Assembly (NCBI GenBank): GCA_945900945.1
Contig: CAMDKL010000004.1
Span: forward strand, 1-64,000
Source of the DNA: Pirellula staleyi DSM 6068
GTDB taxonomy: Bacteria > Planctomycetota > Planctomycetia > Pirellulales > Pirellulaceae
DNA length: 64,000 bases
Reading direction: 5' to 3'
Part shown: positions 1-64,000 of the stretch, one piece after another
Position numbering within the stretch: the stretch's first letter is position 1
Layout: the number at the start of each line of letters is the position of its first letter
Program-made: the position numbers and the translations under genes
The notes under the pieces: generated by a model
Told to the model about the DNA's origin: nothing
Database searches by the model: none
The model's input: the letters and a program-made list of their open reading frames with translations, nothing else

Positions 1-438
1 GTCGACTACGACACGCAATGGTTCGCCGGGATTGTCAAATCTACGGCCTTGACTATCGAGAGTTTTCAGTCGGAATTGATATTCACCGTCGGCCTTGGCT
101 TGAAAATGAAACTGCTTCGTTCTAACGTCGCCGCTTGAATAGAGAGTCCAGGACTTGCCACCATTCTCTGAGAACTCCAACTGAATCTCACGTGGTGCTT
201 GGCCAGTAGCGTCCACGTTAAATGGAATAACAAAGTCCAATCGTGGCCAATGAACTACGTCGTCATCATTTGTGCCTACCGCTCGGACGGATTGCGCAAC
301 CGATGGAGTAGACGATGAAACGCTTAAGGCAATGGCTGCAACAACCGATTGAAGGAGCCAAAGTCGAGCGGTAACCTTGTAGGGTGACGCTTTCGTGCTG
401 GGCTCATCGCATGCAGTCGGTATTTTTGGACAAATCAT
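1..438 (-). CDS. Secreted protein of unknown function, 3' end outside the window
   Basis: Reading the minus strand from an ATG at 438 gives 146 codons with no stop up to the window edge, so the gene is truncated here. Residues 22-48 form a hydrophobic stretch ending in a likely signal-peptidase site (SVAQS), so the product is probably exported. The visible mature part (around WPRLDFVIPF, LEFSENGGKSWTLY and DGEYQFRLKT) reads like a beta-sandwich domain that measures stress or deviation in many planctomycete extracellular proteins, but no named family can be assigned. It begins only 6 bp after the stop of the exported thioredoxin gene, so the two are probably co-transcribed. The coding call rests on the open frame, the signal peptide and the operon spacing; the function is unknown. 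Confidence 0.7.
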   Translation of the reverse strand, partial: MICPKIPTACDEPSTKASPYKVTARLWLLQSVVAAIALSVSSSTPSVAQSVRAVGTNDDDVVHWPRLDFVIPFNVDATGQAPREIQLEFSENGGKSWTLYSSGDVRTKQFHFQAKADGEYQFRLKTLDSQGRRFDNPGEPLRVVVD

Positions 439-444
439 ATATGG

Positions 445-1782
445 CTATCGTTTTAAGGTTCCATTCAGCTCATTTGCGACGCGTTCTGGACCAGCATTGT
501 CGAGCAAGTGAGAGTAGTAAACAGTGTTTTTCGTAAACTCCTCATAGTTGACTTTGCTCTCAAAAAGGAAGACCCGATTCGTGCCTTCTTCAATGCATCC
601 AAACTCGCAAATTCCATCATGAAGCTCGCCTACCTTGCATAAATGGACAATATCGAATCCGCTGAGGCATGGGGTGTAACGGTCCGGATTACTTAGCAAA
701 GTTTGTCTAGCCCGTTCATTTGCGCAATGGTAGATTCGGCCGCGATGTCGCACTGCGCAGGAGTTCTTCCCCTTGATCCATCCATTAGCATTCGGTTGAT
801 CAAGTGCTTCGATGAGCGATACTGGGCAATACCCACCCAAACCAACTGTCTCCGCGTACACGGGATGTGGCGAAACATTGCTGTTGGGCTGAAGCGTGCT
901 GTTGGGCAGAGGATCAGAATGGCGTTGCGTAATAATGGGCTGAGCAACAGCATGTTTGGCCGTTAGGTTGGACCCTGGCGCGAGGGAGGGCTGGTTTGAA
1001 CGGGCGGTAGGTTGAACGTCGCGGACTCTGGGTGAGAGCGGGTTTGTGTTTTGGTCGGATGGGGACGGTGGCACGATGACCCCCTCCTCGGTGATGTACG
1101 GGTTATGGATCACTCGCGAGCCTGAAAGTAAAGCTGCGGCCTGCGAGTCGCTGTTTTGAGGCATACCTGATCTGTTTTTCCACGCCGCTGATTGTGTTTG
1201 TACCGAGTGCCCAGCGTTTCCGGCGTAGGATGGCGGAACGGATTGGATTTGAGGTGGTTGTGCGGCCAAAGCACGGTCTTGCCGCTTTTCTTTTGCTCGG
1301 GCAATCGAGTTGCGTTCAACGGTCCAATCTCGATGCCGCAATGCGATTCTTTCGATCGTCTTGCAATAGACCGATGGGTCGGCGTTGCTAACACCTCGAT
1401 AGATCTCGTCGCCGTTGGGGAATAGGTAAATATCGGTGGGCCATCGGGTGACTTGGAATTTCTGTGCAAGGTCTCGGCGCCGATCGGCGTTTATTTTTAT
1501 TGGAACCAGGCTATCGTTCATCTTGGAAACCAGGGCTGGGTCCTGAAACGTCTTCCTGTCTAGCAATTTGCAGGGCGGGCAGTAGTCGCCATAAAAATGG
1601 AGCAGAACAATACTATTCGTGGTGGCCGCGCGTTGAACGGCAGCCTCGTAGTCTTCAGTCCAGGCAATCTCTCGCTGGATGGCGTATCCTGAAGTAGGAT
1701 TAACAATCGCTAGTGCTGTAAAAAATAACAAGGTCTCAATTGCTTGAAGCTTGAAACCAGCAATGAAAAAAAATTTCAGCAT
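445..1782 (-). CDS. Exported thioredoxin-fold protein with C-terminal YHS-like repeats
   Basis: The start at 1782 is chosen because it gives a clean N-terminal signal sequence (MLKFFFIAGF...) and sits about 8 nt after GAGGGA; the frame is open further upstream to 1896. The mature protein (445 codons in all) starts with a thioredoxin-fold domain of about residues 36-150 with the active-site motif Cys68-Pro-Pro-Cys71 (DYCPPCK) and a WP-containing loop (TRWPTD) in place of the usual cis-Pro region. This resembles the thioredoxin_7/DsbD-C type of periplasmic thiol protein. A long, low-complexity Pro/Ser/Asn/Gln linker follows. The last ~130 residues hold Cys-rich segments (GGYCPVSL, GRIYHCANERAR, NPDRYTPC) that look like one or two YHS-type metal or heme modules. 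A periplasmic thiol reductase or metal-handling role is inferred. It is followed after 6 bp by another secreted protein gene. Confidence 0.75.
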   Translation of the reverse strand: MLKFFFIAGFKLQAIETLLFFTALAIVNPTSGYAIQREIAWTEDYEAAVQRAATTNSIVLLHFYGDYCPPCKLLDRKTFQDPALVSKMNDSLVPIKINADRRRDLAQKFQVTRWPTDIYLFPNGDEIYRGVSNADPSVYCKTIERIALRHRDWTVERNSIARAKEKRQDRALAAQPPQIQSVPPSYAGNAGHSVQTQSAAWKNRSGMPQNSDSQAAALLSGSRVIHNPYITEEGVIVPPSPSDQNTNPLSPRVRDVQPTARSNQPSLAPGSNLTAKHAVAQPIITQRHSDPLPNSTLQPNSNVSPHPVYAETVGLGGYCPVSLIEALDQPNANGWIKGKNSCAVRHRGRIYHCANERARQTLLSNPDRYTPCLSGFDIVHLCKVGELHDGICEFGCIEEGTNRVFLFESKVNYEEFTKNTVYYSHLLDNAGPERVANELNGTLKR

Positions 1783-1896
1783 CGAGAGTCCCTCATCCGC
1801 GCAGCCCCACTCGGTCGAAAATGCCGAACGGATTTGATGCCAGGCGCATCGGTTGCAACGGATGGGCAAGTTTAGGGGAAATACAGAAAACAACAA

Positions 1897-2448
1897 AAAA
1901 GGACGATTGTCGGAGATATGCCGATTTCCCGCTTGACATGTACAGATGCCGATGCCAAACTTTAGAAAAAGCGGTGGATTCCTAAGGAACGACTTGATAG
2001 CTTTGTTCTTTGACCGGTGCCGTAAGGCGCCTAATGCATTCCTACCGCAGTCGCCAAGTGTCGTCCACGGAAAGTTTTTGGTTGCACACGTTTGTGTATC
2101 CTTCCTGCCGATCGCCTACTTGATTGAGCGGTAATAGTACCGATGTTTCATGTGGCGGATGACATAGCAGATTTCTGCTAGCAAAAAACCAATTTGCAGT
2201 TTTGCGATTTTCACTCGGGCCAGACTCCGCCTTCGTTGCGTTTTGCCGCCGTGAGTGGAATACATGGATTTGTTTCGGACAGGAATTTGATTGAGCGAGC
2301 ACTGAAGTTCGTTCCGCAATACCCCTCGTCGATTTGTATTTTGTTTTAAACCCTCTAGTACTCTGCATCCACTTCTTGCGATTATCACCAATTGAAATTG
2401 GGGTCGAGAAGAGGTTGCGCACTTGTTTTTTGTCTGGATTTTCGATTT
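1897..2448. other. Intergenic region between the thioredoxin gene and rho; no gene recognised
   Basis: About 550 bp separate the thioredoxin operon (minus) from rho (plus), so the region must hold two divergent promoters and the rho leader. Minus-strand open frames run through it, but they overlap the start of rho and show no recognisable motif. I see no tRNA-like or strong hairpin structure. Long rho leaders are often used for autoregulation by Rho-dependent termination, but nothing here proves it. Confidence 0.4.
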
Positions 2449-3801
2449 ATGCCCAAGAAGAAGCGATTTCGTTCTCATTTCCAAGGTGATAATCAGGCTA
2501 GTCCGGCGGGTGCAGGCGGCTCTGCCTCTAGACCCCGCCTCAAAAAACCACGACGCCGTTATGGTCCGAACTATCAACAAGCGTTCGCGAAACCTGAGGA
2601 TGAGCCAAGCGAAAATGCTGTAAATGAAGATGGGGAGGCGATAGCGACCGAAGACGGTGAAGCTCCCACGGAAGAGCCCGGTCAGGAGTTCTTCGGCATG
2701 TTGGAGATGCATCCCAATGGTTACGGTTTCCTAAGGTCTCCCGCGAATAATTACTCGCGAGAAAGGACCGATCCATTTGTGCCTGGAACGATGATCGAGA
2801 AGTTTCGATTGCGTCAAGGACTCAAAATCCTAGCCATTATGCAACAGACTCGCCGCTCACAAGGGCCTCGGGTCAAAGAAATTCTCGATGTCGAAGGCAT
2901 GAAGCCCGAAGAGTATGTGAACGTCAAATCCTTCGACACCTTGACAGCTATCAACCCCGAACGCTGGCTGAAACTTGAAATCGGTGCACAGCCGATTACC
3001 AATCGAGTCATAGACCTGCTGACTCCGCTTGGACGAGGCCAGCGTGCGTTGATTGTGTCTCCGCCTCGCTCCGGCAAAACGATCATGCTCCAGTCGATCT
3101 CCAAGGGTATCGCTTTAAACTACCCAGAAGTGGAATTGATCGTCCTGTTGATCGACGAGCGCCCCGAAGAAGTGACCGACATGCGTCGAAACATTATTCG
3201 CGGCGAAGTGATTTCAAGTAGTCTGGATGAAGATGTTGATTCCCACGTCCGCCTTAGCCAATTGGTCGTGGACCGGTGCCGAAGACTTGCCGAAATGGGT
3301 AAGGACGTTTTCTTGCTCATGGATTCGATCACACGCTTGGCCAGAGCATTCAATAAATGGGTTGGCAATAGCGGGGCAACTATGTCTGGCGGTGTGAACA
3401 TCAAAGCGATGGACATTCCAAAGAAGCTCTTTGCTACTGCGAGATGTTTTGCCGAAGGTGGGTCGCTTACGATCGTTGGCACTGCGTTGATTGATACAGG
3501 TTCGCGAATGGACGAGCTCATTTTCCAGGAGTTCAAGGGAACCGGAAATATGGAGTTGGTCCTGGATCGCAAGTTAGCCGAGCGACGTGTCTGGCCTGCT
3601 ATCGATATTACGCAATCGGGAACTCGCCGCGAAGAACTGCTACATGATCCCGACACGTATCATGCGGTCACGATGATTCGGCGGACGCTCAACTCCATGC
3701 ATCCCGTGGAAGCAATGGAGCAATTGACGAAGCAATTATCCCGATTTCAAAGCAACGCAGAGTTTCTCAAACTGATCGCTAACGCCAAGATCCTGGACTA
3801 A
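2449..3801 (+). CDS. rho: Transcription termination factor Rho
   Basis: Rho is the hexameric RNA-dependent ATPase that terminates transcription. The start at 2449 (MPKKKRFRSHF) gives 450 residues. The first ~75 residues are a charged, basic-then-acidic extension without the usual helical Rho N-terminal domain. The cold-shock-like RNA-binding domain follows (MLEMHPNGYGFLRSP, matching the DGFGFLRS segment of other Rho proteins). The RecA-like ATPase domain has a Walker A loop (PPRSGKT, Lys210), LIDERPEEVTDM, the Walker B/Q-loop region (LLMDSITRLARAFN) and TALIDTGSRMDE with EFKGTGNMEL. All core motifs are intact, so the protein should be functional. rnpA starts 24 bp downstream, which suggests an operon. 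The N-terminal replacement is typical of lineage-specific Rho variants and may change RNA loading; that part is inference. Confidence 0.97.
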   Translation: MPKKKRFRSHFQGDNQASPAGAGGSASRPRLKKPRRRYGPNYQQAFAKPEDEPSENAVNEDGEAIATEDGEAPTEEPGQEFFGMLEMHPNGYGFLRSPANNYSRERTDPFVPGTMIEKFRLRQGLKILAIMQQTRRSQGPRVKEILDVEGMKPEEYVNVKSFDTLTAINPERWLKLEIGAQPITNRVIDLLTPLGRGQRALIVSPPRSGKTIMLQSISKGIALNYPEVELIVLLIDERPEEVTDMRRNIIRGEVISSSLDEDVDSHVRLSQLVVDRCRRLAEMGKDVFLLMDSITRLARAFNKWVGNSGATMSGGVNIKAMDIPKKLFATARCFAEGGSLTIVGTALIDTGSRMDELIFQEFKGTGNMELVLDRKLAERRVWPAIDITQSGTRREELLHDPDTYHAVTMIRRTLNSMHPVEAMEQLTKQLSRFQSNAEFLKLIANAKILD

Positions 3802-3825
3802 CGCTGGTCGTTACATCTAAATAGC

Positions 3826-4200
3826 ATGTCGACACAAAGCGACGAGCGGTTCCCAAAGTCAGTTCGTTTGGTGAGTCCATTGGACTTTGACCGTGTATTC
3901 CATGAAGGGGTCGTGGCCAGCGACTCCGTTTTGGTAATGCATGCTGCTCGAGGTAATCAGACTTGGACCCGCATCGGATTGAGCGTATCGAAACGCGTCG
4001 GCAATTCACCGATTCGAAATCGCTGGAAGCGACTGATTCGCGAGGCTTTCCGGCGTCAAAAATTGGAATTGCCGCTCGGTATCGACATAGTGGTTCGCCC
4101 AAAAAGAGGAGCTGTGCCAGACTACGAATTCGTTTTTGCGTCGCTTCTAAAACTGGCGATGCAACTAGATCGGAAACTCAAGTCGACGGATCGAAAGTAA
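3826..4200 (+). CDS. rnpA: Ribonuclease P protein component
   Basis: This encodes the small protein subunit of RNase P, which binds the catalytic RNA and the 5' leader of precursor tRNAs. The 124-residue length is normal for the family. The diagnostic RNR motif region is present at residues 52-76 (SVSKRVGNSPIRNRWKRLIR), and the N-terminal phenylalanine-containing segment that contacts the leader (SPLDFDRVFHEG) is also seen. It lies 24 bp after rho and 49 bp before the thiolase gene. In most bacteria rnpA sits between rpmH and yidD near dnaA. Here neither neighbour is present, so the gene has been moved into a rho-linked cluster. The identity is secure. Confidence 0.95.
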   Translation: MSTQSDERFPKSVRLVSPLDFDRVFHEGVVASDSVLVMHAARGNQTWTRIGLSVSKRVGNSPIRNRWKRLIREAFRRQKLELPLGIDIVVRPKRGAVPDYEFVFASLLKLAMQLDRKLKSTDRK

Positions 4201-4249
4201 GTGGCGAATCAGGACGACAAATTTCAGTTGGATAGGAATGGTTTGCGAT

Positions 4250-5461
4250 ATGTCGAACGCTTGGATACTCTCTGGGGCTCGAACTCCGATCGGTCGATTT
4301 ATGGGTGATCTTTCACATTTGACCGCTCCGCAATTGGCAGGCCATGCGATTCAAGCTTCATTGGCCTCGGCAAAAGTCGACAGAGCACAAATCGACGAAG
4401 TGATCATAGGCGAGGTATTGACCTCAGGCGTCGGGCAGGCGCCAGCAAGGCAAGCGGCGCTTCATGCAGGAATTCCCGACTCCGTCGGATGCGCGACGGT
4501 CGGCAAAGTATGTGGTTCAGGCCTCTTTGCTATCATGCTCGCTGACCGATCGTTGCGCGCAGGAGACAGCTCGATTGTGGTCGCTGGCGGCATGGAGAGT
4601 ATGAGTCAAGCGCCTCACTTGCTCCGAAACTCGCGAACCGGTTGGAAGTATGGACAGCAACCGCTCCTAGACTCTATCGAATTGGATGGGCTCCGTTGCC
4701 CCCATGGGTCTGCGTCGATGGGTGTCTATGCAGAGAATGTCGCTCGCGATTACGGCATCGACCGCACTACGCAAGATGAGTGGTCAATGCAAAGCCATCA
4801 ACGTGCATTCGCGGCTCAACGTTCCGGAACGTTTGAATCGGAAATCGTACCGGTGCCAGCGGCGAATGGAGAGATGATAAAATGGGACGGCGGACCGCGA
4901 GCCGATGCTTCATTGGAAAAATTGCGGAAACTGAGACCGGCCTTCGATGCAAACGGCACGGTGACCGCCGGGAATTCGTCCACCCTCAGTGATGGGGCTG
5001 CAGCGGTCGTCGTCGTCAGTGAAGCGGTCCGCATGTCTATGCCCAAAGAATCGGCTTTTCGCATCGTCGCCTCAGCAAATCATGCAACGAGGCCTGAGGA
5101 TCTTTTTTTAGCGCCCGTGGGCGCAATCGAAAAGCTGCTTCGTAAAACCAATCGCAAACTATCGGACGTCGACCTGTTCGAAATCAATGAAGCGTTTGCC
5201 TCACAGACAATTGCATGTATGCGTGGACTAGGAATCGCTCCTGAGCGACTCAATGTCAACGGAGGGGCCATTGCCTTGGGGCACCCGATTGGATGCAGTG
5301 GAACGCGGGTGCTAGTCACTTTGATGCATGCTTTACAAAGGCAAGGTCTGACTGTCGGAGTGGCTGCATTGTGCTTGGGTGGCGGTGAAGCTGTTGCGAT
5401 AATGATCGAATACCAGCACGAGTACAAGTTTTTACAAGCAACCCGCCCGTTGAGCTTTTAG
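4250..5461 (+). CDS. Acetyl-CoA acetyltransferase (thiolase)
   Basis: Thiolases condense two acyl-CoA units to acetoacetyl-CoA or carry out the reverse cleavage in fatty-acid oxidation. The start at 4250 (MSNAWILSGARTP) is preferred because it aligns with the family N-terminus and lies about 12 nt after AGGA at 4234; an ATG at 4238 would overlap that site. At 403 residues the length is typical. The nucleophilic cysteine is Cys88 (GKVCGSG). The second active-site region is NEAFA, then His345 in GHPIGCSG, and the acid/base cysteine Cys375 in CLGGGE. All catalytic residues are present. It follows rnpA at 49 bp and precedes the DHDPS-family gene by 78 bp, all on the same strand. Biosynthetic versus degradative direction cannot be decided from the sequence. 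Confidence 0.92.
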   Translation: MSNAWILSGARTPIGRFMGDLSHLTAPQLAGHAIQASLASAKVDRAQIDEVIIGEVLTSGVGQAPARQAALHAGIPDSVGCATVGKVCGSGLFAIMLADRSLRAGDSSIVVAGGMESMSQAPHLLRNSRTGWKYGQQPLLDSIELDGLRCPHGSASMGVYAENVARDYGIDRTTQDEWSMQSHQRAFAAQRSGTFESEIVPVPAANGEMIKWDGGPRADASLEKLRKLRPAFDANGTVTAGNSSTLSDGAAAVVVVSEAVRMSMPKESAFRIVASANHATRPEDLFLAPVGAIEKLLRKTNRKLSDVDLFEINEAFASQTIACMRGLGIAPERLNVNGGAIALGHPIGCSGTRVLVTLMHALQRQGLTVGVAALCLGGGEAVAIMIEYQHEYKFLQATRPLSF

Positions 5462-5539
5462 CAACGAACATTTGTAGTAAGCTAGTGCAACGCAATCGAT
5501 CTTTTTTTCTGGGTTTAGTCCTCGCCGAGTATCGTTTTC

Positions 5540-6436
5540 ATGAGTCCAATACTATCGGGTATCATTCCACCACTCGTTTCGCCACTTCGCGCTCGCGATG
5601 AACTCGATCAAAAAGGGCTTGAGCGGCTGATTGAACATGTTTTGGCTGGCGGTGTTCACGGCCTGTTCTTGCTCGGTACTACCGGCGAAGCCCCAAGCTT
5701 GAGCTACCGACTACGGCGCGAACTGATCGATCGCGTAGCATCACTCGTGGCCGGGAGAGTTCCAATTCTCGTTGGTATTACGGACACTTCATTTGTCGAG
5801 TCGGTCCGACTGGCTGAGCATGCGGCCAATGCTGGAGCGAAGGCCCTCGTGCTTTCGACGCCCTACTATTTTCCGGCAGGGCAAACGGAACTAACCGGTT
5901 ATGTAGAGCACTTGGTCCCTGAGCTTCCGCTCCCTTTGGTGCTCTACAACATGCCGAGTTTGACCAAGGTTTGGTTCGAGGTGGAAACGCTTAAAAAGTT
6001 GTCGGCAATCCCTCAAATCATCGGCTTGAAAGATAGCAGCGGCGATTTAGGTTATTTTCAAAACGCGATTGGACTTAAAAAATTGAGACCGGACTGGTCT
6101 GTCATGATCGGTCCCGAAGCTAAGTTGCCGGAAGCGATGCGACTCGGAGGAGACGGTGGCGTGGCAGGCGGTGCAAATGTGTTTCCCCGGCTCTTTGTGG
6201 AGTGTTATGAAGCCTGTGTTGCGGGCAACCAGTTGCGTATCGATGAACTTCAGACGGCCATCAATGCATTGCAACAGATCTATGAGGTGGGAAAGTACGC
6301 TTCGAAGTACATCAAAGCGACCAAGTGCTGTTTGTCGTTGTTAGGTATTTGCGATGATTTTATGGCGGAGCCGTTTCATCGATTTAGAGCACCAGAACGG
6401 GAACGCGTTCGAGAAATTTTGGAGTCGTTGTCGTGA
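5540..6436 (+). CDS. DHDPS/N-acetylneuraminate lyase family aldolase
   Basis: This is a class I (Schiff-base) pyruvate-dependent aldolase of the DapA/NanA superfamily, 298 residues, a full-length TIM barrel. It has the GTTGE substrate-carboxylate loop (residues 46-50), the catalytic Tyr136 (LYNMPS) and the Schiff-base Lys164 (GLKDSSG). It is one of two such genes in this window. The other (61298) has the full set of DapA features, so this copy more likely acts on a sugar-acid or other keto-acid substrate. The YNMPS variant and the C-terminal half ([18 protein letters not shown]) are in line with NAL- or KDG-aldolase-like subfamilies. Its stop overlaps the GTG start of the next gene by 4 bp, which implies translational coupling. 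The substrate remains unassigned. Confidence 0.85.
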
Positions 6437-8400
6437 AAATTTTCGTGAGGGGCTGGTTATGCTTCCTGGCTTGCACTAGCATCGCTCAATCCGACGAGCT
6501 TGAGCCGCTTCGATACAATAATCCTGGTTTGGTTGTCGATTTGGGGGTGGGGCTGTGGGCTTGGCCCATTCCGTGCGATGCCGATGGGGACGGGGACTTT
6601 GATTTGATTGTGTCTTGCCCGGACAAACCATCGAATGGCGTGTGGTTTTTTGAGAATGCCACCGGTGATACTAAGATTGCTAAGATGCCCGTCTTCAAAC
6701 CAGCGAAGCTGCTCAGTAAGACGGTGCACTACGTCATGCCAAGCTATGTCGATGGGACGATGCGAGTAATGTCTCCTGGTGTAGAGTACGTCAATTTTAC
6801 TAAAACCGGCACGAACGAAAGACGGACGCTACCAATCGAGGCGAAATTTCATAAGCCGTTAGGCCGACAAACCAAGGGGCCTAAAGTAAGGCACAACCAG
6901 TGGCGATATACTGATTTCGATGGCGATGGATCGCTTGATTTGATCGTGGGTATCGAGGATTGGAGCGACTACGGTTGGGATGACGCCTGGGATAGCAATG
7001 GCAATTGGCAGAATGGTCCGTTGCATGGATGGATTTACATGTTTCGCAATCGTGGCTCGACGGACAAACCAAACTATGCGGAGCCCGTCTTTGTCGAAGC
7101 GGACGGCAAACGCATCGATGTCTTCGGTTGCCCATCACCTAACTTCGGTGACTTCGATGGCGATGGCGATCTCGATTTGATCTGCGGCGAATTTCTAGAC
7201 TCGTTTACCTACTTTGAGAACATTGGCTCGCGATACTCGCCTCGTTACGCAGCTGGGCAAAGGCTCAAAACGGAACAAGGCAAGCCGTTGGCTATGGATT
7301 TGCAGATGATTGTACCAGTGGCCTTGGATTGGGATCGAGACGGCGATCTCGATCTGATTGTAGGCGATGAAGATGGAAGAGTGGCTTTCGTCGAAAACGT
7401 TAGCCGAAATAGCGCAGAGAACAAAGGCCCTACTTTTTCTTCCCCGCGTTACTTTCAACAAGAGGCGGAAACACTCAAGTGCGGTGCATTAGCTACGCCT
7501 GTTGGGTTTGACTGGGATGGCGACGGCGATATGGATATTTTGGGCGGAAACACCGCTGGCTTCATCGAGCTTTTCGAAAACCTAAGCGGGCCGAAAGTTG
7601 CGAGCCCGAGATGGAATCGACCTGTTGCGATTCAAGTCGATGGCAATAACTTTCGAATCATGGCTGGTCCAAATGGCAGCATCCAGGGGCCAGCCGAGGC
7701 CAAGTGGGGGTACACGACATTGAACATAGCTGACTGGGACAGCGACGGCCTGCCGGATCTTATTTTGAACTCGATACTGGGTCGGATTGTTTGGCTTCGG
7801 AATATCGGTACGCGCCAGTACCCACAGATGTCGCCACCACAGTTTATCGAAGTCGAATGGCCAGTCGAGCAGCCCAAATTAGCATGGGGATGGCTAAAAC
7901 CGAATGGCAAAGGTCTCCTGACTCAGTGGAGAACAACTCCCGTAGTTTTCGACTTCAATGCGGACGGAATGCTCGACATTGCAATGTTGGATCAAGAAGG
8001 CTATTTGGCGTTTTTCGAGAGAGCGCGTCAAGAGGGCAAGCTGATTTTGCAACCCCCGCGCCGCGCGTTCGTCGATGAGACGGGACGGCCGGTTCAGCTA
8101 AACCCTGGAGCCGCAGGCAAAAGCGGTCGAAGAAAGCTTTGCGTTACCGATTGGGACGGCGATGGCAAGTTCGATTTTCTGTTGAATTCGGCCAATGCGG
8201 ACTTCTTAAAGCAGGTCGATTTTCAAAATGGAAAATGGACTATGAAAAACGTCGGTACTCTGGCCAAAAAAAACATCGAAGGGCACGATGTAAGTCCGGC
8301 GGTAGTAGACTTCGGCGGTGACGGAGTACCGGACTTTCTGGGAGGCGCTGAGGACGGTCGGTTGTATTTTATGAAGAATCTGCGTGTTGGAAGCAACTAG
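6433..8400 (+). CDS. Secreted FG-GAP/VCBS repeat protein
   Basis: The start is a GTG at 6433 that overlaps the stop of the aldolase gene (GTGA). It begins a signal peptide ([20 protein letters not shown]), which supports this start. The 655-residue protein carries about nine calcium-binding FG-GAP/VCBS-type repeats with a DxDxDGxxD core, for example [54 protein letters not shown] and DWDGDGKFD. Together they should fold into an integrin-like seven- or eight-blade propeller outside the cytoplasm. Such proteins are numerous in Planctomycetota and are thought to bind polysaccharide or cell-surface partners. No catalytic domain is visible. The coupling of an exported protein to a cytosolic aldolase is notable. 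Confidence 0.88.
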
Positions 8401-8864
8401 AAAAGTAAGTTCAAAAAACTCTTGCCGCTAGGGTAGCGGTTGGCATTACCGAGCGGGACCTAGTTGCAACCTGTGCCATAGAAGATGCCACGCCCCAGAC
8501 AGACCAGCGTCAGCGCAAAAAAAGTGGATAGACGATGTGCAGCATTACAAGAATCATATAGACCCTCACCGTCGAAGTCCGCCTGAGTCACACAACTCGT
8601 ATGCCAAACTTGATGCGGTGAAACCAAATCGGTCGCGTTAAATTTTGCGGAGGAAAGAATTGGACTGGCTTGTGCATTGGCTGCGTTTACTGTGGGAGCA
8701 GACTGCAAAAACAGCAGCGGTGATAGGTAGCGTTTCACGGTCAAATGCGAAACCGGCTGCCAAGGCTCGGTACTCGCGGTCGCTCAAGTTATGAGGTTGG
8801 CTCAGCCAATAGGTCGTAACAATGATCACAATCGCAGTGCAACCTGAAAGAACGCTCACCTCAA
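8401..8864. other. Intergenic region with doubtful small minus-strand frames
   Basis: This 464-bp stretch separates the convergent FG-GAP gene (plus) and FadL gene (minus). Directly after the FadL stop a minus-strand frame opens with GTG at 8859 (73 codons, with one hydrophobic segment CTAIVIIVTTYWL). A second overlapping frame (8744-8460, 94 codons) starts with a signal-peptide-like sequence (MTVKRYLSPLLFLQS). Neither has a good ribosome-binding site or recognisable motif. They may be remnants of one small exported gene broken by a frameshift. A short inverted repeat (CCGCTA / TAGCGG, 8425-8439) lies 25 bp after the FG-GAP stop and could be part of a weak terminator. Confidence 0.3.
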
Positions 8865-10172
8865 TTAAAACTTTCGGCTGGCGCTGAGAAACATCCAGTG
8901 GGCTGCGGTATGGAACCGACTGTTTGAGAAATCACCTCCGGCTAAATCACTAGTGTCCTCATGCAAGGTCGGTCGGAATGAGTACTGATACGCAGCGTCG
9001 TACTCCCACCCGCATTTTTTCAGACCAAATCCTGCCGTAAAGTAGTGTGAGAGAATTGTTGGGATGTAGGGAGTCATGGTGCTGTTTCGAACTGCGTCAT
9101 TGTTGTAGCTGTATCCAGCTCGAATTGTCTTGTCGGTGCCGATATCCTGCTCAATTCCTGACTTGACAACGATGTTGTCATGCCAACGGAGTGGGAGTGA
9201 CTCGTTGAGCAGCGGAGCCACTTGCTGGAAAACAGGGTTCGTTGGATTGCTAAACGCAAAGTCTACCTTGTTCATTGCTCGCGACCACTGTTGCCATTCC
9301 AAGTCGAGACCAAGGCGTCGTGAATCGGTAAATTTGTATTGCAAACCAACGCCGAGGGTTCGCGGCCAAACAATATCAAGGGTCATATCGTAAGCCGAAG
9401 TTCCTAGAGTTCCTAGGCCAGGGATCGTCACCTGTGCGTTCCCATTATTCTTAAAGCGATTTTGGCTTTGATACCTGGCACCCAGCGTAAGGCGTTCCGT
9501 TGCGTCGTACTGAAGACCAGAGGACCATGTAATGGCGGTTCCGGTCGCTTGTAAATCAATGAGTGTTGGAATTCCCGTGAGCGGAGCACTATTAATAAAG
9601 TAAGGGCCCTCGAGTTCGATATGATTTGCAGCGACGCCCAGTGTGCCGCCGACGCGCAATTGCTCGGTAGCTTGGTAGGAAAAGCCTGGCAAAAACCGAA
9701 TGAGCATACCGACGGACTTGTAAAACTGAGGTCCGGCGAGCGGCCCAGGCGGTCCTTCCATATTCCATCTGGCACCAAATCCGGCAGGCGTATAAACACC
9801 GAGACCGACGGCCAAATCGTCATTCACTCGATGCGCAATCGTAAGTGCGCCCAGGCCGAATAGATCGTTGGTAGCGCTAACACCCGGGTTTTGAGGGTCA
9901 GAGTATTGCGCGCTCGGAAACAGCATCGCTCCGCTGACTTCAAGCAAATCTTTCGTTTCACCGCATTCACACTTCGTGGCACCAAGCAGCCCGGCGGGAT
10001 TGTCGTGCAGGACGTAGCCATTGTCGCTGAACGCGAAGTTGGTGCCACCTCGCCCAGCAGCTCTCGCTCCTAAAGCGGGTAGGAGAGTTTCGGCGGTCGC
10101 GTTGTTTGAGCTCCAAACGCTTGCAAACACCGCAGTGGCTAAACCAAAAACGCGAAGAAACTTATGACGCAT
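8865..10172 (-). CDS. FadL/TodX-family outer-membrane transporter
   Basis: FadL-family proteins are 14-stranded outer-membrane beta-barrels that carry hydrophobic compounds, such as long-chain fatty acids or aromatics, through the outer membrane. The 435-residue protein starts with a signal peptide (MRHKFLRVFGLATAVFASVW...). The family N-terminal signature follows: GARAAGRGGTNFAFSDN and then HDNPAGL, equivalent to the FadL hatch region. The later sequence alternates in the way expected for beta-strands (LTLGARYQSQNRFKNNG, LGLDLEWQQWSRAMNKV, IRAGYSYNNDAV) and ends in an aromatic C-terminal strand (MFLSASRKF). An unusual CxC pair (KCECGE) sits after the hatch. The gene stands alone on this strand, about 350 bp from the next upstream gene. 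The substrate is not predictable. Confidence 0.88.
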   Translation of the reverse strand: MRHKFLRVFGLATAVFASVWSSNNATAETLLPALGARAAGRGGTNFAFSDNGYVLHDNPAGLLGATKCECGETKDLLEVSGAMLFPSAQYSDPQNPGVSATNDLFGLGALTIAHRVNDDLAVGLGVYTPAGFGARWNMEGPPGPLAGPQFYKSVGMLIRFLPGFSYQATEQLRVGGTLGVAANHIELEGPYFINSAPLTGIPTLIDLQATGTAITWSSGLQYDATERLTLGARYQSQNRFKNNGNAQVTIPGLGTLGTSAYDMTLDIVWPRTLGVGLQYKFTDSRRLGLDLEWQQWSRAMNKVDFAFSNPTNPVFQQVAPLLNESLPLRWHDNIVVKSGIEQDIGTDKTIRAGYSYNNDAVRNSTMTPYIPTILSHYFTAGFGLKKCGWEYDAAYQYSFRPTLHEDTSDLAGGDFSNSRFHTAAHWMFLSASRKF

Positions 10173-10526
10173 CGTGTTGCGCCTCCAAGCAAGAACTTTA
10201 GTCTATACCGGGCGAAACGCTCAACACCGATTTATTGGTTACATCGTCAAATGGATCACTCACCCATGAAAGCGATCACAAACATTGCGAGAAACTTTGC
10301 GTTGGACTCGCAAATCACCGCTGCGCCACATTTACAAGGCGAGCTTTCGGTTGGCCTGATGAAAATACAAACCCAACGCGCAAGCGAAGCATCGGAACCG
10401 AGGTTGATCAGAGTGGTTGTCGAGACGGGATTGCGGAAACCAATCAAGATTCTCAATGCCATGAAGAATTGTACTGAGAAACAACCATCGTCGCATTCAA
10501 GATTTCGCCCATTTCTGCACGGAGGC
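10173..10526. other. Intergenic region upstream of the FadL gene
   Basis: About 350 bp lie between the propeller gene and the FadL gene, both on the minus strand. The promoter of the FadL gene should be here. Open frames on both strands (such as 10164-10565 plus and 10537-10256 minus) overlap each other, lack ribosome-binding sites and show no domain, so they are not annotated. I see no RNA gene or repeat. Confidence 0.35.
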
Positions 10527-11813
10527 CTAACGGACAATCAGCAGCTCGGATTCGGTTCTCAATAGAATATGCTCATTATCAGCCGCAATGGTTGCACGTA
10601 CGGCCTGGCCTGTTTCAACTGATCCGAGCTTTTGAAATTCGCGACTCGCTGCAAGGATATTCACAACCCCGTCTTGCGAAACGTTGATCAGCTTGTGACC
10701 CAACACAACCGGAGAACTCGAATAGTCTCCACCGATTCGATTGCTCCAAAGCGTACTGCCAGTCGCCAATTCTACGCAAGTGACCATCCCACCTTTATCG
10801 CTCCACAAAAATAACAAACCGTCGACGGATACTGGAGTTGGAACATAGGGTGACAAGCTTGGTTTGATGTCAACAGAAAGTTCTTTCTTTGAGTCGATAT
10901 CAAAGGCGACGATACGATTATCACCGCCACCGCCATTACCCTGCGTTCCAATAAGAATGTTTCCGAGCAGGAGAGATGATGAGCAGACTCGCAGTTTAAA
11001 ACAATCATGCGACCACATCACCGAACCATTGTTCAAGTCCAACGCAAACATGCCTTGGCCGGTCGTGCTACAAACCAATTCGGTTTGCGCTCCAACTCTT
11101 CGAACGCAGGGTACACCATAACAAACGGTCTTTGTTGGTAAGGCTGTTTGCCAAATAGTCTTGCCCGACTTGCAATCCATCGCGATCATACTATCTTCGC
11201 CTGGCTCGACTCCTGCTGGCAGTTCTAATGCATCCTGGGAGTTGAGCAAAATGAGTTTACCGTCCACCAAAATCGGGGACGTTCCAAACCCATGCGAGGA
11301 AACATAGCGTCCGAGATTTCGAGTCCAAACCTCGCCCCCGGATTGCGTCAGAGCTTTGACGACAACATTTTCCGGATCCGCCCAAGCGACGTAAACGTGT
11401 TCTCCATCGGTACAAGGAGTCGATGATGCGTAGGAACTGAACTTATGCAACTTATGCGTCACGGATGGATACGACTTAGTCCACGCTAACGCATTTTTTG
11501 CGACATCGACAGCCACGATGTGCCGCGTTGCGTTTTGGGGATCTGCGGACAGCAGAAATGCTAGCCCACCTGACAAGACAGGCGAACCGTGACCGCTACC
11601 GGGCAACGCAATCGACTTGACTTGAGACTCTTTCCATGGGATTTGAACTTGGCATTTCGGCAAGACCCCCATCCCATTCTCGCCTCGAAATCGGTCCCAT
11701 TTTATTTCGGCAGATGCTGGATCAGCGGCGCTAATGTCGCAAGTCATCGCCGATGCGAAAAGGAACGAAGAACCTAAAAATAGTTTTCTACTGACGCGAA
11801 GAGTTCTGTTCAT
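10527..11813 (-). CDS. Secreted PQQ-type beta-propeller protein
   Basis: The product is an exported eight-bladed beta-propeller of the PQQ-dehydrogenase/BamB-like kind. Its blades end in motifs such as DVAKNALAWTK, TQSGGEVWTRNLG, DCKSGKTIWQTALP, DLNNGSVMWSHD and ELATGSTLWSNRIGG. No PQQ-binding or metal ligands typical of the dehydrogenases can be recognised, so a binding or scaffold role is more likely than catalysis. The start at 11813 gives a good signal peptide (MNRTLRVSRKLFLGSSFLFASA). A start at 11894 would overlap the upstream stop as ATGA but would put about 27 charged residues before the signal. About 428 residues result. The gene lies directly behind the 614-residue secreted protein, probably in one transcript. 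Confidence 0.82.
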   Translation of the reverse strand: MNRTLRVSRKLFLGSSFLFASAMTCDISAADPASAEIKWDRFRGENGMGVLPKCQVQIPWKESQVKSIALPGSGHGSPVLSGGLAFLLSADPQNATRHIVAVDVAKNALAWTKSYPSVTHKLHKFSSYASSTPCTDGEHVYVAWADPENVVVKALTQSGGEVWTRNLGRYVSSHGFGTSPILVDGKLILLNSQDALELPAGVEPGEDSMIAMDCKSGKTIWQTALPTKTVCYGVPCVRRVGAQTELVCSTTGQGMFALDLNNGSVMWSHDCFKLRVCSSSLLLGNILIGTQGNGGGGDNRIVAFDIDSKKELSVDIKPSLSPYVPTPVSVDGLLFLWSDKGGMVTCVELATGSTLWSNRIGGDYSSSPVVLGHKLINVSQDGVVNILAASREFQKLGSVETGQAVRATIAADNEHILLRTESELLIVR

Positions 11814-11890
11814 GAGGGCGCGAGGGTTGAGGGAACGGTAGTCAACGGACATTCTCCATTGTAACAACAACCGCATCCTGCGGGCCACAA

Positions 11891-13735
11891 TCATTTACGA
11901 ATAGCTGCTGGCCCTGTCTTTGAGGCCGAGTTGATCAGCGTGTTGGAACTCGGGCTGTTGAGGATTTCTTTAGTCCTGGTTTGGTAGAGTGCCACCGCTC
12001 GAGTCGCGTGCCCACGAGGCCCAATTGGCCATTTGTAGCTTCGTTGGTCATATATTTTGGAAAGTAGAAAGTCGATTGCCTTGCCTACTCGCGGGTTCGT
12101 GATTTCTTCGTCTGCGATCGTGTACATTAGCCATTCCAACATGTGACCGGAGGTCTGAACTTTGCGTTCATCCTTGGGTTCGTTGCCGCGCCCTTCGTAC
12201 CAGTTCGTACTGAAGCTGCCGTCCGGGTTTTGCAACTGCCATGTGTATTCAACGTAGTCTCGCACAAACTTTGCGGCCCTAGCATATTGACCGTTGATTG
12301 GTTCTCCCTGAAGCTGCCGTTGCCTGACCGAAAAGGAAAATCCCATGAGGCGATGTACACCGCCGCAGGCCGATCCAATAATGGGTTGCGCCATTTCTTC
12401 CTGGATTATTTTTTGGATACTCCATTGTTTTCCGTCATTGGCTCGCCATTGTTTATTCGAATCCAAGTAGTAGGATAAGCCAATCAGCTTGAAAGTTAGC
12501 TCCGATTTTTCTTTGCAAGTAGCCATTTCGTATCGGACCAAGTCCTCGACAGTATATTTTGAAGAGCCGATTTGAATTGGGAAGTTCAGCGGCACATTGG
12601 ATTGCGCTAAGATTGCTAAAAACTGACCTTCGTGCCCTTGTACTCCGCCGCCAACATTGGGTGTAAATCCTTTGCCATTGGGCGTGAACATACGCTGTGT
12701 TCGGCAAGTGCCGTTGTGGCACATCCAGCCGATAGCATTGACACGTCCCTGCGCGTGAATCATTTCATAGTCCGCTCCAAAAGCTAACACGGCATGCATC
12801 ACTGCCCAAGGAGATCGAACAGACGTGGATTCTGGGTTGTCGAGGTAGTGTGTTAGGCATGCCTCTGTTCGCTGCAGTCGCTTTGCGAGAATAGGGTCCA
12901 AAGGTTTGCTTTGTAAAATCGGCGCTACTTTTATTCCTTCGTTGGAGGGGTCATTTATGGGGATTTCACGGCGATGTGTTCCAGGTCTGGATGCCTGAAG
13001 TGCATCAATGCCTTGTTGTTCTCGCCCACTGCCACCACTGCGTGGATCCAGTTGCGGCTCTTCTTGGTCTCGCTGTGAATCCGGATCGCGATTCATTAGC
13101 CGCTTGGAGCCCGCCTGATTTTTTGAAAGCGGCTCTCTAGCTTCTGGTTCTTTTTCGAACGGAATGCGAACCGGGCGGGGTGCTGGCTTTCGTGTTGCCG
13201 TTTCTGCGCTCTCTTCACCAGCCGCATCGACAGCTTCTATTGCCTCGCTCTCTTGAGCGACCAAGCTAGCAATCGGCGGTGTTTCATCAACGAATAAGTT
13301 GCTCGTTGGACCAGCCATCCACCAGAAAAAAGGGGTGACGTGTGACATACTTGCTGTAGCGATCCTCAGCCCGAGAGGCGAGAAAGACTCCCGTTCTTCT
13401 ATGTTTTCCGCTGCAAGCCGAGGCGAGGTAGAATCCGCTGAAGTTGCCAGATACGGATTCGCAGGTTCAAGAACGAAAAGACGGTCCGTTTTAGGATCAG
13501 ACTCGCTTGGGTCAAACTCTCGTCTATTCCAATCAATGGCAGGCGGTTGACCAATCTGTTCTTGTGGTGCTGAACGTTTTAATGAATCCTGTGGATCGCT
13601 TGGTCGAAGACGGTTAGGTTTGCTCTGTTGCTCCGCGGTTTGCTGGCCAAGTGCGCAATTGCCGCTGAAAGACAGCATTCCAAAGGCAAGCATAATGAAA
13701 CGGGCACTACATTGTCGACGCAACCGCAACCACAT
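11891..13735 (-). CDS. Large secreted protein, conserved planctomycete type, function unknown
   Basis: This 614-residue protein starts with an Arg-rich signal peptide (MWLRLRRQCSARFIMLAFGM). Residues ~30-270 are a charged, Pro/Ser/Glu-rich region with little predicted structure. The C-terminal ~330 residues form a globular domain rich in helices and containing conserved-looking segments (SPWAVMHAVLAFG, GWMCHNGTCRTQRMF, GSACGGVHRLMGFSF, QNPDGSFSTNWYEGRG, QTSGHMLEWLMYT). The QNPDGSFSTNW segment and the helix pairs recall the alpha/alpha-toroid fold of prenyltransferase/squalene-cyclase and lyase domains, but the DxDD-type or zinc motifs of those enzymes are not seen. I do not assign a function. 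It shares the minus strand and probably a transcript with the propeller gene downstream. Confidence 0.75.
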   Translation of the reverse strand: MWLRLRRQCSARFIMLAFGMLSFSGNCALGQQTAEQQSKPNRLRPSDPQDSLKRSAPQEQIGQPPAIDWNRREFDPSESDPKTDRLFVLEPANPYLATSADSTSPRLAAENIEERESFSPLGLRIATASMSHVTPFFWWMAGPTSNLFVDETPPIASLVAQESEAIEAVDAAGEESAETATRKPAPRPVRIPFEKEPEAREPLSKNQAGSKRLMNRDPDSQRDQEEPQLDPRSGGSGREQQGIDALQASRPGTHRREIPINDPSNEGIKVAPILQSKPLDPILAKRLQRTEACLTHYLDNPESTSVRSPWAVMHAVLAFGADYEMIHAQGRVNAIGWMCHNGTCRTQRMFTPNGKGFTPNVGGGVQGHEGQFLAILAQSNVPLNFPIQIGSSKYTVEDLVRYEMATCKEKSELTFKLIGLSYYLDSNKQWRANDGKQWSIQKIIQEEMAQPIIGSACGGVHRLMGFSFSVRQRQLQGEPINGQYARAAKFVRDYVEYTWQLQNPDGSFSTNWYEGRGNEPKDERKVQTSGHMLEWLMYTIADEEITNPRVGKAIDFLLSKIYDQRSYKWPIGPRGHATRAVALYQTRTKEILNSPSSNTLINSASKTGPAAIRK

Positions 13736-13869
13736 AGTTCCTTGGCACCAATCTTACGCGAATCATTTTCAAAGTACGATCACCCTGACTCTTTATCGGC
13801 GTATCTACCTTGTCCGATATAGTCATAAAAACCGGAAATCTCACGTTCGACCTCTGTGGGATTAGTCAT

Positions 13870-14613
13870 TTATCTTGTGAATGGCAAGTACGGTTGTACC
13901 GCTTCGTAGAAAGTGGTTGATTTTGGCTCCACATTTTCGCCGTTGAGATAGCGTTTCCACATGGCAACGTCCCCTTTAAAATCTTTGCCGGTGAATTCGC
14001 GCAGAGCCAGCGATGCGTGATACTGCACCGCAGGCGAACGGTCGCTTAGCTGTTTCGCCAGGAACTGCTTTACCTCGTCTGTTTTGTGTGGGCCAAGTGA
14101 CTCCATGGCAGCCATGCGAACACTTTCGCTCTTGTCGGAAGTCGCCATTGCCAACAAGGTTTGCGTTGTATCGGGTGTGACTTGCTTGCGCAACGTTTGG
14201 GAAACGGCCAATCGGACCTTGTCATTTTTGTCCTGCGACAGCTTCAAAACGGCCTCGGTTGCGCCTGGCTGTTGCAAAACTTGGGACAGAGCCAGGATCG
14301 CTTCGCGGCGAATTTCTGGACTCGTTTCGGTTTGAATCACCGAGATTATCGTGCTAACCCATTTTGCCTGTTCCTCCGACGGCATCGATGGGAATTGACG
14401 CCCAACGAGTCGCATCTCATCAACACGTTGCGAAAAAACAGGGCCGCGTTCCCGGTCTTTTTTCCATTGGCTTTGAATGACAGGATTCAGTTTTTTCAGT
14501 TCATACAGCGGTCCGTCGACGCATCCAACGACTGACGAAATTGCAATTGGAATGAGGAAAATACCCATTCGAGTTGAGTGTGTGACTTTTTGATTGTCGT
14601 CCACGGAATTCAT
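13870..14613 (-). CDS. HEAT-repeat lipoprotein
   Basis: The frame is open upstream to 14799. The start at 14613, or a later ATG at 14568, puts a lipobox-like segment (IAISSVVGC) at the right distance from the N-terminus, so the product is probably a lipoprotein. About 150 residues of HEAT/Armadillo-type helical repeats follow: SPEIRREAILALSQVLQQ, NDKVRLAVSQTLRKQ, SESVRMAAMESLGPH and SPAVQYHASLALREFTG. Such solenoids act in protein binding. The C-terminus (VAMWKRYLNGENV) resembles the 'W..W..' tail common in planctomycete HEAT proteins. The gene is divergent from the propeller gene at 14802 and stands apart from the 13735 gene by about 130 bp. Its function is unknown beyond a scaffold role. 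Confidence 0.78.
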   Translation of the reverse strand: MNSVDDNQKVTHSTRMGIFLIPIAISSVVGCVDGPLYELKKLNPVIQSQWKKDRERGPVFSQRVDEMRLVGRQFPSMPSEEQAKWVSTIISVIQTETSPEIRREAILALSQVLQQPGATEAVLKLSQDKNDKVRLAVSQTLRKQVTPDTTQTLLAMATSDKSESVRMAAMESLGPHKTDEVKQFLAKQLSDRSPAVQYHASLALREFTGKDFKGDVAMWKRYLNGENVEPKSTTFYEAVQPYLPFTR

Positions 14614-14759
14614 CCCTGGGCCATTGAATGCGACTAAACACGTCGTGGACGATACCAAACAGGTTGAATGTGCATCCAGATCAATTCCGAATGAATATCG
14701 GATAGCGCTTTGTCGCGGAGGGGGTTTGCGTCTAAAATCTATGAGCAAATTCGTTTTGA

Positions 14760-14786
14760 TTGACAACGCTTGAAAAAGCCTATCCT
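14760..14786 (+). promoter_or_regulatory. Possible sigma-70-type promoter for the 14802 gene
   Basis: A perfect TTGACA box at 14760-14765 is followed after 15 bp by TATCCT at 14781-14786. The spacer is shorter than the optimum and the -10 box is weak. The site also lies very close to the start codon, so this is only a candidate. Confidence 0.25.
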
Positions 14787-14801
14787 GTGAGTAATTCAAG
14801 A

Positions 14802-15983
14802 ATGATTTTCTCCATTAGCCGTAAACGCCGCCAATTGGTTTTGTTTCTGTTGATGTCCATTGGGATCGGACCGTGCTTTTGGAACAATCAAATTCCTTAC
14901 GGTCATTGCGGCGATTGGACCGTTGGAAGAGGGAATTCAACCTCGACTGCGACCGCAGATAGTAAACTCCCAGCCAAGCCTGAAGTTCTTTGGGAATACA
15001 AAACGGACTCGGACAAATCCGGTTTTGAAGGAACCCCCATCATCTTTGATGGGAAAGTTTTTGTGGGTGACTTCGAGGGAACAGTCCATGCCATCGATAT
15101 AACTACAGGAAAGGCTGTATGGACCGTCAAGAAAAAAGATGGCTTTGTGACTGCCGCTGCGGCCAATCAAGGCTGCATCGTCATTGGTGATTTCAGCGGA
15201 ATGATCTATTGCTTGGACGCAATCACCGGCAAACAAGTTTGGGCCCGCGAAATCGAACAACAGATTGCTAACGGTCCCAATTTCTACGAAGACAACGTAC
15301 TCCTCACGAGCGAGGGGGGCACGATGTTCGCTATGGATCTTAAAACGGGCGAGCTGAAATGGAATTATGCCACTGGCGATCAGTTACGTTCTTCGCCAAC
15401 GATTTGGAAGACGTATTCGTTGTTAGCGGGATGCGATGGGAGATTGCACAAAATCGACTTGATCCAAGGGGAATCAACCGGCGAAGGCGTGCCGCTTGAA
15501 TCCCCCACGTTGAGCACTCCAAGTGTCATTGGCAAGATAGCCATCGTTCCAACGCAACCTGGTGTAGTGCTTGCAATCGATGTAGAAACCGAAAAGATAC
15601 TTTGGACCTTTTCGGAAGCATCCCAGTCCAACGACATACGATCTTCTCCGGCAGCACTAGGCAAATTCGAAAACGGACAGATTAGCGGTATTGCGGTCGT
15701 TACAACGAGAAACAGACGCGTTCTGGGCCTTGATTTGCAAAATGGAAAAATGCTTTGGGAGTCCGTTCTCAAGAAGCGAACTGACGGTTCACCGGTCATC
15801 TGTGACGGTCGAACTTGGGTGGGTGCTGCGGATGGAATGATTTATGCATTAGACTTGAAGTCCGGTTTAGAGACCTGGTCCTATCAAATGTCGGGCCAAA
15901 TCCTCGCTTCGCCAGCGATCGCGGATGGCAGGCTTGTGATTGCAACGGAAAAAGGGAGTGTATTTTGCTTTGGCCAAAAGTAA
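14802..15983 (+). CDS. Exported PQQ-type beta-propeller protein
   Basis: The frame can be read from a TTG at 14760, but the ATG at 14802 begins a typical signal sequence (MIFSISRKRRQLVLFLLMSIG) and is preferred, giving 393 residues. Seven to eight propeller blades are visible, with closing motifs such as DITTGKAVWTVKK, DAITGKQVWAREI, DLKTGELKWNYAT, DVETEKILWTFSE, DLQNGKMLWESV and DLKSGLETWSYQMSG. This is the BamB/PQQ-like fold of proteins that bind partners outside the cytoplasm. There is no sign of enzyme residues. The coiled-coil lipoprotein gene follows on the same strand after about 320 bp that contain a hairpin, so the two may be separate units. Confidence 0.85.
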   Translation: MIFSISRKRRQLVLFLLMSIGIGPCFWNNQIPYGHCGDWTVGRGNSTSTATADSKLPAKPEVLWEYKTDSDKSGFEGTPIIFDGKVFVGDFEGTVHAIDITTGKAVWTVKKKDGFVTAAAANQGCIVIGDFSGMIYCLDAITGKQVWAREIEQQIANGPNFYEDNVLLTSEGGTMFAMDLKTGELKWNYATGDQLRSSPTIWKTYSLLAGCDGRLHKIDLIQGESTGEGVPLESPTLSTPSVIGKIAIVPTQPGVVLAIDVETEKILWTFSEASQSNDIRSSPAALGKFENGQISGIAVVTTRNRRVLGLDLQNGKMLWESVLKKRTDGSPVICDGRTWVGAADGMIYALDLKSGLETWSYQMSGQILASPAIADGRLVIATEKGSVFCFGQK

Positions 15984-16046
15984 AACGAGGCTAGCGAGCG
16001 TCTCACTGCACTAAAAAGTGGAGTTGCAACAAAGAGAATAGCTCGT

Positions 16047-16077
16047 CACTCCGTGCCGAGAAAAACGGCATGGAGTG
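16047..16077 (+). terminator. Strong hairpin after the propeller gene, possible terminator
   Basis: Twelve-base arms at 16047-16058 and 16066-16077 pair with a single G-T wobble around a 7-nt A-rich loop. The site lies 64 bp after the stop of the propeller gene. There is no T-run behind the stem, so it may be a Rho-type or processing structure instead of a classical intrinsic terminator. The rest of the 15984-16300 gap holds no gene that I can support. Confidence 0.45.
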
Positions 16078-16300
16078 CCGTTCTACACCGTGGCCATCCC
16101 CAAATTTCTCGTTTCCAAGCTCCAGCTTAGAAATGCCAGTCCGGGAAACTCTGCTTCGCCGTTCTGTGGAATTTTTGAATCAACCGAGCAAGTTTGGCCT
16201 TTCTTTGAAGTGGTTGGTTTTGTTATGCCCTACGTTGGTGTAGGAACAATCAAGTGTCTTGCGCATTTCATGGAATTGGATTTCTTTTATCTCTAAGCAC

Positions 16301-16897
16301 ATGGCAAGCCGCAAATCGAATACCAAAACGATCCGACGCATGCTAAAGGGTTTAACCCGATGTCTAACGTCAATCCTACTATTCGTTCTCGTCCCAAGCT
16401 GTATTGCATTCACCGGCTGCCAACGCTTTCCGGCTACCCAAGCGATGCGTCAGTATCAGTTGGAAAGTGACCGATTGCTCGCCGAGTTCCGTGCACAAAA
16501 GAAGCGTGCCGAGGAGCTAGAAGTCCGCAATGGCCAACTGGAACAAAGGCTTGCGGAGAGTGAAAAACTACTTGCGCGTAGTCTAGGGGGAACAACGGGT
16601 CGGAGCACGGCGGGCAATACAAATCGCAGTCGCAGCAATTCCGAATTGATGATTGGAGACGCCCCCAGTGATCGCAGCGCGATCAACAATTTGTCAGACG
16701 CAAACTCGTCGCGATCATCCGCACGCGGCCCTTCAAAAATCGTAAGGGGCGGATTACCTGATACTCTTCCCTCCACTAGCGGCCAATTGACATCAGGGAA
16801 TCGAAATGATCCACTCTCGCTGGGTAGTGGCCCACGAGACTTGAGAGGCGATCCCAAAAGCGAATCCCAATGGCGCCCCGTCAATCGCGGACAATAA
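16301..16897 (+). CDS. Coiled-coil lipoprotein of unknown function
   Basis: The ATG at 16301 is chosen over the TTG at 16259; an ATG at 16340 is also possible. The N-terminus is basic, then hydrophobic, and ends in a lipobox (AFTGC), so the protein is probably lipid-anchored. A heptad-rich coiled coil follows (QLESDRLLAEFRAQKKRAEELEV and NGQLEQRLAESEKLLARSL, roughly residues 50-98), then a disordered Ser/Gly/Asn/Arg-rich tail with no recognisable domain. The architecture (anchor, short coil, disordered tail) suggests a small envelope tether. Neighbouring genes give no further hint, and the name stays hypothetical. Confidence 0.68.
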   Translation: MASRKSNTKTIRRMLKGLTRCLTSILLFVLVPSCIAFTGCQRFPATQAMRQYQLESDRLLAEFRAQKKRAEELEVRNGQLEQRLAESEKLLARSLGGTTGRSTAGNTNRSRSNSELMIGDAPSDRSAINNLSDANSSRSSARGPSKIVRGGLPDTLPSTSGQLTSGNRNDPLSLGSGPRDLRGDPKSESQWRPVNRGQ

Positions 16898-17046
16898 AGA
16901 CGGTCCTCATCTTGTTCTTGCTCCCCTCTCCGTTGAGGCTATCGGTTCTTTGATCCGAAGCATCGCGTATACACTTATCCATTCGCTCGGCACGAAAATG
17001 AGTTCGCAACGGCCGATGAATAGTAGGAAATAGACCTGACCTTCGT

Positions 17047-19557
17047 CTATTTCTTGCCGAAGGCCTTTTCAAAGAGTTGTTGTTGCATGGCTGCATTGGC
17101 AAGTTCGGCCTCGCTCTGTTGTATCTGACCTCGGATCGCATCGACGGCTTTTTGTTTGGCGGTCATTTCGGATTGAAGTGTAGTTCGCTTTGTTTGCTCA
17201 CTTGTGATTAACGCTTGAAGTGCCACCAACTGCTGCTCTAGTTTTGCTACCTCGCCGCTTGCTGCTTCGATCTCTGTTTTCGTCGCTGCGATAAGGGTTA
17301 CAGCAGGCTCGACTTGCGCCGATGTTGTCGTGATAGTCTGCTCGATGGCAACTTTTTTTGCCGCTAGTTCGGTCGGGAAAGCAATAAACTTGGCTATATC
17401 TGTTTGAATCGTACTGACCTGTGATTGAGCCGCTAGCACAGAACTATTCGCAGAGTCGACTTTCAATTTTGCTGCAGCAACCGCGTCATTAACTGCTTTC
17501 AATGCAACATTAGCGGGTTCAACGCGTTGTTCCGAAGTTGTTTTAATCGCTGTCACTTCTTGGACTTTTGTGGCTACTGCAACAAACTCACCGTTTTTAG
17601 CATCGAACGCAACTTTCGTCTCTGTGTTCAGTTTTTCAATCGCCGTGAAGTCCGAAGAGATCGCTTGCAACTCGGTCTGAAATTTCGCTGTCGCTGCCGC
17701 TTGAGCTTGCGAAAGAACAGTTTGATTCGCAATTTGTGCGTCAATACTTGCTGCATCCGCATCTTGGGCGGTGCGTTTTGTTTGCAATACTGCAATTGCG
17801 TCGTCCGCTAGTTTTTTGGCTGCGACTGCTGCACTGAACTGATTGTTCTTCTCGGTTTTTAACGCATGGACTGTTACGAACTCAGCCGCTTTAGCTGCCA
17901 ATTGAGCGACGATTGCGTCGGATTGGGATTTGAATTGGGCTGATTGCTCCGAAACAGTTTTAAACTCGGTTGTAGCGGATGCGATTTGCGATTGAAGATC
18001 CGAAAGCAGCTTCTGGGCTGCGGATTGTTGCGACTGCAAAGAAACGAATTCGGTTTGAGCTGTTTGGGCTAAAGTTTGAGCTTGGCTAAGTTGCAGCTGG
18101 GCAGCGGCCAAAGACTGTTCTAACGGAACCGGGTTTGCAACAAGGGATTTTTCATCCTTAGGATTAGCTCGTTGCCACATACGAACATTCCCCGCCCAGT
18201 CACCCGCGACTATTTGTTTGCTATCCACTGTTAGAGCGACCTCCTGACCCGCTTCAGCCATCGGGGGCATTTCACCAGCTGCATTTCCAGCTCCATCCCA
18301 TACTTTGACTTTGTTATCACGTCCGGTAGAAACCATAGTCCCATCATTACAAATGGCAACCGCAGCCACACCGCCACCATGGGCATCCCAAGACTTGATG
18401 AGTTTCCCCTCATTCATGTCCCACATTTTTAGCGTTCCGTCGAATGAGCTGCTGATGAGTGCGAGGGAATCTGGACGCCATGCGATCGATCGAATTTCGC
18501 CTTTATGCCCAGGAAATTCTTGGAAAAGCCGTCCAGTCTGGGTTTCCCATACCACCAATCCGCTCGCCCGATCTGCCGTTGCCAACAGCAAGCCGTCAGG
18601 ACTGAAACGAACACAATAAATCCAGTCCGTATGTTTCTTTTGTTCGTATTTCAAGTTGCCGGTTAGGGTTTCGAAGACGCGAACCATTTTTTGTGGCCCT
18701 GCTATCGCAATCAATTGATTGTCGTCACTGATATCCGCCGCAAAAACGATATCAAGTTCGTCGCCCACTCGAGCGATGCGGCTGCCGTTAGCAATCTCAT
18801 AAAGAGCGGCACAACCCGATGCGCTATGCCGGCCTCCGGCGATCAATATCAAACGTCCATCGCGAGAAAAGGTAATAGTCTGGGGCTCTCCTTCTGGAAA
18901 CGGAATGATGCCCTGCAATTGTCCGGTTTCACTATGATAAAGCGCTACCTGCATTTGTCCACCAACGGCTACCAGCGGCGACCATGGACTGGCAGCCAGT
19001 GCTGAGATTGTGGCTGCACGCTGAGTAAATAACGGCGTTTGCTTGATCATGGAGACCGGCATAGGTGGTGCACCTTCGGGTCTAGCCGAGGAGACCATCC
19101 CTAAGGCTGCCGCGTTGGCTTTCGGTTTTTGAATCGCCGAACCGCTATTCTCTGGCATCCCTTGCTCGATCCAAACTTTGAGCAAATCCACTTTCGCTTG
19201 TGGAATCATGTCTTGTTTCGGCGGCATGAACGGCTGCTCTTTGTGAGCAGTTAGTGCAAACAACCTTGAAGAATCGAGATCTCCCGCCGCGACTACTTCG
19301 CCCCCACTGCCGCCAACCAACACCGCTTGGTAAGAATCTAACGCCAATCCACTCTTCTTGTCGTTTGCGTTATGGCACGATGTGCAATGCTCCCTGAATA
19401 TAGGCTTAATGTGGTCTTCGTAGGTGATTTTCACCGGTTCCTCAGCCGCCATAACAATGCTACAGGTTGGCAAAATAATTCCAACGAAGGTCGATATCGC
19501 AAGGTATTTGCGAACAACAAGCTGCGCGCGAGGTGATTTTGAGTTACGGTGATTCAT
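17047..19557 (-). CDS. Planctomycete cytochrome c-WD40-coiled-coil protein
   Basis: This 836-residue exported protein has three parts. After a signal segment (residues ~17-38) comes a PSCyt1-type cytochrome c domain with a heme motif at residues 58-62 (CTSCH), plus MPPKQDMIP, which could provide the distal Met. A WD40 propeller follows at about residues 175-470 (SPDGLLLATADRASGLVVW, HKGEIRSIAW, SSFDGTLKMWD, STGRDNKVKVWD). The final ~340 residues are a long Ala/Gln/Glu/Lys-rich coiled coil with almost no Pro. It is the last gene of the minus-strand cluster that runs DUF1501, PPC protein, DUF1549/1553, cytochrome-WD40. A role as a rod-like, redox-active surface protein is inferred; the real substrate of this system is unknown. 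Confidence 0.86.
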   Translation of the reverse strand: MNHRNSKSPRAQLVVRKYLAISTFVGIILPTCSIVMAAEEPVKITYEDHIKPIFREHCTSCHNANDKKSGLALDSYQAVLVGGSGGEVVAAGDLDSSRLFALTAHKEQPFMPPKQDMIPQAKVDLLKVWIEQGMPENSGSAIQKPKANAAALGMVSSARPEGAPPMPVSMIKQTPLFTQRAATISALAASPWSPLVAVGGQMQVALYHSETGQLQGIIPFPEGEPQTITFSRDGRLILIAGGRHSASGCAALYEIANGSRIARVGDELDIVFAADISDDNQLIAIAGPQKMVRVFETLTGNLKYEQKKHTDWIYCVRFSPDGLLLATADRASGLVVWETQTGRLFQEFPGHKGEIRSIAWRPDSLALISSSFDGTLKMWDMNEGKLIKSWDAHGGGVAAVAICNDGTMVSTGRDNKVKVWDGAGNAAGEMPPMAEAGQEVALTVDSKQIVAGDWAGNVRMWQRANPKDEKSLVANPVPLEQSLAAAQLQLSQAQTLAQTAQTEFVSLQSQQSAAQKLLSDLQSQIASATTEFKTVSEQSAQFKSQSDAIVAQLAAKAAEFVTVHALKTEKNNQFSAAVAAKKLADDAIAVLQTKRTAQDADAASIDAQIANQTVLSQAQAAATAKFQTELQAISSDFTAIEKLNTETKVAFDAKNGEFVAVATKVQEVTAIKTTSEQRVEPANVALKAVNDAVAAAKLKVDSANSSVLAAQSQVSTIQTDIAKFIAFPTELAAKKVAIEQTITTTSAQVEPAVTLIAATKTEIEAASGEVAKLEQQLVALQALITSEQTKRTTLQSEMTAKQKAVDAIRGQIQQSEAELANAAMQQQLFEKAFGKK

Positions 19558-19603
19558 CAGCGTTGGCTTATGGAGTATTGGTTGCTGGAAGCCGGTGTAA
19601 TTT

Positions 19604-22105
19604 TTAGTGATTGAATATGAATTCTCGGCTGTTCAAAATCGCCCAGAAGACGTCATGCAATCCCTGGTCCTCGTTAGGAGAGTCCGCAATCAACTTGATC
19701 AAGTTGGCACGTTCCGATTCCATTGGCTTTCTACTCAGACAGCGGGCGTATATCTTTTCGACGACCGCCTCCTTGTTTAGCCCCAATTCTTTCCACTTTT
19801 TAAGCAAATCGCCTTGAGCTATTTTGCCGCTCGTAGCACTGCCGTTTATCAAATGAAGCGCTTGCGACAGCGACGGGTCGGTGGTCGCCTCGTCGGCGCA
19901 AACAGTTGTTCTAGCACTTCTGCCAAACGAGGTCAGGAAATAATTGCTGGTTGCCCCATCAGCGATTTGAACGGCTCTCGCTCCGATTGGAAGACCACGA
20001 AATTTTTCTTTCGTTTCAGTCACTTGAGAGATGCAATCCAGCATGCTTTCGGATGGAATTCTTCGGACGCTAGCATGCGAATAGTTTCGTTCGTCCTGCT
20101 TGTTCTCTTCATTGGGAGTACAAGAGCGCTGGTAGGTCACGGAATTGCATATGTCTCGCACCAATCGTTTCGTGTCAAATTGATAATCAACCAATCGCTT
20201 GGCAAGCTCATCCAACAATTCTGGATTGCTCGGTGGGTTGCTAGCTCGAAAATCATCGACTGGGTTGACGATTCCAATTCCAGTAAAATGAGCCCAAATT
20301 CGGTTAGAAATGCTCTTGGCGAAATAGGGGTTGTCGGTGCTAGTGATCCAGTCTGCCAAAACAACTCTGCGGTCTTTGCCATTGACGTCAGGTGTCGGCC
20401 CACCGAGGAATTTGGGTTGCACGACCGCGCCGCCAATCGGATGCTTGACGTCGCCGCCACCGCCATTGAAAATCAACAACTGCCGGTAGTCTTCACTCTG
20501 CTTGCGACCCACTTGTGAAAAGAATGCGTTAAATCCGTAGTAGTCATTCATGGTCCAGCGATCGAAGGGATGGTTGTGGCACTGAGCGCATTGAGTTCGA
20601 ATGCCCATAAAGGTCTGTGCGACATTTTCCGCCAGTTTCAATCGATCCAACTCGACCTGGTAGAAATTGGTAGCCGGATTTTGAAACGTCCCACCCGTCG
20701 CGGTCAATAACTCCCGAACAATTTGATCGATCGGAGTGTTGGATGCGATCTTGTTGGTGAGCCAATTGTTATAGAGGTAGGCAGCTTTGTAGCTGACGTC
20801 GTTCTTGCTCTTGATCATAAGCAAGTCAGCCCATTTCATCGCCCAGATCTCGCTGAACTCCTTGCGTTCAAGCAATGTATCTATCCATTTGCTGCGTTTG
20901 TCCGGTTCTGTGCTCGCAAGAAATGACGTCGTTTCCTCTTCCGACGGAAGTAGTCCCGTAATGTCGATGGTGGTTCTGCGTACAAACTCATCGTCAGAAC
21001 AAATACCACTCGAAGGCAAACGAAGTTTTTGCAATTTATCATTCACCAAATTGTCAACGTAACTGTCACCTGAACTCGACTTTGCAAATCGAAGATTTGC
21101 CGGCAGGGCAAGCACCTGGGAGCCCACTGTGTATGTATCGAATCGAGCCATCACAAACGCTTCACCCCGAACGCCACTCGTGATTTTTCCATCAAAAGCA
21201 ACGGCTGCCGTTCGCTCATTGTTGGTGGTGAACGAGGCGAGATCCCAAACGTCTCGTTGCGATCCATCTGCATAGGTTGCGACCGCAACGAGTCGTTGAA
21301 TCGCAGCGTCCCCTTCGACGACCGCTTGATTAGGGTAAATATCGACTGCAGTGACTGCTGGCGGTTTCGTGGTGTCGATGGGCGCTCCTGCTTGCAACCA
21401 GGTCAGGAGCGTTTGGTAGTGCTTGCTGCCAAGTTCGATTCGCTTGCCACCTGTGTGTTGTACAGAGCCAGTTGCCTTCAAAAGAACTAGACTCTGATCC
21501 GGCACGGCTAAATTGATTCGACGTATTCCGATTTCGCGGGTGATGCGTTGGTAGTCGCCGGCCGGGTCGAAGCCGAAAAGACTCATCCGAAATCCATCTT
21601 TCCCACGTGCAGCACCATGGCATGAGCCTGTATTGCAGCCCACCTTGGTCAGGATAGGCATCACGTCGCGTTCGAAACTAACGGTGCGAACCAATTGAGA
21701 ATTTGTTATTTGCAATTCCGCGTTCGCCGATAGTCCTTGCCATTGTGCCGTGATTTGCGAACTGCCATCGGCTTTGGGCGAAAGAACTGTGTTTTCGATC
21801 TGTGCCAAATCGGAGTTGGCAATCTTCCATTCTGTCTGTTCGGTTACGTCCTGTGTGATGCCATCGGATCGGGTCGCGACCGCGATCACATGTTGACTGT
21901 CCGCTTTAGCACTGAGCCTTATCGCCGGAGGGTAAATCGCCAACGACTGCCAGGTAGCTGACGCAGAATCGCTAGCTGAATCCAGTTTGACATTAGCAGT
22001 CGTTACTGGTTCGGACGCTGGAATATCGTCAATGCCATGTGCTATCGATCCTAGCAAAACGCAAGACGCGATCGAGAACGTTGCGACGTAAAATAGGGAT
22101 CTCAC
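19604..22105 (-). CDS. DUF1549/DUF1553 planctomycete cytochrome-like protein
   Basis: This protein of 833 residues is exported (signal MRSLFYVATFSIASCVLLGS). Bacterial Ig-like (Big2-type) segments appear near residues 55-135 and again near 250-330. A first cytochrome-type motif at residues 157-163 has the unusual spacing CNTGSCH (CX4CH), which is typical of this planctomycete family. The DUF1549 (PSCyt2) region follows (SYVDNLVNDKL, RRTTIDITGLLPSEEE, WADLLMIKS), with a classical CAQCH motif in QCAQCHNHPFDRW. The DUF1553 (PSD1) region at the C-terminus contains WITSTDNPYFAKSISNRIW, SNPPSNPELLDELA and YARCLSRKPMESE. The start overlaps the stop of the upstream PPC gene as ATGA, indicating translational coupling. 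The biochemical function of the family is not established. Confidence 0.93.
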   Translation of the reverse strand: MRSLFYVATFSIASCVLLGSIAHGIDDIPASEPVTTANVKLDSASDSASATWQSLAIYPPAIRLSAKADSQHVIAVATRSDGITQDVTEQTEWKIANSDLAQIENTVLSPKADGSSQITAQWQGLSANAELQITNSQLVRTVSFERDVMPILTKVGCNTGSCHGAARGKDGFRMSLFGFDPAGDYQRITREIGIRRINLAVPDQSLVLLKATGSVQHTGGKRIELGSKHYQTLLTWLQAGAPIDTTKPPAVTAVDIYPNQAVVEGDAAIQRLVAVATYADGSQRDVWDLASFTTNNERTAAVAFDGKITSGVRGEAFVMARFDTYTVGSQVLALPANLRFAKSSSGDSYVDNLVNDKLQKLRLPSSGICSDDEFVRRTTIDITGLLPSEEETTSFLASTEPDKRSKWIDTLLERKEFSEIWAMKWADLLMIKSKNDVSYKAAYLYNNWLTNKIASNTPIDQIVRELLTATGGTFQNPATNFYQVELDRLKLAENVAQTFMGIRTQCAQCHNHPFDRWTMNDYYGFNAFFSQVGRKQSEDYRQLLIFNGGGGDVKHPIGGAVVQPKFLGGPTPDVNGKDRRVVLADWITSTDNPYFAKSISNRIWAHFTGIGIVNPVDDFRASNPPSNPELLDELAKRLVDYQFDTKRLVRDICNSVTYQRSCTPNEENKQDERNYSHASVRRIPSESMLDCISQVTETKEKFRGLPIGARAVQIADGATSNYFLTSFGRSARTTVCADEATTDPSLSQALHLINGSATSGKIAQGDLLKKWKELGLNKEAVVEKIYARCLSRKPMESERANLIKLIADSPNEDQGLHDVFWAILNSREFIFNH

Positions 22106-24546
22106 TGTTTGCCTCTTTGTTGCTTTAGCTGTTCTATGCGTGTCAAAGGCTTGGCCGCTACCTCAGTCGGTACTGGGGCAACTGCGGGCGCTGCCGCTGC
22201 AACGGCTGTCGTTGCAGCTGGCGGTGGTATGGGAACATCGATTTGAATTTCGCCGTTTCCGTTTGTTTGCGTAATAACACCCTTTTCGCTGGTGACAGTC
22301 GCTCGGCATACGATTGTTTTATAGTTGCCAGCTCTTGTTTCCGCCGGGATTTGTAAGGCGAACGCAACTTGAGTACCGTCGGCAGCGAATGGAACTTTCG
22401 GAGTTGCAACTTGTGTCCCTGGGGGAATGCCCAGAATTTCAATTTCAACAATGCCTTCCACAGGACGTTTTTGCGATGTGTTGACAACAACATTGGCCGA
22501 TTTCCCTTGTTCTCCCATCGTCTTCTGAAACTTGAATTCAAAGAGAGCTTCGGTCACGTCCACGATCACGAACTCTGACGCAATGTTGATAGGTCCATAC
22601 CCGATGTCGGTGGTAGCCATTACTACCAAGGGCCATTTTCTAATAGCAGCACCGTTATTCGCAGTTAGCGGCAACCCAATCGTAGACTGGTCACCAGGAA
22701 TGGTTACCGCCGAGAATCCCATGCCTGGCGGAGCGCTCAGCAATCGCAAATTAATGGGCTTGTCAAAACCAGCGTTCCGTTTGGCATTCACGATCAAAGT
22801 CATAGAGCCGTTTCGCACCAAGGGCACTTGAGGCTGGATCACTTCGATATCAAATGGCGATGGCTCTACGACCGCGACGGCCAGCTTATCCTCGGTTCGA
22901 CCCCAAACATCGACGTTGTTTTGGCCACGAACGAGCTGAGTTCGTTGTTTGAGTGGACCGGAAACATTGGTTTGCGGCGAAGTTGCAATGGTCGCAAATA
23001 AGTCGACTAGTTTCCCTGAATGGGCAGCATTTGCATCGGCTCTGAAAATCATTGGAATAACTCCAAGATCCGCCGCACACACCGCATCGGAATGAGTCAT
23101 ACCAGAGGGTAAATCGGGCGCTGCAATACGGGCTTCCCCGCCGAGAAACTTGCGAACGACATTGGTCTCGATCGCCATACGGGAACCGCGAGGGACGCTG
23201 ACTACTTGTGCGACGTATCTAGTCTGTTCGTTTACCGTCGTACCAACTTCGGGCGTTTGCAGAAGTACCTCAACTCGATAAACAAAGTGCTTACCAAATC
23301 GGCCCAAATGATCGGAAACGCAAAGACCATACTTTCCGTCCTCCGGCACTTTGAACTGTAGGTAGCTATCAGGCCCATTGCTATCGTCATTTCCGGCCAG
23401 AGCTCCACCACCCATCTTAAGGATTTGCAATACCGGATCTACATTGGATCGCATTGGCTTTCTGGCGTGGACATGGATCTCCAGTTGCTGGTCCTTTTTG
23501 GCTTCGAAAACCCAGCAGTCACGGTCCTTTTCCTTTTCGAGAATCCCGTTGAACGCAACCGGCACAGGACTCGAAATTGCAATCGTGTTGTGATCCTCGT
23601 TCGGTTCGGTTTCCATCACGTTCGGTACAGCGTTCACGGACAAATAATTTGGCGATGGTGACAATTGCCCATCCCTCTTAGACCAAATCCGATACGACTC
23701 CGATAATTGAGCGGGCATTTCAAAGGTCTCTTGCCACTGATTGCCTAGAAGATCAATACAGGTCGCAACAAGCGGTTGCCCCGGAGGCCCACCACTTGGG
23801 ACGATAGCTACAGGCCGAGGAAAACCACCGACATGCAACCGGTAGCGAGCACGTTCGTTTCCACCAAAGCTGCTCTCACGCACCTCGATAATGTATCGCC
23901 CATCGGCAGGAGCCACCATTGAACAAAGGCAGTCTTGTTGCAGTATGACCGAATCGTCGCTCGCTGTGATTTCGAATCGTTTTGCGTCGTAAATTGCGAC
24001 ATAGGGATCGAAGAAGTCGTTCGCATAGGCATGACGGAGCCCTTCGAGTTCGACATTCATTTGCTGTCCTTCCTTGAGCTCGACAAAGTAGTAATCAACG
24101 TCTTCATTGAGTACAACTCCATCGACGGTCGAGTTGTAAGGAATCGCTTGGGCGGTTTGGAACTCGCTGTTGGGCTCTTTCTCCGGGACCGAGGGCAAAG
24201 CGGACACATTGAGCAATCGCATGTTGCTCAGGCCTGTATTCGTAACGACGCGAAAAGGATGGAGATCGCATGCCGCATCCTGAGTGGCCGTGATCGTCGC
24301 TTTGATGTTAGTGTCATCTACCTTGGTGATGCCGCTTGCTGAGAGTCCCGGCGTGTAGAACAGCAGAGAATGGGCGTCGCCTAGTCGTGCTCCCGAAATC
24401 GTTATTTCGATGGCGGTACCACGCTGCAAGCCAACCAACGACAACGAATTGGCTTCAGGTGATGAGGCCAGAACCGAGTTGACTGACAGCAAGGTCAGGA
24501 ATGCGGCGAACCAATGGTTGCGCCGAAGAATACTGTTTGCAAACAT
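22102..24546 (-). CDS. Exported PPC-domain protein of the cytochrome operon
   Basis: The product (814 residues) has a signal peptide (MFANSILRRNHWFAAFLTLLSVNSVLA) and at least two pre-peptidase C-terminal (PPC)-type beta-sandwich domains. These are marked by EKEPNSEFQTAQAIPYNSTV with DVDYYFVELKEGQ, and by METEPNEDHNTIAISSPVPV with DRDCWVFEAKKDQQ. Several Ig-like stretches follow in the second half. The C-terminus is an Ala/Pro-rich tail ending KQQRGKQ. Such proteins are the usual partner of DUF1549/DUF1553 and DUF1501 genes in Planctomycetota. It overlaps the next gene by 4 bp and is preceded by an intercistronic hairpin. A structural or carbohydrate-binding role is inferred; no catalytic residues are seen. 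Confidence 0.85.
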   Translation of the reverse strand: MFANSILRRNHWFAAFLTLLSVNSVLASSPEANSLSLVGLQRGTAIEITISGARLGDAHSLLFYTPGLSASGITKVDDTNIKATITATQDAACDLHPFRVVTNTGLSNMRLLNVSALPSVPEKEPNSEFQTAQAIPYNSTVDGVVLNEDVDYYFVELKEGQQMNVELEGLRHAYANDFFDPYVAIYDAKRFEITASDDSVILQQDCLCSMVAPADGRYIIEVRESSFGGNERARYRLHVGGFPRPVAIVPSGGPPGQPLVATCIDLLGNQWQETFEMPAQLSESYRIWSKRDGQLSPSPNYLSVNAVPNVMETEPNEDHNTIAISSPVPVAFNGILEKEKDRDCWVFEAKKDQQLEIHVHARKPMRSNVDPVLQILKMGGGALAGNDDSNGPDSYLQFKVPEDGKYGLCVSDHLGRFGKHFVYRVEVLLQTPEVGTTVNEQTRYVAQVVSVPRGSRMAIETNVVRKFLGGEARIAAPDLPSGMTHSDAVCAADLGVIPMIFRADANAAHSGKLVDLFATIATSPQTNVSGPLKQRTQLVRGQNNVDVWGRTEDKLAVAVVEPSPFDIEVIQPQVPLVRNGSMTLIVNAKRNAGFDKPINLRLLSAPPGMGFSAVTIPGDQSTIGLPLTANNGAAIRKWPLVVMATTDIGYGPINIASEFVIVDVTEALFEFKFQKTMGEQGKSANVVVNTSQKRPVEGIVEIEILGIPPGTQVATPKVPFAADGTQVAFALQIPAETRAGNYKTIVCRATVTSEKGVITQTNGNGEIQIDVPIPPPAATTAVAAAAPAVAPVPTEVAAKPLTRIEQLKQQRGKQ

Positions 24547-24599
24547 GGTACGTTGTAAAAATCCTATTCAAGTGCAAATTGCGGACTTACGCCGGGCAG

Positions 24600-24641
24600 A
24601 CCGCCAGCCTGCCATTCATTCATTGCTGGCAGTTTGGCGGT
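24600..24641 (-). promoter_or_regulatory. Intercistronic hairpin between the DUF1501 and PPC genes
   Basis: Arms at 24600-24614 and 24627-24641 are inverted copies matching at 13 of 15 positions with a 12-nt loop. The hairpin sits in the 123-bp gap between the DUF1501 stop (24670) and the PPC start (24546). There is no following T-run in either direction, so an mRNA processing or partial-termination structure is more likely than a full terminator. Confidence 0.4.
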
Positions 24642-24669
24642 TTGGTATACGCTATTGCAAAAAACTGCT

Positions 24670-25974
24670 TTAGACCAAGATGTCTTTGATCAAATTGCCA
24701 CCATCGCAGATCTCGATCGGTCGATCGCCCGGCGACATCAACTCCTTGTCCGCAACGATGCCGAGCAAGTGATACATGGTGGTAGCCAAGTCTGCTGGCG
24801 AAACAGCATCGAATTCGGGTTCACTCGCAGTCGCATCGGACGCACCATGGACCACACCACCCTTGACGCCTCCACCCGCCAACATCACTGAAAATACCTT
24901 GGGCCAGTGATCTCGACCTGCGTCGTTGTTAATCTTAGGGGTGCGACCAAACTCGCTGCTAACCATAACCAGCGTTTTCGACAACAATCCGCGGGACTCG
25001 AGATCTTCGATCAACGCAGCCAGTGCTTGGTCGAGTGGAGGCATAGACGATCTCATTGCCCCTGCAATACCCGTGTGCATGTCCCATCCGCCGTAGGAAA
25101 CCGTAACGAATCGAACACCGGACTCCACGAGACGACGCGCCATGAGGAGACGTTGGCCGGCTGTGTTGCGGCCGTACTTGTCCCGAAGGCCGTTGTCTTC
25201 CGCATCGATATTGAACGCTTCTCTCGCTTTGTCGCTGCTGATCAGCGAATAAGCTCGCTGGTAAAACGTATCCATCGCAGCGATGTTGTCCGACTTTTGC
25301 TTGTCAGCGAAGTACGCATTGACCGCGTCCAAGGCCGACCGGCGTCGTTCAAAGCGAGCGGTGTCTACGCCACCGCCCAAGTTGAGATCCTGGACTTTGA
25401 AATCTTTGTTCGCTGGATCGGCTCCTAGGCTGAATGGTCCGAATGAAGAACTCAGGTAGCCGGTCCCTGCAAATTCATTCGGTGAACTGGGGACCGCAAC
25501 GTACGGCGGTAAATTATTACGCGGACCATACTCGTGGCTAACGACCGAACCAAAACTTGGGAAGATCAGCGCTGGCGAGGGTTTATAGCCAGTGAACATA
25601 TTATGCGTGCCGCGTTCATGCGCCGCTTCTCCGTGAGTCATGGCCCGAAGAATGGTCAACCGATCGGAAATGGCAGCTAGTTTTGGAACGGTTTCCGAAA
25701 ATATGTCGCCGGTCTTCGTCTTGATCGGCTTGAGATCTCCTCGAAATTCGAGAGGGCTAAAAGGTTTCGGATCGAACGACTCCTGGTGCGCCATGCCGCC
25801 GGGTAGGAAGATGTGAATGACGCTCTCCGCCTTGGCCTCAATGAAGTCATATTTTTTTTGATCTGCCATCGCTTGCCGCGTGCGAAACAGATCTCCCATC
25901 GTAAGCCCCAAGCCGCCAAGGGCTCCTGCGGTCAAAAAACCACGACGACCAAGTGGGTTGCCAAGACATCTCAT
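24670..25974 (-). CDS. DUF1501 Tat-exported protein
   Basis: DUF1501 proteins belong to the alkaline-phosphatase/sulfatase-like fold group and are nearly always found with DUF1549/1553 genes in Planctomycetota. The 434-residue length is typical. The N-terminus holds a twin-arginine signal (GRRGFLTAGALGG), so it is exported folded. Family segments are clear: SVIHIFLPGGMAHQESFDPKP, RAMTHGEAAHERGTHNMFTG, TVSYGGWDMHTG, SSEFGRTPKIN and DAGRDHWPKVFSVMLAGGG. The start at 25974 has GGAG about 10 nt upstream. It is the first gene of the cluster reaching to 17047, and the order DUF1501 before the cytochrome genes is the reverse of many genomes. The enzyme activity of the family is not proven. Confidence 0.93.
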   Translation of the reverse strand: MRCLGNPLGRRGFLTAGALGGLGLTMGDLFRTRQAMADQKKYDFIEAKAESVIHIFLPGGMAHQESFDPKPFSPLEFRGDLKPIKTKTGDIFSETVPKLAAISDRLTILRAMTHGEAAHERGTHNMFTGYKPSPALIFPSFGSVVSHEYGPRNNLPPYVAVPSSPNEFAGTGYLSSSFGPFSLGADPANKDFKVQDLNLGGGVDTARFERRRSALDAVNAYFADKQKSDNIAAMDTFYQRAYSLISSDKAREAFNIDAEDNGLRDKYGRNTAGQRLLMARRLVESGVRFVTVSYGGWDMHTGIAGAMRSSMPPLDQALAALIEDLESRGLLSKTLVMVSSEFGRTPKINNDAGRDHWPKVFSVMLAGGGVKGGVVHGASDATASEPEFDAVSPADLATTMYHLLGIVADKELMSPGDRPIEICDGGNLIKDILV

Positions 25975-26329
25975 AGGGAGCCTCTCCGAGAGTGGGGGGA
26001 ATTCTTAATGGTTTAGAAACGACAAAGCCTTCGCATCTGGAAAACTTCGTTTATCGGTGGGAAAGTTTTAGTCGGCTTGCCGAAGACAGGTGTGCCGGGG
26101 AAGAAACACAAGTATAGTGCACGTTCGAATCGAAAGGTATCCAGAACTATGTCTATCACCATTTTTTTCCTACCCAAAACCATTTTCTCTGCGTGAAAAC
26201 GATACATATGTCTTCAATGAGAACCAACAGGGCGCCATCAGAACGACAACGCAGTTCTTTTAAGAACCGATTACTTGCTTTGCTCGGGTTGGGCTTGTCC
26301 ACGAAATCCCATTTGAAAGCTTAGACGAA
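25975..26329. other. Divergent promoter region of the DUF1501 operon and the MFS gene
   Basis: This 355-bp gap lies between divergent genes and should hold both promoters. I find no convincing -35/-10 pair, repeat, RNA or small gene in it. The minus-strand frame at 26207-26013 has no recognisable features. Confidence 0.35.
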
Positions 26330-27595
26330 ATGGACAAGAAAAAAGCTGCCGTTGCATTCATTTTGGTAACTGTCTTACTCGATGTCCTGTCGTTGGGATT
26401 TGCGATTCCTGTCGTAGCAAAGTTGATCAGAAAGCTAGTTGATGGCGACGAGGTACTGGCGGCCCGGTATATCGGATTGTTTGGAACGATTTGGGCATTT
26501 ATGCAGTTTTTTTGTTCGCCGATCATGGGGGCATTGTCCGATCGGTTTGGACGACGCCCGGTGTTGCTAATATCCGCATTCGGACTCGGATTCGACTACA
26601 TCTTGCTTGCTTGGGCGCCTGATATTGCATGGCTAATAGTCGGTAGGGTCATCACTGGAATCACCGCCTCTAGTTTTTCAACCGCGCAAGCCTATTTAGC
26701 AGACGTCACGGCACCGGAAGATCGATCTGCTGCCTATGGAATGTTTGGGGCCGCATTTGGACTTGGGTTCGTATTAGGGCCAATCACTGGCGGATTGCTT
26801 TATGACGTTTCAGAAAGGCTTCCTTTTTGGGTTTCTGCCGGACTGACACTCACCAATGCGATGTACGGTTTTTTTATCCTTCCAGAGTCGCTGCCGCCAG
26901 AGAAACGAAGGGCATTCAGTTGGTTGCGAGCCAATCCGATTGGCTCGCTCCGAATGCTCGCTTCCAAGACAGGACTGTTGCCGATGGCAATGATCCTTTT
27001 TTTGTACCAACTCTCACACCAAGTATTCCAAACTGTCTTTGTCATCTATACGGACACGCGGTTTGACTGGAACGGTAAAATGGTAGGTTCTGCCCTGGCA
27101 ATCGTCGGCATTTTGAACTTCATCGTGCAGGGTGGACTCATCCGGCCAGCAGTCAAGCGATACGGCGAGCGAGTGCTTGTTTTCGTCGGACTGCTCAGTG
27201 GGATCATCGGTTTCGCATCGTATTCGATCGCGTGGACGGGTCCGATATTTTTCGGATGCACCATTTTTTTTGGTTTAATGGGATTCTTCAGCGCGTCCAT
27301 CCAAGGGGTAATGTCCAAGTCGCTCGGGACAAATGAACAAGGTCAACTTTCGGGTACATTCAGTTCGCTCAACGGAATCGCTGGCATGATTGGCCCAACC
27401 TTATTTACGGAGGTGTTCCGTTGGACTATCGTACGCGATACGAGTACCTATTTCCCAGGAGCCCCCTTTGCATTAGCTGCTGCGGTATTGATGGTAGCAC
27501 TTGTGCTTGCTACTCAATTCGTTCCGAAAACCATCACGCCACCGGAACAACCCCTAGCCGATTCCGCGACACGCGACGACCAGCCTTTGAAGTAA
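26330..27595 (+). CDS. MFS transporter, TetA-like drug/metabolite exporter
   Basis: Major facilitator superfamily proton antiporter of 421 residues with about 12 hydrophobic segments. The N-terminus (FILVTVLLDVLSLGFAIPVVAKLI) matches the D-x-x-x-x-G-xx-xP pattern of the tetracycline-resistance (DHA1) branch. Motif A is GALSDRFGRRPVLL, the loop between helices 2 and 3. An LGPITGGLL motif (antiporter motif C, residues ~143-151) supports export. It could pump a drug or an endogenous metabolite; true tetracycline resistance cannot be inferred from these motifs. Its stop is only 17 bp before the start of the DUF1587/1592 gene, so the genes may share a transcript. Confidence 0.88.
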   Translation: MDKKKAAVAFILVTVLLDVLSLGFAIPVVAKLIRKLVDGDEVLAARYIGLFGTIWAFMQFFCSPIMGALSDRFGRRPVLLISAFGLGFDYILLAWAPDIAWLIVGRVITGITASSFSTAQAYLADVTAPEDRSAAYGMFGAAFGLGFVLGPITGGLLYDVSERLPFWVSAGLTLTNAMYGFFILPESLPPEKRRAFSWLRANPIGSLRMLASKTGLLPMAMILFLYQLSHQVFQTVFVIYTDTRFDWNGKMVGSALAIVGILNFIVQGGLIRPAVKRYGERVLVFVGLLSGIIGFASYSIAWTGPIFFGCTIFFGLMGFFSASIQGVMSKSLGTNEQGQLSGTFSSLNGIAGMIGPTLFTEVFRWTIVRDTSTYFPGAPFALAAAVLMVALVLATQFVPKTITPPEQPLADSATRDDQPLK

Positions 27596-27612
27596 TTGAG
27601 GCATCAAGATTT

Positions 27613-30087
27613 ATGAACCTCATCACCATAATTCGCCGGCGCCAATTCCTGCGAGATAGCGGTATGAACTGGTTACCGCTGCTGTTGGCGATGATTCTCG
27701 GTGGAGTGTCTGGCGAATTGGTTTTAGTCCATTCTGCATCAGCCAACGCGACATCGGCATCGGACGTCTTTTTTAGGCAGTTCCTTGCACAACATTGTCA
27801 CCGCTGTCATGCAGGTTCTAGGCCGAAAGGTGAGTTTCACCAGGAAAGCTTGTCGCAAGATTTCGCCGATGAACCTAACCGCAGGCATTGGTCGAAAGTA
27901 CTTGAACAACTCAAGGAAGGAACCATGCCCCCGATGGAGGAACCGCGTCCACCTGCGGCCGAAGTTAAAAGGATGGTGGAGTGGATTGGCAAACATCTTG
28001 TCGAAGCGGAAAGGGAGCAAGATGCCACTCAAGGCCGCGTTGTCATGCGCCGCCTCAGTCGAGCCGAATACGAGAATACGGTACGCGACCTGCTAGGTGT
28101 TGAAGTGGATTTGAATGACTTGTTACCCCTTGAGTCCACTTCGGAAGGCTTCGACAACAGCGCCGAGGCATTGCACATCTCGTCGTATCTGATGGAGAAT
28201 TATTTGGAAGCCGCCAACCGAGTCTTGGATGCAGCAATCGCCAGCGGTTCGCGGCCTAACACGATTAAGAAGCGTTTCGATATCAAGGATGAAAAAACAG
28301 TCAAACCGACCGGCAGTGTTTATCGGCATGTGGATGAGGGTGTGGCAATTTTCAGTTCCTGGGTTTCTGCAAACATCCAAGTTAACCTGTGGCAGTTTCA
28401 GACCCGTGGCCGTGGCAAGTATCGCTTCCGTATCTCAGGCTATGGCTTTCAAACCGACAAGCCTGTTACGTTTCACGTGATGGCCGGGCCGATGAATGCG
28501 GCTGCCCAGCAGTACTTGCTCGGCTATTTCACAGTACCACCAGGTGAACCTACAGTGGTCGAGTTTGTTGAGCAGATGGAATCGGCACTGACCATTCGAA
28601 TCATAGCGGATGGGCTAGGTGCTATTCCGCCTCAAGTCGAAAAGGTTGGAGCCGAAAACTACAAGGGGCCAGGGCTACTCATTCAATGGGTTGACGTCGA
28701 GGGTCCGTTAGTAGACTCTTGGCCTCCCGAAAGCCATCGCAGAATCTTCGGTGATCTGAATCAGGTGTCGATACCCGGCCCTGACAATTCCAATGGCCGT
28801 GAAGTCGTTTCGAAGGACCCTTTGGTGGATGCAGAGCGCATCCTACTGGACTTCGCCCGCCGTGCATTTCGACGAGCCGTGACAAAAGACGACATTCAGC
28901 CGTTCCTTGCACGTGTAAGCACCAAGCTGGAACAAGGCTACTCGTTCGAGCAAGCCATGCGAGTTGCACTAAAGGGCGTGATGGTTTCACCCCATTTTCT
29001 GTATCTTCGCGAAAAGCCGGGTAAGTTAGACGATTCAGCCCTGGCCGCTAGACTTTCCTACTTCTTGTGGAGTTCGATGCCCGATGAAGAATTGATGGTG
29101 CTGGCTGAACAAGGTCAGTTGAACCATCCGGAACGGCTGCGAGAGCAGGTGGAGCGAATGCTTCGGGAGCCCAAGGCCACTGCGTTCACCAAGAATTTTG
29201 TCAGTCAATGGCTTGGATTGCAAGCCATAGATTCGACCTCGCCCGATGGAATGCTCTACCCCGAGTACGATGACGTGCTCAAGGTTTCGATGGTCAAAGA
29301 AGTGCAGTTGTTCTTCGATGAAATATTGAAGAATGATCTTAGTCTAACCAACTTTACGGTCTCCAATTTCAGCATGCTTAACGGCCGCCTAGCAAAACAG
29401 TATGGAATCCCAGGTGTGGAGGATGGACTGGAATTCCGCAAAGTCATGTTGCCCCCCGGCAGTCACCGAGGAGGTCTTTTGACCATGGGCGCAGTTTTGA
29501 AGGTCACTGCCAATGGTACTACGACGTCACCCATCATTCGAGGCGCCTGGGTTCTGGACCGTATCCTTGGAACTCCTCCGCCCAAGCCGACGGTCGATGT
29601 CGAAGCTGTCGAGCCTGATATTCGCGGTACAACAACGATCCGTAAACAACTTGCCAAGCATCGGGAGAACACGCAGTGTGCTGGCTGCCATGCGATCATC
29701 GATCCTCCCGGATTCGCTTTGGAGAATTTCGATGTTATTGGTGGTTGGCGAGACCGCTATCGGAGCATAGGCGAGGGAGAACCAGCCATGATTGATGGCC
29801 GCAAAATGGGCTATCGGAACGGTCCCGAGGTCGATTCCGGCGATATTTTGCCCGATGGCCGTCCGTTTACTAATATCGATGAATACAAAATGCTGCTGCT
29901 CAGCGACAAAGATCAGCTAGCTCGAGCTCTAGCTGGTAAACTGCTTAGCTATGCCACTGGCGCAGCGCCTACGATAGCCGATCAGGCGAATATCGAAAAA
30001 CTGATACGCAATGTTCGCATCAAGGATTACGGATTCAGGTCACTGGTGCATGAAATCGTGCAGAGCGAAGCATTTCAAACCAAGTGA
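27613..30087 (+). CDS. DUF1587/DUF1592/DUF1588/DUF1585 planctomycete cytochrome-like protein
   Basis: The open frame runs from 27421, inside the MFS gene, but the ATG at 27613 begins the signal region (with MNWLPLLLAMILGG) and has GAGG upstream; an ATG at 27664 is an alternative. The 824-residue product contains a first heme-type motif CHRCH at residues 62-66, then DUF1587 (LSRAEYENTVRDLLGVEVDL). A carbohydrate-binding-like sandwich comes next, followed by DUF1592 (AARLSYFLWSSMPDEELM) and DUF1588 (RGGLLTMGAVLKVTANG, SPIIRGAWVLDRILG). A second CAGCH motif lies at residues 689-693 (CHAIIDPPGFALENFD), and DUF1585 ends the protein (GKLLSYATGAAPT). All domains expected for the family are present. 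The usual partner, a DUF1552 gene, follows 36 bp downstream. The biochemical role is unproven. Confidence 0.93.
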   Translation: MNLITIIRRRQFLRDSGMNWLPLLLAMILGGVSGELVLVHSASANATSASDVFFRQFLAQHCHRCHAGSRPKGEFHQESLSQDFADEPNRRHWSKVLEQLKEGTMPPMEEPRPPAAEVKRMVEWIGKHLVEAEREQDATQGRVVMRRLSRAEYENTVRDLLGVEVDLNDLLPLESTSEGFDNSAEALHISSYLMENYLEAANRVLDAAIASGSRPNTIKKRFDIKDEKTVKPTGSVYRHVDEGVAIFSSWVSANIQVNLWQFQTRGRGKYRFRISGYGFQTDKPVTFHVMAGPMNAAAQQYLLGYFTVPPGEPTVVEFVEQMESALTIRIIADGLGAIPPQVEKVGAENYKGPGLLIQWVDVEGPLVDSWPPESHRRIFGDLNQVSIPGPDNSNGREVVSKDPLVDAERILLDFARRAFRRAVTKDDIQPFLARVSTKLEQGYSFEQAMRVALKGVMVSPHFLYLREKPGKLDDSALAARLSYFLWSSMPDEELMVLAEQGQLNHPERLREQVERMLREPKATAFTKNFVSQWLGLQAIDSTSPDGMLYPEYDDVLKVSMVKEVQLFFDEILKNDLSLTNFTVSNFSMLNGRLAKQYGIPGVEDGLEFRKVMLPPGSHRGGLLTMGAVLKVTANGTTTSPIIRGAWVLDRILGTPPPKPTVDVEAVEPDIRGTTTIRKQLAKHRENTQCAGCHAIIDPPGFALENFDVIGGWRDRYRSIGEGEPAMIDGRKMGYRNGPEVDSGDILPDGRPFTNIDEYKMLLLSDKDQLARALAGKLLSYATGAAPTIADQANIEKLIRNVRIKDYGFRSLVHEIVQSEAFQTK

Positions 30088-30123
30088 TTCCGATACTAGG
30101 CAACGAACCATAGGAAATTGGTT

Positions 30124-31389
30124 ATGAGAATTCCTCGCAGACGATTCCTTCGAGCCTCCGGTGTAGCATTGGCATTGCCCTGCCTCGATGCATTTACATC
30201 CGCTCGAGCCGCAACATGCACCACAGAGCCAATTCGACGAATGCTCTGTATCTGCGCACCCCTCGGATTGTATTCTCCCGATTTTTTTCCAGAGAAGGCA
30301 GGTAAGGATTACGATTTAACTCCCTACCTCGAATTGCTTCAGGATTACCGATCTGATTTCACGGTAATCTCCGGTCTATCGCATGTGGGAACCAATCCTG
30401 GATTTGCGCACCAAGCGACAGCCAGCTTTTTGACAGGAATGCCAGGGGCCGGTAGGCCTGGTTTTCAAAACGCCATTTCGTTGGATCAGTTCGCAGCGGA
30501 ACACATCGGAGCTCAAACGCGTTTTCCTAGCCTGACATTATCGGGCGAAGGACTAGGCTTGTCGTGGACCCGTACCGGAGCGATTGTTCCAGCCGCAAGT
30601 TCACCCTCTCGCGTATTCTCGCAATTGTTTCTCGATGGGCGTTCGAACGAAGTCCAAGCCCAGATACGTCGTCTTGAAGATGGCCAAAGTATATTGGATG
30701 ACGTTCGCAATCAGGCTACGGATCTACGCTCTTTCCTCGGTTCCAATGATCGCGACAAACTGGATGAGTATCTCACCAGTGTGCGGTCGCTCGAAACCAA
30801 ACTGCTCAGGGATGAGGGCTGGGTTAATACTCCTAAGCCGAAAGTCAAAGTCGAGCCACCCAACGATATTTCCAATGCGGCCGATCTGATCGGTCGAACT
30901 CGATTGCTATTCGACCTTGCCCATCTCGCGTTCGAAACCGACTCGACCCGTTTGATTACGATCATGCTCGCTGGTTCTACGTTTGCTCCGCCAATACAAG
31001 GCGTCTCTCTAGGCCATCACGACCTTTCACACCATGGCAAAGATCCAGGAAAACTGGAGCAACTCAAAAGAGTCGAGCAAGAGACGATCATTACGGTGCG
31101 AGATCTTTTGGCTAAATTGAAAGGGACTCAAGAAGAGGAATCGAATTTGCTAGACAGTACTATGGTCTTCCTTGGAAGCAACCTGGGTGATGCCAGTAGC
31201 CACTCGGTCAAGAATCTACCCGCTCTGCTCTGCGGAGGTGGCTTCCGACATGGTCAACATCTTGTATTCGATCCGCAGAATCCTACTCCATTATGTAACC
31301 TCTATGTGAGCATGCTTCAGAGGCTGGGTATATCGGTCGACAAGTTTAGTTCCAGCACGGGGACACTTACCGGGTTGGAAGCAACTTAA
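30124..31389 (+). CDS. DUF1552 Tat-exported protein
   Basis: DUF1552 proteins are sulfatase/phosphatase-fold-like exported proteins that pair with DUF1587/1592 proteins in Planctomycetota and some other phyla. The ATG at 30124 is preferred to the TTG at 30118 because it follows AGGA by about 8 nt. It begins directly with the twin-arginine signal (RIPRRRFLRASGVALALP). The 422-residue length and segments such as RRMLCICAPLGLYSPDFFPE, HQATASFLTGMP, SLDQFAAEHIG, DEYLTSVRSLE and HHDLSHHGKDPGK fit the family well. It lies 36 bp behind its partner gene and closes the cluster. After it comes a 290-bp gap with nothing recognisable before the convergent ALDH gene. Confidence 0.93.
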   Translation: MRIPRRRFLRASGVALALPCLDAFTSARAATCTTEPIRRMLCICAPLGLYSPDFFPEKAGKDYDLTPYLELLQDYRSDFTVISGLSHVGTNPGFAHQATASFLTGMPGAGRPGFQNAISLDQFAAEHIGAQTRFPSLTLSGEGLGLSWTRTGAIVPAASSPSRVFSQLFLDGRSNEVQAQIRRLEDGQSILDDVRNQATDLRSFLGSNDRDKLDEYLTSVRSLETKLLRDEGWVNTPKPKVKVEPPNDISNAADLIGRTRLLFDLAHLAFETDSTRLITIMLAGSTFAPPIQGVSLGHHDLSHHGKDPGKLEQLKRVEQETIITVRDLLAKLKGTQEEESNLLDSTMVFLGSNLGDASSHSVKNLPALLCGGGFRHGQHLVFDPQNPTPLCNLYVSMLQRLGISVDKFSSSTGTLTGLEAT

Positions 31390-31679
31390 AACCAATCAAC
31401 ATGTTTTCAACCTCATCAGCCATCAACGTGAGCAGCGTTGCTAATCTGCTTCTTGTCTGCAAGCAGTTCAGATAAGTCATCCATGGCGTCCTTGCGGATA
31501 TCGTTCTCGGAAATACATCGAAAATGGTAACCGTTCACGGCCTTCGGCCATGCAAAATCATGTTCGCGCTACGAGGACGATAGATCATTCGTCGATGGCA
31601 ACAACGATCACTTGGGTTATTGCAATCTCATGCGTGAGGCTTTTTTGGCTCTCAAAGACGCAAGGGCGCAAAGAATAAT

Positions 31680-33119
31680 TTAAACCGTTTGAGCCACGCG
31701 CATGGGAACCACCTGGTATGCTCTCGACCGGAAAAGAAAATCAATCAAGTTCCCTTCGTGTGGCTGCAACCAATTCAAGCGACTCGTTGGCATCGGACCG
31801 ATATTCAATCGGTCAATATGTGTCGCATTGGTTAGGTCGTCGATCCATGCTGCGTCTGCAGTTAGAGCAGTGCCAACCAGGGTTGGACCAATAGACTTGA
31901 TCATGTCTTTTTGGCTGCATTGAACTACCGAAACGAACGGGAACATATATTCCTTCATTGCAACAGCGCGTTGCGGCGAGTCGGCGGTGACGACCATGGG
32001 TCGCAAATACGCAGCTCTTTCGCGTTCGACTAGCCGTTCGCCATACGAGGCAGTCATGTCGATAACGCCGGACTCGGCAATATCCTGCTGAACCATAGCG
32101 TATGTCCCTTTTGCCATTAGAGGATTGGTGAACGCCGCGAGCGCCGCTTTGGGATTATTCGGCGGCAGAATCTCGGTTGCTCCTATTTTTGCAGCAAGCG
32201 CCTCACCAATCGCTTTGGTATGGCGTGAGGCCCAAATGCCCGAACAATTGATGCAGCTACGACCTGAATTGCTCAACACGCTTTCGACCATCATGTCGAG
32301 ATAGTCTTCCCATTGATCAACAACATCGTCACCGATGAGAATCTTGGAAAATCCTGGACCATGTGCTTGTACCTTTGAGTTGCCTGAATACTGTTCGACG
32401 GTTTGGGCGCTGCCGAAAATCATGCTTCGAGAACATTTGTTCAAAATGGTGGAACCAACATCGTGGCCGCCTGGATATAGACAAAAGGCTTCTGCCGGAA
32501 TGCCTGCCTCAATAAAAGCGCTGATCATGCGGTAGGGTGTCCAAGGTTCTTGCGAACCAGGCTTGAGAACCAACCCAACTTGGAGCGGAACGGCAGGAAG
32601 CCACAGGGTGTGAACGCCAGGTGAGTTGTTAGGAAGCACCGCACCTAGTACAGGCGTCTGGCATTGAAAACTCACTGTCACGTTGCGCCCCTCTTCGCCA
32701 TAGCCTCGAGAGAAAATCTCGAGATCGAGACCACGAGTCAATGAATCTAGAATGGTGTCGATATTGCTCAGGACGAAACAATTTTTCTGCATGTTGTTTC
32801 GACACATGTGCTCGGGTAGCCCCGTGCTTGCCGATTGCTGATGGATAAAATCGTCAACCGATTGATGTCCGTCGCCGAGCGGCAGTGTCTCATGTTCGAA
32901 CATGTGTGCAGCTTTCTTGCACCGTGAAATCAAATCGGCTGTAGGAATCGACCTGAGTGCTTTCCTTGCATTGGAAGCCTTCCGCATGTCCATTTCGACC
33001 ATGCCACCATTGACTTGGCCAATTTTCGCGATGGGCTCGCCTGTGTCAAAGTGAAAGACTTCTTGAAAATCAAGCGACTTGTATTGCTTGCCCCAGCGAA
33101 TCGGATTGATGGTCAACAC
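31680..33119 (-). CDS. Aldehyde dehydrogenase-superfamily protein, reductase-type
   Basis: This 479-residue protein has the ALDH fold. It includes the cofactor-region segment LPNNSPGVHTLWLPA (residues 162-176), EAGIPAEAFCLYPGG, FGSAQTVEQY and the nucleophile region SNSGRSCINCSG, with Cys289 or Cys292 as the catalytic thiol. The strand that normally carries the general-base Glu (ELGGK) reads HGPGFSK (residues 253-259), so this Glu is missing. Loss of it is typical of acylating or reducing ALDHs, which do not hydrolyse the thioester. Together with the adenylating enzyme encoded 62 bp upstream it could reduce a carboxylic acid to an aldehyde, as GriC/GriD do in grixazone biosynthesis. The pairing and motifs are seen; the reaction is inferred. 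Confidence 0.83.
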   Translation of the reverse strand: MLTINPIRWGKQYKSLDFQEVFHFDTGEPIAKIGQVNGGMVEMDMRKASNARKALRSIPTADLISRCKKAAHMFEHETLPLGDGHQSVDDFIHQQSASTGLPEHMCRNNMQKNCFVLSNIDTILDSLTRGLDLEIFSRGYGEEGRNVTVSFQCQTPVLGAVLPNNSPGVHTLWLPAVPLQVGLVLKPGSQEPWTPYRMISAFIEAGIPAEAFCLYPGGHDVGSTILNKCSRSMIFGSAQTVEQYSGNSKVQAHGPGFSKILIGDDVVDQWEDYLDMMVESVLSNSGRSCINCSGIWASRHTKAIGEALAAKIGATEILPPNNPKAALAAFTNPLMAKGTYAMVQQDIAESGVIDMTASYGERLVERERAAYLRPMVVTADSPQRAVAMKEYMFPFVSVVQCSQKDMIKSIGPTLVGTALTADAAWIDDLTNATHIDRLNIGPMPTSRLNWLQPHEGNLIDFLFRSRAYQVVPMRVAQTV

Positions 33120-33181
33120 TGCAGATTAAACTCCCTAAAAACGGTTGGATACTATATTCGCCTAGGAAGGCGGGTTGATAA

Positions 33182-34312
33182 CTAGTAAACGCCCACAGTC
33201 GTCGAGGACGCAAAGGCTCGATACGGTCTTACACCACTTACTCCATCCCAAGGATATTTCTTGTAGGGCATCTCGCGTTCCCCCTCGTCTCGTTCGAGGA
33301 ACCCAGGTACAAAAAATTCTTTGGTCATCGTATATAGTTTAACACGCCCTGTTTCGCCGTATCCAACCACCTTGGTGTGGTCTTCGAAATCGACAACTTC
33401 AACGACGGCTCGCGGCTGCGGAGCATAGTAAGCAATCGTGTACCCGTCATCAATTGTCACAGGTCTTGAACAAGCTAACCCCATGAGTGTGTTGCCATAG
33501 GTGGGGGTCATATAAACGCCGCTTTCCTCGGCTGGGCCACCGAGTAGTTCTTCAACGCAGAAGCGGGTCCATTGCGGTGTGAACTCGGTCCCACCTGAGA
33601 AAATCCCTGTAATCCCGATTTCCTGAATACTCGTGTCTTTCTCAGCAAGTCCAACTGCGAGCGACTCGAGCAACTTTGGGGTCGTGAACATGCATTTGAT
33701 ATCGTGGTTCGCGGTCAAAACGGTGATCGCTTGGTCGATGCAGTGCCGTTTGTATTCTTCCAGATGCTCCATCCAACCCTTTTTAATCAGTTTGACTACC
33801 CAGCGAGGATCCAAATCGATGCAAAAACATATTCCACCTCGATATTGACAAAGGTGCTCAATGGCCAACCGAAGTCGCCGTGGACCCGATGGGCCGAGCA
33901 TCAGCCAGTTGGATCCTTTTGGGAAATACTCATCGGGCAGCGTATGACTAAATAGCTCGTAATCGATTTTGAAATCATCGATCACCATTCGACTTTTCGG
34001 TATCCCGGTTGTTCCACCTGTTTCAAATACGTAAGCTGGCTTTCCGAGCAAACCCTTGGGAATCCATCGGTTAATCGGGCCGCCTCGAAGCCATTCGTCT
34101 TCAAACTCTGGGAACTTCTTCAAATCATCGAACACCTTGACATCTTTCAGCGGATCGAACTTGAACTCCGCTTTTTTAGCAAGCCAAAACGGGGAACCGG
34201 TCGAGTCGTGAAAGTGCCACTGCACGGTTTCAAACGTTTGTTGGTCAAGGGCTTGTTTTGCATTAGTGGTTTGCTCATTGGTGGCCAACCAAGCAGGTGT
34301 TGAAACGGTCAT
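33182..34312 (-). CDS. Adenylate-forming enzyme, PaaK-like, without C-terminal domain
   Basis: The product (376 residues) carries the AMP-binding P-loop motif ETGGTTGIPKSR (residues 97-108), the later ATP motifs (FSGGTEFTP, MTPTYGNTLMG) and the GYGETGRVKLYT core motif at 317-328. These relate it to phenylacetate-CoA ligase (PaaK) and its relatives. After the hinge region (LERDEGERE, residue ~339) only about 30 residues remain, so the mobile C-terminal subdomain with the usual catalytic lysine is essentially missing. CoA-ligase activity may therefore be lost, leaving adenylation and transfer of the acyl group to the neighbouring ALDH. It is the upstream gene of the pair, and an alpha/beta hydrolase gene lies 180 bp further upstream on the same strand. 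The substrate is unknown; aromatic or long-chain acids are plausible. Confidence 0.8.
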   Translation of the reverse strand: MTVSTPAWLATNEQTTNAKQALDQQTFETVQWHFHDSTGSPFWLAKKAEFKFDPLKDVKVFDDLKKFPEFEDEWLRGGPINRWIPKGLLGKPAYVFETGGTTGIPKSRMVIDDFKIDYELFSHTLPDEYFPKGSNWLMLGPSGPRRLRLAIEHLCQYRGGICFCIDLDPRWVVKLIKKGWMEHLEEYKRHCIDQAITVLTANHDIKCMFTTPKLLESLAVGLAEKDTSIQEIGITGIFSGGTEFTPQWTRFCVEELLGGPAEESGVYMTPTYGNTLMGLACSRPVTIDDGYTIAYYAPQPRAVVEVVDFEDHTKVVGYGETGRVKLYTMTKEFFVPGFLERDEGEREMPYKKYPWDGVSGVRPYRAFASSTTVGVY

Positions 34313-34493
34313 GGATTCGTTAATGCGGAAAGAGGCTTGGAGCTATCGCTCTACGGATGAAACTGTAAACGGATAAGACATTGTAACCGAATTTCAAAAC
34401 ATACAAAACGCATGCTTCTTAGGAAGGAGTGGCAAAATCGTCGCTCGGGTCCACAGCCGGAGAATTTCGAATACCCCTGGGCCAAGACGAGGT

Positions 34494-35354
34494 TTACGAC
34501 AACCTACTGGACCACGTGCGTATACACTCGCCCAGCGGTGCAGTAGCATCGCGATAGGAATGGTCGGCATTGGAAACTACGCAAACGGTATGCTTTTCAG
34601 AGCCCTTGACTTGGTTTGCAAGTTGTTTTTTCAATTCGTTGTCAGCATCCTTGAAATTCGCAGATCCACCCTCAACTTCATATTGCCCAAACGTCCAGAG
34701 CGTCGGTACACAAATCCTTTTTGCCATTGCTAGGTAGTCGTACTTTTCACCGCTTCCGTACTTGTCTTTGTAGGTCTCTGCGCAAACCCACATGGGTAAA
34801 GGGAAACGAACCTTCATAACCAAATCCGGATGCCCGGAATCGCATTTTTGGTTGGAGTCTTGCAAATGCTTAAGGAAAACGGCTCCTCGGACAGGATCGC
34901 GTAGGAGCAAATCTGTGTTGAGCCTTGGGGGTGACACAGCTACCAGAGCCCTTAGATACTCGCTGTTCTTGAGGCTCCACAATACGCACTTGATTGCACC
35001 AAGGCTATGGCCCAGCAGCGAGACGCTTTGGAATCCCTTTCGAGTCAAGAACTGGAACCAAGCATCCAAATCGAGCTGGCTTGAAGAAACAATTTCGATT
35101 TGCGACCCGACACGCATTGGGGTTGGTCCGGAATTGAAACTCAATATGTCATGCCCTCGCGTATTGATGAGGAGCACGGCGGAATCTTCGTTCGCCAGCT
35201 GCCTGCTCAGTTCTAGAAGAAGGTTGGAACTGTAGAAATTACTGTTTACACCGTGTACCAAGATCCACGCATGACGTGACCGTATTGGCTCAGACAAAAA
35301 ACCATGCAGTCGAACGCCGTCGCTCGTATTGGTTTGAACTAATGTTCCAAGCAT
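34494..35354 (-). CDS. Alpha/beta hydrolase
   Basis: This is a 286-residue serine hydrolase of the alpha/beta fold with the nucleophile elbow GHSLG at residues 115-119 (Ser117). The oxyanion region is ILVHGVNSNFY, and the probable catalytic His lies in SNADHSYRD near the C-terminus. The acid residue is probably in the FGQYEVEGG region, but I cannot be certain. There is no signal peptide, so it is cytoplasmic. The start overlaps the end of the broken secreted-protein gene upstream by 16 bp. Its position behind the adenylating enzyme/ALDH pair on the same strand (180 bp gap) makes a link to the same acyl substrate possible, for example ester cleavage, but this is inference. Confidence 0.85.
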   Translation of the reverse strand: MLGTLVQTNTSDGVRLHGFLSEPIRSRHAWILVHGVNSNFYSSNLLLELSRQLANEDSAVLLINTRGHDILSFNSGPTPMRVGSQIEIVSSSQLDLDAWFQFLTRKGFQSVSLLGHSLGAIKCVLWSLKNSEYLRALVAVSPPRLNTDLLLRDPVRGAVFLKHLQDSNQKCDSGHPDLVMKVRFPLPMWVCAETYKDKYGSGEKYDYLAMAKRICVPTLWTFGQYEVEGGSANFKDADNELKKQLANQVKGSEKHTVCVVSNADHSYRDATAPLGECIRTWSSRLS

Positions 35355-35974
35355 TGCATTCCGTTTGTCAACACGCGGGAAGAAGTATTATCGTTTGACG
35401 CAGCAATTGCGCCACCAAATCCACCGCCACAACCGCAGGTTGGACCTGTGCCGCGCTTATCCACTGGAACTGCACACGGATCTTGTACGATCGTCTGGAC
35501 TGGCTGTTCACAAACCACTACTTCAAAACATTGAACAACTTCGACATTCATTTGCCCGCATGGGTTGCCATGGATGGAGTCAAATCGACTTGCATCAGCA
35601 CCGACTGAAGCCGTCTGGCCGCCAACTAACTGGAACGATGTTGCGGCAAATCCCGAGCCGCCAGATGCTACGAAGCCATAAACACCTGGACGAAGTCCAT
35701 CGAAACTAAAATTTCCATTCCGACAACACGTACTTCGACGGAACTGTTACCAAGGCGACTGGAAGCCCGGCCAAAGGCATTTTGTCGTTCGACTGCCAAC
35801 TGAACCAAACTACCGCTGATCGAGTTATTCGCGTCCAAACAGATCCACTGCTTGCTGAACAGCTGGTTCAAAGCAGAACTCGACGGCACTTTATTCGCAT
35901 TGATAACCTCGAAAGTACGCTGGCACAAGCTTTTTCAGATAGGAAAATCAGAAAAAACCGCAAAAAGCTCGCAT
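35339..35974 (-). pseudogene. Frameshifted secreted carboxypeptidase-regulatory-like protein
   Basis: The minus strand encodes a small exported-protein pattern in two frames. One frame (about 35928 down to 35720) reads LDANNSISGSLVQLAVERQN and then LGNSSVEVRVV. The next frame, from about 35730, continues the same protein logically: GNFSFDGLRPGVYGFVASGG, GFAATSFQLVGG, SIHGNPCGQMNVEVVQC and a Cys/Gly-rich end GCGGGFGGAIAAS, with a stop at 35339. The GxFxFDGLxPGVYGFVA signature is the carboxypeptidase-regulatory-like (CarboxypepD_reg) fold found in many planctomycete exported proteins. A single-base frameshift near 35715-35735 explains the break. The N-terminus (ATG at 35974, MRAFCGFF then a stop) seems to carry a second lesion. 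A sequencing error cannot be excluded. The last 16 bp overlap the hydrolase start. Confidence 0.65.
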
Positions 35975-35992
35975 CTTAACTAGTGCTCACCA

Positions 35993-37489
35993 TTATTTAC
36001 TGTTGGGCTGGGCGGAGTTTTTATTCCCGGTTCCATCTCGGTTTTGAAAGATGGGCGAAACACGCCCTGCATTGTCGTTTATACGGGGGCCAGTCCTAAA
36101 ATCCAAAACACCCGACCTCATCGAGTTGCCCAGTGGGGAAACTTCGTTGGCGCCCGACCCTCGAAGCCACCCCATAAGCTTGTCTAAATTGATCCGGCTG
36201 ATTCCCATGGATTTTGCCTGAGCCTCAAGAATCCCACGCTCTTTCGCGGCGGCGGTTTCGACTGAATCTAATCCTCCCCCTCGCACCTTGAATTCTTCTC
36301 CCATCACCATCCAGCGGGTATCGACGCTCAACTGTCCCGAGACTTTACCTGCGGGTGCTAAATCGACTGTCACCCTCCCTCCATTTTGTTCAATCAAAGC
36401 CTTAACCGTTTCACGATCATCCTTACCGTCTCCATCAATATCCATTTTGCCAACCATCGCAAATTCGACTTTCCGTCCAGGTTGCCAAGCAGGTGAATAA
36501 ATGGAGTCACCCCTCAGAATGGTAGTCGGAGCTCGATCCGACAATACCTTGCATCGCGATAAGTGTTCCGAGCCAGAGACCACTTCAACTACTTCGATTT
36601 TTGCCTTCGGCTTAGCGTCAGCCACCCGACTGACATCCGAATTCACGACTCCAAAGCTAACGCCAGGCCGCAATCCGTCTGCCCTACCAAGATTGATCCA
36701 AACGGTGTCGCCACCATTCGCAACTTCGACAATCTTGCCTTGAACATATTGAAAATCTTCACCCTGTATTTCATCCAATTTACGAACAACTGAATCCAAG
36801 CGTTTCTCTAGTTCTCCAATCGAGACCTGCGATTTGTCAAATTTAGCGGTTACATCTCTGTTCTTCTTTTCGAGCGATTTCACCAAGGTGGTTTTGTCGG
36901 TCTCGATTTTACTAATTAATTCCTGCTGCGCACGTGTGTTCTCGGCGTACTTTACCAGTGCCTGATTTAGCTGATTCGACAAATCGTCGGCGTTTTTCTT
37001 CTCCGCTTCGCGAGCTTTGGTTTCCTGAGAGAGCTTTGAATCAAACTCGTCCTTTTGTGCTTTTTCTGTCGTTCGTGACGAAACCACTTCCCGGTTTCGG
37101 TCCCGCAATTCCTGCATTAACGTTGTAACCAACTTCGTGTAATTCCGATCCGTCGCACCGGGTCCAAAGAGAGCCATATTGTTCGTATAGGTTTTGACTG
37201 CAGCGTTAAGTTGCTCATCGGCGGTAACCGAGGAAACCAATTGACTGAACTCTGCCTCACTGATCGGCTTGCCGACTCCAAGCATGCTTTCCAAAAGTTG
37301 CCGACGGGTAATTTCCGCACGTAATGCATCCTGGGCTGCCTGCTCTTTTTCATTAGCTGCCTCAACAGTCTTGGAGTTCGTTCCTGACTGGAAAATCACA
37401 AAAGCCATCGCTCCTAAACAAGCGAGGCTGACAATTGACATGACGGTAACATAGGCTTGCCATACATTAACGTTGCGATCGCGAGCCAT
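35993..37489 (-). CDS. Membrane-anchored coiled-coil protein, planctomycete type
   Basis: This protein of 498 residues has a single transmembrane helix near the N-terminus (residues ~14-34, VTVMSIVSLACLGAMAFVIF) and no cleavage site, so it is anchored with most of its mass outside the cytoplasm. Residues ~40-245 are charged and heptad-rich (QLNQALVKYAENTRAQ, LEKRLDSVVRKLDE), forming a long coiled coil. A beta-rich domain follows (KIVEVANGGDTVWINLGRADG, VEVVSGSEHLSRCKVLSD, with a calcium-loop-like DIDGDGKDD). The C-terminal ~80 residues are probably disordered. The domain order is common to planctomycete hypothetical proteins that may tether the inner membrane to another envelope layer. It is divergent from the propeller gene at 37923 and has no operon partner in view. 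Confidence 0.75.
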   Translation of the reverse strand: MARDRNVNVWQAYVTVMSIVSLACLGAMAFVIFQSGTNSKTVEAANEKEQAAQDALRAEITRRQLLESMLGVGKPISEAEFSQLVSSVTADEQLNAAVKTYTNNMALFGPGATDRNYTKLVTTLMQELRDRNREVVSSRTTEKAQKDEFDSKLSQETKAREAEKKNADDLSNQLNQALVKYAENTRAQQELISKIETDKTTLVKSLEKKNRDVTAKFDKSQVSIGELEKRLDSVVRKLDEIQGEDFQYVQGKIVEVANGGDTVWINLGRADGLRPGVSFGVVNSDVSRVADAKPKAKIEVVEVVSGSEHLSRCKVLSDRAPTTILRGDSIYSPAWQPGRKVEFAMVGKMDIDGDGKDDRETVKALIEQNGGRVTVDLAPAGKVSGQLSVDTRWMVMGEEFKVRGGGLDSVETAAAKERGILEAQAKSMGISRINLDKLMGWLRGSGANEVSPLGNSMRSGVLDFRTGPRINDNAGRVSPIFQNRDGTGNKNSAQPNSK

Positions 37490-37922
37490 AAAAACCTCAA
37501 AAACGCTGAAGAGATGGAACGATTGGATTCAGAAAAAAGCTTCAAACAGCCCAAAATGGTTGGGACCGACTTCTCCACCATCCTAAATCCTCGTAGTCTA
37601 GTCGTCAAACATTCTCCATCCGCTCGGTTCAAATTCTGCAAAACAAGTTCTTTACTAGGCGGTTTTTTTGGACCTGTGCGATTCAATTTGCGTTCTTTCG
37701 TGGCAATATTTTTGCCTCAATAGAACGCATAGATCGCAAAAAACCTTGCTAAACACTGAGTTGCTCGCGTACCATCGTGTTTCAGTCGTACAGGTCGATT
37801 TTTTTGGTCTTCTATTCCGCAAACAGCTTTCGCATCGCGAAATCAGATTTCTTGTTCGCAACTTTCTCGAACTTGAATTACCATTCATTGCAGGACTCTT
37901 TCTGTTTCAACGAGCACAATCC
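37490..37922. other. Divergent promoter region, no gene recognised
   Basis: This 433-bp region lies between the coiled-coil gene (minus) and the propeller gene (plus). The propeller frame is open from 37668, but the upstream codons look non-coding and the signal peptide starts only at 37923. It is T/A-rich in parts with several short A/T tracts. I see no repeat, RNA gene or clear promoter boxes. Confidence 0.35.
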
Positions 37923-39461
37923 ATGAAATTCCAACCGATTCCTTGCCGATTCCTCGTCCTTTTCCTGACGAGCGTTTCTGTCGCCGCTTTTTGCTCAACG
38001 AATCACGTTCGGGCCGAAGTCAACAATGCCGACCGCCAAAATGCAGATTTGGCGACTTTTGGATTGGTCATTCATTGGGAATCCAATATTGGTGGGGCAC
38101 CCCTTGCAAATGGGCCTCAAAGCCTCGTTGTATGGCCACACACCACGGCAAAGCGTGAATACGTAACCGTGCGAAATGGTAGTCGTGTGATAGAGCGAAT
38201 CCGCGGAGAAGAAGTGGACCAAAAGGCTTTGGAAGCCGCTATTTTCCGGGGTGAGAAACTTCTGAAGTCGCCACGACTTGGTCTGGAAGGGGCGAAAATG
38301 AAAGCCGAAAAGCTTGTCGCGACTTATAAAATTCTCGGACGAAAAGTTGAAGTCGAACCGTACAGCCAACGACTTGTCTATGCCGTCTCCCTCACTACTA
38401 ACGGTATTATACAAGTGATTGATTCGGAAACCGGAGCCGTGATTTGGCGAACTGAAACCGGCAACTCCACTTTACCCATGTTTGGTCCCGGTGTCTCCGA
38501 CGAATACATCGCAGTCACCAACGGTAACATGTTTTACGTCTACGAATTGGCGACGGGAAATATCGTCACTTCACGCAAGCTAGACTATACACCTACCGCA
38601 TGCCCCTCTGTATTATTGGATAAAGTAATTGTACCTTCGATCGGTGGTCGACTCGTTGCGTACGACATCAAAAAGGAGGTAACTCCCCCAGGTATCATTC
38701 GAATAGGAACTGAAAACCGACTCGGAACGACACTCTCCGCGAACCAACGATTTTTGAGCTGGCCCACAGGAAACCGATTGGTCCAAGCTCGAATGGAAAA
38801 AACCCCTGCTCTATGGACCTATGCAAGTCTCAACGAACCTATTGTTGGATTACCAATTGCAACACAAAATGGTTTTTTAGCATCGACGTTTTACGGCACG
38901 GTTTTTCACTGTTCAACCACACGTGATGACACAGTGCTTTGGAAATCACGATTGGCTGTCCAAATATCTCAATCGCCAATTGCGAACAAGGAGTTAGCTT
39001 TTTTTGTCAGCGACGAAGGATTGCTCTTTGCTTTAAGCCTAACAGATGGTGCTGACGCTTGGGGACACCAACCTAAAAACGTCCGCAATTTGGTCTCGGT
39101 AGGAAAAGAGCATATCTATGTCAAGGATTCTCGAAACTCGCTCTCAGCGATCGAACTCTCTACAGGCTTGGTATCGGGACGTTCCGATTTGGTTCTGCCA
39201 GATGTCCTTCCTAATACCATCAACGACAGGCTCTTTTTTGTCACCAATCAGGGCCAGGTTACCTGCCTACGCGAAGCCAATGCAACCTTTCCAACTTTCT
39301 CCACTGAGTTTTCGGGAGTTGTTGCCACTGCTCCGACCAAACAAACGAAGCCAGAAGAAGGGCAATCGCCAACCCTGGAGGAGGAATCCAACATATTCGA
39401 GGGTGCGGGCGCGATGAACGAAGCGGCAGCAGCGGACCCGTTCGCTACCGATCCACCCTGA
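37923..39461 (+). CDS. Secreted PQQ-type beta-propeller protein with acidic tail
   Basis: The start at 37923 gives a signal peptide (MKFQPIPCRFLVLFLTSVSVAAFC) and 512 residues; the frame is open 85 codons further upstream, but that part has no features. A short N-terminal region with a helical insert (EVDQKALEAAIFRGEKLLKS) precedes a propeller with blade motifs such as DSETGAVIWRTETG, ELATGNIVTSRKLD, DIKKEVTPPGI, TRDDTVLWKSRL, SLTDGADAWGH and ELSTGLVSGRS. The tail after about residue 455 is Pro/Glu/Ala-rich (EEGQSPTLEEESNIFEGAG) and probably disordered. It is not an obvious PQQ enzyme. The gene is convergent with the uvrA-type gene, with only 2 bp between the two stops. Confidence 0.82.
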   Translation: MKFQPIPCRFLVLFLTSVSVAAFCSTNHVRAEVNNADRQNADLATFGLVIHWESNIGGAPLANGPQSLVVWPHTTAKREYVTVRNGSRVIERIRGEEVDQKALEAAIFRGEKLLKSPRLGLEGAKMKAEKLVATYKILGRKVEVEPYSQRLVYAVSLTTNGIIQVIDSETGAVIWRTETGNSTLPMFGPGVSDEYIAVTNGNMFYVYELATGNIVTSRKLDYTPTACPSVLLDKVIVPSIGGRLVAYDIKKEVTPPGIIRIGTENRLGTTLSANQRFLSWPTGNRLVQARMEKTPALWTYASLNEPIVGLPIATQNGFLASTFYGTVFHCSTTRDDTVLWKSRLAVQISQSPIANKELAFFVSDEGLLFALSLTDGADAWGHQPKNVRNLVSVGKEHIYVKDSRNSLSAIELSTGLVSGRSDLVLPDVLPNTINDRLFFVTNQGQVTCLREANATFPTFSTEFSGVVATAPTKQTKPEEGQSPTLEEESNIFEGAGAMNEAAAADPFATDPP

Positions 39462-39463
39462 GC

Positions 39464-42343
39464 CTAAAGATATCGTCCCGTAACCGACGAACCGTTTGCT
39501 CGAATCGATTGCACATCCCCGGTCGCGATGATCTTGCCGCCATTCTGGCCAGCCCCAGGCCCCAATTCGATTAAGTGATCTGCGGAGCAAATAATCTGCT
39601 GGTTATGCTCAATCACCAGAACACTATTTCCGCAGTCTATCAATGCATCAATGCATTGCAACAGCTTTTCTACATCACTGAAATGCAATCCGGTCGTTGG
39701 TTCATCGAGCACAATCAACTTGCCTCGCGCGACATCCGTTCCCGCTCGGCGATGTCTTAGATCCAGTTGACTTGCAAGCTTGAGTCGCATCGACTCGCCA
39801 GAGGACAAAGTGGAGAGGCTTCGTCCTAACGGCAAGTATCCTAATCCAATTTCAATTAACGGTTTCAATCGTTCTTGAACCTTTGCGTTTCCACGAAAAA
39901 AGGAGTGGGCGCGTTCGACACTCATCGCCAAGACTTCTGAAATACTCAAGTCTCGAAACCTAACCTCCAACACCTCTGAACGAAATCGCTTTCCGTCACA
40001 ATCCTGACACGGTAATTGAACGTCGGCCATAAACTGCATATCGATCGTTGTGAACCCGAGCCCTTCACAAGTCGGACACCTGCCAACGTCGCTATTGAAA
40101 CTAAAATGCCCTGCACCGAATCGTCGCGTCTTGGCGTCGAGTGTCTCAGAAAACACCCGTCGAATTTCATCCATCGCTTTCGAATAGGTAACCGGACTGC
40201 TGCGCATCGATCGCTGAATCGGACTTTGATCGATCGCCAAACATCCTTCGATCTGCTCCATTCCAAACAAACTAGCAAATGGCAATCCGGTGTCGGCTTC
40301 GTCATCAAACACTCTGTGGATTGCTGGGCAAAGCGTTTCCAGGATCAACGTGCTCTTGCCAGATCCGCTCGGACCAATCATGACGGTCATGCAATTTAAT
40401 GGAATGCGAAGCTCCTCCACTTGCAGATTACGTCCACTCGCACCTCGCATCTCAATCCATTCAAGCCCAATCGGCCTAGGACTTCGCTCTGCCCTGCGTC
40501 TCCCGCTCAAATACTCACCTGTCACGCATTTACCGATTAGCATCTCGCTTGGCGTTCCATGAAACGTTACGCATCCACCGAGTTCACCCGCTTGCGGCCC
40601 AATTTCAACGACTCGATCTGCGATTCGAATAAGGTGCGGCTCATGTTCGACCAAGATCACCGTGTTCCCTCGATCCCGGAGAGCCAAAATCGCATTGGCC
40701 ATGCGTTCGGTGTCCTGCGGGTGCAAGCCCACCGTCGGTTCATCAAAAACGTAAAGCATGTCAACCAAGCTGGAGCCCAACAAAGTCGTCATCATGACCC
40801 GCTGCGACTCGCCGCTGCTCAATGTGTGCATCGGACGCTCCAGGCATAAGTATCCTAAACCCACGGACTGCAAATACTCCATCCTGGCTAGCACTTGACG
40901 CTGGGGCTCAGAAGCCACATACCGCGAGCGTTTCTCAGCCGCATGCATGTAGTTGGCGGGTTTTTCCGCGGCAAGCAATCCAAGCAGGTCATCGATCGTC
41001 AGCTCGCACAATTGTGCAAAGGTTCGGCCGCAAAGCTTGTAAGACAACGCACCACGGTTGAGCCGTTGTCCATTGCACTGCGTGCACAATGAATAGGAAC
41101 GCCATCGTGCTAAAAATGCTCGCACATGCATTTTGTACTTCTTGCGTTCCAACCAAGCAAAAAAACCATCCAATCCGCCAAATTTTCGCTCGGGAACTCC
41201 TTCGTGGATCAGTCGCCAGTGCTTTGGCTTCAGTTTGGAGACCGGCACATCGAACGGAATATTAAATTCGGCCGATAGATCACGCAGTTCTTCTAACTCA
41301 TGCGAATAGGCTGGTGTTCGCCATGCCGCAATGGCTCCCTCATTCAAACTAAGCGATCTATCTGGAACTACCTTGTTCCTATCGATTGCAACGACTTCGC
41401 CAAACCCCTCACAGGTTGCACAAGCGCCGATCGGGCTGTTGAAACTAAACAAACGCGGCTCGCTCGTTGGGTAGTCAATCTTGCAATGCTCGCAACGAAG
41501 CAACGTCGAAAAGCGATACACAGAGTAAACGACTCCATCGACCAAGTATTTTTCATCGGAAATGGCGTCGGATTCCAAAACTGCTTCAACCGTTGGCTGC
41601 ACCATTACAATCGCACCGCCACCTCCCGAATCGTCTACATGATCGAAAGCGGTTCCGAGCGATTGAGCCAGACGGTCTTGATCTTGGCCTCGACCTACTT
41701 TCAATCGATCGACGACAACAAACGCATGTCCACTCGCTTCAAATTGACTTGCGACCTTTTGGCGGTCGTCATCTGCCAGATGAACGGTTTGCCCGTTGGA
41801 AATGAGGCGAATAAAGCCCGATTTTTGAAGATCAAAGAGTAACTCTGACAATTCGCCTTTGGTTTGCCAACCAATCTCAAAACAGAAAATCGCTCGGGGT
41901 TCTTCCAATTGGACCAGAAAGTCCATTACTGTTTTCGGATTGTGCGACTCGACTCGCCGGTTGCATTGATAGCAGTTGAGTTCGGCCAGATTGGCAAAAA
42001 CCACTCGCAAATACTCGAGCATTTCACTGGCAGTGCCTACCGTGCTACGATTGTTGCGAGTGCGTAGCTCGCGGGTGATCGCGATGGATGGTGGCAAATT
42101 GGTCAGCGACTCAAAGGAGGGTCTATCGATTCGCTGCAAAAACTGGCGTGAATATGCGGAGAAACTTTCGATGTAGCGACGCTGTCCCTCCGCGTACAAA
42201 GTATTCAGGGCCAAAGAGGTCTTTCCACTGCCGCTGACCCCGCAAATAACCGTCAATTGCCCAATTGCGAAATCGAGATCCAGCCCCTTCAAATTGTGCT
42301 GCCGAGCCCCTCGCAGCGCGATGTATCTAACAGGCTCAGTCAC
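39464..42343 (-). CDS. uvrA: UvrA-family excinuclease ABC ATPase
   Basis: UvrA dimers scan DNA for damage and load UvrB in nucleotide excision repair. The 959-residue protein has both ABC cassettes. The first has Walker A GVSGSGKT (residues 35-42) and LSSGESQRV with LYVFDEPTVGLHP. The second has GPSGSGKST (near residue 660) and LSSGESMRLKLASQL with LIVLDEPTTGLH. Zinc-module cysteines are present in CEHCKIDYP...CATCEGFG, in CTQCNGQRL, and in CPTCEGLG with CQDCDGKRF. The SFNSDVGRCPTC segment is the UvrA C-terminal zinc module. The length is standard, but several usual residues differ (for instance RRFGAGHFSFNSDVG), so it may be a UvrA paralogue instead of the main repair copy. It stands alone, convergent with the propeller gene. 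Confidence 0.88.
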   Translation of the reverse strand: MTEPVRYIALRGARQHNLKGLDLDFAIGQLTVICGVSGSGKTSLALNTLYAEGQRRYIESFSAYSRQFLQRIDRPSFESLTNLPPSIAITRELRTRNNRSTVGTASEMLEYLRVVFANLAELNCYQCNRRVESHNPKTVMDFLVQLEEPRAIFCFEIGWQTKGELSELLFDLQKSGFIRLISNGQTVHLADDDRQKVASQFEASGHAFVVVDRLKVGRGQDQDRLAQSLGTAFDHVDDSGGGGAIVMVQPTVEAVLESDAISDEKYLVDGVVYSVYRFSTLLRCEHCKIDYPTSEPRLFSFNSPIGACATCEGFGEVVAIDRNKVVPDRSLSLNEGAIAAWRTPAYSHELEELRDLSAEFNIPFDVPVSKLKPKHWRLIHEGVPERKFGGLDGFFAWLERKKYKMHVRAFLARWRSYSLCTQCNGQRLNRGALSYKLCGRTFAQLCELTIDDLLGLLAAEKPANYMHAAEKRSRYVASEPQRQVLARMEYLQSVGLGYLCLERPMHTLSSGESQRVMMTTLLGSSLVDMLYVFDEPTVGLHPQDTERMANAILALRDRGNTVILVEHEPHLIRIADRVVEIGPQAGELGGCVTFHGTPSEMLIGKCVTGEYLSGRRRAERSPRPIGLEWIEMRGASGRNLQVEELRIPLNCMTVMIGPSGSGKSTLILETLCPAIHRVFDDEADTGLPFASLFGMEQIEGCLAIDQSPIQRSMRSSPVTYSKAMDEIRRVFSETLDAKTRRFGAGHFSFNSDVGRCPTCEGLGFTTIDMQFMADVQLPCQDCDGKRFRSEVLEVRFRDLSISEVLAMSVERAHSFFRGNAKVQERLKPLIEIGLGYLPLGRSLSTLSSGESMRLKLASQLDLRHRRAGTDVARGKLIVLDEPTTGLHFSDVEKLLQCIDALIDCGNSVLVIEHNQQIICSADHLIELGPGAGQNGGKIIATGDVQSIRANGSSVTGRYL

Positions 42344-42615
42344 CAGTCGTTATCCTTAACCATGGCTCTTCCAATTGCAAAAAACCTTATTTTATCTGCC
42401 AATCCTACCCAAGATTGCCTAAACGCCACCGAACTGAACTTCTCCCAAGTCTAGCAAACCAAGCTATTCTGAACAGGATAAACTGATTCGATTCTCCCAT
42501 AGTATCTTATGCACGATGGAAATATTCCCCCTAACCTTGTTACAATATTTGCTCGATCCGGTCGCCTGGACCCGCAGATGACATTGGTTGCCCATATTCG
42601 CCAAGAAAGTTTCCC

Positions 42616-43362
42616 ATGAGTAGTTCGTCCGTTACCCAGTCCGACTCCAACTTAGGCAAGAACGCCAACTCCGAATCCGGCAAGACGCGAGGTCCATCGA
42701 AGATTCGCATTTACAGCCATTCGGATCTTTTTTACTGGTGGCCCGTCTGGGTCGTCGGCTACATCATGGCCGCGATCACCTATTTCCAAGGAAAATTGAT
42801 CCAGGTTGGCGAAAACTCAATGCACATTCATTCTAACAGCAACTTAGGATTGATATTCTTTGTCGTCCTGTTCCTGGTAATCCTCGTAACCAACTATTCT
42901 GTACGTGGTCTTGCATCTGGAATCGTAATCTTAGGATTGGTTCTCACTTTCGTATTGCTCCTCTATTTCGACATATGGGACAAGGTTTTCGGTTGGTTTG
43001 TTAGTCCCACGATCTTCCTTAGCCTCGACGCGTACCTTTGGATATCCACGGTAATGTTGGGAATGTGGCTCATTGTCGTTTTTGGTTTGGACCGATTTAG
43101 TTATTGGGAGATAGATCCTGGCCAACTGACTCGCGATTCACTTTTCTCCTCAGGCTCGAAAAGCTACAACACGCAAGGCATGACGTTGGAAAAACACCAA
43201 GACGACTTGTTTCGGCATTGGCTGTTAGGTCTGGGGTCAGGTGACTTACAGGTAATGACATCGGGCGCGACTCGCGAGCAAATCGACATCAAGAACGTGC
43301 TCTTTGCCGGCCATAAGATCGCGGCCATGCAAAAACTGATCGCAGAAGTGCCGGAAGAGTAA
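42616..43362 (+). CDS. Membrane protein of unknown function
   Basis: This protein of 248 residues has a charged N-terminus (SSSSVTQSDSNLGKNANSES), a short aromatic amphipathic segment (SDLFYWWPVWVVGYIMAAIT), and three further transmembrane helices between about residues 75 and 155. The C-terminal ~90 residues (from WEIDPGQLTRDSLFSSG) are soluble, and the SGDLQVMTSGATREQIDIKNV segment resembles PH-like domain strands. The pattern of a membrane core followed by a PH-like domain is seen in planctomycete and other bacterial proteins of unknown role. It lies between the divergent uvrA-type gene and the convergent molybdate operon, so it is transcribed alone. No function can be given. Confidence 0.78.
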   Translation: MSSSSVTQSDSNLGKNANSESGKTRGPSKIRIYSHSDLFYWWPVWVVGYIMAAITYFQGKLIQVGENSMHIHSNSNLGLIFFVVLFLVILVTNYSVRGLASGIVILGLVLTFVLLLYFDIWDKVFGWFVSPTIFLSLDAYLWISTVMLGMWLIVVFGLDRFSYWEIDPGQLTRDSLFSSGSKSYNTQGMTLEKHQDDLFRHWLLGLGSGDLQVMTSGATREQIDIKNVLFAGHKIAAMQKLIAEVPEE

Positions 43363-43379
43363 CTGCGACTTGGGTCCGT

Positions 43380-44033
43380 CTAACGACACGCGAGGGGGCG
43401 TTCTTGAATTCCCTCTTCAGCAAGCCAGAAGCAACGGTCCGCAAGCGATTCTGATTCGGCAACACTGTGCGTTACATGCAAAGTAGTGACCCCAGTACTT
43501 TGCTTGACACGCCGCAGGAGCTCGTGCATTTCATGCCGGGTCGTTTCATCCAGCGCACTTAACGGTTCGTCCAACAGCAATACGGATGGGCGAAAAGACA
43601 ACGCTCGACCCAATGCAACGCGTTGTGATTCACCACCGCTCAATCCAGTAATGGATCGCGTTAATAGATGCCCAATACCAAGTACTGACGATAGCTCTTG
43701 CGTCCTTGCGGCGATAACCGCTGCGGACATTTTTCGAATACGCATTGCGAATTCTAAGTGCTCCCGCACGGTGAGCGTTGGGAACAACGCCAGATCCTGC
43801 GGGACGTAACCGATCTCGCGATCACCTGGAGACCATCGAGTCACGTCCCGTCCATGGATCAGGATTTGTCCCTCCGCCACACGACGCAGTCCGCAAATGC
43901 TCTCCAGCAGAGTTGTTTTGCCTCGCCCTGTCGTCCCCATCAAAACAGCATACTCACCCGATTCGATCTGAAGCGAAATTCGCGGGAGCACGAACGACCC
44001 GCTCTTGACCGATACGTTTCGAAGTTCGATCAC
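43380..44033 (-). CDS. modC: Molybdate-type ABC transporter ATP-binding protein
   Basis: This ABC ATPase powers uptake of an oxyanion. The 217-residue protein has Walker A GTTGRGKTT (residues 33-41), the Q-loop VPQDLALFP, the signature LSGGESQRVALGRAL (131-145) and Walker B VLLLDEPLSALD. The length is short: the C-terminal TOBE/MOP regulatory domain of typical ModC (about 350 residues) is absent. It therefore lacks direct oxyanion feedback and resembles the shorter ATPase of tungstate/molybdate systems. The start overlaps the stop of modB by 4 bp (ATGA), so translation is coupled. It is the last gene of the four-gene operon starting at 47453. Molybdate is the most likely substrate, but tungstate or sulfate cannot be ruled out. 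Confidence 0.85.
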   Translation of the reverse strand: MIELRNVSVKSGSFVLPRISLQIESGEYAVLMGTTGRGKTTLLESICGLRRVAEGQILIHGRDVTRWSPGDREIGYVPQDLALFPTLTVREHLEFAMRIRKMSAAVIAARTQELSSVLGIGHLLTRSITGLSGGESQRVALGRALSFRPSVLLLDEPLSALDETTRHEMHELLRRVKQSTGVTTLHVTHSVAESESLADRCFWLAEEGIQERPLACR

Positions 44034-44893
44034 GAGGTCAATCCTGTCCCAAGAACACGCAAGACCAAAAGCACCACGACAGCCAGCATCACCATCAACA
44101 GCGACACGGCAACCGCTGCGTCGAGGTTCCCAATACTCAATTCGAGGTACACGGACGTCGAAAGGACCTCTGTACGCATGCGGGTCGTGCCTGCAAACAC
44201 CAGTATCGGCCCAAATTCACCAAGTGCACGCGCCCATGCAATCGTGAACGCCGTGACAATTCCTCGTCTGGATTGCGGCAACGCGATTTGCCAAAACGCC
44301 TGCCCTCGTGTACACCCGAGTGTTCTTGCCACCTCTTCCGCACGCGGATTCATCTGGTCGAACGTCACACGCATCGTTCTAACGGAGAAGGCACAGGCAA
44401 CCGAAAACTGAGCGAGTACAACCGCTGGCCATCGGAACGCAATCGGAAACCCAAGGCTATCCCGAAACCAACCTTCGATCTGCCAGCCAAAAAACGGCTG
44501 ATGGAATAATATCAGCAAGCTCAATCCTAAAACCAATGGGGGTAATACGATTGGGATGTCTACCAATGTGTCGATAATCCATCGACCTGGAAAAGAATAG
44601 CGTGACAGCAAATACCCAAGGGGCGTTCCAACCCACACGGAGAGGATCGCCGCGACGGTACATGACAGAAGCGTTAATCGCAGTGCGGCCCGAATTTCAG
44701 GCTTGGCTAGGGCTCTATAAAACTCTCGCGGCGACGTGAACATCACGTCTGCAGCCAACAGCAAAACAATGAGCAAAATGAAGCAAGCGGAGAGCCCACC
44801 CATCAAGAGAAAAAACAATGCATCCGAACGACGTCGAGGATTCCATAATTTGCTTGCGTTTTGAGTAGCGATAGTCGAAGGTTGATTAAGCAT
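44030..44893 (-). CDS. modB: Molybdate-type ABC transporter permease
   Basis: Inner-membrane permease of 287 residues with about six transmembrane helices. The cytoplasmic coupling motif is present (EEVARTLGCTRGQAFWQIALPQSRRGIVTA with WARALGEFGPI), which is diagnostic for the ModB/CysT permease group. The N-terminus up to residue 28 is cytoplasmic and charged. It is encoded 33 bp after the tandem binding-protein gene and overlaps modC by 4 bp. The sequence fits a molybdate or tungstate permease best. The presence of a single permease gene next to a binding protein with two solute-binding domains is a key point of this operon. Confidence 0.88.
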   Translation of the reverse strand: MLNQPSTIATQNASKLWNPRRRSDALFFLLMGGLSACFILLIVLLLAADVMFTSPREFYRALAKPEIRAALRLTLLSCTVAAILSVWVGTPLGYLLSRYSFPGRWIIDTLVDIPIVLPPLVLGLSLLILFHQPFFGWQIEGWFRDSLGFPIAFRWPAVVLAQFSVACAFSVRTMRVTFDQMNPRAEEVARTLGCTRGQAFWQIALPQSRRGIVTAFTIAWARALGEFGPILVFAGTTRMRTEVLSTSVYLELSIGNLDAAVAVSLLMVMLAVVVLLVLRVLGTGLTS

Positions 44894-44926
44894 ATAGGAG
44901 AAAAGTTTGTGAGTCGGGTAGCCAAG

Positions 44927-46432
44927 CTACGGTTTGGGATTTTGCCAACGAAATCCTTCGGCTTGAAAAATCTCTTGCGACTCGGCCGAACAAATTTTTT
45001 GAAATAATCGTTCCGCCAATTGAGCGTTCGTGGACCCCTCCGCTACCGCATATGGTTGAACCGCTACCGAACAGGATAGCCCTTGAATTGGAATCGCATC
45101 CAGATAGTCGGCAGCCCCCGCCGCATTGCTCAAATACGCAACCGCCGCGTCCAGCGATCCGGCTCGCAATTGATTCACCAACATATCGCCGGTCGGTGAC
45201 TGCACCGTTACGTTCTCCATGACTTCAAGTTGAACTCCCCCTTCGCGAAGCGTGTTTTGTGTGAGCCAACCCATAGCACACTGCTTTTCATGTCCGACTC
45301 CAACTCGCAGACCCGGCTTCGTAAGGTCACGGAGAACCTCAATTCCCAGAGGGTTCCCTTTCTGAACTAAGATAACCAATTCATTTATCGAGACATCGAT
45401 AGGCTTGGGGAACAAGTCGGGCACTTGATTCATAAACTCACGATCGCATGCAAAATAGGCATCGGGATGTTGGCCGGCTTTCATCTGGGCGACCAAGATA
45501 CCGCAACCATTGTAGACTCGAGTGACCCGTACACCCTCCCGTTGCTCAAATGCAACAATGGTCTCATCGATTGCAGGGCGGAGCATCGAACCCGCGAAAA
45601 CCGTCAGCTCGGGGACATCGCTCCAAACATCGCCACTGGCGATGAGAAAGCCATGCTCGGCATAATGCTTCAAACCACGGTCTCTGGCTGCGATATAGCG
45701 TGCGAAGTGTATCGCTGCCTGCGGCTGTTTGGAGCCGGAAATCACAGCAAGAGATACCTGCGATACGATCCCTTTCAATTCTGGCAACTCAATCGGTTCA
45801 AGATCGGGATAGGTCCTCAGCACTGCATCGTATACAATGCCAGCATCCGCCGAGTCGACCACCAAATCATTTGCAACGTCGGTTACCGTCGTTCGGAAGG
45901 CAAGCGTAGCAGTCTCAAGGCCATCCCAAAGACTAAGTTCGGTCAATGTCTCTCGTGTTCGTTTTCCAATCGCGGACGCATCGGGACTGGCTTGCACCAC
46001 TCGAACTTCAGCACGAGAAAGATCAAAAAAACTTTGAATGCCTTTAGGGTTTCCTCGTCGGACAGCAACGACGCCCCGCATGGTTGCCAATGGAAACACT
46101 TCGCTCAGCAATCCCTTCTCTCTTCCTAAATCGACGAAACTGTCGTCTGCGGGGAGAAACAGGTCGCCCGTTCCGCTAACTTCAATCGAGGAAAGTAAAG
46201 TCTGCGAAGCCCCATATTGGATTTGTATCGGACGGTGAAACTCCTTTTCGTACTTGGCTCGAATCGACTCCACCACAGCTCGATTGCTGGCGGCACAGAA
46301 CAGAACCAGCGGTTCGACCTCACCAACTTCATAGTTGCTTGCCGGTCTTTTCGAGGTCGAAGTGCTCATCAAGTACAGCATGGCAACGAAAACTACCGCC
46401 GATCCTAACAGAACTATCGACTGACGATTCAT
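44927..46432 (-). CDS. Tandem fusion of two oxyanion-binding (ModA-like) domains
   Basis: The 501-residue protein has an N-terminal membrane anchor (residues ~6-22, IVLLGSAVVFVAMLYLM) and two consecutive type II periplasmic-binding domains. The first (about 41-265) starts LVLFCAASNRAVVESIRAKY and contains GDLFLPADDSFVDLG. The second (about 274-497) starts LTVFAGSMLRPAIDETIVAF and contains PDAYFACDREFMNQV. Both start like ModA/WtpA and have the NPKGI or NPLGI loop followed by the Asp/Ala-rich second half. The two halves are clearly related but divergent, so they may differ in ligand or affinity. In most operons modA has a single domain. It precedes modB by 33 bp and follows a gene of unknown function by 25 bp, forming one operon. 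No lipobox is seen. Confidence 0.85.
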   Translation of the reverse strand: MNRQSIVLLGSAVVFVAMLYLMSTSTSKRPASNYEVGEVEPLVLFCAASNRAVVESIRAKYEKEFHRPIQIQYGASQTLLSSIEVSGTGDLFLPADDSFVDLGREKGLLSEVFPLATMRGVVAVRRGNPKGIQSFFDLSRAEVRVVQASPDASAIGKRTRETLTELSLWDGLETATLAFRTTVTDVANDLVVDSADAGIVYDAVLRTYPDLEPIELPELKGIVSQVSLAVISGSKQPQAAIHFARYIAARDRGLKHYAEHGFLIASGDVWSDVPELTVFAGSMLRPAIDETIVAFEQREGVRVTRVYNGCGILVAQMKAGQHPDAYFACDREFMNQVPDLFPKPIDVSINELVILVQKGNPLGIEVLRDLTKPGLRVGVGHEKQCAMGWLTQNTLREGGVQLEVMENVTVQSPTGDMLVNQLRAGSLDAAVAYLSNAAGAADYLDAIPIQGLSCSVAVQPYAVAEGSTNAQLAERLFQKICSAESQEIFQAEGFRWQNPKP

Positions 46433-46457
46433 TGCAGGTACTCCAAAAGAATCATCG

Positions 46458-47453
46458 CTATTTTTTCCTGCCTGGAGGGATGGTCAAAAGCGAGGGCGTC
46501 AACGGAGTCCGTTCCAGTGTTGTCACTGTGGGGGGCATCTCACCATCCTCGCCGAATAGTTCTCGATTCCAATGGGTGGACAGCAACAGATCGAAGCCGG
46601 GATTGCGTTCTTTAACTTGACAGGAACAGGCACCGCAAAGAAACATCGTCAGATCTTCGATGAGACCCGTGTTCAACTGTCTGGCCGGTATCACTTCTAA
46701 CGCTCTACCTCGTCCGAACACCGGTGCAACTAATGGCTCGTCTTTTTCACCTGCTGCGAATCCCGTCATGAGCTTGATCAGCAACTGCTCCTCTGGATCT
46801 TTCGGATCCATTTCCAAAACAGTAAACTTAAGAAATAAGGGAACCTCCGAATAGAGTTCAGAGCCTGGTAAACCAATCCCATCCGGTAGTTCCAATTTCT
46901 TACTCAATCGATCGAGCTCCTCGGTCAATAGATCGCTGGCCGCTCGATTTTTGACGGGGTCCTTCGATTTGAGTAATAACCAAATGACCGAATCGCCACT
47001 CAGTAAGCGACGAGAAAGTTCGCGTCGAATCGGTGAATGAAAAAGGTTGGCTTTCGGAGAGTCCTCAAGGCGTCCGCTCCAGTGAATGATCATTTCACCG
47101 CTTCCAAGCGACGTACGAATCACCATGTAAGGCAACGTCACTTGGGGCTGCGTGCGAAGCGTCGCCCAGAGTTCTTTCCGTTTACGGTCTTTTTCCGTGC
47201 CGATTCGGCTTCGTGTTATTTCGGCATTGGCTGAGCCGCCTTTGTCAACTGCCTCCCTTTCCAACGTTTGTAGTTGTTGTTCTTGGACGTCGGAGAGGTT
47301 CCCGTCGTAAAAGACGATCACCTGGCATAAATCCGGACGCCACCGTTCCAATGCGTAGCGAAAAACTGGAACATTGCAGGCGATCGCAATGGTCGCACTG
47401 AGCACAACCAAGAATGCGATACTGGTCCGAATGCATGTTCGATAATAAAACAT
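46458..47453 (-). CDS. Exported protein of unknown function heading the molybdate-type operon
   Basis: This protein of 331 residues has an N-terminal hydrophobic segment (residues ~9-26, RTSIAFLVVLSATIAIACNV) that serves as an anchor or signal. The mature part begins VPVFRYALERWRPDLCQVIVFYDGN, a thioredoxin-like start, and later has CGACSCQVKERNPGFDLLLS with a CxxCxC cluster. It contains long helices (QEQQLQTLEREAVDKGG, DLLTEELDRLSKKLE). I cannot assign a family. It is the first gene of the operon with the tandem ModA-like protein, permease and ATPase, 25 bp upstream, which suggests an envelope function tied to the same oxyanion or its use. The cysteine cluster could bind metal; that is inference. 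Confidence 0.72.
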   Translation of the reverse strand: MFYYRTCIRTSIAFLVVLSATIAIACNVPVFRYALERWRPDLCQVIVFYDGNLSDVQEQQLQTLEREAVDKGGSANAEITRSRIGTEKDRKRKELWATLRTQPQVTLPYMVIRTSLGSGEMIIHWSGRLEDSPKANLFHSPIRRELSRRLLSGDSVIWLLLKSKDPVKNRAASDLLTEELDRLSKKLELPDGIGLPGSELYSEVPLFLKFTVLEMDPKDPEEQLLIKLMTGFAAGEKDEPLVAPVFGRGRALEVIPARQLNTGLIEDLTMFLCGACSCQVKERNPGFDLLLSTHWNRELFGEDGEMPPTVTTLERTPLTPSLLTIPPGRKK

Positions 47454-47527
47454 AGGTGTTCCTGTGATAGGTTCGTTTGTGTCGGCTGAATTATAGGTAG
47501 GATAGGCTACCTGTGAAACTAGGACTG

Positions 47528-47559
47528 CATGTCCGGCTGAGGACAGCCGGACCTACGCG
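47528..47559 (-). repeat. Dispersed palindromic repeat, copy A
   Basis: This short copy has the core hairpin GTCCGGCTG / CAGCCGGAC with a 4-nt loop, followed by the CTACG end shared with the other copies. It lies between the oxyanion-transporter operon and the 1316-residue gene, 20 bp after that gene's stop. The same core occurs in copies C and D. Confidence 0.75.
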
Positions 47560-47580
47560 AATCAGCGCGTTAACGAGCAT

Positions 47581-50500
47581 TCATTCCTTACCGAAACACA
47601 TCAATCTCCCGTCGATTGTCGAAAGGAACAGTTTGCCATTTGCGCCAGCCATTCCGTCCCAAGCAGGAAGCGTTCCCAACTCGATACGCTGCTCAACCAA
47701 TCCGCTGTCGCAATTCACCGCCAAGAGCAGACCACTGAACTTGCCCTCCAAGGCTTGGTCTTGTGCTGCGAGCAACTCCTGAACTTCAGTGTCTTTTTCA
47801 GACAATTTTTTAAAAGTCTCTTCCTCGTCGATGATATCCAGAGGTCCTGCAATGAAGAGCTTGTTTCCGGCGAGTACCATCGCGCGAACGTAGATCGGGA
47901 CATCGTTGGCCCATTTGGGCGTGACGAGACTATTCCCCACTTTCGCGCCAGCAGCTTGATTGTTAGCTCCTGCATTGGCTGCCGCTCCCTTCTTTGCGGC
48001 ACCATTCTTGGCGACTGAATTCCTGGCCGTGAATTGCATCGCTTTGCCGATTTTCCCCTCGACAATTGCCCCACCCTCCATCGTACCGTTGTTTCGATAA
48101 GTGGAAAAATCACGTGCAGTACCGTCGTCGAATGTGACCACGAGTCTAGGATCATTCCCCAGCTCGGAACCATTCTTGAACCGCTCCGCAATGGCGGCAT
48201 CGTCCGTGCCATTCAGGTAAAACCGCACTTCGTCAATGATTCCAGCAAATGAGTTGGGAGTTTCGTACTCTCCAACAGCCGAAGCAGCATCCGCCCCAAC
48301 TTCCATTCCTTGGGCTGGATCCTTGGTGAGCAGCCCAGTCGCTACCGCTTCTCCCACCCGCTGGCCATCGACGAACAGACGCATCTGCTTATCTTCCGTA
48401 AGCACACCCACGACATGATGCCAGCCGCCGACAATGCGTTTCGGACCTTTAACACTCGTCAATTTGCTGTCGGACCGGATTAGAAACGACGGTCGCCCCT
48501 CTTCCAAGATGAGCGCAAAGCCTTCGGCAGGCCCTCCGCGGGCAGCGATGACGCCGCTGGGCCTAGTTGCCGTCACCCACGCTTCAATTGTGATGGGTTT
48601 GCCAGTTGGATTCAGGCTAGGGGCTTTTTGGAACTGAGCATACGAGCCAGCGGCAGCGGCAGCAGCAGCATTGTTAAAGTTTGCTGGTATCTCCGGCGGG
48701 TTAGGATCGGCCTTGAACAACTGATGCTCCATGGTAGTTGTCCAACGCAAATACTCTGGTTTACGTCCGTATCCGTAAACGTAACCGTTGCCGTTGACCA
48801 TGATCCGGCCTGAAGGAGCAAAACGGCCAGCTTGGTAATAACCCCCGTGCCCCCCTGCAAAGCTCTGTCCGAGCACCCAATAGGATCGGTGAAACCAAGA
48901 ATCGTCGAGGAACCCCATCGGTGCGAACAAGTGAGCGCTTTCGCCCCGCTGCACCGACGCTTGAGCAACAAAATCACCCGAGTTTGGCCCGATCTCAAGC
49001 CTCCTTCCTTCCAAATCAAATTTCTGCGACTTCATGTACATGAACTTGCCGTCAGAAGTAAGGATGTCTGGCAAACCGACCGGCATTTGAAGAACCTTGA
49101 GCTTCTCTTGAATGTTGTTCCCTGTTTCCGGATTGGTTTCATCCATGATGTTTTCAGACAACTTTTTGCCGGTTGCAAGCTCCAGCCGAATCAAACGAAG
49201 ACCTCCATCAAGAAAATTCGATCGTCCCGAAACGGAATTCACAATATCGTCTTGAATCAACACACTTCCGTGCACAGGCCAAAGCGATTCCAATTGTTCG
49301 TAAGCCATTGTCCTACGATCTAGCGGCGCGGCTCTATAACGCCAAGCCAATTGCCCGTCCGACGCTTGCAAACAGTAGACCCAGCCATCCGTGCCACCGA
49401 ACACAACTTTGCCCCGGTGGACTGAGGGAGGTGAGTCGATTCTCGCGCCGGCAGTGAAGGACCAAAGTTCTTTGCCACTCGTTTCATCCAACGCAAACAA
49501 TGTGTGGGCATCCATTTTGGCGACATAGACCCTCCCGTTTGCGATCACTGGCGAAGTCAATCGTCCACCAAGATCGATACTCCACTTTCGTTCTACGGCA
49601 GGAGGAATCAATTCCGAAGCGGATCCGCTACGCGACGCATCGTGCCGGAAGGTTGGCCAATCTCCACGCTTTGCGTTCGCGAGTTCGTCTAGCGGCTGTG
49701 AGAAAGCTGGCCCTTTTTGCAATCGCCCCTCCTCCGGAACGTGAGCGGGAATTGGACGCGTCGGTGCGAGTGGCGCGAGTGCGTTGAACCCAAACAATTT
49801 CGCTTCCGGGTAACAAGCGCAGTTGTGAGGGGGTGCGTAGGTCAAGCCGTTGCAAGGCATGATTCCATACAGACAGCCACCTCGCACCCAATGGTTGATG
49901 TCCCAGTGTTTGCTGTCAGGGCTAACAAATTCAGTACCAGTGCGAGACGGAATCAAAAAATTGTCGGTGGCTTTGGCGATATAGCATCGATGATGAAACC
50001 AGTAGGTATCCACATCCGGTGGGAACTCTTTTTTGACCTCGCCCGTCTTGGGATCGCGTCCGGTGTAAACGCCAGTGTCTTTGCCTGATGTGGTGGGAGC
50101 ACACCAAACGAGTCCATCCATAACCAACAAGTCTTGCGGTGACTGATAGCCTGAATTCGGATGGACCGCATCCCACAGCTTTTGGCCATTCTCTTTAGAG
50201 ACACTGATCATTTTGCCGTCGCCGCCCGCATAGAGTACGACTTCATCGTGCACGACCAGCCGAGGCCCAAAATTAAACGTGAACTGATTGCGACGACTCA
50301 CCGGCTCGGTTTCCCACGCCACCTTGCCTGATCGATGGTCGACACTGATGAGTCTCTCACCATCGTGGAAGTAGACTCGCGAATTGTCGGCAGCCAACGT
50401 GAGAGGCGATATTTTGGTTTGCTTGGCCCAAAGCGTACGTCCCGTTTCCGCGTCAACAGCCATGAGTATTCGTGGATCCTCGTTCCAAAACATTTTATTA

Positions 50501-51531
50501 GCCAAGGCTTGGTCTCCGACCGTTCCGTTGAGAGGTGCATAGTCTGCAAGTTCCGCTTTGCCTTTCCTAACGACGAGAAACAAGATGCCTTGGGTATTGA
50601 TAACCTCTTCGGTGCCATCGGTTCCCTCGTAGGTCTGAAGCGTCTTGCCGGTCGCTGCATCGATAGCAGTCAACGGAGCGTCGAATCCTAAAGTGGCATA
50701 GACGGTTTTGTCTGTTGACACCAAGCGTCTTGATAGTTGCGTCGGCCCGCTCTTGAGTGGCCAGAGATGACTTTGCCAGCTCTCGATGTCGCGTTTCCAC
50801 AAGACTGTTCCGTTGAATGCGTCACGCGCGATCAGTTTCCACTTCGACGGAAGCTGAATCGAAATTCGACTCCCTTCGTCCATGATATAGAACATGCGCC
50901 CTGCCGTCGAAACCAATGCACTCATGCTAGCCATACGATCGTGGTGGCGAGCGTATCGGGGGCTTCCTACCCATTGCAGATGCCGAGGTGGAGCGACAAC
51001 ATCATCATGCGCCACTGAGTTCCCACTAGCATCGTGTAGATAGTGCGACCATTCGTCAATATTGGTCGGCCTAGGCTTCACCGTCTTTGTCCATTTTCCT
51101 CCCCCCTCCTTGCGATACGCGACTCCGTTTGGCACGAGCACTCGGAGCACCTCGTCAGCAGGAATGTTGCTTTCGTTTTCGATGACGAGCAGATTGACCA
51201 AGTTATCGATATACGGGAGTTGCGTGCCATCTAGTACGTCGACAGCCACATCACCGTAGATCCCCATGGCTCGAATGCGCTCTCGGGCTTTTTGTACAAC
51301 CACTGCATCGCGATCCAACCCTTGTACCTGGATCCCATCTCCTTGACGGAGGGCTGCAGTCAACTCCCCGGTCCCGACACCAAGATGAACAATAAAACCG
51401 CCCGTAATGCCGGTCTGCACCAAAATTTCGGTCGCATCCTGCTTCGTGTCTGCGAGGAGTCGTTGCGATGGCTCTATCAAAAAAACAAACCATAGAATGG
51501 GTACCATTGCAAAGAAAGGACGACGCAACAT
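47581..51531 (-). CDS. Giant exported protein: methyltransferase-like fold, PQQ propeller and LamG domain
   Basis: The 1316-residue protein starts with a signal segment (residues ~3-26). Residues ~35-135 form a Rossmann-type SAM-methyltransferase-like domain with the glycine loop HLGVGTGE (49-56) and the acidic strand end VQGLDRDAV, unusual for an exported protein. A long propeller follows, with blade motifs such as DAFNGTVLWKRDI, DAATGKTLQTYEG, DAETGRTLWAKQT, DHRSGKVAWETE, DETSGKELWSFTAG and QASDGQLAWRYRAA. A LamG-type concanavalin-like domain lies at about residues 975-1115 (PITIEAWVTATRP, GGWHHVVGVLTEDKQMRLFVDG, FAGIIDEVRFYLNG). After an Ala/Gly/Asn-rich linker the C-terminus returns to propeller-like strands. 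The architecture recurs in planctomycete secreted proteins. Sugar binding and surface display are inferred. Confidence 0.86.
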   Translation of the reverse strand: MLRRPFFAMVPILWFVFLIEPSQRLLADTKQDATEILVQTGITGGFIVHLGVGTGELTAALRQGDGIQVQGLDRDAVVVQKARERIRAMGIYGDVAVDVLDGTQLPYIDNLVNLLVIENESNIPADEVLRVLVPNGVAYRKEGGGKWTKTVKPRPTNIDEWSHYLHDASGNSVAHDDVVAPPRHLQWVGSPRYARHHDRMASMSALVSTAGRMFYIMDEGSRISIQLPSKWKLIARDAFNGTVLWKRDIESWQSHLWPLKSGPTQLSRRLVSTDKTVYATLGFDAPLTAIDAATGKTLQTYEGTDGTEEVINTQGILFLVVRKGKAELADYAPLNGTVGDQALANKMFWNEDPRILMAVDAETGRTLWAKQTKISPLTLAADNSRVYFHDGERLISVDHRSGKVAWETEPVSRRNQFTFNFGPRLVVHDEVVLYAGGDGKMISVSKENGQKLWDAVHPNSGYQSPQDLLVMDGLVWCAPTTSGKDTGVYTGRDPKTGEVKKEFPPDVDTYWFHHRCYIAKATDNFLIPSRTGTEFVSPDSKHWDINHWVRGGCLYGIMPCNGLTYAPPHNCACYPEAKLFGFNALAPLAPTRPIPAHVPEEGRLQKGPAFSQPLDELANAKRGDWPTFRHDASRSGSASELIPPAVERKWSIDLGGRLTSPVIANGRVYVAKMDAHTLFALDETSGKELWSFTAGARIDSPPSVHRGKVVFGGTDGWVYCLQASDGQLAWRYRAAPLDRRTMAYEQLESLWPVHGSVLIQDDIVNSVSGRSNFLDGGLRLIRLELATGKKLSENIMDETNPETGNNIQEKLKVLQMPVGLPDILTSDGKFMYMKSQKFDLEGRRLEIGPNSGDFVAQASVQRGESAHLFAPMGFLDDSWFHRSYWVLGQSFAGGHGGYYQAGRFAPSGRIMVNGNGYVYGYGRKPEYLRWTTTMEHQLFKADPNPPEIPANFNNAAAAAAAGSYAQFQKAPSLNPTGKPITIEAWVTATRPSGVIAARGGPAEGFALILEEGRPSFLIRSDSKLTSVKGPKRIVGGWHHVVGVLTEDKQMRLFVDGQRVGEAVATGLLTKDPAQGMEVGADAASAVGEYETPNSFAGIIDEVRFYLNGTDDAAIAERFKNGSELGNDPRLVVTFDDGTARDFSTYRNNGTMEGGAIVEGKIGKAMQFTARNSVAKNGAAKKGAAANAGANNQAAGAKVGNSLVTPKWANDVPIYVRAMVLAGNKLFIAGPLDIIDEEETFKKLSEKDTEVQELLAAQDQALEGKFSGLLLAVNCDSGLVEQRIELGTLPAWDGMAGANGKLFLSTIDGRLMCFGKE

Positions 51532-51640
51532 GATTGGGCCTCAACATCGAAATGAGCAAGGAATGGTGGTGATCGCGGAGCATTGTCGCATTGTCGCACA
51601 TTTCTTGACTAGCCGCTTGGGGAATCGCAAATCGCGTTTG

Positions 51641-52375
51641 CTATTTACTAAGCCCGACGGCTTCGAATAAGTCTAATGTTGCCAGTGGACGTGTGCAGGC
51701 GAAGACTTCGCCAGCTGCACAGTTGGCAGCTGCACCGGCAGCGATCGCTAAACCACGGACTCGATCGAAAACATGCGCCTTGGCAGGTGGAAACTGTGTG
51801 GCATAGCACGCGATGCTAGCGATTTTTTTCTCAAGGGTCTTACTGATGTCAACGGTAATTTGACTGTCAGAGCCAACCGTGGCTAAAGGTTCGAATTGCA
51901 ACCGAAAGTACAACTGACGCTCGATAGTATGGACTGGGAGCCCATCAAATACATCATCCCACTTCGTCAGACGTGCATAGAAAACAGCAGCATCGGTAAT
52001 CTGCATCGCTTGATAGTGGTCAGGTGACGCCATGGGCGTCTTGTTGCCAAAACCGATTACCATCTTTGGACGATAGCGACGAAATTCCTTCGCAAGTGCA
52101 ACGCGTTCTTCAAATCCATCCATTAATCGTCGATTGGTGAAGTCCAAAATCTTGCGAACGTGTACACCCAACGTCCAGGCAGCAGCCATCGCTTCGGCTC
52201 GTCGCACGTCTGGTGATGGACTCAACGGAGTTGGTTCACCGTCCGTCAGGTCGATGATTCCAACGCGGTAGCCTTGTTCGACTAGCAGCGCAATCGTTCC
52301 ACCACATGCTATCTCGACGTCGTCAGGATGGGCCCCCACGACGATCACATCCAAACGATCTCTATCTCCCGTCAT
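51641..52375 (-). CDS. PIG-L/LmbE-family deacetylase
   Basis: The product belongs to the zinc-dependent GlcNAc-PI de-N-acetylase superfamily, which removes acetyl groups from amino-sugar conjugates. The 244 residues hold the zinc and catalytic motif AHPDDVE (residues 15-21) and the second zinc His in SPDHYQA. The closest named group by motif order is BshB1/BshB-type enzymes of bacillithiol biosynthesis, but mycothiol conjugate amidases and chitobiose-type deacetylases share the same residues. No bshA or bshC is visible in this window, so the role is left open. It sits 109 bp behind the start of the 1316-residue gene and 55 bp after the CobL stop, all on the minus strand. No signal peptide is seen. 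Confidence 0.85.
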   Translation of the reverse strand: MTGDRDRLDVIVVGAHPDDVEIACGGTIALLVEQGYRVGIIDLTDGEPTPLSPSPDVRRAEAMAAAWTLGVHVRKILDFTNRRLMDGFEERVALAKEFRRYRPKMVIGFGNKTPMASPDHYQAMQITDAAVFYARLTKWDDVFDGLPVHTIERQLYFRLQFEPLATVGSDSQITVDISKTLEKKIASIACYATQFPPAKAHVFDRVRGLAIAAGAAANCAAGEVFACTRPLATLDLFEAVGLSK

Positions 52376-52401
52376 TTCAATACTCCTGAACGTGATCTAA
52401 T

Positions 52402-52438
52402 GTAGGTTGTCAGCCTGAGGGCAGATTGGCCTACGTGG
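52402..52438 (-). repeat. Dispersed palindromic repeat, copy B (degenerate), forming the cobL stop
   Basis: The segment TAGGTTGTCAGCCTGAGGGC and the CTACGTG end match the second half of copies C and D with several differences. The cobL stop codon (TAG, read from 52433-52431) lies within the CTACGTG end of this repeat, so the repeat has probably set the end of that protein. Confidence 0.55.
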
Positions 52439-53678
52439 GTTTGACTGCCTTGAGCAAGAAGCTTGGATTGCATGATTCAAGTCGCAATTTATCCATTTGG
52501 TAGTTTCCTCGCGAGATTTGAACCATCCAAAGAATTGGTTCAATTCCAATCTTGGCGACGAACAACTGCTGCAAGGCGACGACGTAATCCATGCTCATCA
52601 TGTTTGCTATCAGACATCCGCCTGGCTGCAAACGAGGCCAAGCGTTCGATACGAGTTCGGTCACGGCCCTGCCTGTACCACCCACGAAGATGGCCTCTGG
52701 GTCAGGCAGCGACTCCCAGGCCTTGGGAGCTTCACCCAAGACAGGAACGAGATTTGTTACCCCAAACTGCAGAGCATTTTCAACTAGCAAGTTATAGTCT
52801 TCGGCATCCATTTCGATCGCATATGCTCTGCCATTGCGAGCGATCTGTGCAGCTTCGATAGCGACCGAACCGCTACCTGCACCGATGTCCCATACGATAG
52901 AGGTCGATCGCAAATTCATTTCGCCCAAGGCGATAGAACGCACCTCGCAAGGAGTTAAGAGGCCTCGCTTCGGTTTGCTCTGCCGAAAGAGTTCGTCCGG
53001 ATTTCCAAACAAGCGTCGGTTATCTGATTCTGACTGTTTATCAGGTACGCCACTTTGCCTGACCATGACCATGACATTCAATGGAGCGAAGCGTTGATTG
53101 ATGATATCGGCCAAAGTGCTTCGAGTCACGCGTTCGTCGGGTGAACCCAAGTTCTCGCAAACATATACGGTAAAATAAGAGATGCCCTTGGAAAGCAACT
53201 CTTCGGCCAATCTTGACGGCGGTACATCTTCCGACGTAAAGACACCCACTTTTTCGGCGGACCGAATTCGATCGATGACCCGATCAAGAGGTTGCGAAGC
53301 CAGATTGGTCAAATAAGCTTCATCCCAACTTTCTTTGACACGCGCGAATGCCAATTGCATGCTACTGACGTGGGGCAAGACATCAAATCGGTCTTTCCCA
53401 AGTCGATCGCAAAGAAATCTGGCGGTTCCGTAAAACAACGGATCGCCACTTGCCAAGACAACCGTCGGGCTGTCGGAGTGATCCAGCGAATTTGCAAGTC
53501 GATCTAAATCCGCCCCAATTATTTCCCTACGACCCGCAAAATCAGGAAACTTGGCAAGAAGCCCGGGTGAGCCTACGAGAACGCTTGCCGCTTGGATGCA
53601 ATCGCCCGCATGTTTCGTCAAACCCTCTGCCCCGTCGTCGCCGACACCGATGATCATTATTTTAGTTGTATTTGCCAT
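52431..53678 (-). CDS. cobL: Precorrin-6Y C5,15-methyltransferase (decarboxylating)
   Basis: CobL catalyses two SAM-dependent methylations and a decarboxylation in cobalamin biosynthesis. The 415-residue protein is the usual fusion of an N-terminal CbiE-type domain (MIIGVGDDGAEGLT, VVLASGDPLFYGTARFL) and a C-terminal CbiT-type domain. The latter has the SAM-binding motif VWDIGAGSGSVAIEAAQI (near residues 265-282) with an acidic strand end YAIEMDAED. The linker (LTPCEVRSIALGEMNL) matches the family. No other cobalamin genes lie in this window, and I see no cobalamin-riboswitch-like box upstream. The gene ends in a dispersed repeat that provides its stop codon. A palindromic element lies upstream between 53796 and 53940. 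Confidence 0.92.
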   Translation of the reverse strand: MANTTKIMIIGVGDDGAEGLTKHAGDCIQAASVLVGSPGLLAKFPDFAGRREIIGADLDRLANSLDHSDSPTVVLASGDPLFYGTARFLCDRLGKDRFDVLPHVSSMQLAFARVKESWDEAYLTNLASQPLDRVIDRIRSAEKVGVFTSEDVPPSRLAEELLSKGISYFTVYVCENLGSPDERVTRSTLADIINQRFAPLNVMVMVRQSGVPDKQSESDNRRLFGNPDELFRQSKPKRGLLTPCEVRSIALGEMNLRSTSIVWDIGAGSGSVAIEAAQIARNGRAYAIEMDAEDYNLLVENALQFGVTNLVPVLGEAPKAWESLPDPEAIFVGGTGRAVTELVSNAWPRLQPGGCLIANMMSMDYVVALQQLFVAKIGIEPILWMVQISRGNYQMDKLRLESCNPSFLLKAVKPT

Positions 53679-53795
53679 TCGAAAGTTATACCCCTATCTC
53701 AGTCCCGATACAAACGCCAATTCTCGCATCATTCGATCAAAGAATTGGTATAAAACTGAGACGCAGGCGCTATGAAATGCGACTAAAAAAACGCG

Positions 53796-53940
53796 GCTAG
53801 CGCCCAATGGCACTCACTTTCGATTGTGTTCTTGTAGCGGCAGGGCGCGAGCCCTCCGGTTTGGCAGGATTTATTAGACACGCACCGGACGGTTTGCGCC
53901 GTTCCGCTAACAAAGTGAGTGCCATTGGGCTAGCGTCTGC
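53796..53940. repeat. Inverted-repeat element with 18-bp perfect arms
   Basis: An inverted pair with 18 perfect bases (53803-53820 and 53912-53929) flanks about 90 bp of internal sequence. The pairing extends outward through CTAGC motifs with a 2-nt indel. The interior carries its own short hairpin (AGGGCGCGAGCCCT) and a CCGGT/ACCGG pair. No coding sequence is likely: the frame inside is short and mirrors the repeats. Such compound palindromes resemble REP/MITE-like elements, here between cobL (minus) and the MBL gene (plus). Confidence 0.7.
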
Positions 53941-54059
53941 GGCTCAACCCAAAAACGATGGCTATGTGCCCGTCCCAAATGCCGCGTGATGCGTTATGAT
54001 ACCAACCACCGAACTATTGTTTGACCGCCCCAATTGGACCTATCGAGAGCTGATAACGC

Positions 54060-54830
54060 ATGAAACTGCACTGCTTAGGAACGGCTGGTTACCATCCCAG
54101 TGCAACCCGACAAACAAGCTGTTATTTTATTCCTGAAGCTAGCCTCATGCTCGATGCTGGCAGCGGGCTATTTCGAGTGGAATCGCTGATCCATCACGAC
54201 GAAATCTCGGTTCTCCTGAGCCACGCACACCTGGATCATGTTTTCGGCTTGACTTTCTTTCTGGATTTTTTGGCCGTTACTCCGCTGCGAAAAATCCATG
54301 TCTACGGCGAGCGTGCCAAGATCGAGGCTATCCAAAAGCACCTGTTTAACGAGCTTATGTTTCCGGTTTTGGTACCCATTCAATGGCATGCGATCGAGGA
54401 CTTGGGGCCAGAGTTTGTGTTGAATAGCGCGCGCTGTCGATGGTTTCCTCTGGATCACCCTGGCGGCAGTGTGGGTTATCGCATCGACTGGCCTGATCTG
54501 TCGATTGCCTATATTACCGATACTACCACGTCGCCGCAGTCGGCATACTGGCGCGAGATACAAGGTGTCGACTGGCTGATCCACGAATGCAATTTTTCTG
54601 ATGAGGAGATCGATTTTGCCATCAAAACCGGACATAGTTGGACAAGTGCGGTTTTGGAAAGTGCGGCAAAAGCAGGTATTCCACGCCTGATACTAACGCA
54701 TATCAACCCTTTGGCGTGCGAGCCAGACCCATTAGGGTTAGCTCAGGCGACTGCAAAAATGCCGCGACTAACACCAAGTCAAATTTTGGTCGCGAGCGAT
54801 TCTTTGGTCATTGATCTGTCAAGCCTTTGA
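54060..54830 (+). CDS. MBL-fold metallohydrolase, RNase Z-like
   Basis: A 256-residue metallo-beta-lactamase-fold protein with the zinc motif SHAHLDH (His55, His57, Asp59, His60). The later ligands are in FPLDHPGG, YITDT and LTHINP. The N-terminal LGTAGYHPSATRQTSCY matches the ribonuclease Z/ElaC branch and its relatives, which include phosphodiesterases and unknown hydrolases. The flexible exosite arm of true RNase Z is not obvious, so tRNA processing is not certain. The start at 54060 fits the family N-terminus. It lies alone behind a palindromic element and before a conserved hypothetical gene (88 bp gap, same strand). Cytoplasmic location is inferred from the lack of a signal. Confidence 0.85.
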   Translation: MKLHCLGTAGYHPSATRQTSCYFIPEASLMLDAGSGLFRVESLIHHDEISVLLSHAHLDHVFGLTFFLDFLAVTPLRKIHVYGERAKIEAIQKHLFNELMFPVLVPIQWHAIEDLGPEFVLNSARCRWFPLDHPGGSVGYRIDWPDLSIAYITDTTTSPQSAYWREIQGVDWLIHECNFSDEEIDFAIKTGHSWTSAVLESAAKAGIPRLILTHINPLACEPDPLGLAQATAKMPRLTPSQILVASDSLVIDLSSL

Positions 54831-54921
54831 AACATTTGGGCATCACCCTATACTTGACCCCGAACAGCGTGGCTGAGAATGGACTGATTAACCCCCTAGG
54901 TTCCGAGGAAACAACAACGTG

Positions 54922-55665
54922 ATGAATCCCTACAGTTCATTGAGCGATGACTTCTACATCAATATGCACCTGCATACGGAAATGGATCTTCCGAACCAGC
55001 GAGAAACCGTCCTGCATTTTTTCGAACTAATGCAACGCAGGTATCCGAAACTCCGTCACTTCTATCAACGCGAGCGTGGGGAGTTTATCCTAGAAGAGGA
55101 CAAGGAACACGGGGCTTACCGATGGATCGCCGCAGAACCGCGACGCATGTGCAGCGGAATCGTCAATCCGAATTCGCTAGAGGAAGCGATGGACCAGCAT
55201 TGCGAAGTTCTCGATGTCGTGCCTCACACCATGGCCATCAGCAAACTGGATTGCGAGTCGATCGGATTGATGTATGGGTTTGATTACTCGTGCCGAGGAA
55301 ATCACAATCAGATCCTGGCCGACGCGATTGGCATGCCGACCGGTTTTGACGCGATGGCTCAACGTACAGGTTCGCAACTGATGAGCTACGAACCGGTGAT
55401 TCAAATGTCACTCGACGATGTCTTTCGCACGCATGCTCGCATTCATTTCGAAACCCGATCGACGGTGTTTCAAGCGAAGTCGGGCGAATACTCCGAAGAT
55501 TTGCTCAGCGCGTATATCACCGTGCGTCGCTTTGATTCGCTCGAACCCGACGAGGACTTTAAAACCGAGGTCCTTCGATTGGAACGATTGCTACGAGAAC
55601 TGATGGACAACTACATTGTAGAGAGCATCCTCAAGCCGCTGCAAAACTGTATCGCAACGCGGTAA
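54922..55665 (+). CDS. Conserved hypothetical protein, planctomycete type
   Basis: The product (247 residues) has no signal peptide or membrane segment and no recognised motif. It reads like a soluble alpha/beta protein with charged helices (RETVLHFFELMQRRYPKLRH, EVLRLERLLRELMDNY). Conserved-looking segments are DFYINMHLHTEMD, GIVNPNSLEEAMDQHCEVL, CESIGLMYGFDYSC and RGNHNQILADAIG. Similar proteins are found across Planctomycetota as uncharacterised genes. The start is either GTG at 54919 or the ATG at 54922; GAGGAA lies about 12 nt upstream. It is convergent with proS and separated from it by repeat copy C. I can give no function. Confidence 0.75.
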   Translation: MNPYSSLSDDFYINMHLHTEMDLPNQRETVLHFFELMQRRYPKLRHFYQRERGEFILEEDKEHGAYRWIAAEPRRMCSGIVNPNSLEEAMDQHCEVLDVVPHTMAISKLDCESIGLMYGFDYSCRGNHNQILADAIGMPTGFDAMAQRTGSQLMSYEPVIQMSLDDVFRTHARIHFETRSTVFQAKSGEYSEDLLSAYITVRRFDSLEPDEDFKTEVLRLERLLRELMDNYIVESILKPLQNCIATR

Positions 55666-55708
55666 ACGTAAGACACGCTTCTAGCCTGTCTTTTCGAAAT
55701 CCGGCGTC

Positions 55709-55792
55709 CACGTAGGTCCGGCTGTCCTCAGCCGGACATCGTGCCAAATGCCTGCTTTGCATTGTAAGCCTGAGGACAGGCTGACCTACGTG
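55709..55792. repeat. Dispersed palindromic repeat, copy C (complete, 84 bp)
   Basis: This copy has 10-bp terminal inverted repeats (CACGTAGGTC / GACCTACGTG). The left hairpin is GTCCGGCTG / CAGCCGGAC and the right hairpin CAGCCTG / CAGGCTG (degenerate at the first base here). It lies between the convergent hypothetical gene and proS, with its right end 3 bp before the proS stop. The hairpins could also stop transcription from both sides. Confidence 0.85.
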
Positions 55793-55795
55793 CGA

Positions 55796-57307
55796 TCAAT
55801 ACGACTTGGCAAAAATCGCTTGCGTCTTGGTCGGCTGTCCCGTGACGAAGCAATTCCCATCCCCGGGCGGCAACCCGAGTGGGATACAGCGGATGGTCAC
55901 TTTGAGTTCGTCCAGAAGCGGCTTAACCGCTTCCTCGCTGGCGAACCAACACTTGGCAAATCCTCCACCTGTCGATCGCCCTTGCTCGTCGTCCAGTTGA
56001 AAGAAATCGCGAAACTCAGCTTCGGATTTCAGTTCAACCGTGTTGGCCCTTTGCATTGCAAGTGCACGTTGAAAGAGATTGTCTTGCATTTCTTGTAGCA
56101 AGGTTGATATTCCGCTGACCAATTCAGCACGTGGCATGGACTGGCTTTGGTTGGTATCGCGCCGACCGACAAACGCGGCACCGTTGGCAATATCCTTTGG
56201 GCCAACGTCGACTCGAATGGGTACTCCCCGTTTGATGTGGTACCATTTTTTGTCACCACCACGCATATCCCTATCGTCGATATCGACTCGAATCTTTTGA
56301 TCGGAATACAGCTGCGACGCTAGCTCTTTTTTTAGCGACTTGCAGTAGGCGATGACTTCATCTTTTTGAGTTTCGTCGCGATAGATTGGAATGAGTACTA
56401 CTTGAGTTGGAGCCAAACGCGGCGGCAACACGAGTCCATCATCGTCCGAATGGGTCATGATCAGTGCGCCAACCAAACGCGTCGAGACTCCCCACGAGGT
56501 TGTCCATGCGTAAGCCACTTCACCATTCTTGTCCTGGAATTTAATCTCTTGGGCCTTAGAAAAATTCTGGCCTAGGAAATGTGAGGTGCCCGCTTGCAGA
56601 GCCTTGCGGTCCTGCATCATGGCTTCGATGGAAAGGGTTGTCACCGCGCCTGGAAATCGCTCACCTGATGTCTTCTCCCCTTTGATGACTGGAACTGCCA
56701 TGTAGTTTTCGACAAAGTCAGCGTAGACCTCAAGCATCTTGCTGGTCTCCTCCATTGCCTCTTCGGCTGTCGCATGCACGGTGTGGCCTTCTTGCCAAAG
56801 GAACTCAGTGGTTCTCAAAAACAATCGCGTTCTCATTTCCCATCGAACGACGTTGGCCCATTGATTGATCAGGATCGGTAGGTCGCGATAGGACTGAACC
56901 CACTTGGCATAGGTGGCGCCAATAATCGTTTCGCTCGTTGGACGAACGATAAGAGGCTCCTCGAGCAGGCCGGCTGGCCGCAACCCACCTTTGCCGTCCG
57001 GTTCAAGCCGATGGTGCGTGACGACGGCACATTCCTTGGCGAATCCCTCTACGTGTTTAGCTTCCTTTTCGAGAAAGCTCATTGGAATGAAAAGGGGGAA
57101 ATATGCGTTTTGGTGGCCAGTGTCCTTGAACATCTGGTCCAAAACTCGCTGCATATTTTCCCAAATAGCATAGCCCCAAGGCTTAATCACCATGCAACCG
57201 CGGACGGCTGAATTTTCGGCGAGGTCGGCTCCCTTGATAACCTGCTGGTACCACTCTGGGTAGTCTTCAGCGCGAGTTGGGGAAATGGCTGTTTTTACAG
57301 GGCCCAT
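55796..57307 (-). CDS. proS: Prolyl-tRNA synthetase, archaeal/eukaryotic-like type
   Basis: ProRS charges tRNA-Pro with proline. The 503-residue enzyme belongs to the short, archaeal/eukaryotic-like class, which lacks the bacterial editing insertion. Class II motifs are visible: the motif 1 region (YFPLFIPMSFLEKEAKHVEGF), VRPTSE (121-126), motif 2 (RWEMRTRLFLRTTEFLWQEGHT, residues 155-176) and motif 3-like TTSWGVSTRLVGALIMTHSDDDG. The anticodon-binding domain (QVVLIPIYRD, VDIDDRDMRGGDKKWYHIKRG) follows. The C-terminal zinc-like domain ends in AKSY, as in typical members of this class. Presence of the archaeal type in a bacterium is common in several phyla. It is bracketed by repeat copies C and D. 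Confidence 0.96.
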   Translation of the reverse strand: MGPVKTAISPTRAEDYPEWYQQVIKGADLAENSAVRGCMVIKPWGYAIWENMQRVLDQMFKDTGHQNAYFPLFIPMSFLEKEAKHVEGFAKECAVVTHHRLEPDGKGGLRPAGLLEEPLIVRPTSETIIGATYAKWVQSYRDLPILINQWANVVRWEMRTRLFLRTTEFLWQEGHTVHATAEEAMEETSKMLEVYADFVENYMAVPVIKGEKTSGERFPGAVTTLSIEAMMQDRKALQAGTSHFLGQNFSKAQEIKFQDKNGEVAYAWTTSWGVSTRLVGALIMTHSDDDGLVLPPRLAPTQVVLIPIYRDETQKDEVIAYCKSLKKELASQLYSDQKIRVDIDDRDMRGGDKKWYHIKRGVPIRVDVGPKDIANGAAFVGRRDTNQSQSMPRAELVSGISTLLQEMQDNLFQRALAMQRANTVELKSEAEFRDFFQLDDEQGRSTGGGFAKCWFASEEAVKPLLDELKVTIRCIPLGLPPGDGNCFVTGQPTKTQAIFAKSY

Positions 57308-57449
57308 GAGTCAGCTTAGAAAGGGAAATCGGAGGAAAAGGGTGCGTTTCATCTGAATCGACAGCCTTGCTTGCACAGTCGATTTATCGTTTACACAGTT
57401 TATCCCATTCGCCAGATAGGGCCAGCCCGCAGGGCCTTTGGCTTCATGA

Positions 57450-57537
57450 TAGGTCCGGCTGTCCTCAGCCGGACATCGTGCAGAAAGCGATCAACGCGTT
57501 GCAGCAGTGTCAGCCTGAGGACAGGCTGACCTACGTG
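57450..57537. repeat. Dispersed palindromic repeat, copy D
   Basis: The copy (88 bp) has the TAGGTCCGGCTGTCCTCAGC core hairpin followed by a 30-bp unrelated spacer and the second hairpin CAGCCTG-AGGA-CAGGCTG with the GACCTACGTG end. Compared with copy C, the left terminal repeat is partly lost. It lies in the divergent gap between proS and the membrane-anchored gene at 57646. Confidence 0.85.
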
Positions 57538-57645
57538 TTGGTACAGCACGACATCGGTTTCGCTTGCCGCCCCCCTTCCGGTTCGAATTCACTGTCAGCT
57601 TTCCCTAATCGATTTCTGTACTTCTTCAACAATTCCCTGTTCATT

Positions 57646-58452
57646 ATGACGACGCGACCTCGCAATGAGTCTGCGGTAAATGCTCTACGCATGATACCTA
57701 CGAAATGGGCCGTCGTTATTTTAGGCTTCGTAATCGCCTATGTGGTCCTGCAACCACGCCTAAATCAATGGTTTGATTGGAGCCTACCAACCGTCGCAAG
57801 CATGGTGGGTGACGAAAAACCGAGCGTCAAAATAACACCCAAAAAGAACGGGACCAGCCGATCGTCCACAAAAAGCGAATCACCAACCAAACCACTAACT
57901 AAACCAGCCCCTAAACCCCAAGTCAATTTAGAGGAAGACGATTCCGATCCGCTCTACGGCTTACTAACCGAAGTCGATCGCAATATTTACAAATCGCCGG
58001 CGGGACTCGTTTATGGTCCAGGCTCCGAACAAGGCCATCGACTCAAACACATTGCCAAGCACTTGGTAGATAAACCGGACCGACCTGGTTCGCACGGAGT
58101 TTTCCGTGGCAGCATGAAGGCCTTCCTAATCGCAATCGACGATGCTTACACTCGCGCCAAGAAAGGAGCCAAAGGAACCACGAAAAAGGAAGATGATGGC
58201 TCCGTGGTTTACGAGGTAACTTTTGAAAAAGCGCTTGGATTCATAGGGGGTGAAACCGGCGGCAGAAAGAACCATCCGGCAACAAAAAAGTTCCGATGGG
58301 TAATGCGTGGCAATAACGTGATTACGGGAGAGTGCACGATTTCAGTACAGGGCAAGCAGCGACGATGCATTGTTGTGCATAATTTGCGCACGATTTGCTT
58401 CACATATTGTGAGAGCTTCTGCCAGAAAGCGGTCCATGTCTTGCATAGTTGA
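57646..58452 (+). CDS. Membrane-anchored protein of unknown function
   Basis: The frame is open from 57367 through repeat copy D, but that part is repeat-derived, so the ATG at 57646 (MTTRPRNESAVNALRM) is used. The protein (268 residues) has one transmembrane helix (residues ~21-35, KWAVVILGFVIAYVVLQP), a Pro/Lys/Ser-rich linker and a soluble C-terminal part with LLTEVDRNIYKSPAGLVYGPG, HRLKHIAKHLVDKPDRPGSHG and RKNHPATKKFRWVMRG. The last ~35 residues overlap the end of nagA on the opposite strand by 111 bp and look atypical. The natural end may have been lost and the frame run on. No family is recognised. Confidence 0.62.
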   Translation: MTTRPRNESAVNALRMIPTKWAVVILGFVIAYVVLQPRLNQWFDWSLPTVASMVGDEKPSVKITPKKNGTSRSSTKSESPTKPLTKPAPKPQVNLEEDDSDPLYGLLTEVDRNIYKSPAGLVYGPGSEQGHRLKHIAKHLVDKPDRPGSHGVFRGSMKAFLIAIDDAYTRAKKGAKGTTKKEDDGSVVYEVTFEKALGFIGGETGGRKNHPATKKFRWVMRGNNVITGECTISVQGKQRRCIVVHNLRTICFTYCESFCQKAVHVLHS

Positions 58453-59253
58453 TGCAGAGCCGGCAAGGTATCCGTGATCGCGGTGGCGTGTTCGACGCGA
58501 CGGTTCTACGAGAATGGTTTGACCGCCAATTTTATACTCGCCAGGGGGCATTCCAGCCGCGCTCATCGAGTCGCTAATGATGATACTTCGTTCGTCTGGA
58601 ATCATTCCCAACCAAGATTGAAGTAGCCACGCGGGCAGATGGATCCCATCCGCGATCAACGTGATAACCAGACGATGTCTTAGGGCTAGTACGCGTTGGA
58701 TGATGTTGTCATGACGGTCTACTTGTTGGATGCATCCGTTGCCAAGGTGGGTAAAGCCCACCAAACCGCTATCGATCGCTCGGTCTAAAGCTTGAAAACT
58801 TGCATTGGTATGGCCCGCAAAGACCAGCACTTTTTCTTTGCAAAGCCTGCTAATGATTTTGCAGTCCGGATCCTGTTCGGGTGCGAGGGTCACTAAACGA
58901 ACGAATCCCTGCCCAGCGTCGAGCAATCGCATTGCATCCCTCTCATTTGCTCTCTGAATATGTTGAGGGGGATGCGTACCGTAGTAACCTGATTGGTCGG
59001 AAAGGAAAGGGCCCTCGACATGGATGCCTCTTACCATCGGCACTAATTCGGGCTTAGCATCAACCATACGAACGATCCTTTGGATTCGCCCGCACATCGT
59101 ATCGATGGAGTCCGTAATGATGGTCGGTAAAAATCCGATGACACCCGATTCATGTAGTTTAGCACAAGCAAACTCGAAGCCCTCGATAGACAGAGCATCA
59201 TCGTTAAAATCGATGCCAAAGGCACCGTTAACTTGTAGATCCAAATACGTCAT
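58342..59253 (-). CDS. nagA: N-acetylglucosamine-6-phosphate deacetylase-like enzyme
   Basis: NagA removes the acetyl group from GlcNAc-6-phosphate before the NagB deaminase step. The ATG at 59253 (MTYLDLQVNGAFG) is preferred because it matches the compact family start and leaves 13 bp after the nagB stop; an ATG at 59283 would overlap nagB. The ~303-residue enzyme has the metal motif HVEGPF (residues 78-83), FAGHTNASFQ, FTHLGNGC, ITLIADGIHLPAWL and SDSMSAAGM with LAGSASTM. It lacks the N-terminal and C-terminal beta-strands of the 380-residue classical NagA, as in a shorter subfamily seen in Planctomycetota. It is the second gene of the nag operon. Its end overlaps the convergent 57646 gene by 111 bp. 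Confidence 0.85.
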   Translation of the reverse strand: MTYLDLQVNGAFGIDFNDDALSIEGFEFACAKLHESGVIGFLPTIITDSIDTMCGRIQRIVRMVDAKPELVPMVRGIHVEGPFLSDQSGYYGTHPPQHIQRANERDAMRLLDAGQGFVRLVTLAPEQDPDCKIISRLCKEKVLVFAGHTNASFQALDRAIDSGLVGFTHLGNGCIQQVDRHDNIIQRVLALRHRLVITLIADGIHLPAWLLQSWLGMIPDERSIIISDSMSAAGMPPGEYKIGGQTILVEPSRRTRHRDHGYLAGSASTMQDMDRFLAEALTICEANRAQIMHNNASSLLALY

Positions 59254-59266
59254 AGCAATATTCTCG

Positions 59267-60079
59267 TTAGACACGTTCGGCATGTCTAAGGGTATTTAGA
59301 CTCAATTTGCCCGCACTCGAATCGTCCAAGACCAATGTAACATCACCGTGTTTCTGAAGGATCGACGCTGGTACCATTGAGGAAATCGGCCCATCCACGG
59401 TCAAAGCAACAGCATCGGCTTTTCGTCCGTCTGGCACACTGCAAATGATTTTTCGGGACTGGAGAATCGCGTGGATTGTCATGCTAATCGCTTGGCGAGG
59501 GCAGTAATCCAAATGAGGGAACCAGCCTTCGCCAACTTGCTGACGCCGGCACGCTTCGTCGAGGGTGACGACGTGGTAGACCTCGGTGGTTTGGAAATCG
59601 GCGGGTGGGTCATTGAATGCCAGATGGCCATTTTCTCCGATTCCAATAAGTGCTAAGTCGATTGGCGCCTGGGACCAGAGTCTGGTTGCCTCGGCGACCA
59701 CCTTGTCAGAATCGGAGTTGCCGTTCAAAAAGTGGAACGAACCGATCGGGACTAAGTCAACGAATCTTTTGGCGAGGTAGCCATAGAAACTAGCCGGGTG
59801 GGCCCGATCTAGTCCTAAGTATTCGTCCAAGTGATAACCGTCGACGCGTGGCCAATCGATGTCTTCTGCACAGGTCAAATGTTCTAAGACCTCGAACTGA
59901 CTCGAGCCGGTGGCGACCACAAGTCGGGCTCGCGGTTGTTTATGCAGCAATTCGCGGAGATGCATTGCTGCAAGAGCACCTGAGAAATTTCCCACACCTT
60001 GGCTATTTTGCGCGATCTTTACAAACACAGTTCGGCTCCATAGGGGCACGGTTTTTGCGTTAAGTCCATTCACAACCAC
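59267..60079 (-). CDS. nagB: Glucosamine-6-phosphate deaminase-like enzyme
   Basis: NagB converts glucosamine-6-phosphate to fructose-6-phosphate and ammonia, feeding amino-sugar carbon into glycolysis. The 270-residue protein has the phosphate loop VVATGSSQ (residues 54-61), the active-site region DGYHLDEYLGL (Asp80, Asp85) and the signature GIGENGHLAFNDPP (residues 146-159, His152). The latter identifies it clearly within the NagB/RpiA/SugarP isomerase group. The start is a GTG at 60079; a second GTG at 60073 is possible. It is 13 bp upstream of nagA with the chosen start, so the two form an operon for N-acetylglucosamine use. No regulator of the GntR or NagC type is in the window. Confidence 0.88.
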   Translation of the reverse strand: MVVNGLNAKTVPLWSRTVFVKIAQNSQGVGNFSGALAAMHLRELLHKQPRARLVVATGSSQFEVLEHLTCAEDIDWPRVDGYHLDEYLGLDRAHPASFYGYLAKRFVDLVPIGSFHFLNGNSDSDKVVAEATRLWSQAPIDLALIGIGENGHLAFNDPPADFQTTEVYHVVTLDEACRRQQVGEGWFPHLDYCPRQAISMTIHAILQSRKIICSVPDGRKADAVALTVDGPISSMVPASILQKHGDVTLVLDDSSAGKLSLNTLRHAERV

Positions 60080-60182
60080 TCAGCATAAGGTTTTTGCCGA
60101 ATTTCGGAGCAAGGCGCATTGAAAAAACACCAAGCAAAAACCGAGCAGAACTTGTTTTTGGCGTCAAAAGATCCTTTGTTAA

Positions 60183-60210
60183 TTGACACAGAGGTTTTAA
60201 ACGCAATAAT
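60183..60210 (+). promoter_or_regulatory. Likely sigma-70-type promoter of the zinc-ribbon gene
   Basis: A perfect TTGACA box (60183-60188) is followed after 16 bp by AATAAT (60205-60210), which matches the -10 consensus at five of six positions. Transcription would start near 60217 and give a 30-nt leader. A GGAG at 60234-60237 lies 10 nt before the ATG at 60248. This is the best promoter seen in the window. Confidence 0.6.
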
Positions 60211-60247
60211 AGCGTCTTGACGATTCCTCGCATGGAGAAAAACAACA

Positions 60248-60481
60248 ATGTCAAGTTCGGTGCGTTTCGCCAAAGTTTGCCCAACCTGTGGGCGAACCTT
60301 GCAAATCCCGGTCGAGTTATTGGGAAGGGATGTTTGCTGTCACGGATGTGGTGCTGGATTCAAAGCGAACGCTTCGGATGGCGTCGCACCAAGAATCGCT
60401 GAGGACATCGATCAGCGTGTCGATAGACTCATTCAAGAAGCGGACAGGCAGTTATTACATTTTTCGCCAGCCCGATTTTAG
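60248..60481 (+). CDS. Small zinc-ribbon protein
   Basis: The 77-residue protein has two CxxC-type knuckles: Cys11-Pro-Thr-Cys14 (VCPTCGRTL) and Cys31-His-Gly-Cys34 (CCHGCGAGF), with LQIPVELLGRDV between them. This is the zinc-ribbon found at the N-terminus of many planctomycete proteins ('CPxCGxxLxVPxxxxGxxVxCxxCxxxF'). The C-terminal half is an acidic amphipathic helix (EDIDQRVDRLIQEADRQLL). The gene has a good promoter and ribosome-binding site. It lies 116 bp upstream of the Fur-family gene. A small nucleic-acid- or protein-binding role is inferred. Confidence 0.75.
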   Translation: MSSSVRFAKVCPTCGRTLQIPVELLGRDVCCHGCGAGFKANASDGVAPRIAEDIDQRVDRLIQEADRQLLHFSPARF

Positions 60482-60596
60482 AATTTTCATTTGTGGCTGA
60501 GTATCAGGTAAAGTAGCTCCTGCGGTGCCATAGCTTGTTCGTCGGTATATACTGTCATGCCAAAACAAGCTTGCATAACAGATCGCAAAAGAATCG

Positions 60597-61112
60597 ATGA
60601 CCACCGAAAGCTCCATCCCGCCTGAACCACTCGAAGCCGTTGTGGTATCGATGACTCCCTTGCAACGATTCGACGAGTATTTACAAAGTAAAAGCCTCCG
60701 AAACACGGAGCAACGCAAGTTTTTGATCGAACAGGTTTTTAATCGGCATGAGCATTTCGATGCTGACCAGTTAATGGAACAGCTCCCGCCCAAGGGGGAT
60801 GAAAACTACGTTTCCCGACCGACGGTGTATCGAACTTTGCGAGAGTTTGTCGATGCCGGCCTGCTGAATCGTTTTGAACTAGATGGGCGAAGTGTTTATG
60901 AGCACGACTATGGGTATCCTCAACACGACCATTTCTATTGCACAAAATGCCGAAAACTGATTGAGTTTACAAGTCCGGAAATAATTCTTATTAGAGAAAC
61001 TGTTGCAAAGCAGCACCGATTTCGAGCTCGCAATCATCGCTTTATCATAGAAGGTACCTGCGATGCATGTGCAAAAAAGCGTTCGAAAGGCCGCCGCCAA
61101 GATCGGGTATAA
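60597..61112 (+). CDS. Fur-family metal-dependent transcriptional regulator
   Basis: Fur-family regulators repress genes in response to iron, zinc, manganese or peroxide. The 171-residue protein has an extended N-terminus (start at 60597; an internal ATG at 60651 is possible) and a winged-helix domain (SLRNTEQRKFLIEQVFNRHEHF, SRPTVYRTLREFVDAGLLNRFE). The metal-binding dimerisation region has QHDHFYCTKCRKLIEF, and the C-terminal CDAC pairs with it to form the structural zinc site. Charged residues (KKRSKGRRQ) end the protein. Metal specificity cannot be read with confidence. It may be co-transcribed with the zinc-ribbon gene and lies before dapA, but I see no clear Fur-box nearby. Confidence 0.92.
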   Translation: MTTESSIPPEPLEAVVVSMTPLQRFDEYLQSKSLRNTEQRKFLIEQVFNRHEHFDADQLMEQLPPKGDENYVSRPTVYRTLREFVDAGLLNRFELDGRSVYEHDYGYPQHDHFYCTKCRKLIEFTSPEIILIRETVAKQHRFRARNHRFIIEGTCDACAKKRSKGRRQDRV

Positions 61113-61297
61113 AGTGCCCTCGCGGTCCCTCCGAGAAATCACGATGGAGTCTGTTCTGTCACTAATTCCCCTTCCTTGCTCCACTTGGGGATTGGGCTAG
61201 TTACACTTTGCGTCTAAAATCTTCGCGCTGCGGTCTAGCCGGAAGTGGTCAAGCGAGTTTGAAGGCTGAGTATTTTTTTGCGAAAGTGAATTTTGGA

Positions 61298-62188
61298 ATG
61301 TCGGATCGAAAGGGAAGCGCCTTCGCAGGCGTTGGCGTAGCGATTGTTACTCCGTTTACAGATGGCAAACTGGATGTTGCGAGGCTCAAAACGCAGATAG
61401 AATTTCAAATTGCAGCCGGCACTCACTTTTTGGTTCCTGTTGGGACAACAGGTGAATCGCCGACACTGACCCATGATGAGCATGAACGCGTGATCAGCGA
61501 AGTGATTCAGCTCGCATCTGGGCGCTGTAAAGTGATGGCTGGGACCGGTTCGAATTGCACTGCGGAAGCATTGCGATTGACTCGTTGGGCTGAAAAAGAG
61601 GGTGCCGACGCGTCCTTGCAAGTCGCTCCGTATTACAACAAACCAACGCAGAATGGTTTCTATCAACACTTCAAGGCGATTGCCGAAGAAATTGGGATTC
61701 CGCATTGTGTGTACAACATTCCTGGTCGATCGGCAAAAAACATCGAGCCTGAAACAATCGCGAAGTTATCCGACCTGCCAAACATTACGATGGTCAAAGA
61801 AGCGACGGGCTCGCTAGATCAATGTTCGCAAATTCTGAATTCAACCAATTTGACCGTCCTCAGCGGTGACGATTCACTCACGTTGCCAATGATGAGTATC
61901 GGGGCACAGGGGGTCATATCCGTGGCTGCTAACATTGTTCCCAAGGAATTGATCGCCATGGTTTCTGCTGCCACCCGAGGCGATTTTGCAACTGCATCGA
62001 AGCTGCACCATCAATTGTTCCCTCTATGCCGTGACATGCTTTCGCTTGCAACGAACCCTATTCCGCTCAAAGGAGCGATGAAGTTGCTTGGACGCGATAC
62101 GGGCGAGCTGCGTTTGCCAATGACAGAGCTAGAGGAGTTTGAGTTTGCGAAACTTCGAAAAACACTAATAAACTATGGGCTTCTGTAA
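61298..62188 (+). CDS. dapA: 4-hydroxy-tetrahydrodipicolinate synthase
   Basis: DapA condenses pyruvate with aspartate semialdehyde, the committed step towards lysine and diaminopimelate. The start at 61298 ([20 protein letters not shown]) aligns with the family; the frame is open 30 codons further upstream but without features. The 296-residue protein has the GTTGES loop (residues 49-54), the catalytic Tyr139 (VYNIPGRSA) and the Schiff-base Lys167 (MVKEATGS). The substrate Arg of the YNIPGR motif is present, which fits true DapA, in contrast to the paralogue at 5540. [22 protein letters not shown] is also typical. It stands behind the Fur-family gene and is convergent with corA. Confidence 0.93.
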
Positions 62189-62200
62189 TTCCAACCAACG

Positions 62201-63292
62201 TTACAACCAGCGACGGCGTCGAAAATAGATTAGTAAACCGAACGCAACCAGTCCCATTAATGACAACGAGAACGGATATCCGAAATACCAATTCAATTCT
62301 GGCATATTCCAGGGTGACGAAGTTTCGAAATTCATTCCGTACACGCCGGCAATAAACGAAAGCGGTATAAAGATCGTCGAAATAATCGTTAGTACTTTCA
62401 TGACTTCGTTCATGCTATTGCTGACACTGGAGAGATAAAAGTCTCGCATGTCGGACGTCAATTCACGATAGGTATCCACTGCATCAACGACTTGGACCAC
62501 GTGATCGTAACAATCCCTCAAATGAATTCGAGTGTCTGGGCTAATATGCGGTAACGTATCGCGAATCAATTCATTGACCATTTCTCGGTGGGGACGAATC
62601 GCTCTTCGCAACGCGAGTAGTTGCCCTCGCAAATGATGGATTTTGTGCATTTGCGATGGGTGCAATCCGTCGATAATTTCGGCCTCGATTGTCTCTACTT
62701 GTTCCGCCAAGCGTTCCATAACTGGGAAATAGCTGTCGATTACGGCGTCGAGCAACGCATACAAAAGGTAGTCGACGCCGGAATCGCAAATTCTGCCGCG
62801 ATGGGTTCGAATGCGTTGTCTCAGAGGCTCCCAGCAATCGCCCGGCCGTTCTTGAAAGGACAGCAACACTTGTTTCGTGAGGAAAAACGACAACTGTTCT
62901 GTTTGCAGCGCGTCCTCGCCATCCACCATGCGCGACACAATAAAAATAGAATCGCTGAACTCATCTACTTTGGCACGCTGATGGACATTGACCACGTCCT
63001 CCATCGCTAGCGGATGCAGTTGCAAAAGTTGAGCAATCGCTGCGAGATTTTCCTGGCTGCCAAGTCCGATGACGTCGATCCATACGCTTCGGTAAGCGAC
63101 CAACATTGCTCGAATTTCAGCGATGTCCTTAACCTCTCGTTCATGGAACTCGGACCCACCAAACGCCATGACACGAATGCTCGTGGGATTTGCATTCGGA
63201 TCCACAATCATTGACCCCGGAGCGGTACCAGGCCGAAAACGACGACGTAGATTTTGAGACCTGGAAGTCTTGGTTTGCTTTCGTGCCATCAT
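62201..63292 (-). CDS. corA: CorA-type magnesium/cobalt transporter
   Basis: CorA is a pentameric inner-membrane channel for Mg2+ (and Co2+). The sequence shows the large N-terminal cytoplasmic domain (WIDVIGLGSQENLAAIAQLL, HPLAMEDVVNVHQRAKVDEF) and the long stalk helix (RLAEQVETIEAEIIDGLHPSQ). Two C-terminal transmembrane helices surround the signature YGMNFE, and the C-terminus is strongly basic (YFRRRRWL). The upstream part of the frame up to 63379 is Lys/Gln-rich and probably not translated; ATG 63292 or 63289 has AAGG a few bases upstream and is used here (about 363 residues). The full set of motifs is present. It is convergent with dapA, with 12 bp between the two stops. Confidence 0.93.
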   Translation of the reverse strand: MMARKQTKTSRSQNLRRRFRPGTAPGSMIVDPNANPTSIRVMAFGGSEFHEREVKDIAEIRAMLVAYRSVWIDVIGLGSQENLAAIAQLLQLHPLAMEDVVNVHQRAKVDEFSDSIFIVSRMVDGEDALQTEQLSFFLTKQVLLSFQERPGDCWEPLRQRIRTHRGRICDSGVDYLLYALLDAVIDSYFPVMERLAEQVETIEAEIIDGLHPSQMHKIHHLRGQLLALRRAIRPHREMVNELIRDTLPHISPDTRIHLRDCYDHVVQVVDAVDTYRELTSDMRDFYLSSVSNSMNEVMKVLTIISTIFIPLSFIAGVYGMNFETSSPWNMPELNWYFGYPFSLSLMGLVAFGLLIYFRRRRWL

Positions 63293-63564
63293 GCCTTTTC
63301 GGGGTGAAGCCTGACTTTGCTTTTGAATCAAAAAACTATCTTCCATAGTCGCGAAGCACGAAGGAACATGTGTTCGCATTCAATGTGAGGACTTTTTCAA
63401 GTTGGAAATCCCCCGTCAATGCTTTTTACCAGAAAGTAAGCCTCTTCCCCAGGCGTCCTAGCGCGGCAATTCATGCCCTATCGCAATCCGCCGCTTCAAG
63501 CGGTAAATCGACAAATAGGTGAGGTGTTTGGCATGTAAAAAGGTGGAGTCGTTCCAGTTGCAAC

Positions 63565-63618
63565 GGTGGTTCCGGTGGTTCCGGTGGTTCCGGTGGTTCC
63601 GGTGGTTCCGGTGGTTCA
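63565..63618. repeat. 9-bp tandem repeat (GGTGGTTCC) upstream of an exported giant-protein gene
   Basis: Five perfect and one imperfect copy of the 9-bp unit run from 63565 to 63618. On either strand the unit would code for low-complexity Gly/Ser/Pro/Glu-type tripeptides, but no convincing gene covers it. It lies in the ~450-bp gap between corA and the truncated gene at 63745. Confidence 0.85.
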
Positions 63619-63744
63619 CGACTCTTGGGTGGGCTGGCCGAGCGATCTGACATATCGCGATGCCTCCAATTTGCCCAAGGTCCCTTTTCGAACTAGCTTT
63701 CCCGATGTACCGACTCTTATCAGCACCATCGAGGTTTTGCACCT

Positions 63745-64000
63745 ATGCATTTTCGATCCGAACGCGCGCTCAAAAAGCAGAACTCCAACCGCAAGACCAC
63801 CCAACTCGGGATCGAACAACTCGAATCTCGATTAATGAACTCGATCGATAGCCTGACGTCCAATCTACAACTGCTCAGTTCGCCCGGGTTGTTTGGAACA
63901 ACTCAGATTGTTTCGAATACACCGCCATCCGTCGCGAGCCCTTTGAGACTGAGCGGCGGAACGCAAGTTTCTGGTCGAACCGCTTCTCTGACGCTATTGG
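63745..64000 (+). CDS. Planctomycete exported giant protein, 3' end outside the window
   Basis: From the ATG at 63745 the frame is open to the window edge (85 codons). Residues ~15-32 read NRKTTQLGIEQLESRLMNS, which matches the 'QLExLExRxLxS'-type (LEPR-like) N-terminal signature of very large exported planctomycete proteins. A hydrophilic, Ser/Thr-rich region follows, with LFGTTQIVSNTPPSVASPLR and LSGGTQVSGRTASLTLLG. The body of the protein lies outside, so domains such as cadherin, dockerin or Calx-beta cannot be checked. A tandem repeat is found about 125 bp upstream. The start and signature are convincing; the function is unknown. Confidence 0.7.
   Translation, partial: MHFRSERALKKQNSNRKTTQLGIEQLESRLMNSIDSLTSNLQLLSSPGLFGTTQIVSNTPPSVASPLRLSGGTQVSGRTASLTLL

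Follow-up and report, generated by a model that had tools for sequence, protein, structure and literature searches.

The stretch of DNA considered here (the window, 64,000 nucleotides from Pirellula staleyi DSM 6068) carries an adenylating enzyme gene and, 62 bp beyond it on the reverse strand, a gene for a protein related to aldehyde dehydrogenases (ALDHs). Both open reading frames lie where the preliminary description of this DNA had placed them, and a hydrolase gene lies upstream:

31680..33119, reverse strand: EhpG-type aldehyde-dehydrogenase-like protein, 479 residues, GTG start; a putative acyl-adenylate reductase (Pfam Aldedh, alignment, motif survey, plasmid search).
33182..34312, reverse strand: EhpF-type atypical ANL adenylating enzyme, 376 residues, ATG start, without the mobile C-terminal domain (phmmer, Foldseek, VIA).
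34494..35354, reverse strand: alpha/beta hydrolase, a possible operon member (Pfam Hydrolase_4/Abhydrolase_1; homologue upstream in some relatives).

Among proteins of solved structure, EhpF is the closest relative of the adenylase in sequence as well as in fold, and it too has the short form. The two match over residues 29–366 with E = 1.2e-39 (phmmer; entries 3l2k/3hgu), and the EhpF entries 3hgv, 3hgu and 3l2k are the top Foldseek matches of the AF2 model (best E = 7.9e-30); VIA likewise ranks EhpF entries first, with Z = 29.9 and an rmsd of 3.8 for 330 aligned residues. The earlier statement that all AMP-binding motifs are present is too generous, as the Pfam AMP-binding family covers residues 197–323 only and scores below its cut-off (E = 0.0005; 19.4 versus 29.9 bits). 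The absence of the mobile C-terminal domain, by contrast, is borne out: 34 residues follow the ERD motif, no such domain is found elsewhere in the chain, and AMP-binding_C_2, the C-terminal domain of PaaK, has no Pfam match in the protein, which ends before that domain would begin. Since 118 of 119 adenylase locus copies in a survey of planctomycete motifs end at the same residue, the short form is not the result of a frameshift. After EhpF, the nearest folds include those of PaaK (phenylacetate), NatL2 (salicylate) and ClxA (3-amino-4-hydroxybenzoate), together with a non-aromatic 2-hydroxyisobutyryl-CoA ligase.

The partner protein is recognized by Pfam Aldedh (E = 8.4e-21). Where canonical ALDHs have ELGGK it has HGPGFSK, beginning at residue 253, so that His253 stands for the general-base Glu, while the nucleophilic Cys289, the last residue of SNSGRSC, is kept. 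This had been noted from the sequence at the outset, and alignment with Pantoea EhpG and others reveals no Glu hidden next to the site. All ten aligned ALDHs, Pantoea EhpG among them, lack the Glu and have the Cys. Among planctomycete locus copies (some genomes enter with two), His occupies the Glu position in 114/114 and the Cys is kept in all 113 scored; Glu390 is likewise conserved, both in the alignment and in the motif survey. Because EhpG-type partners also lack the ELGGK Glu, its absence is, as judged from these alignments, a trait of the family. Three other ALDH matches in the same genome, at 25–26%, were set aside as ordinary ALDHs; ELGGK is kept in both of those whose alignment covers the site.

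EhpF and EhpG belong to the pathway to D-alanylgriseoluteic acid in Pantoea agglomerans, and reportedly have reductase activity. There too a short ANL adenylase (approximately 360 residues) is followed directly by an ALDH, and EhpG has GPGRSK plus the Cys as the counterpart of HGPGFSK and Cys289. Identity to the window pair is 31% for the adenylase and 25% for the ALDH, and where the window ALDH has Lys186, Pantoea EhpG has Arg. The settings also differ: EhpF/EhpG lie in a plasmid-borne phenazine operon, whereas the planctomycete pair clusters with genes for a chorismate-lyase-fold protein, an iron alcohol dehydrogenase and radical SAM proteins. A search of 72,556 plasmids gave 18 records for the ALDH query (E ≤ 1e-12) and 28 for the adenylase. 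Sixteen of the 18 ALDH-matched accessions are also among the adenylase matches listed (the best 20 of 28); the remaining two (Streptantibioticus) agree with the adenylase search by genus count only. In four of five plasmid regions inspected the adenylase is followed directly by the ALDH, and in the fifth by a PKS.

Other systems offer looser parallels. PMC10179220 describes GriC/GriD of Streptomyces griseus (grixazone) as forming an acyl-AMP and then reducing the aryl acid. The window pair is likened to GriC/GriD by this described chemistry; a plasmid pair from S. goshikiensis served as the nearest stand-in. In the LuxC/LuxE fatty acid reductase, the adenylating and the ALDH-like reductase functions again reside in separate proteins. 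Pfam LuxC has no match in the window ALDH, nor LuxE in the adenylase, at E ≤ 1 with HMMER filters that drop weak matches; faint LuxC scores below the cut-off appear in three EhpG-type ALDHs, but not in that of the window. The single-chain carboxylic acid reductases carry out ATP- and NADPH-dependent acid reduction, but neither their carrier domain nor their thioester-reductase SDR domain is present in the window proteins. PaaK is a phenylacetate-CoA ligase, and its C-terminal domain is what the window adenylase lacks. The closest relatives of the two proteins are the reductase-type pair EhpF/EhpG, and not the CoA ligases.

The gene pair is a core trait of the order Pirellulales. With the window's own genome included, the adenylase is found in 106 of 117 genomes of the order, and so is the ALDH; eight genomes lack both, three lack only the adenylase and three only the ALDH (Fisher 3.7e-8, by genome). 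Wherever both are on the same contig (98 of 98 genomes), the ALDH follows a short distance downstream of the adenylase (gap 3–925 bp); in five more the two are on different contigs. The preliminary description had held that conserved separation of the genes in related genomes would refute the reading as a two-component reductase. Such separation is absent within the order, and outside it the picture is mixed: by-eye comparison of match coordinates in 22 further genomes showed both genes kept in every one, adjacent in 15 and apart in seven (one case approximately 4.8 kb apart, two in closed genomes megabases apart and four on different contigs). These seven weaken the argument from adjacency but leave the likelihood of the reading as it was, given that neither gene is missing from any of the 22. 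The ALDH is lacking at some loci. They comprise 3 of 32 type-A loci, window included (L051, with an ALDH elsewhere in its genome, and L064 and L066, which are second adenylase copies), and, of the 73 genome-collection loci with room, three in which the 2.5 kb downstream contain no ALDH (L122, L183 and L184). One genome, G014, lacks the pair but possesses genes for the radical SAM and lyase-fold proteins; family f17 (3/3 genomes) is without adenylase, ALDH, cluster radical SAM and lyase-fold gene at the cut-offs used. It should be noted that genes in the loci of relatives were called by codon-usage score; calling by ORF length missed true genes in G+C-rich loci. A fusion of adenylase and ALDH of the Rosetta-stone kind, suggested by open frames of 900–1438 residues around some matches, was rejected: the ALDH is a separate frame at the long-frame loci L035–L038 and L042, and has no match at the other type-B loci, L039–L041.

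Taken with the homology to EhpF/EhpG, which supports the reading put forward from the sequence at the outset, the pair is probably a two-component carboxylic acid reductase of the EhpF/EhpG type. We infer its chemistry against this background of observed homology, anatomy, pairing and distribution. The small adenylase would convert an aromatic acid and ATP to the acyl-AMP, and the ALDH-like partner would take the acyl group onto Cys289, where reduction by NAD(P)H would yield the aldehyde. Hydrolysis that regenerates the acid would be disfavoured for want of the general-base Glu.

What the acid might be is suggested by the genes around the pair, which heads a cluster in many relatives. It counts against the inference that in the window's genome the other cluster genes, a lyase-like gene included, are on contigs other than that of the pair. 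The recurrent partners are:

Cluster partners in relatives: Fe-alcohol dehydrogenase, HemN-like radical SAM protein, GcvH-like protein, ferredoxin, DxDD cyclase-like protein, polyprenyl synthetase, chorismate-lyase-fold protein.

Of the 117 genomes of the order, 104 have the lyase-fold protein, and in several relatives it belongs to the same cluster as the pair. Structure comparison of its model finds DUF98 (2nwi, E = 5.5e-8) and, near 1e-4, UbiC entries. UTRA ligand-binding domains share this fold, however, and the sequence scores are weak (Pfam 0.0051; 0.3 in another Pfam comparison, in which 4 of 5 had no match; PDB profile 0.034). Arg87 and Glu185, which we take to be the UbiC catalytic pair, are invariant in 13/13. 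The acid might be a chorismate-derived (4-)hydroxybenzoate made by this protein, and the aldehyde might be carried on to the benzyl alcohol by the cluster's iron alcohol dehydrogenase. Alternatively, another acid could be brought by a symporter or a hydrolase. The hydrolase gene at 34494..35354 does lie on the same strand, as the preliminary description had it, and could belong to the operon of the pair; the suggestion that it supplies the acid fares less well, as a homologue lies within 4 kb in 10 of the 62 loci with room (on the same strand in seven of these), and none was found at the threshold used at L106, the closest locus among those listed.

It has also been considered that the pair reduces a non-aromatic (fatty or terpenoid) acid tied to the cyclase-like protein and the polyprenyl synthetase, for which LuxC/LuxE provide a fatty-acid analogue. 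The DxDD motif is present in 11/11 cyclase-like proteins among those listed, and polyprenyl synthetase homologues occur in 94 of 117 genomes (E ≤ 1e-60). The linkage count used 77 of these 94, leaving out 14 genomes with matches of 36–39%, judged to be paralogues, and three with fragments (G096, G103 and G106); in the 71 genomes scored for both, synthetase and adenylase share a contig in 19 and lie within 30 kb in 11. However, 11 genomes of the window's genus have no more than a 36–38% paralogue of the synthetase, and 10 of these 11 keep the adenylase and 10 the lyase-fold gene. Moreover, aryl acids are the substrates of the closest relatives whose roles are known or annotated (EhpF, and plasmid adenylase relatives annotated 'arylcarboxylate reductase' among the matches listed), and the neighbouring folds include the three aromatic-acid enzymes named above, though also the one aliphatic-acid ligase. 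We regard a non-aromatic substrate as unlikely.

Somewhat less likely still is a route in which the adenylase first passes the acyl group to a thiol, be it CoA or a lipoyl-type arm such as that of the GcvH-like protein, and the ALDH reduces the thioester. ALDHs without the Glu include thioester-forming ones, several relatives have a GcvH-like protein in their cluster (the lipoyl-lysine motif ESxKA occurs in 6/6 among those listed), and some clusters contain a 4HBT thioesterase and a PaaK-type CoA ligase. ANL enzymes, however, use the C-terminal domain for the thioester half-reaction, and this the adenylase lacks; in addition, the GcvH-like gene remains beside those for the radical SAM protein and ferredoxin also when the pair lies elsewhere, the window's genome included. 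That the pair is no reductase at all, the adenylate serving some other transfer and the ALDH-like protein being inactive or acting on an unrelated aldehyde, might be read from the missing Glu and the seven separated cases outside the order, but is very improbable in view of the conserved Cys289 and Glu390, the close pairs in 98/98 genomes of the order, the co-occurrence by genome and the retention of both genes even where they are apart.

If the pair is indeed an aryl acid reductase, it is possible, though we put this forward tentatively, that it forms one step of a nearly universal pathway in Pirellulales and related planctomycetes to a hydroxybenzoate-derived lipid or cofactor. Chorismate would be converted to hydroxybenzoate by the lyase-fold protein, to the aldehyde by the pair and to the alcohol by the iron alcohol dehydrogenase. 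Later steps would involve one or two radical SAM proteins with ferredoxin and the GcvH-like protein. The product would be joined to, or modified by, a terpenoid, itself made by the polyprenyl synthetase together with the DxDD class II cyclase-like protein and a flavoprotein resembling geranylgeranyl reductases. In six pair-bearing genomes (G000, G006, G051, G056, G068 and G076) no UbiA match comes as close as 250 kb to any cluster gene, which counts against a plain prenylated 4-hydroxybenzoate; the Pfam scan covered part of the clusters' unlabelled ORFs, and two UbiA-family genes are present in the window's genome, on contigs 54 and 68. Methyl-plastoquinone (PMC12324825) was considered as a model.

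Two-component acid reductases of the EhpF/EhpG type are known from a few antibiotic pathways, and the titles and abstract openings of the literature searched yielded no paper on the pair in planctomycetes and no description of a conserved product. The kind of enzyme is known, the planctomycete pathway seems undescribed, and what is new is the pair as a core trait of a bacterial order. That most sampled genomes of the order retain the pair, in many cases next to a recurring set of partners, implies a conserved product; the gene set is compact, and deletion in a cultivable planctomycete could reveal what that product is. For biocatalysis, such pairs also offer a large natural set of candidate acid reductases that need no carrier. 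If the proposal is correct, a type of chemistry hitherto known from antibiotics would be used to make a housekeeping molecule.

Both genes of the pair lie on the minus strand of the window, 62 bp apart, and their preliminary description was correct in all but its wording on AMP-binding motifs:

31680-33119, minus strand: ALDH gene, 479 aa
33182-34312, minus strand: adenylase gene, 376 aa

The statement that the adenylase has all these motifs was generous: its Pfam AMP-binding match is limited to residues 197-323 and scores below the Pfam cut-off, although the A3-like ETGGTTGIPK, the A5-like YGNTLMG and a late ERD are all plain in an alignment of adenylases. The accompanying proposal, that the two proteins may form a two-component carboxylic acid reductase, is supported by homology.

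The top PDB match of the adenylase in a phmmer search is EhpF, a Pantoea agglomerans D-alanylgriseoluteic acid protein (E 1.2e-39, residues 29-366); the next molecule stands at 0.12. For an AlphaFold2 model built from 12 sequences (mean pLDDT 84), Foldseek ranks the EhpF entries first (down to E 7.9e-30). VIA-align gives Z 29.9 against EhpF (rmsd 3.8, 330 aligned) and lower values, Z <=25.5, against PaaK-type and other acyl-CoA ligases. Amongst 119 locus copies of type A (planctomycete adenylases like that of the window, some genomes being counted twice) that reach the C-terminus, 118 end at exactly the same position, so the absence of the C-terminal domain is an old trait of the family. When 21 adenylases are placed in a tree, all 10 planctomycete rows of type A group in a single clade (100/99) that excludes both the EhpF-like plasmid rows and a second adenylase type.

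The partner is an Aldedh-family protein (Pfam, E 8.4e-21). The canonical ALDH glutamate is missing from all ten aligned ALDHs, six planctomycete and four from plasmids; GPGxSK or a near variant stands in place of ELGGK, with a one-residue difference in two of the four plasmid rows and GTG in one planctomycete row. Cys289 and Glu390 are invariant across the ten. Planctomycete locus copies have His at the Glu site (114/114), and retain the cysteine (113/113), Lys186 (113/114) and Glu390 (110/110). Identity to the window ALDH is 25% for Pantoea EhpG and 26% for the Streptomyces goshikiensis plasmid ALDH. In two relatives the ALDH gene is imperfect through sequencing error or decay, consisting of two overlapping pieces (G020:C80) or carrying one internal stop (G010:C19).

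The pairing was examined in 117 genomes, namely the window's own and 116 from its genus, family and order. The adenylase and the ALDH (E<=1e-80) are each found in 106 of these and both in 103, on the same contig in 98 and on different contigs in five. In each of the 98 the adenylase precedes the ALDH on one strand, and 3 to 925 bp separate them; at one inspected locus (L060) a small ORF is called between the genes. Outside the order, 22 adenylase-bearing genomes (16 of one family, f21, and six others, hand-chosen) all have the ALDH, although coordinate comparison shows the pair adjacent in only 15 and broken in seven; thus, genomes that have lost the adjacency still retain both genes. The distance is about 4.8 kb, with genes in between, in G310; the genes are megabases apart in the closed genomes G140 and G221, and on different contigs in G203, G252, G308 and G329. 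No ALDH was found near the second adenylase copies of G263 and G248 (L064, L066). In the best 80 genome-collection loci, ranked by likeness to the window, the ALDH is downstream in 70 of 73 with room. All have planctomycete titles except L124, a Gammaproteobacteria MAG contig, which is probably a binning error; its adenylase is planctomycete-type and 80% identical.

The adenylase is not universal in the phylum, since 81 of 294 drawn genomes have a match (60 at E<=1e-100, 21 weaker). Within the order, identity is 71-94%, G049 excepted (58%), and each genome that carries the gene has a single full copy or main match, except G060 (two). Together with the single type-A clade, this accords with a core gene that is inherited vertically.

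The second, EhpF-like clade is about 27-38% identical (L039-L041, L043, L048, L049, L067, L071, L072), and no ALDH was found in these nine loci. Its neighbours include a class III aminotransferase, an MMPL/HpnN-like exporter and U32 peptidase-like proteins, with a thioester-reductase-type SDR protein near the adenylase in seven of nine; this may be a split reductase whose end product is an amine.

Amongst 72,556 plasmids, the ALDH query matched 18 records (E<=1e-12) and the adenylase query 28. Sixteen of the 18 accessions recur among the best 20 of the 28; the other two are Streptantibioticus, for which the searches agree by genus count only. About 10 adenylase records lack an ALDH match at E<=1e-12. 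Adenylase is followed by ALDH in plasmid regions of P. agglomerans (at the EhpF and EhpG position in the phz operon), S. goshikiensis, Burkholderia ubonensis and Halalkalicoccus jeotgali; the region from Streptomyces sp. Mut1 has a polyketide synthase after the adenylase instead. An Escherichia coli plasmid record (NZ_CP076707.1, about 10.0-12.4 kb) carries EhpF-like and EhpG-like genes, the former annotated as a phenazine antibiotic biosynthesis protein. On a haloarchaeal plasmid (L105, 4508-8566) three consecutive genes, for a symporter, an EhpF-like protein and an ALDH, repeat the order seen in distant planctomycete clusters.

In several relatives, exemplified by five (G076, L058 and L081; G051, L087; G056, L086; G068, L090; G108, L092), the genes after the pair encode an iron alcohol dehydrogenase (Fe-ADH), a HemN/HutW-like radical SAM protein and a 4Fe-4S protein. 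Also downstream of the pair in these five are a BamB/PQQ-like propeller (except L087), a GcvH-like protein (none called in L086), a SPASM-type radical SAM protein (4/5), a geranylgeranyl-reductase/halogenase-like flavoprotein (3/5), a sodium:solute symporter (3/5), a chorismate-lyase-fold protein of 180-190 aa, a squalene-cyclase-like protein and a fusion protein:

L081, 5725-7572: DUF116 and polyprenyl synthetase domain fusion, with homologues in relatives

DxDD is present in 11/11 cyclase-like proteins listed, DDIEDxD in 11/11 polyprenyl synthetases and ESxKA in 6/6 GcvH-like proteins. Three loci of distant phylum members (L047, L052, L053) have in common the symporter, pair, Fe-ADH, propellers, radical SAM protein, lyase-fold protein and flavoprotein; the protein families were tested on L052, L054 and L058 only. 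Adenylase and HemN-like protein occur together in 99/117 genomes, on the same contig in 51 and within 15 kb in 41. Downstream of the pair, 57 of the best 80 genome-collection loci have room, and show Fe-ADH in 31, propeller in 29, radical SAM in 22, GcvH-like in 18 and 4Fe-4S in 10.

In the window's genome the cluster is split, so that the functional link is inferred from relatives. The pair is on contig 4; contig 1 (L079) holds the HemN-like, GcvH-like and ferredoxin genes together, and contig 38 (L098) likewise groups the genes for the cyclase-like protein, the polyprenyl synthetase and the lyase-fold protein. A contig 46 gene (52%) is likely the Fe-ADH orthologue.

The lyase-fold protein bears on the substrate. 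It matched no NCBIfam family at the cut-offs used, and its Pfam scores are weak (0.0051 for PF01947; 0.3 for PF04345 in one of five); a PDB profile search gave 2nwi at 0.034. Its structure model (pLDDT 86) resembles AF1396 (2nwi, DUF98) with E 5.5e-8; matches to UbiC chorismate lyase, near 1e-4, stand amid many UTRA domains. Arg87 and Glu185, which we take to correspond to the catalytic pair of UbiC, are invariant in 13/13 sequences. The protein is found in 104/117 genomes. In f17, a family of the order (G087, G103, G112; 98-99% complete), no lyase-fold protein, adenylase, ALDH or HemN-like protein was found at the cut-offs used. Adenylase and HemN-like protein are jointly absent from six genomes (Fisher 1.9e-4 by genome, which is overstated because f17 counts as one event). 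From these results we propose a hydroxybenzoate as the substrate of the pair. GriC/GriD (Streptomyces griseus grixazone) act on 3-amino-4-hydroxybenzoate, a hydroxybenzoate (PMC10179220). The phenazine acid of EhpF is likewise aromatic.

Some observations count against this reading, among them the broken adjacency of the pair in seven of the 22 genomes outside the order. Polyprenyl synthetase homologues, paralogues included, occur in 94/117 genomes (E<=1e-60); 14 of these, 11 in the window's genus, have only 36-39% paralogues, and G087, which lacks the pair, has cyclase-like and polyprenyl-synthetase genes side by side (42-43%; L100). The terpenoid branch is thus not linked to the pair in every genome. 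A UbiA search of six genomes gave no match close to the clusters; the genome of the window holds just two genes of the UbiA family. G014 lacks the pair yet carries the radical SAM and lyase-fold genes.

The enzymes of the pair are of a known kind; their core status and setting are new, and the pathway that they serve is probably undescribed.
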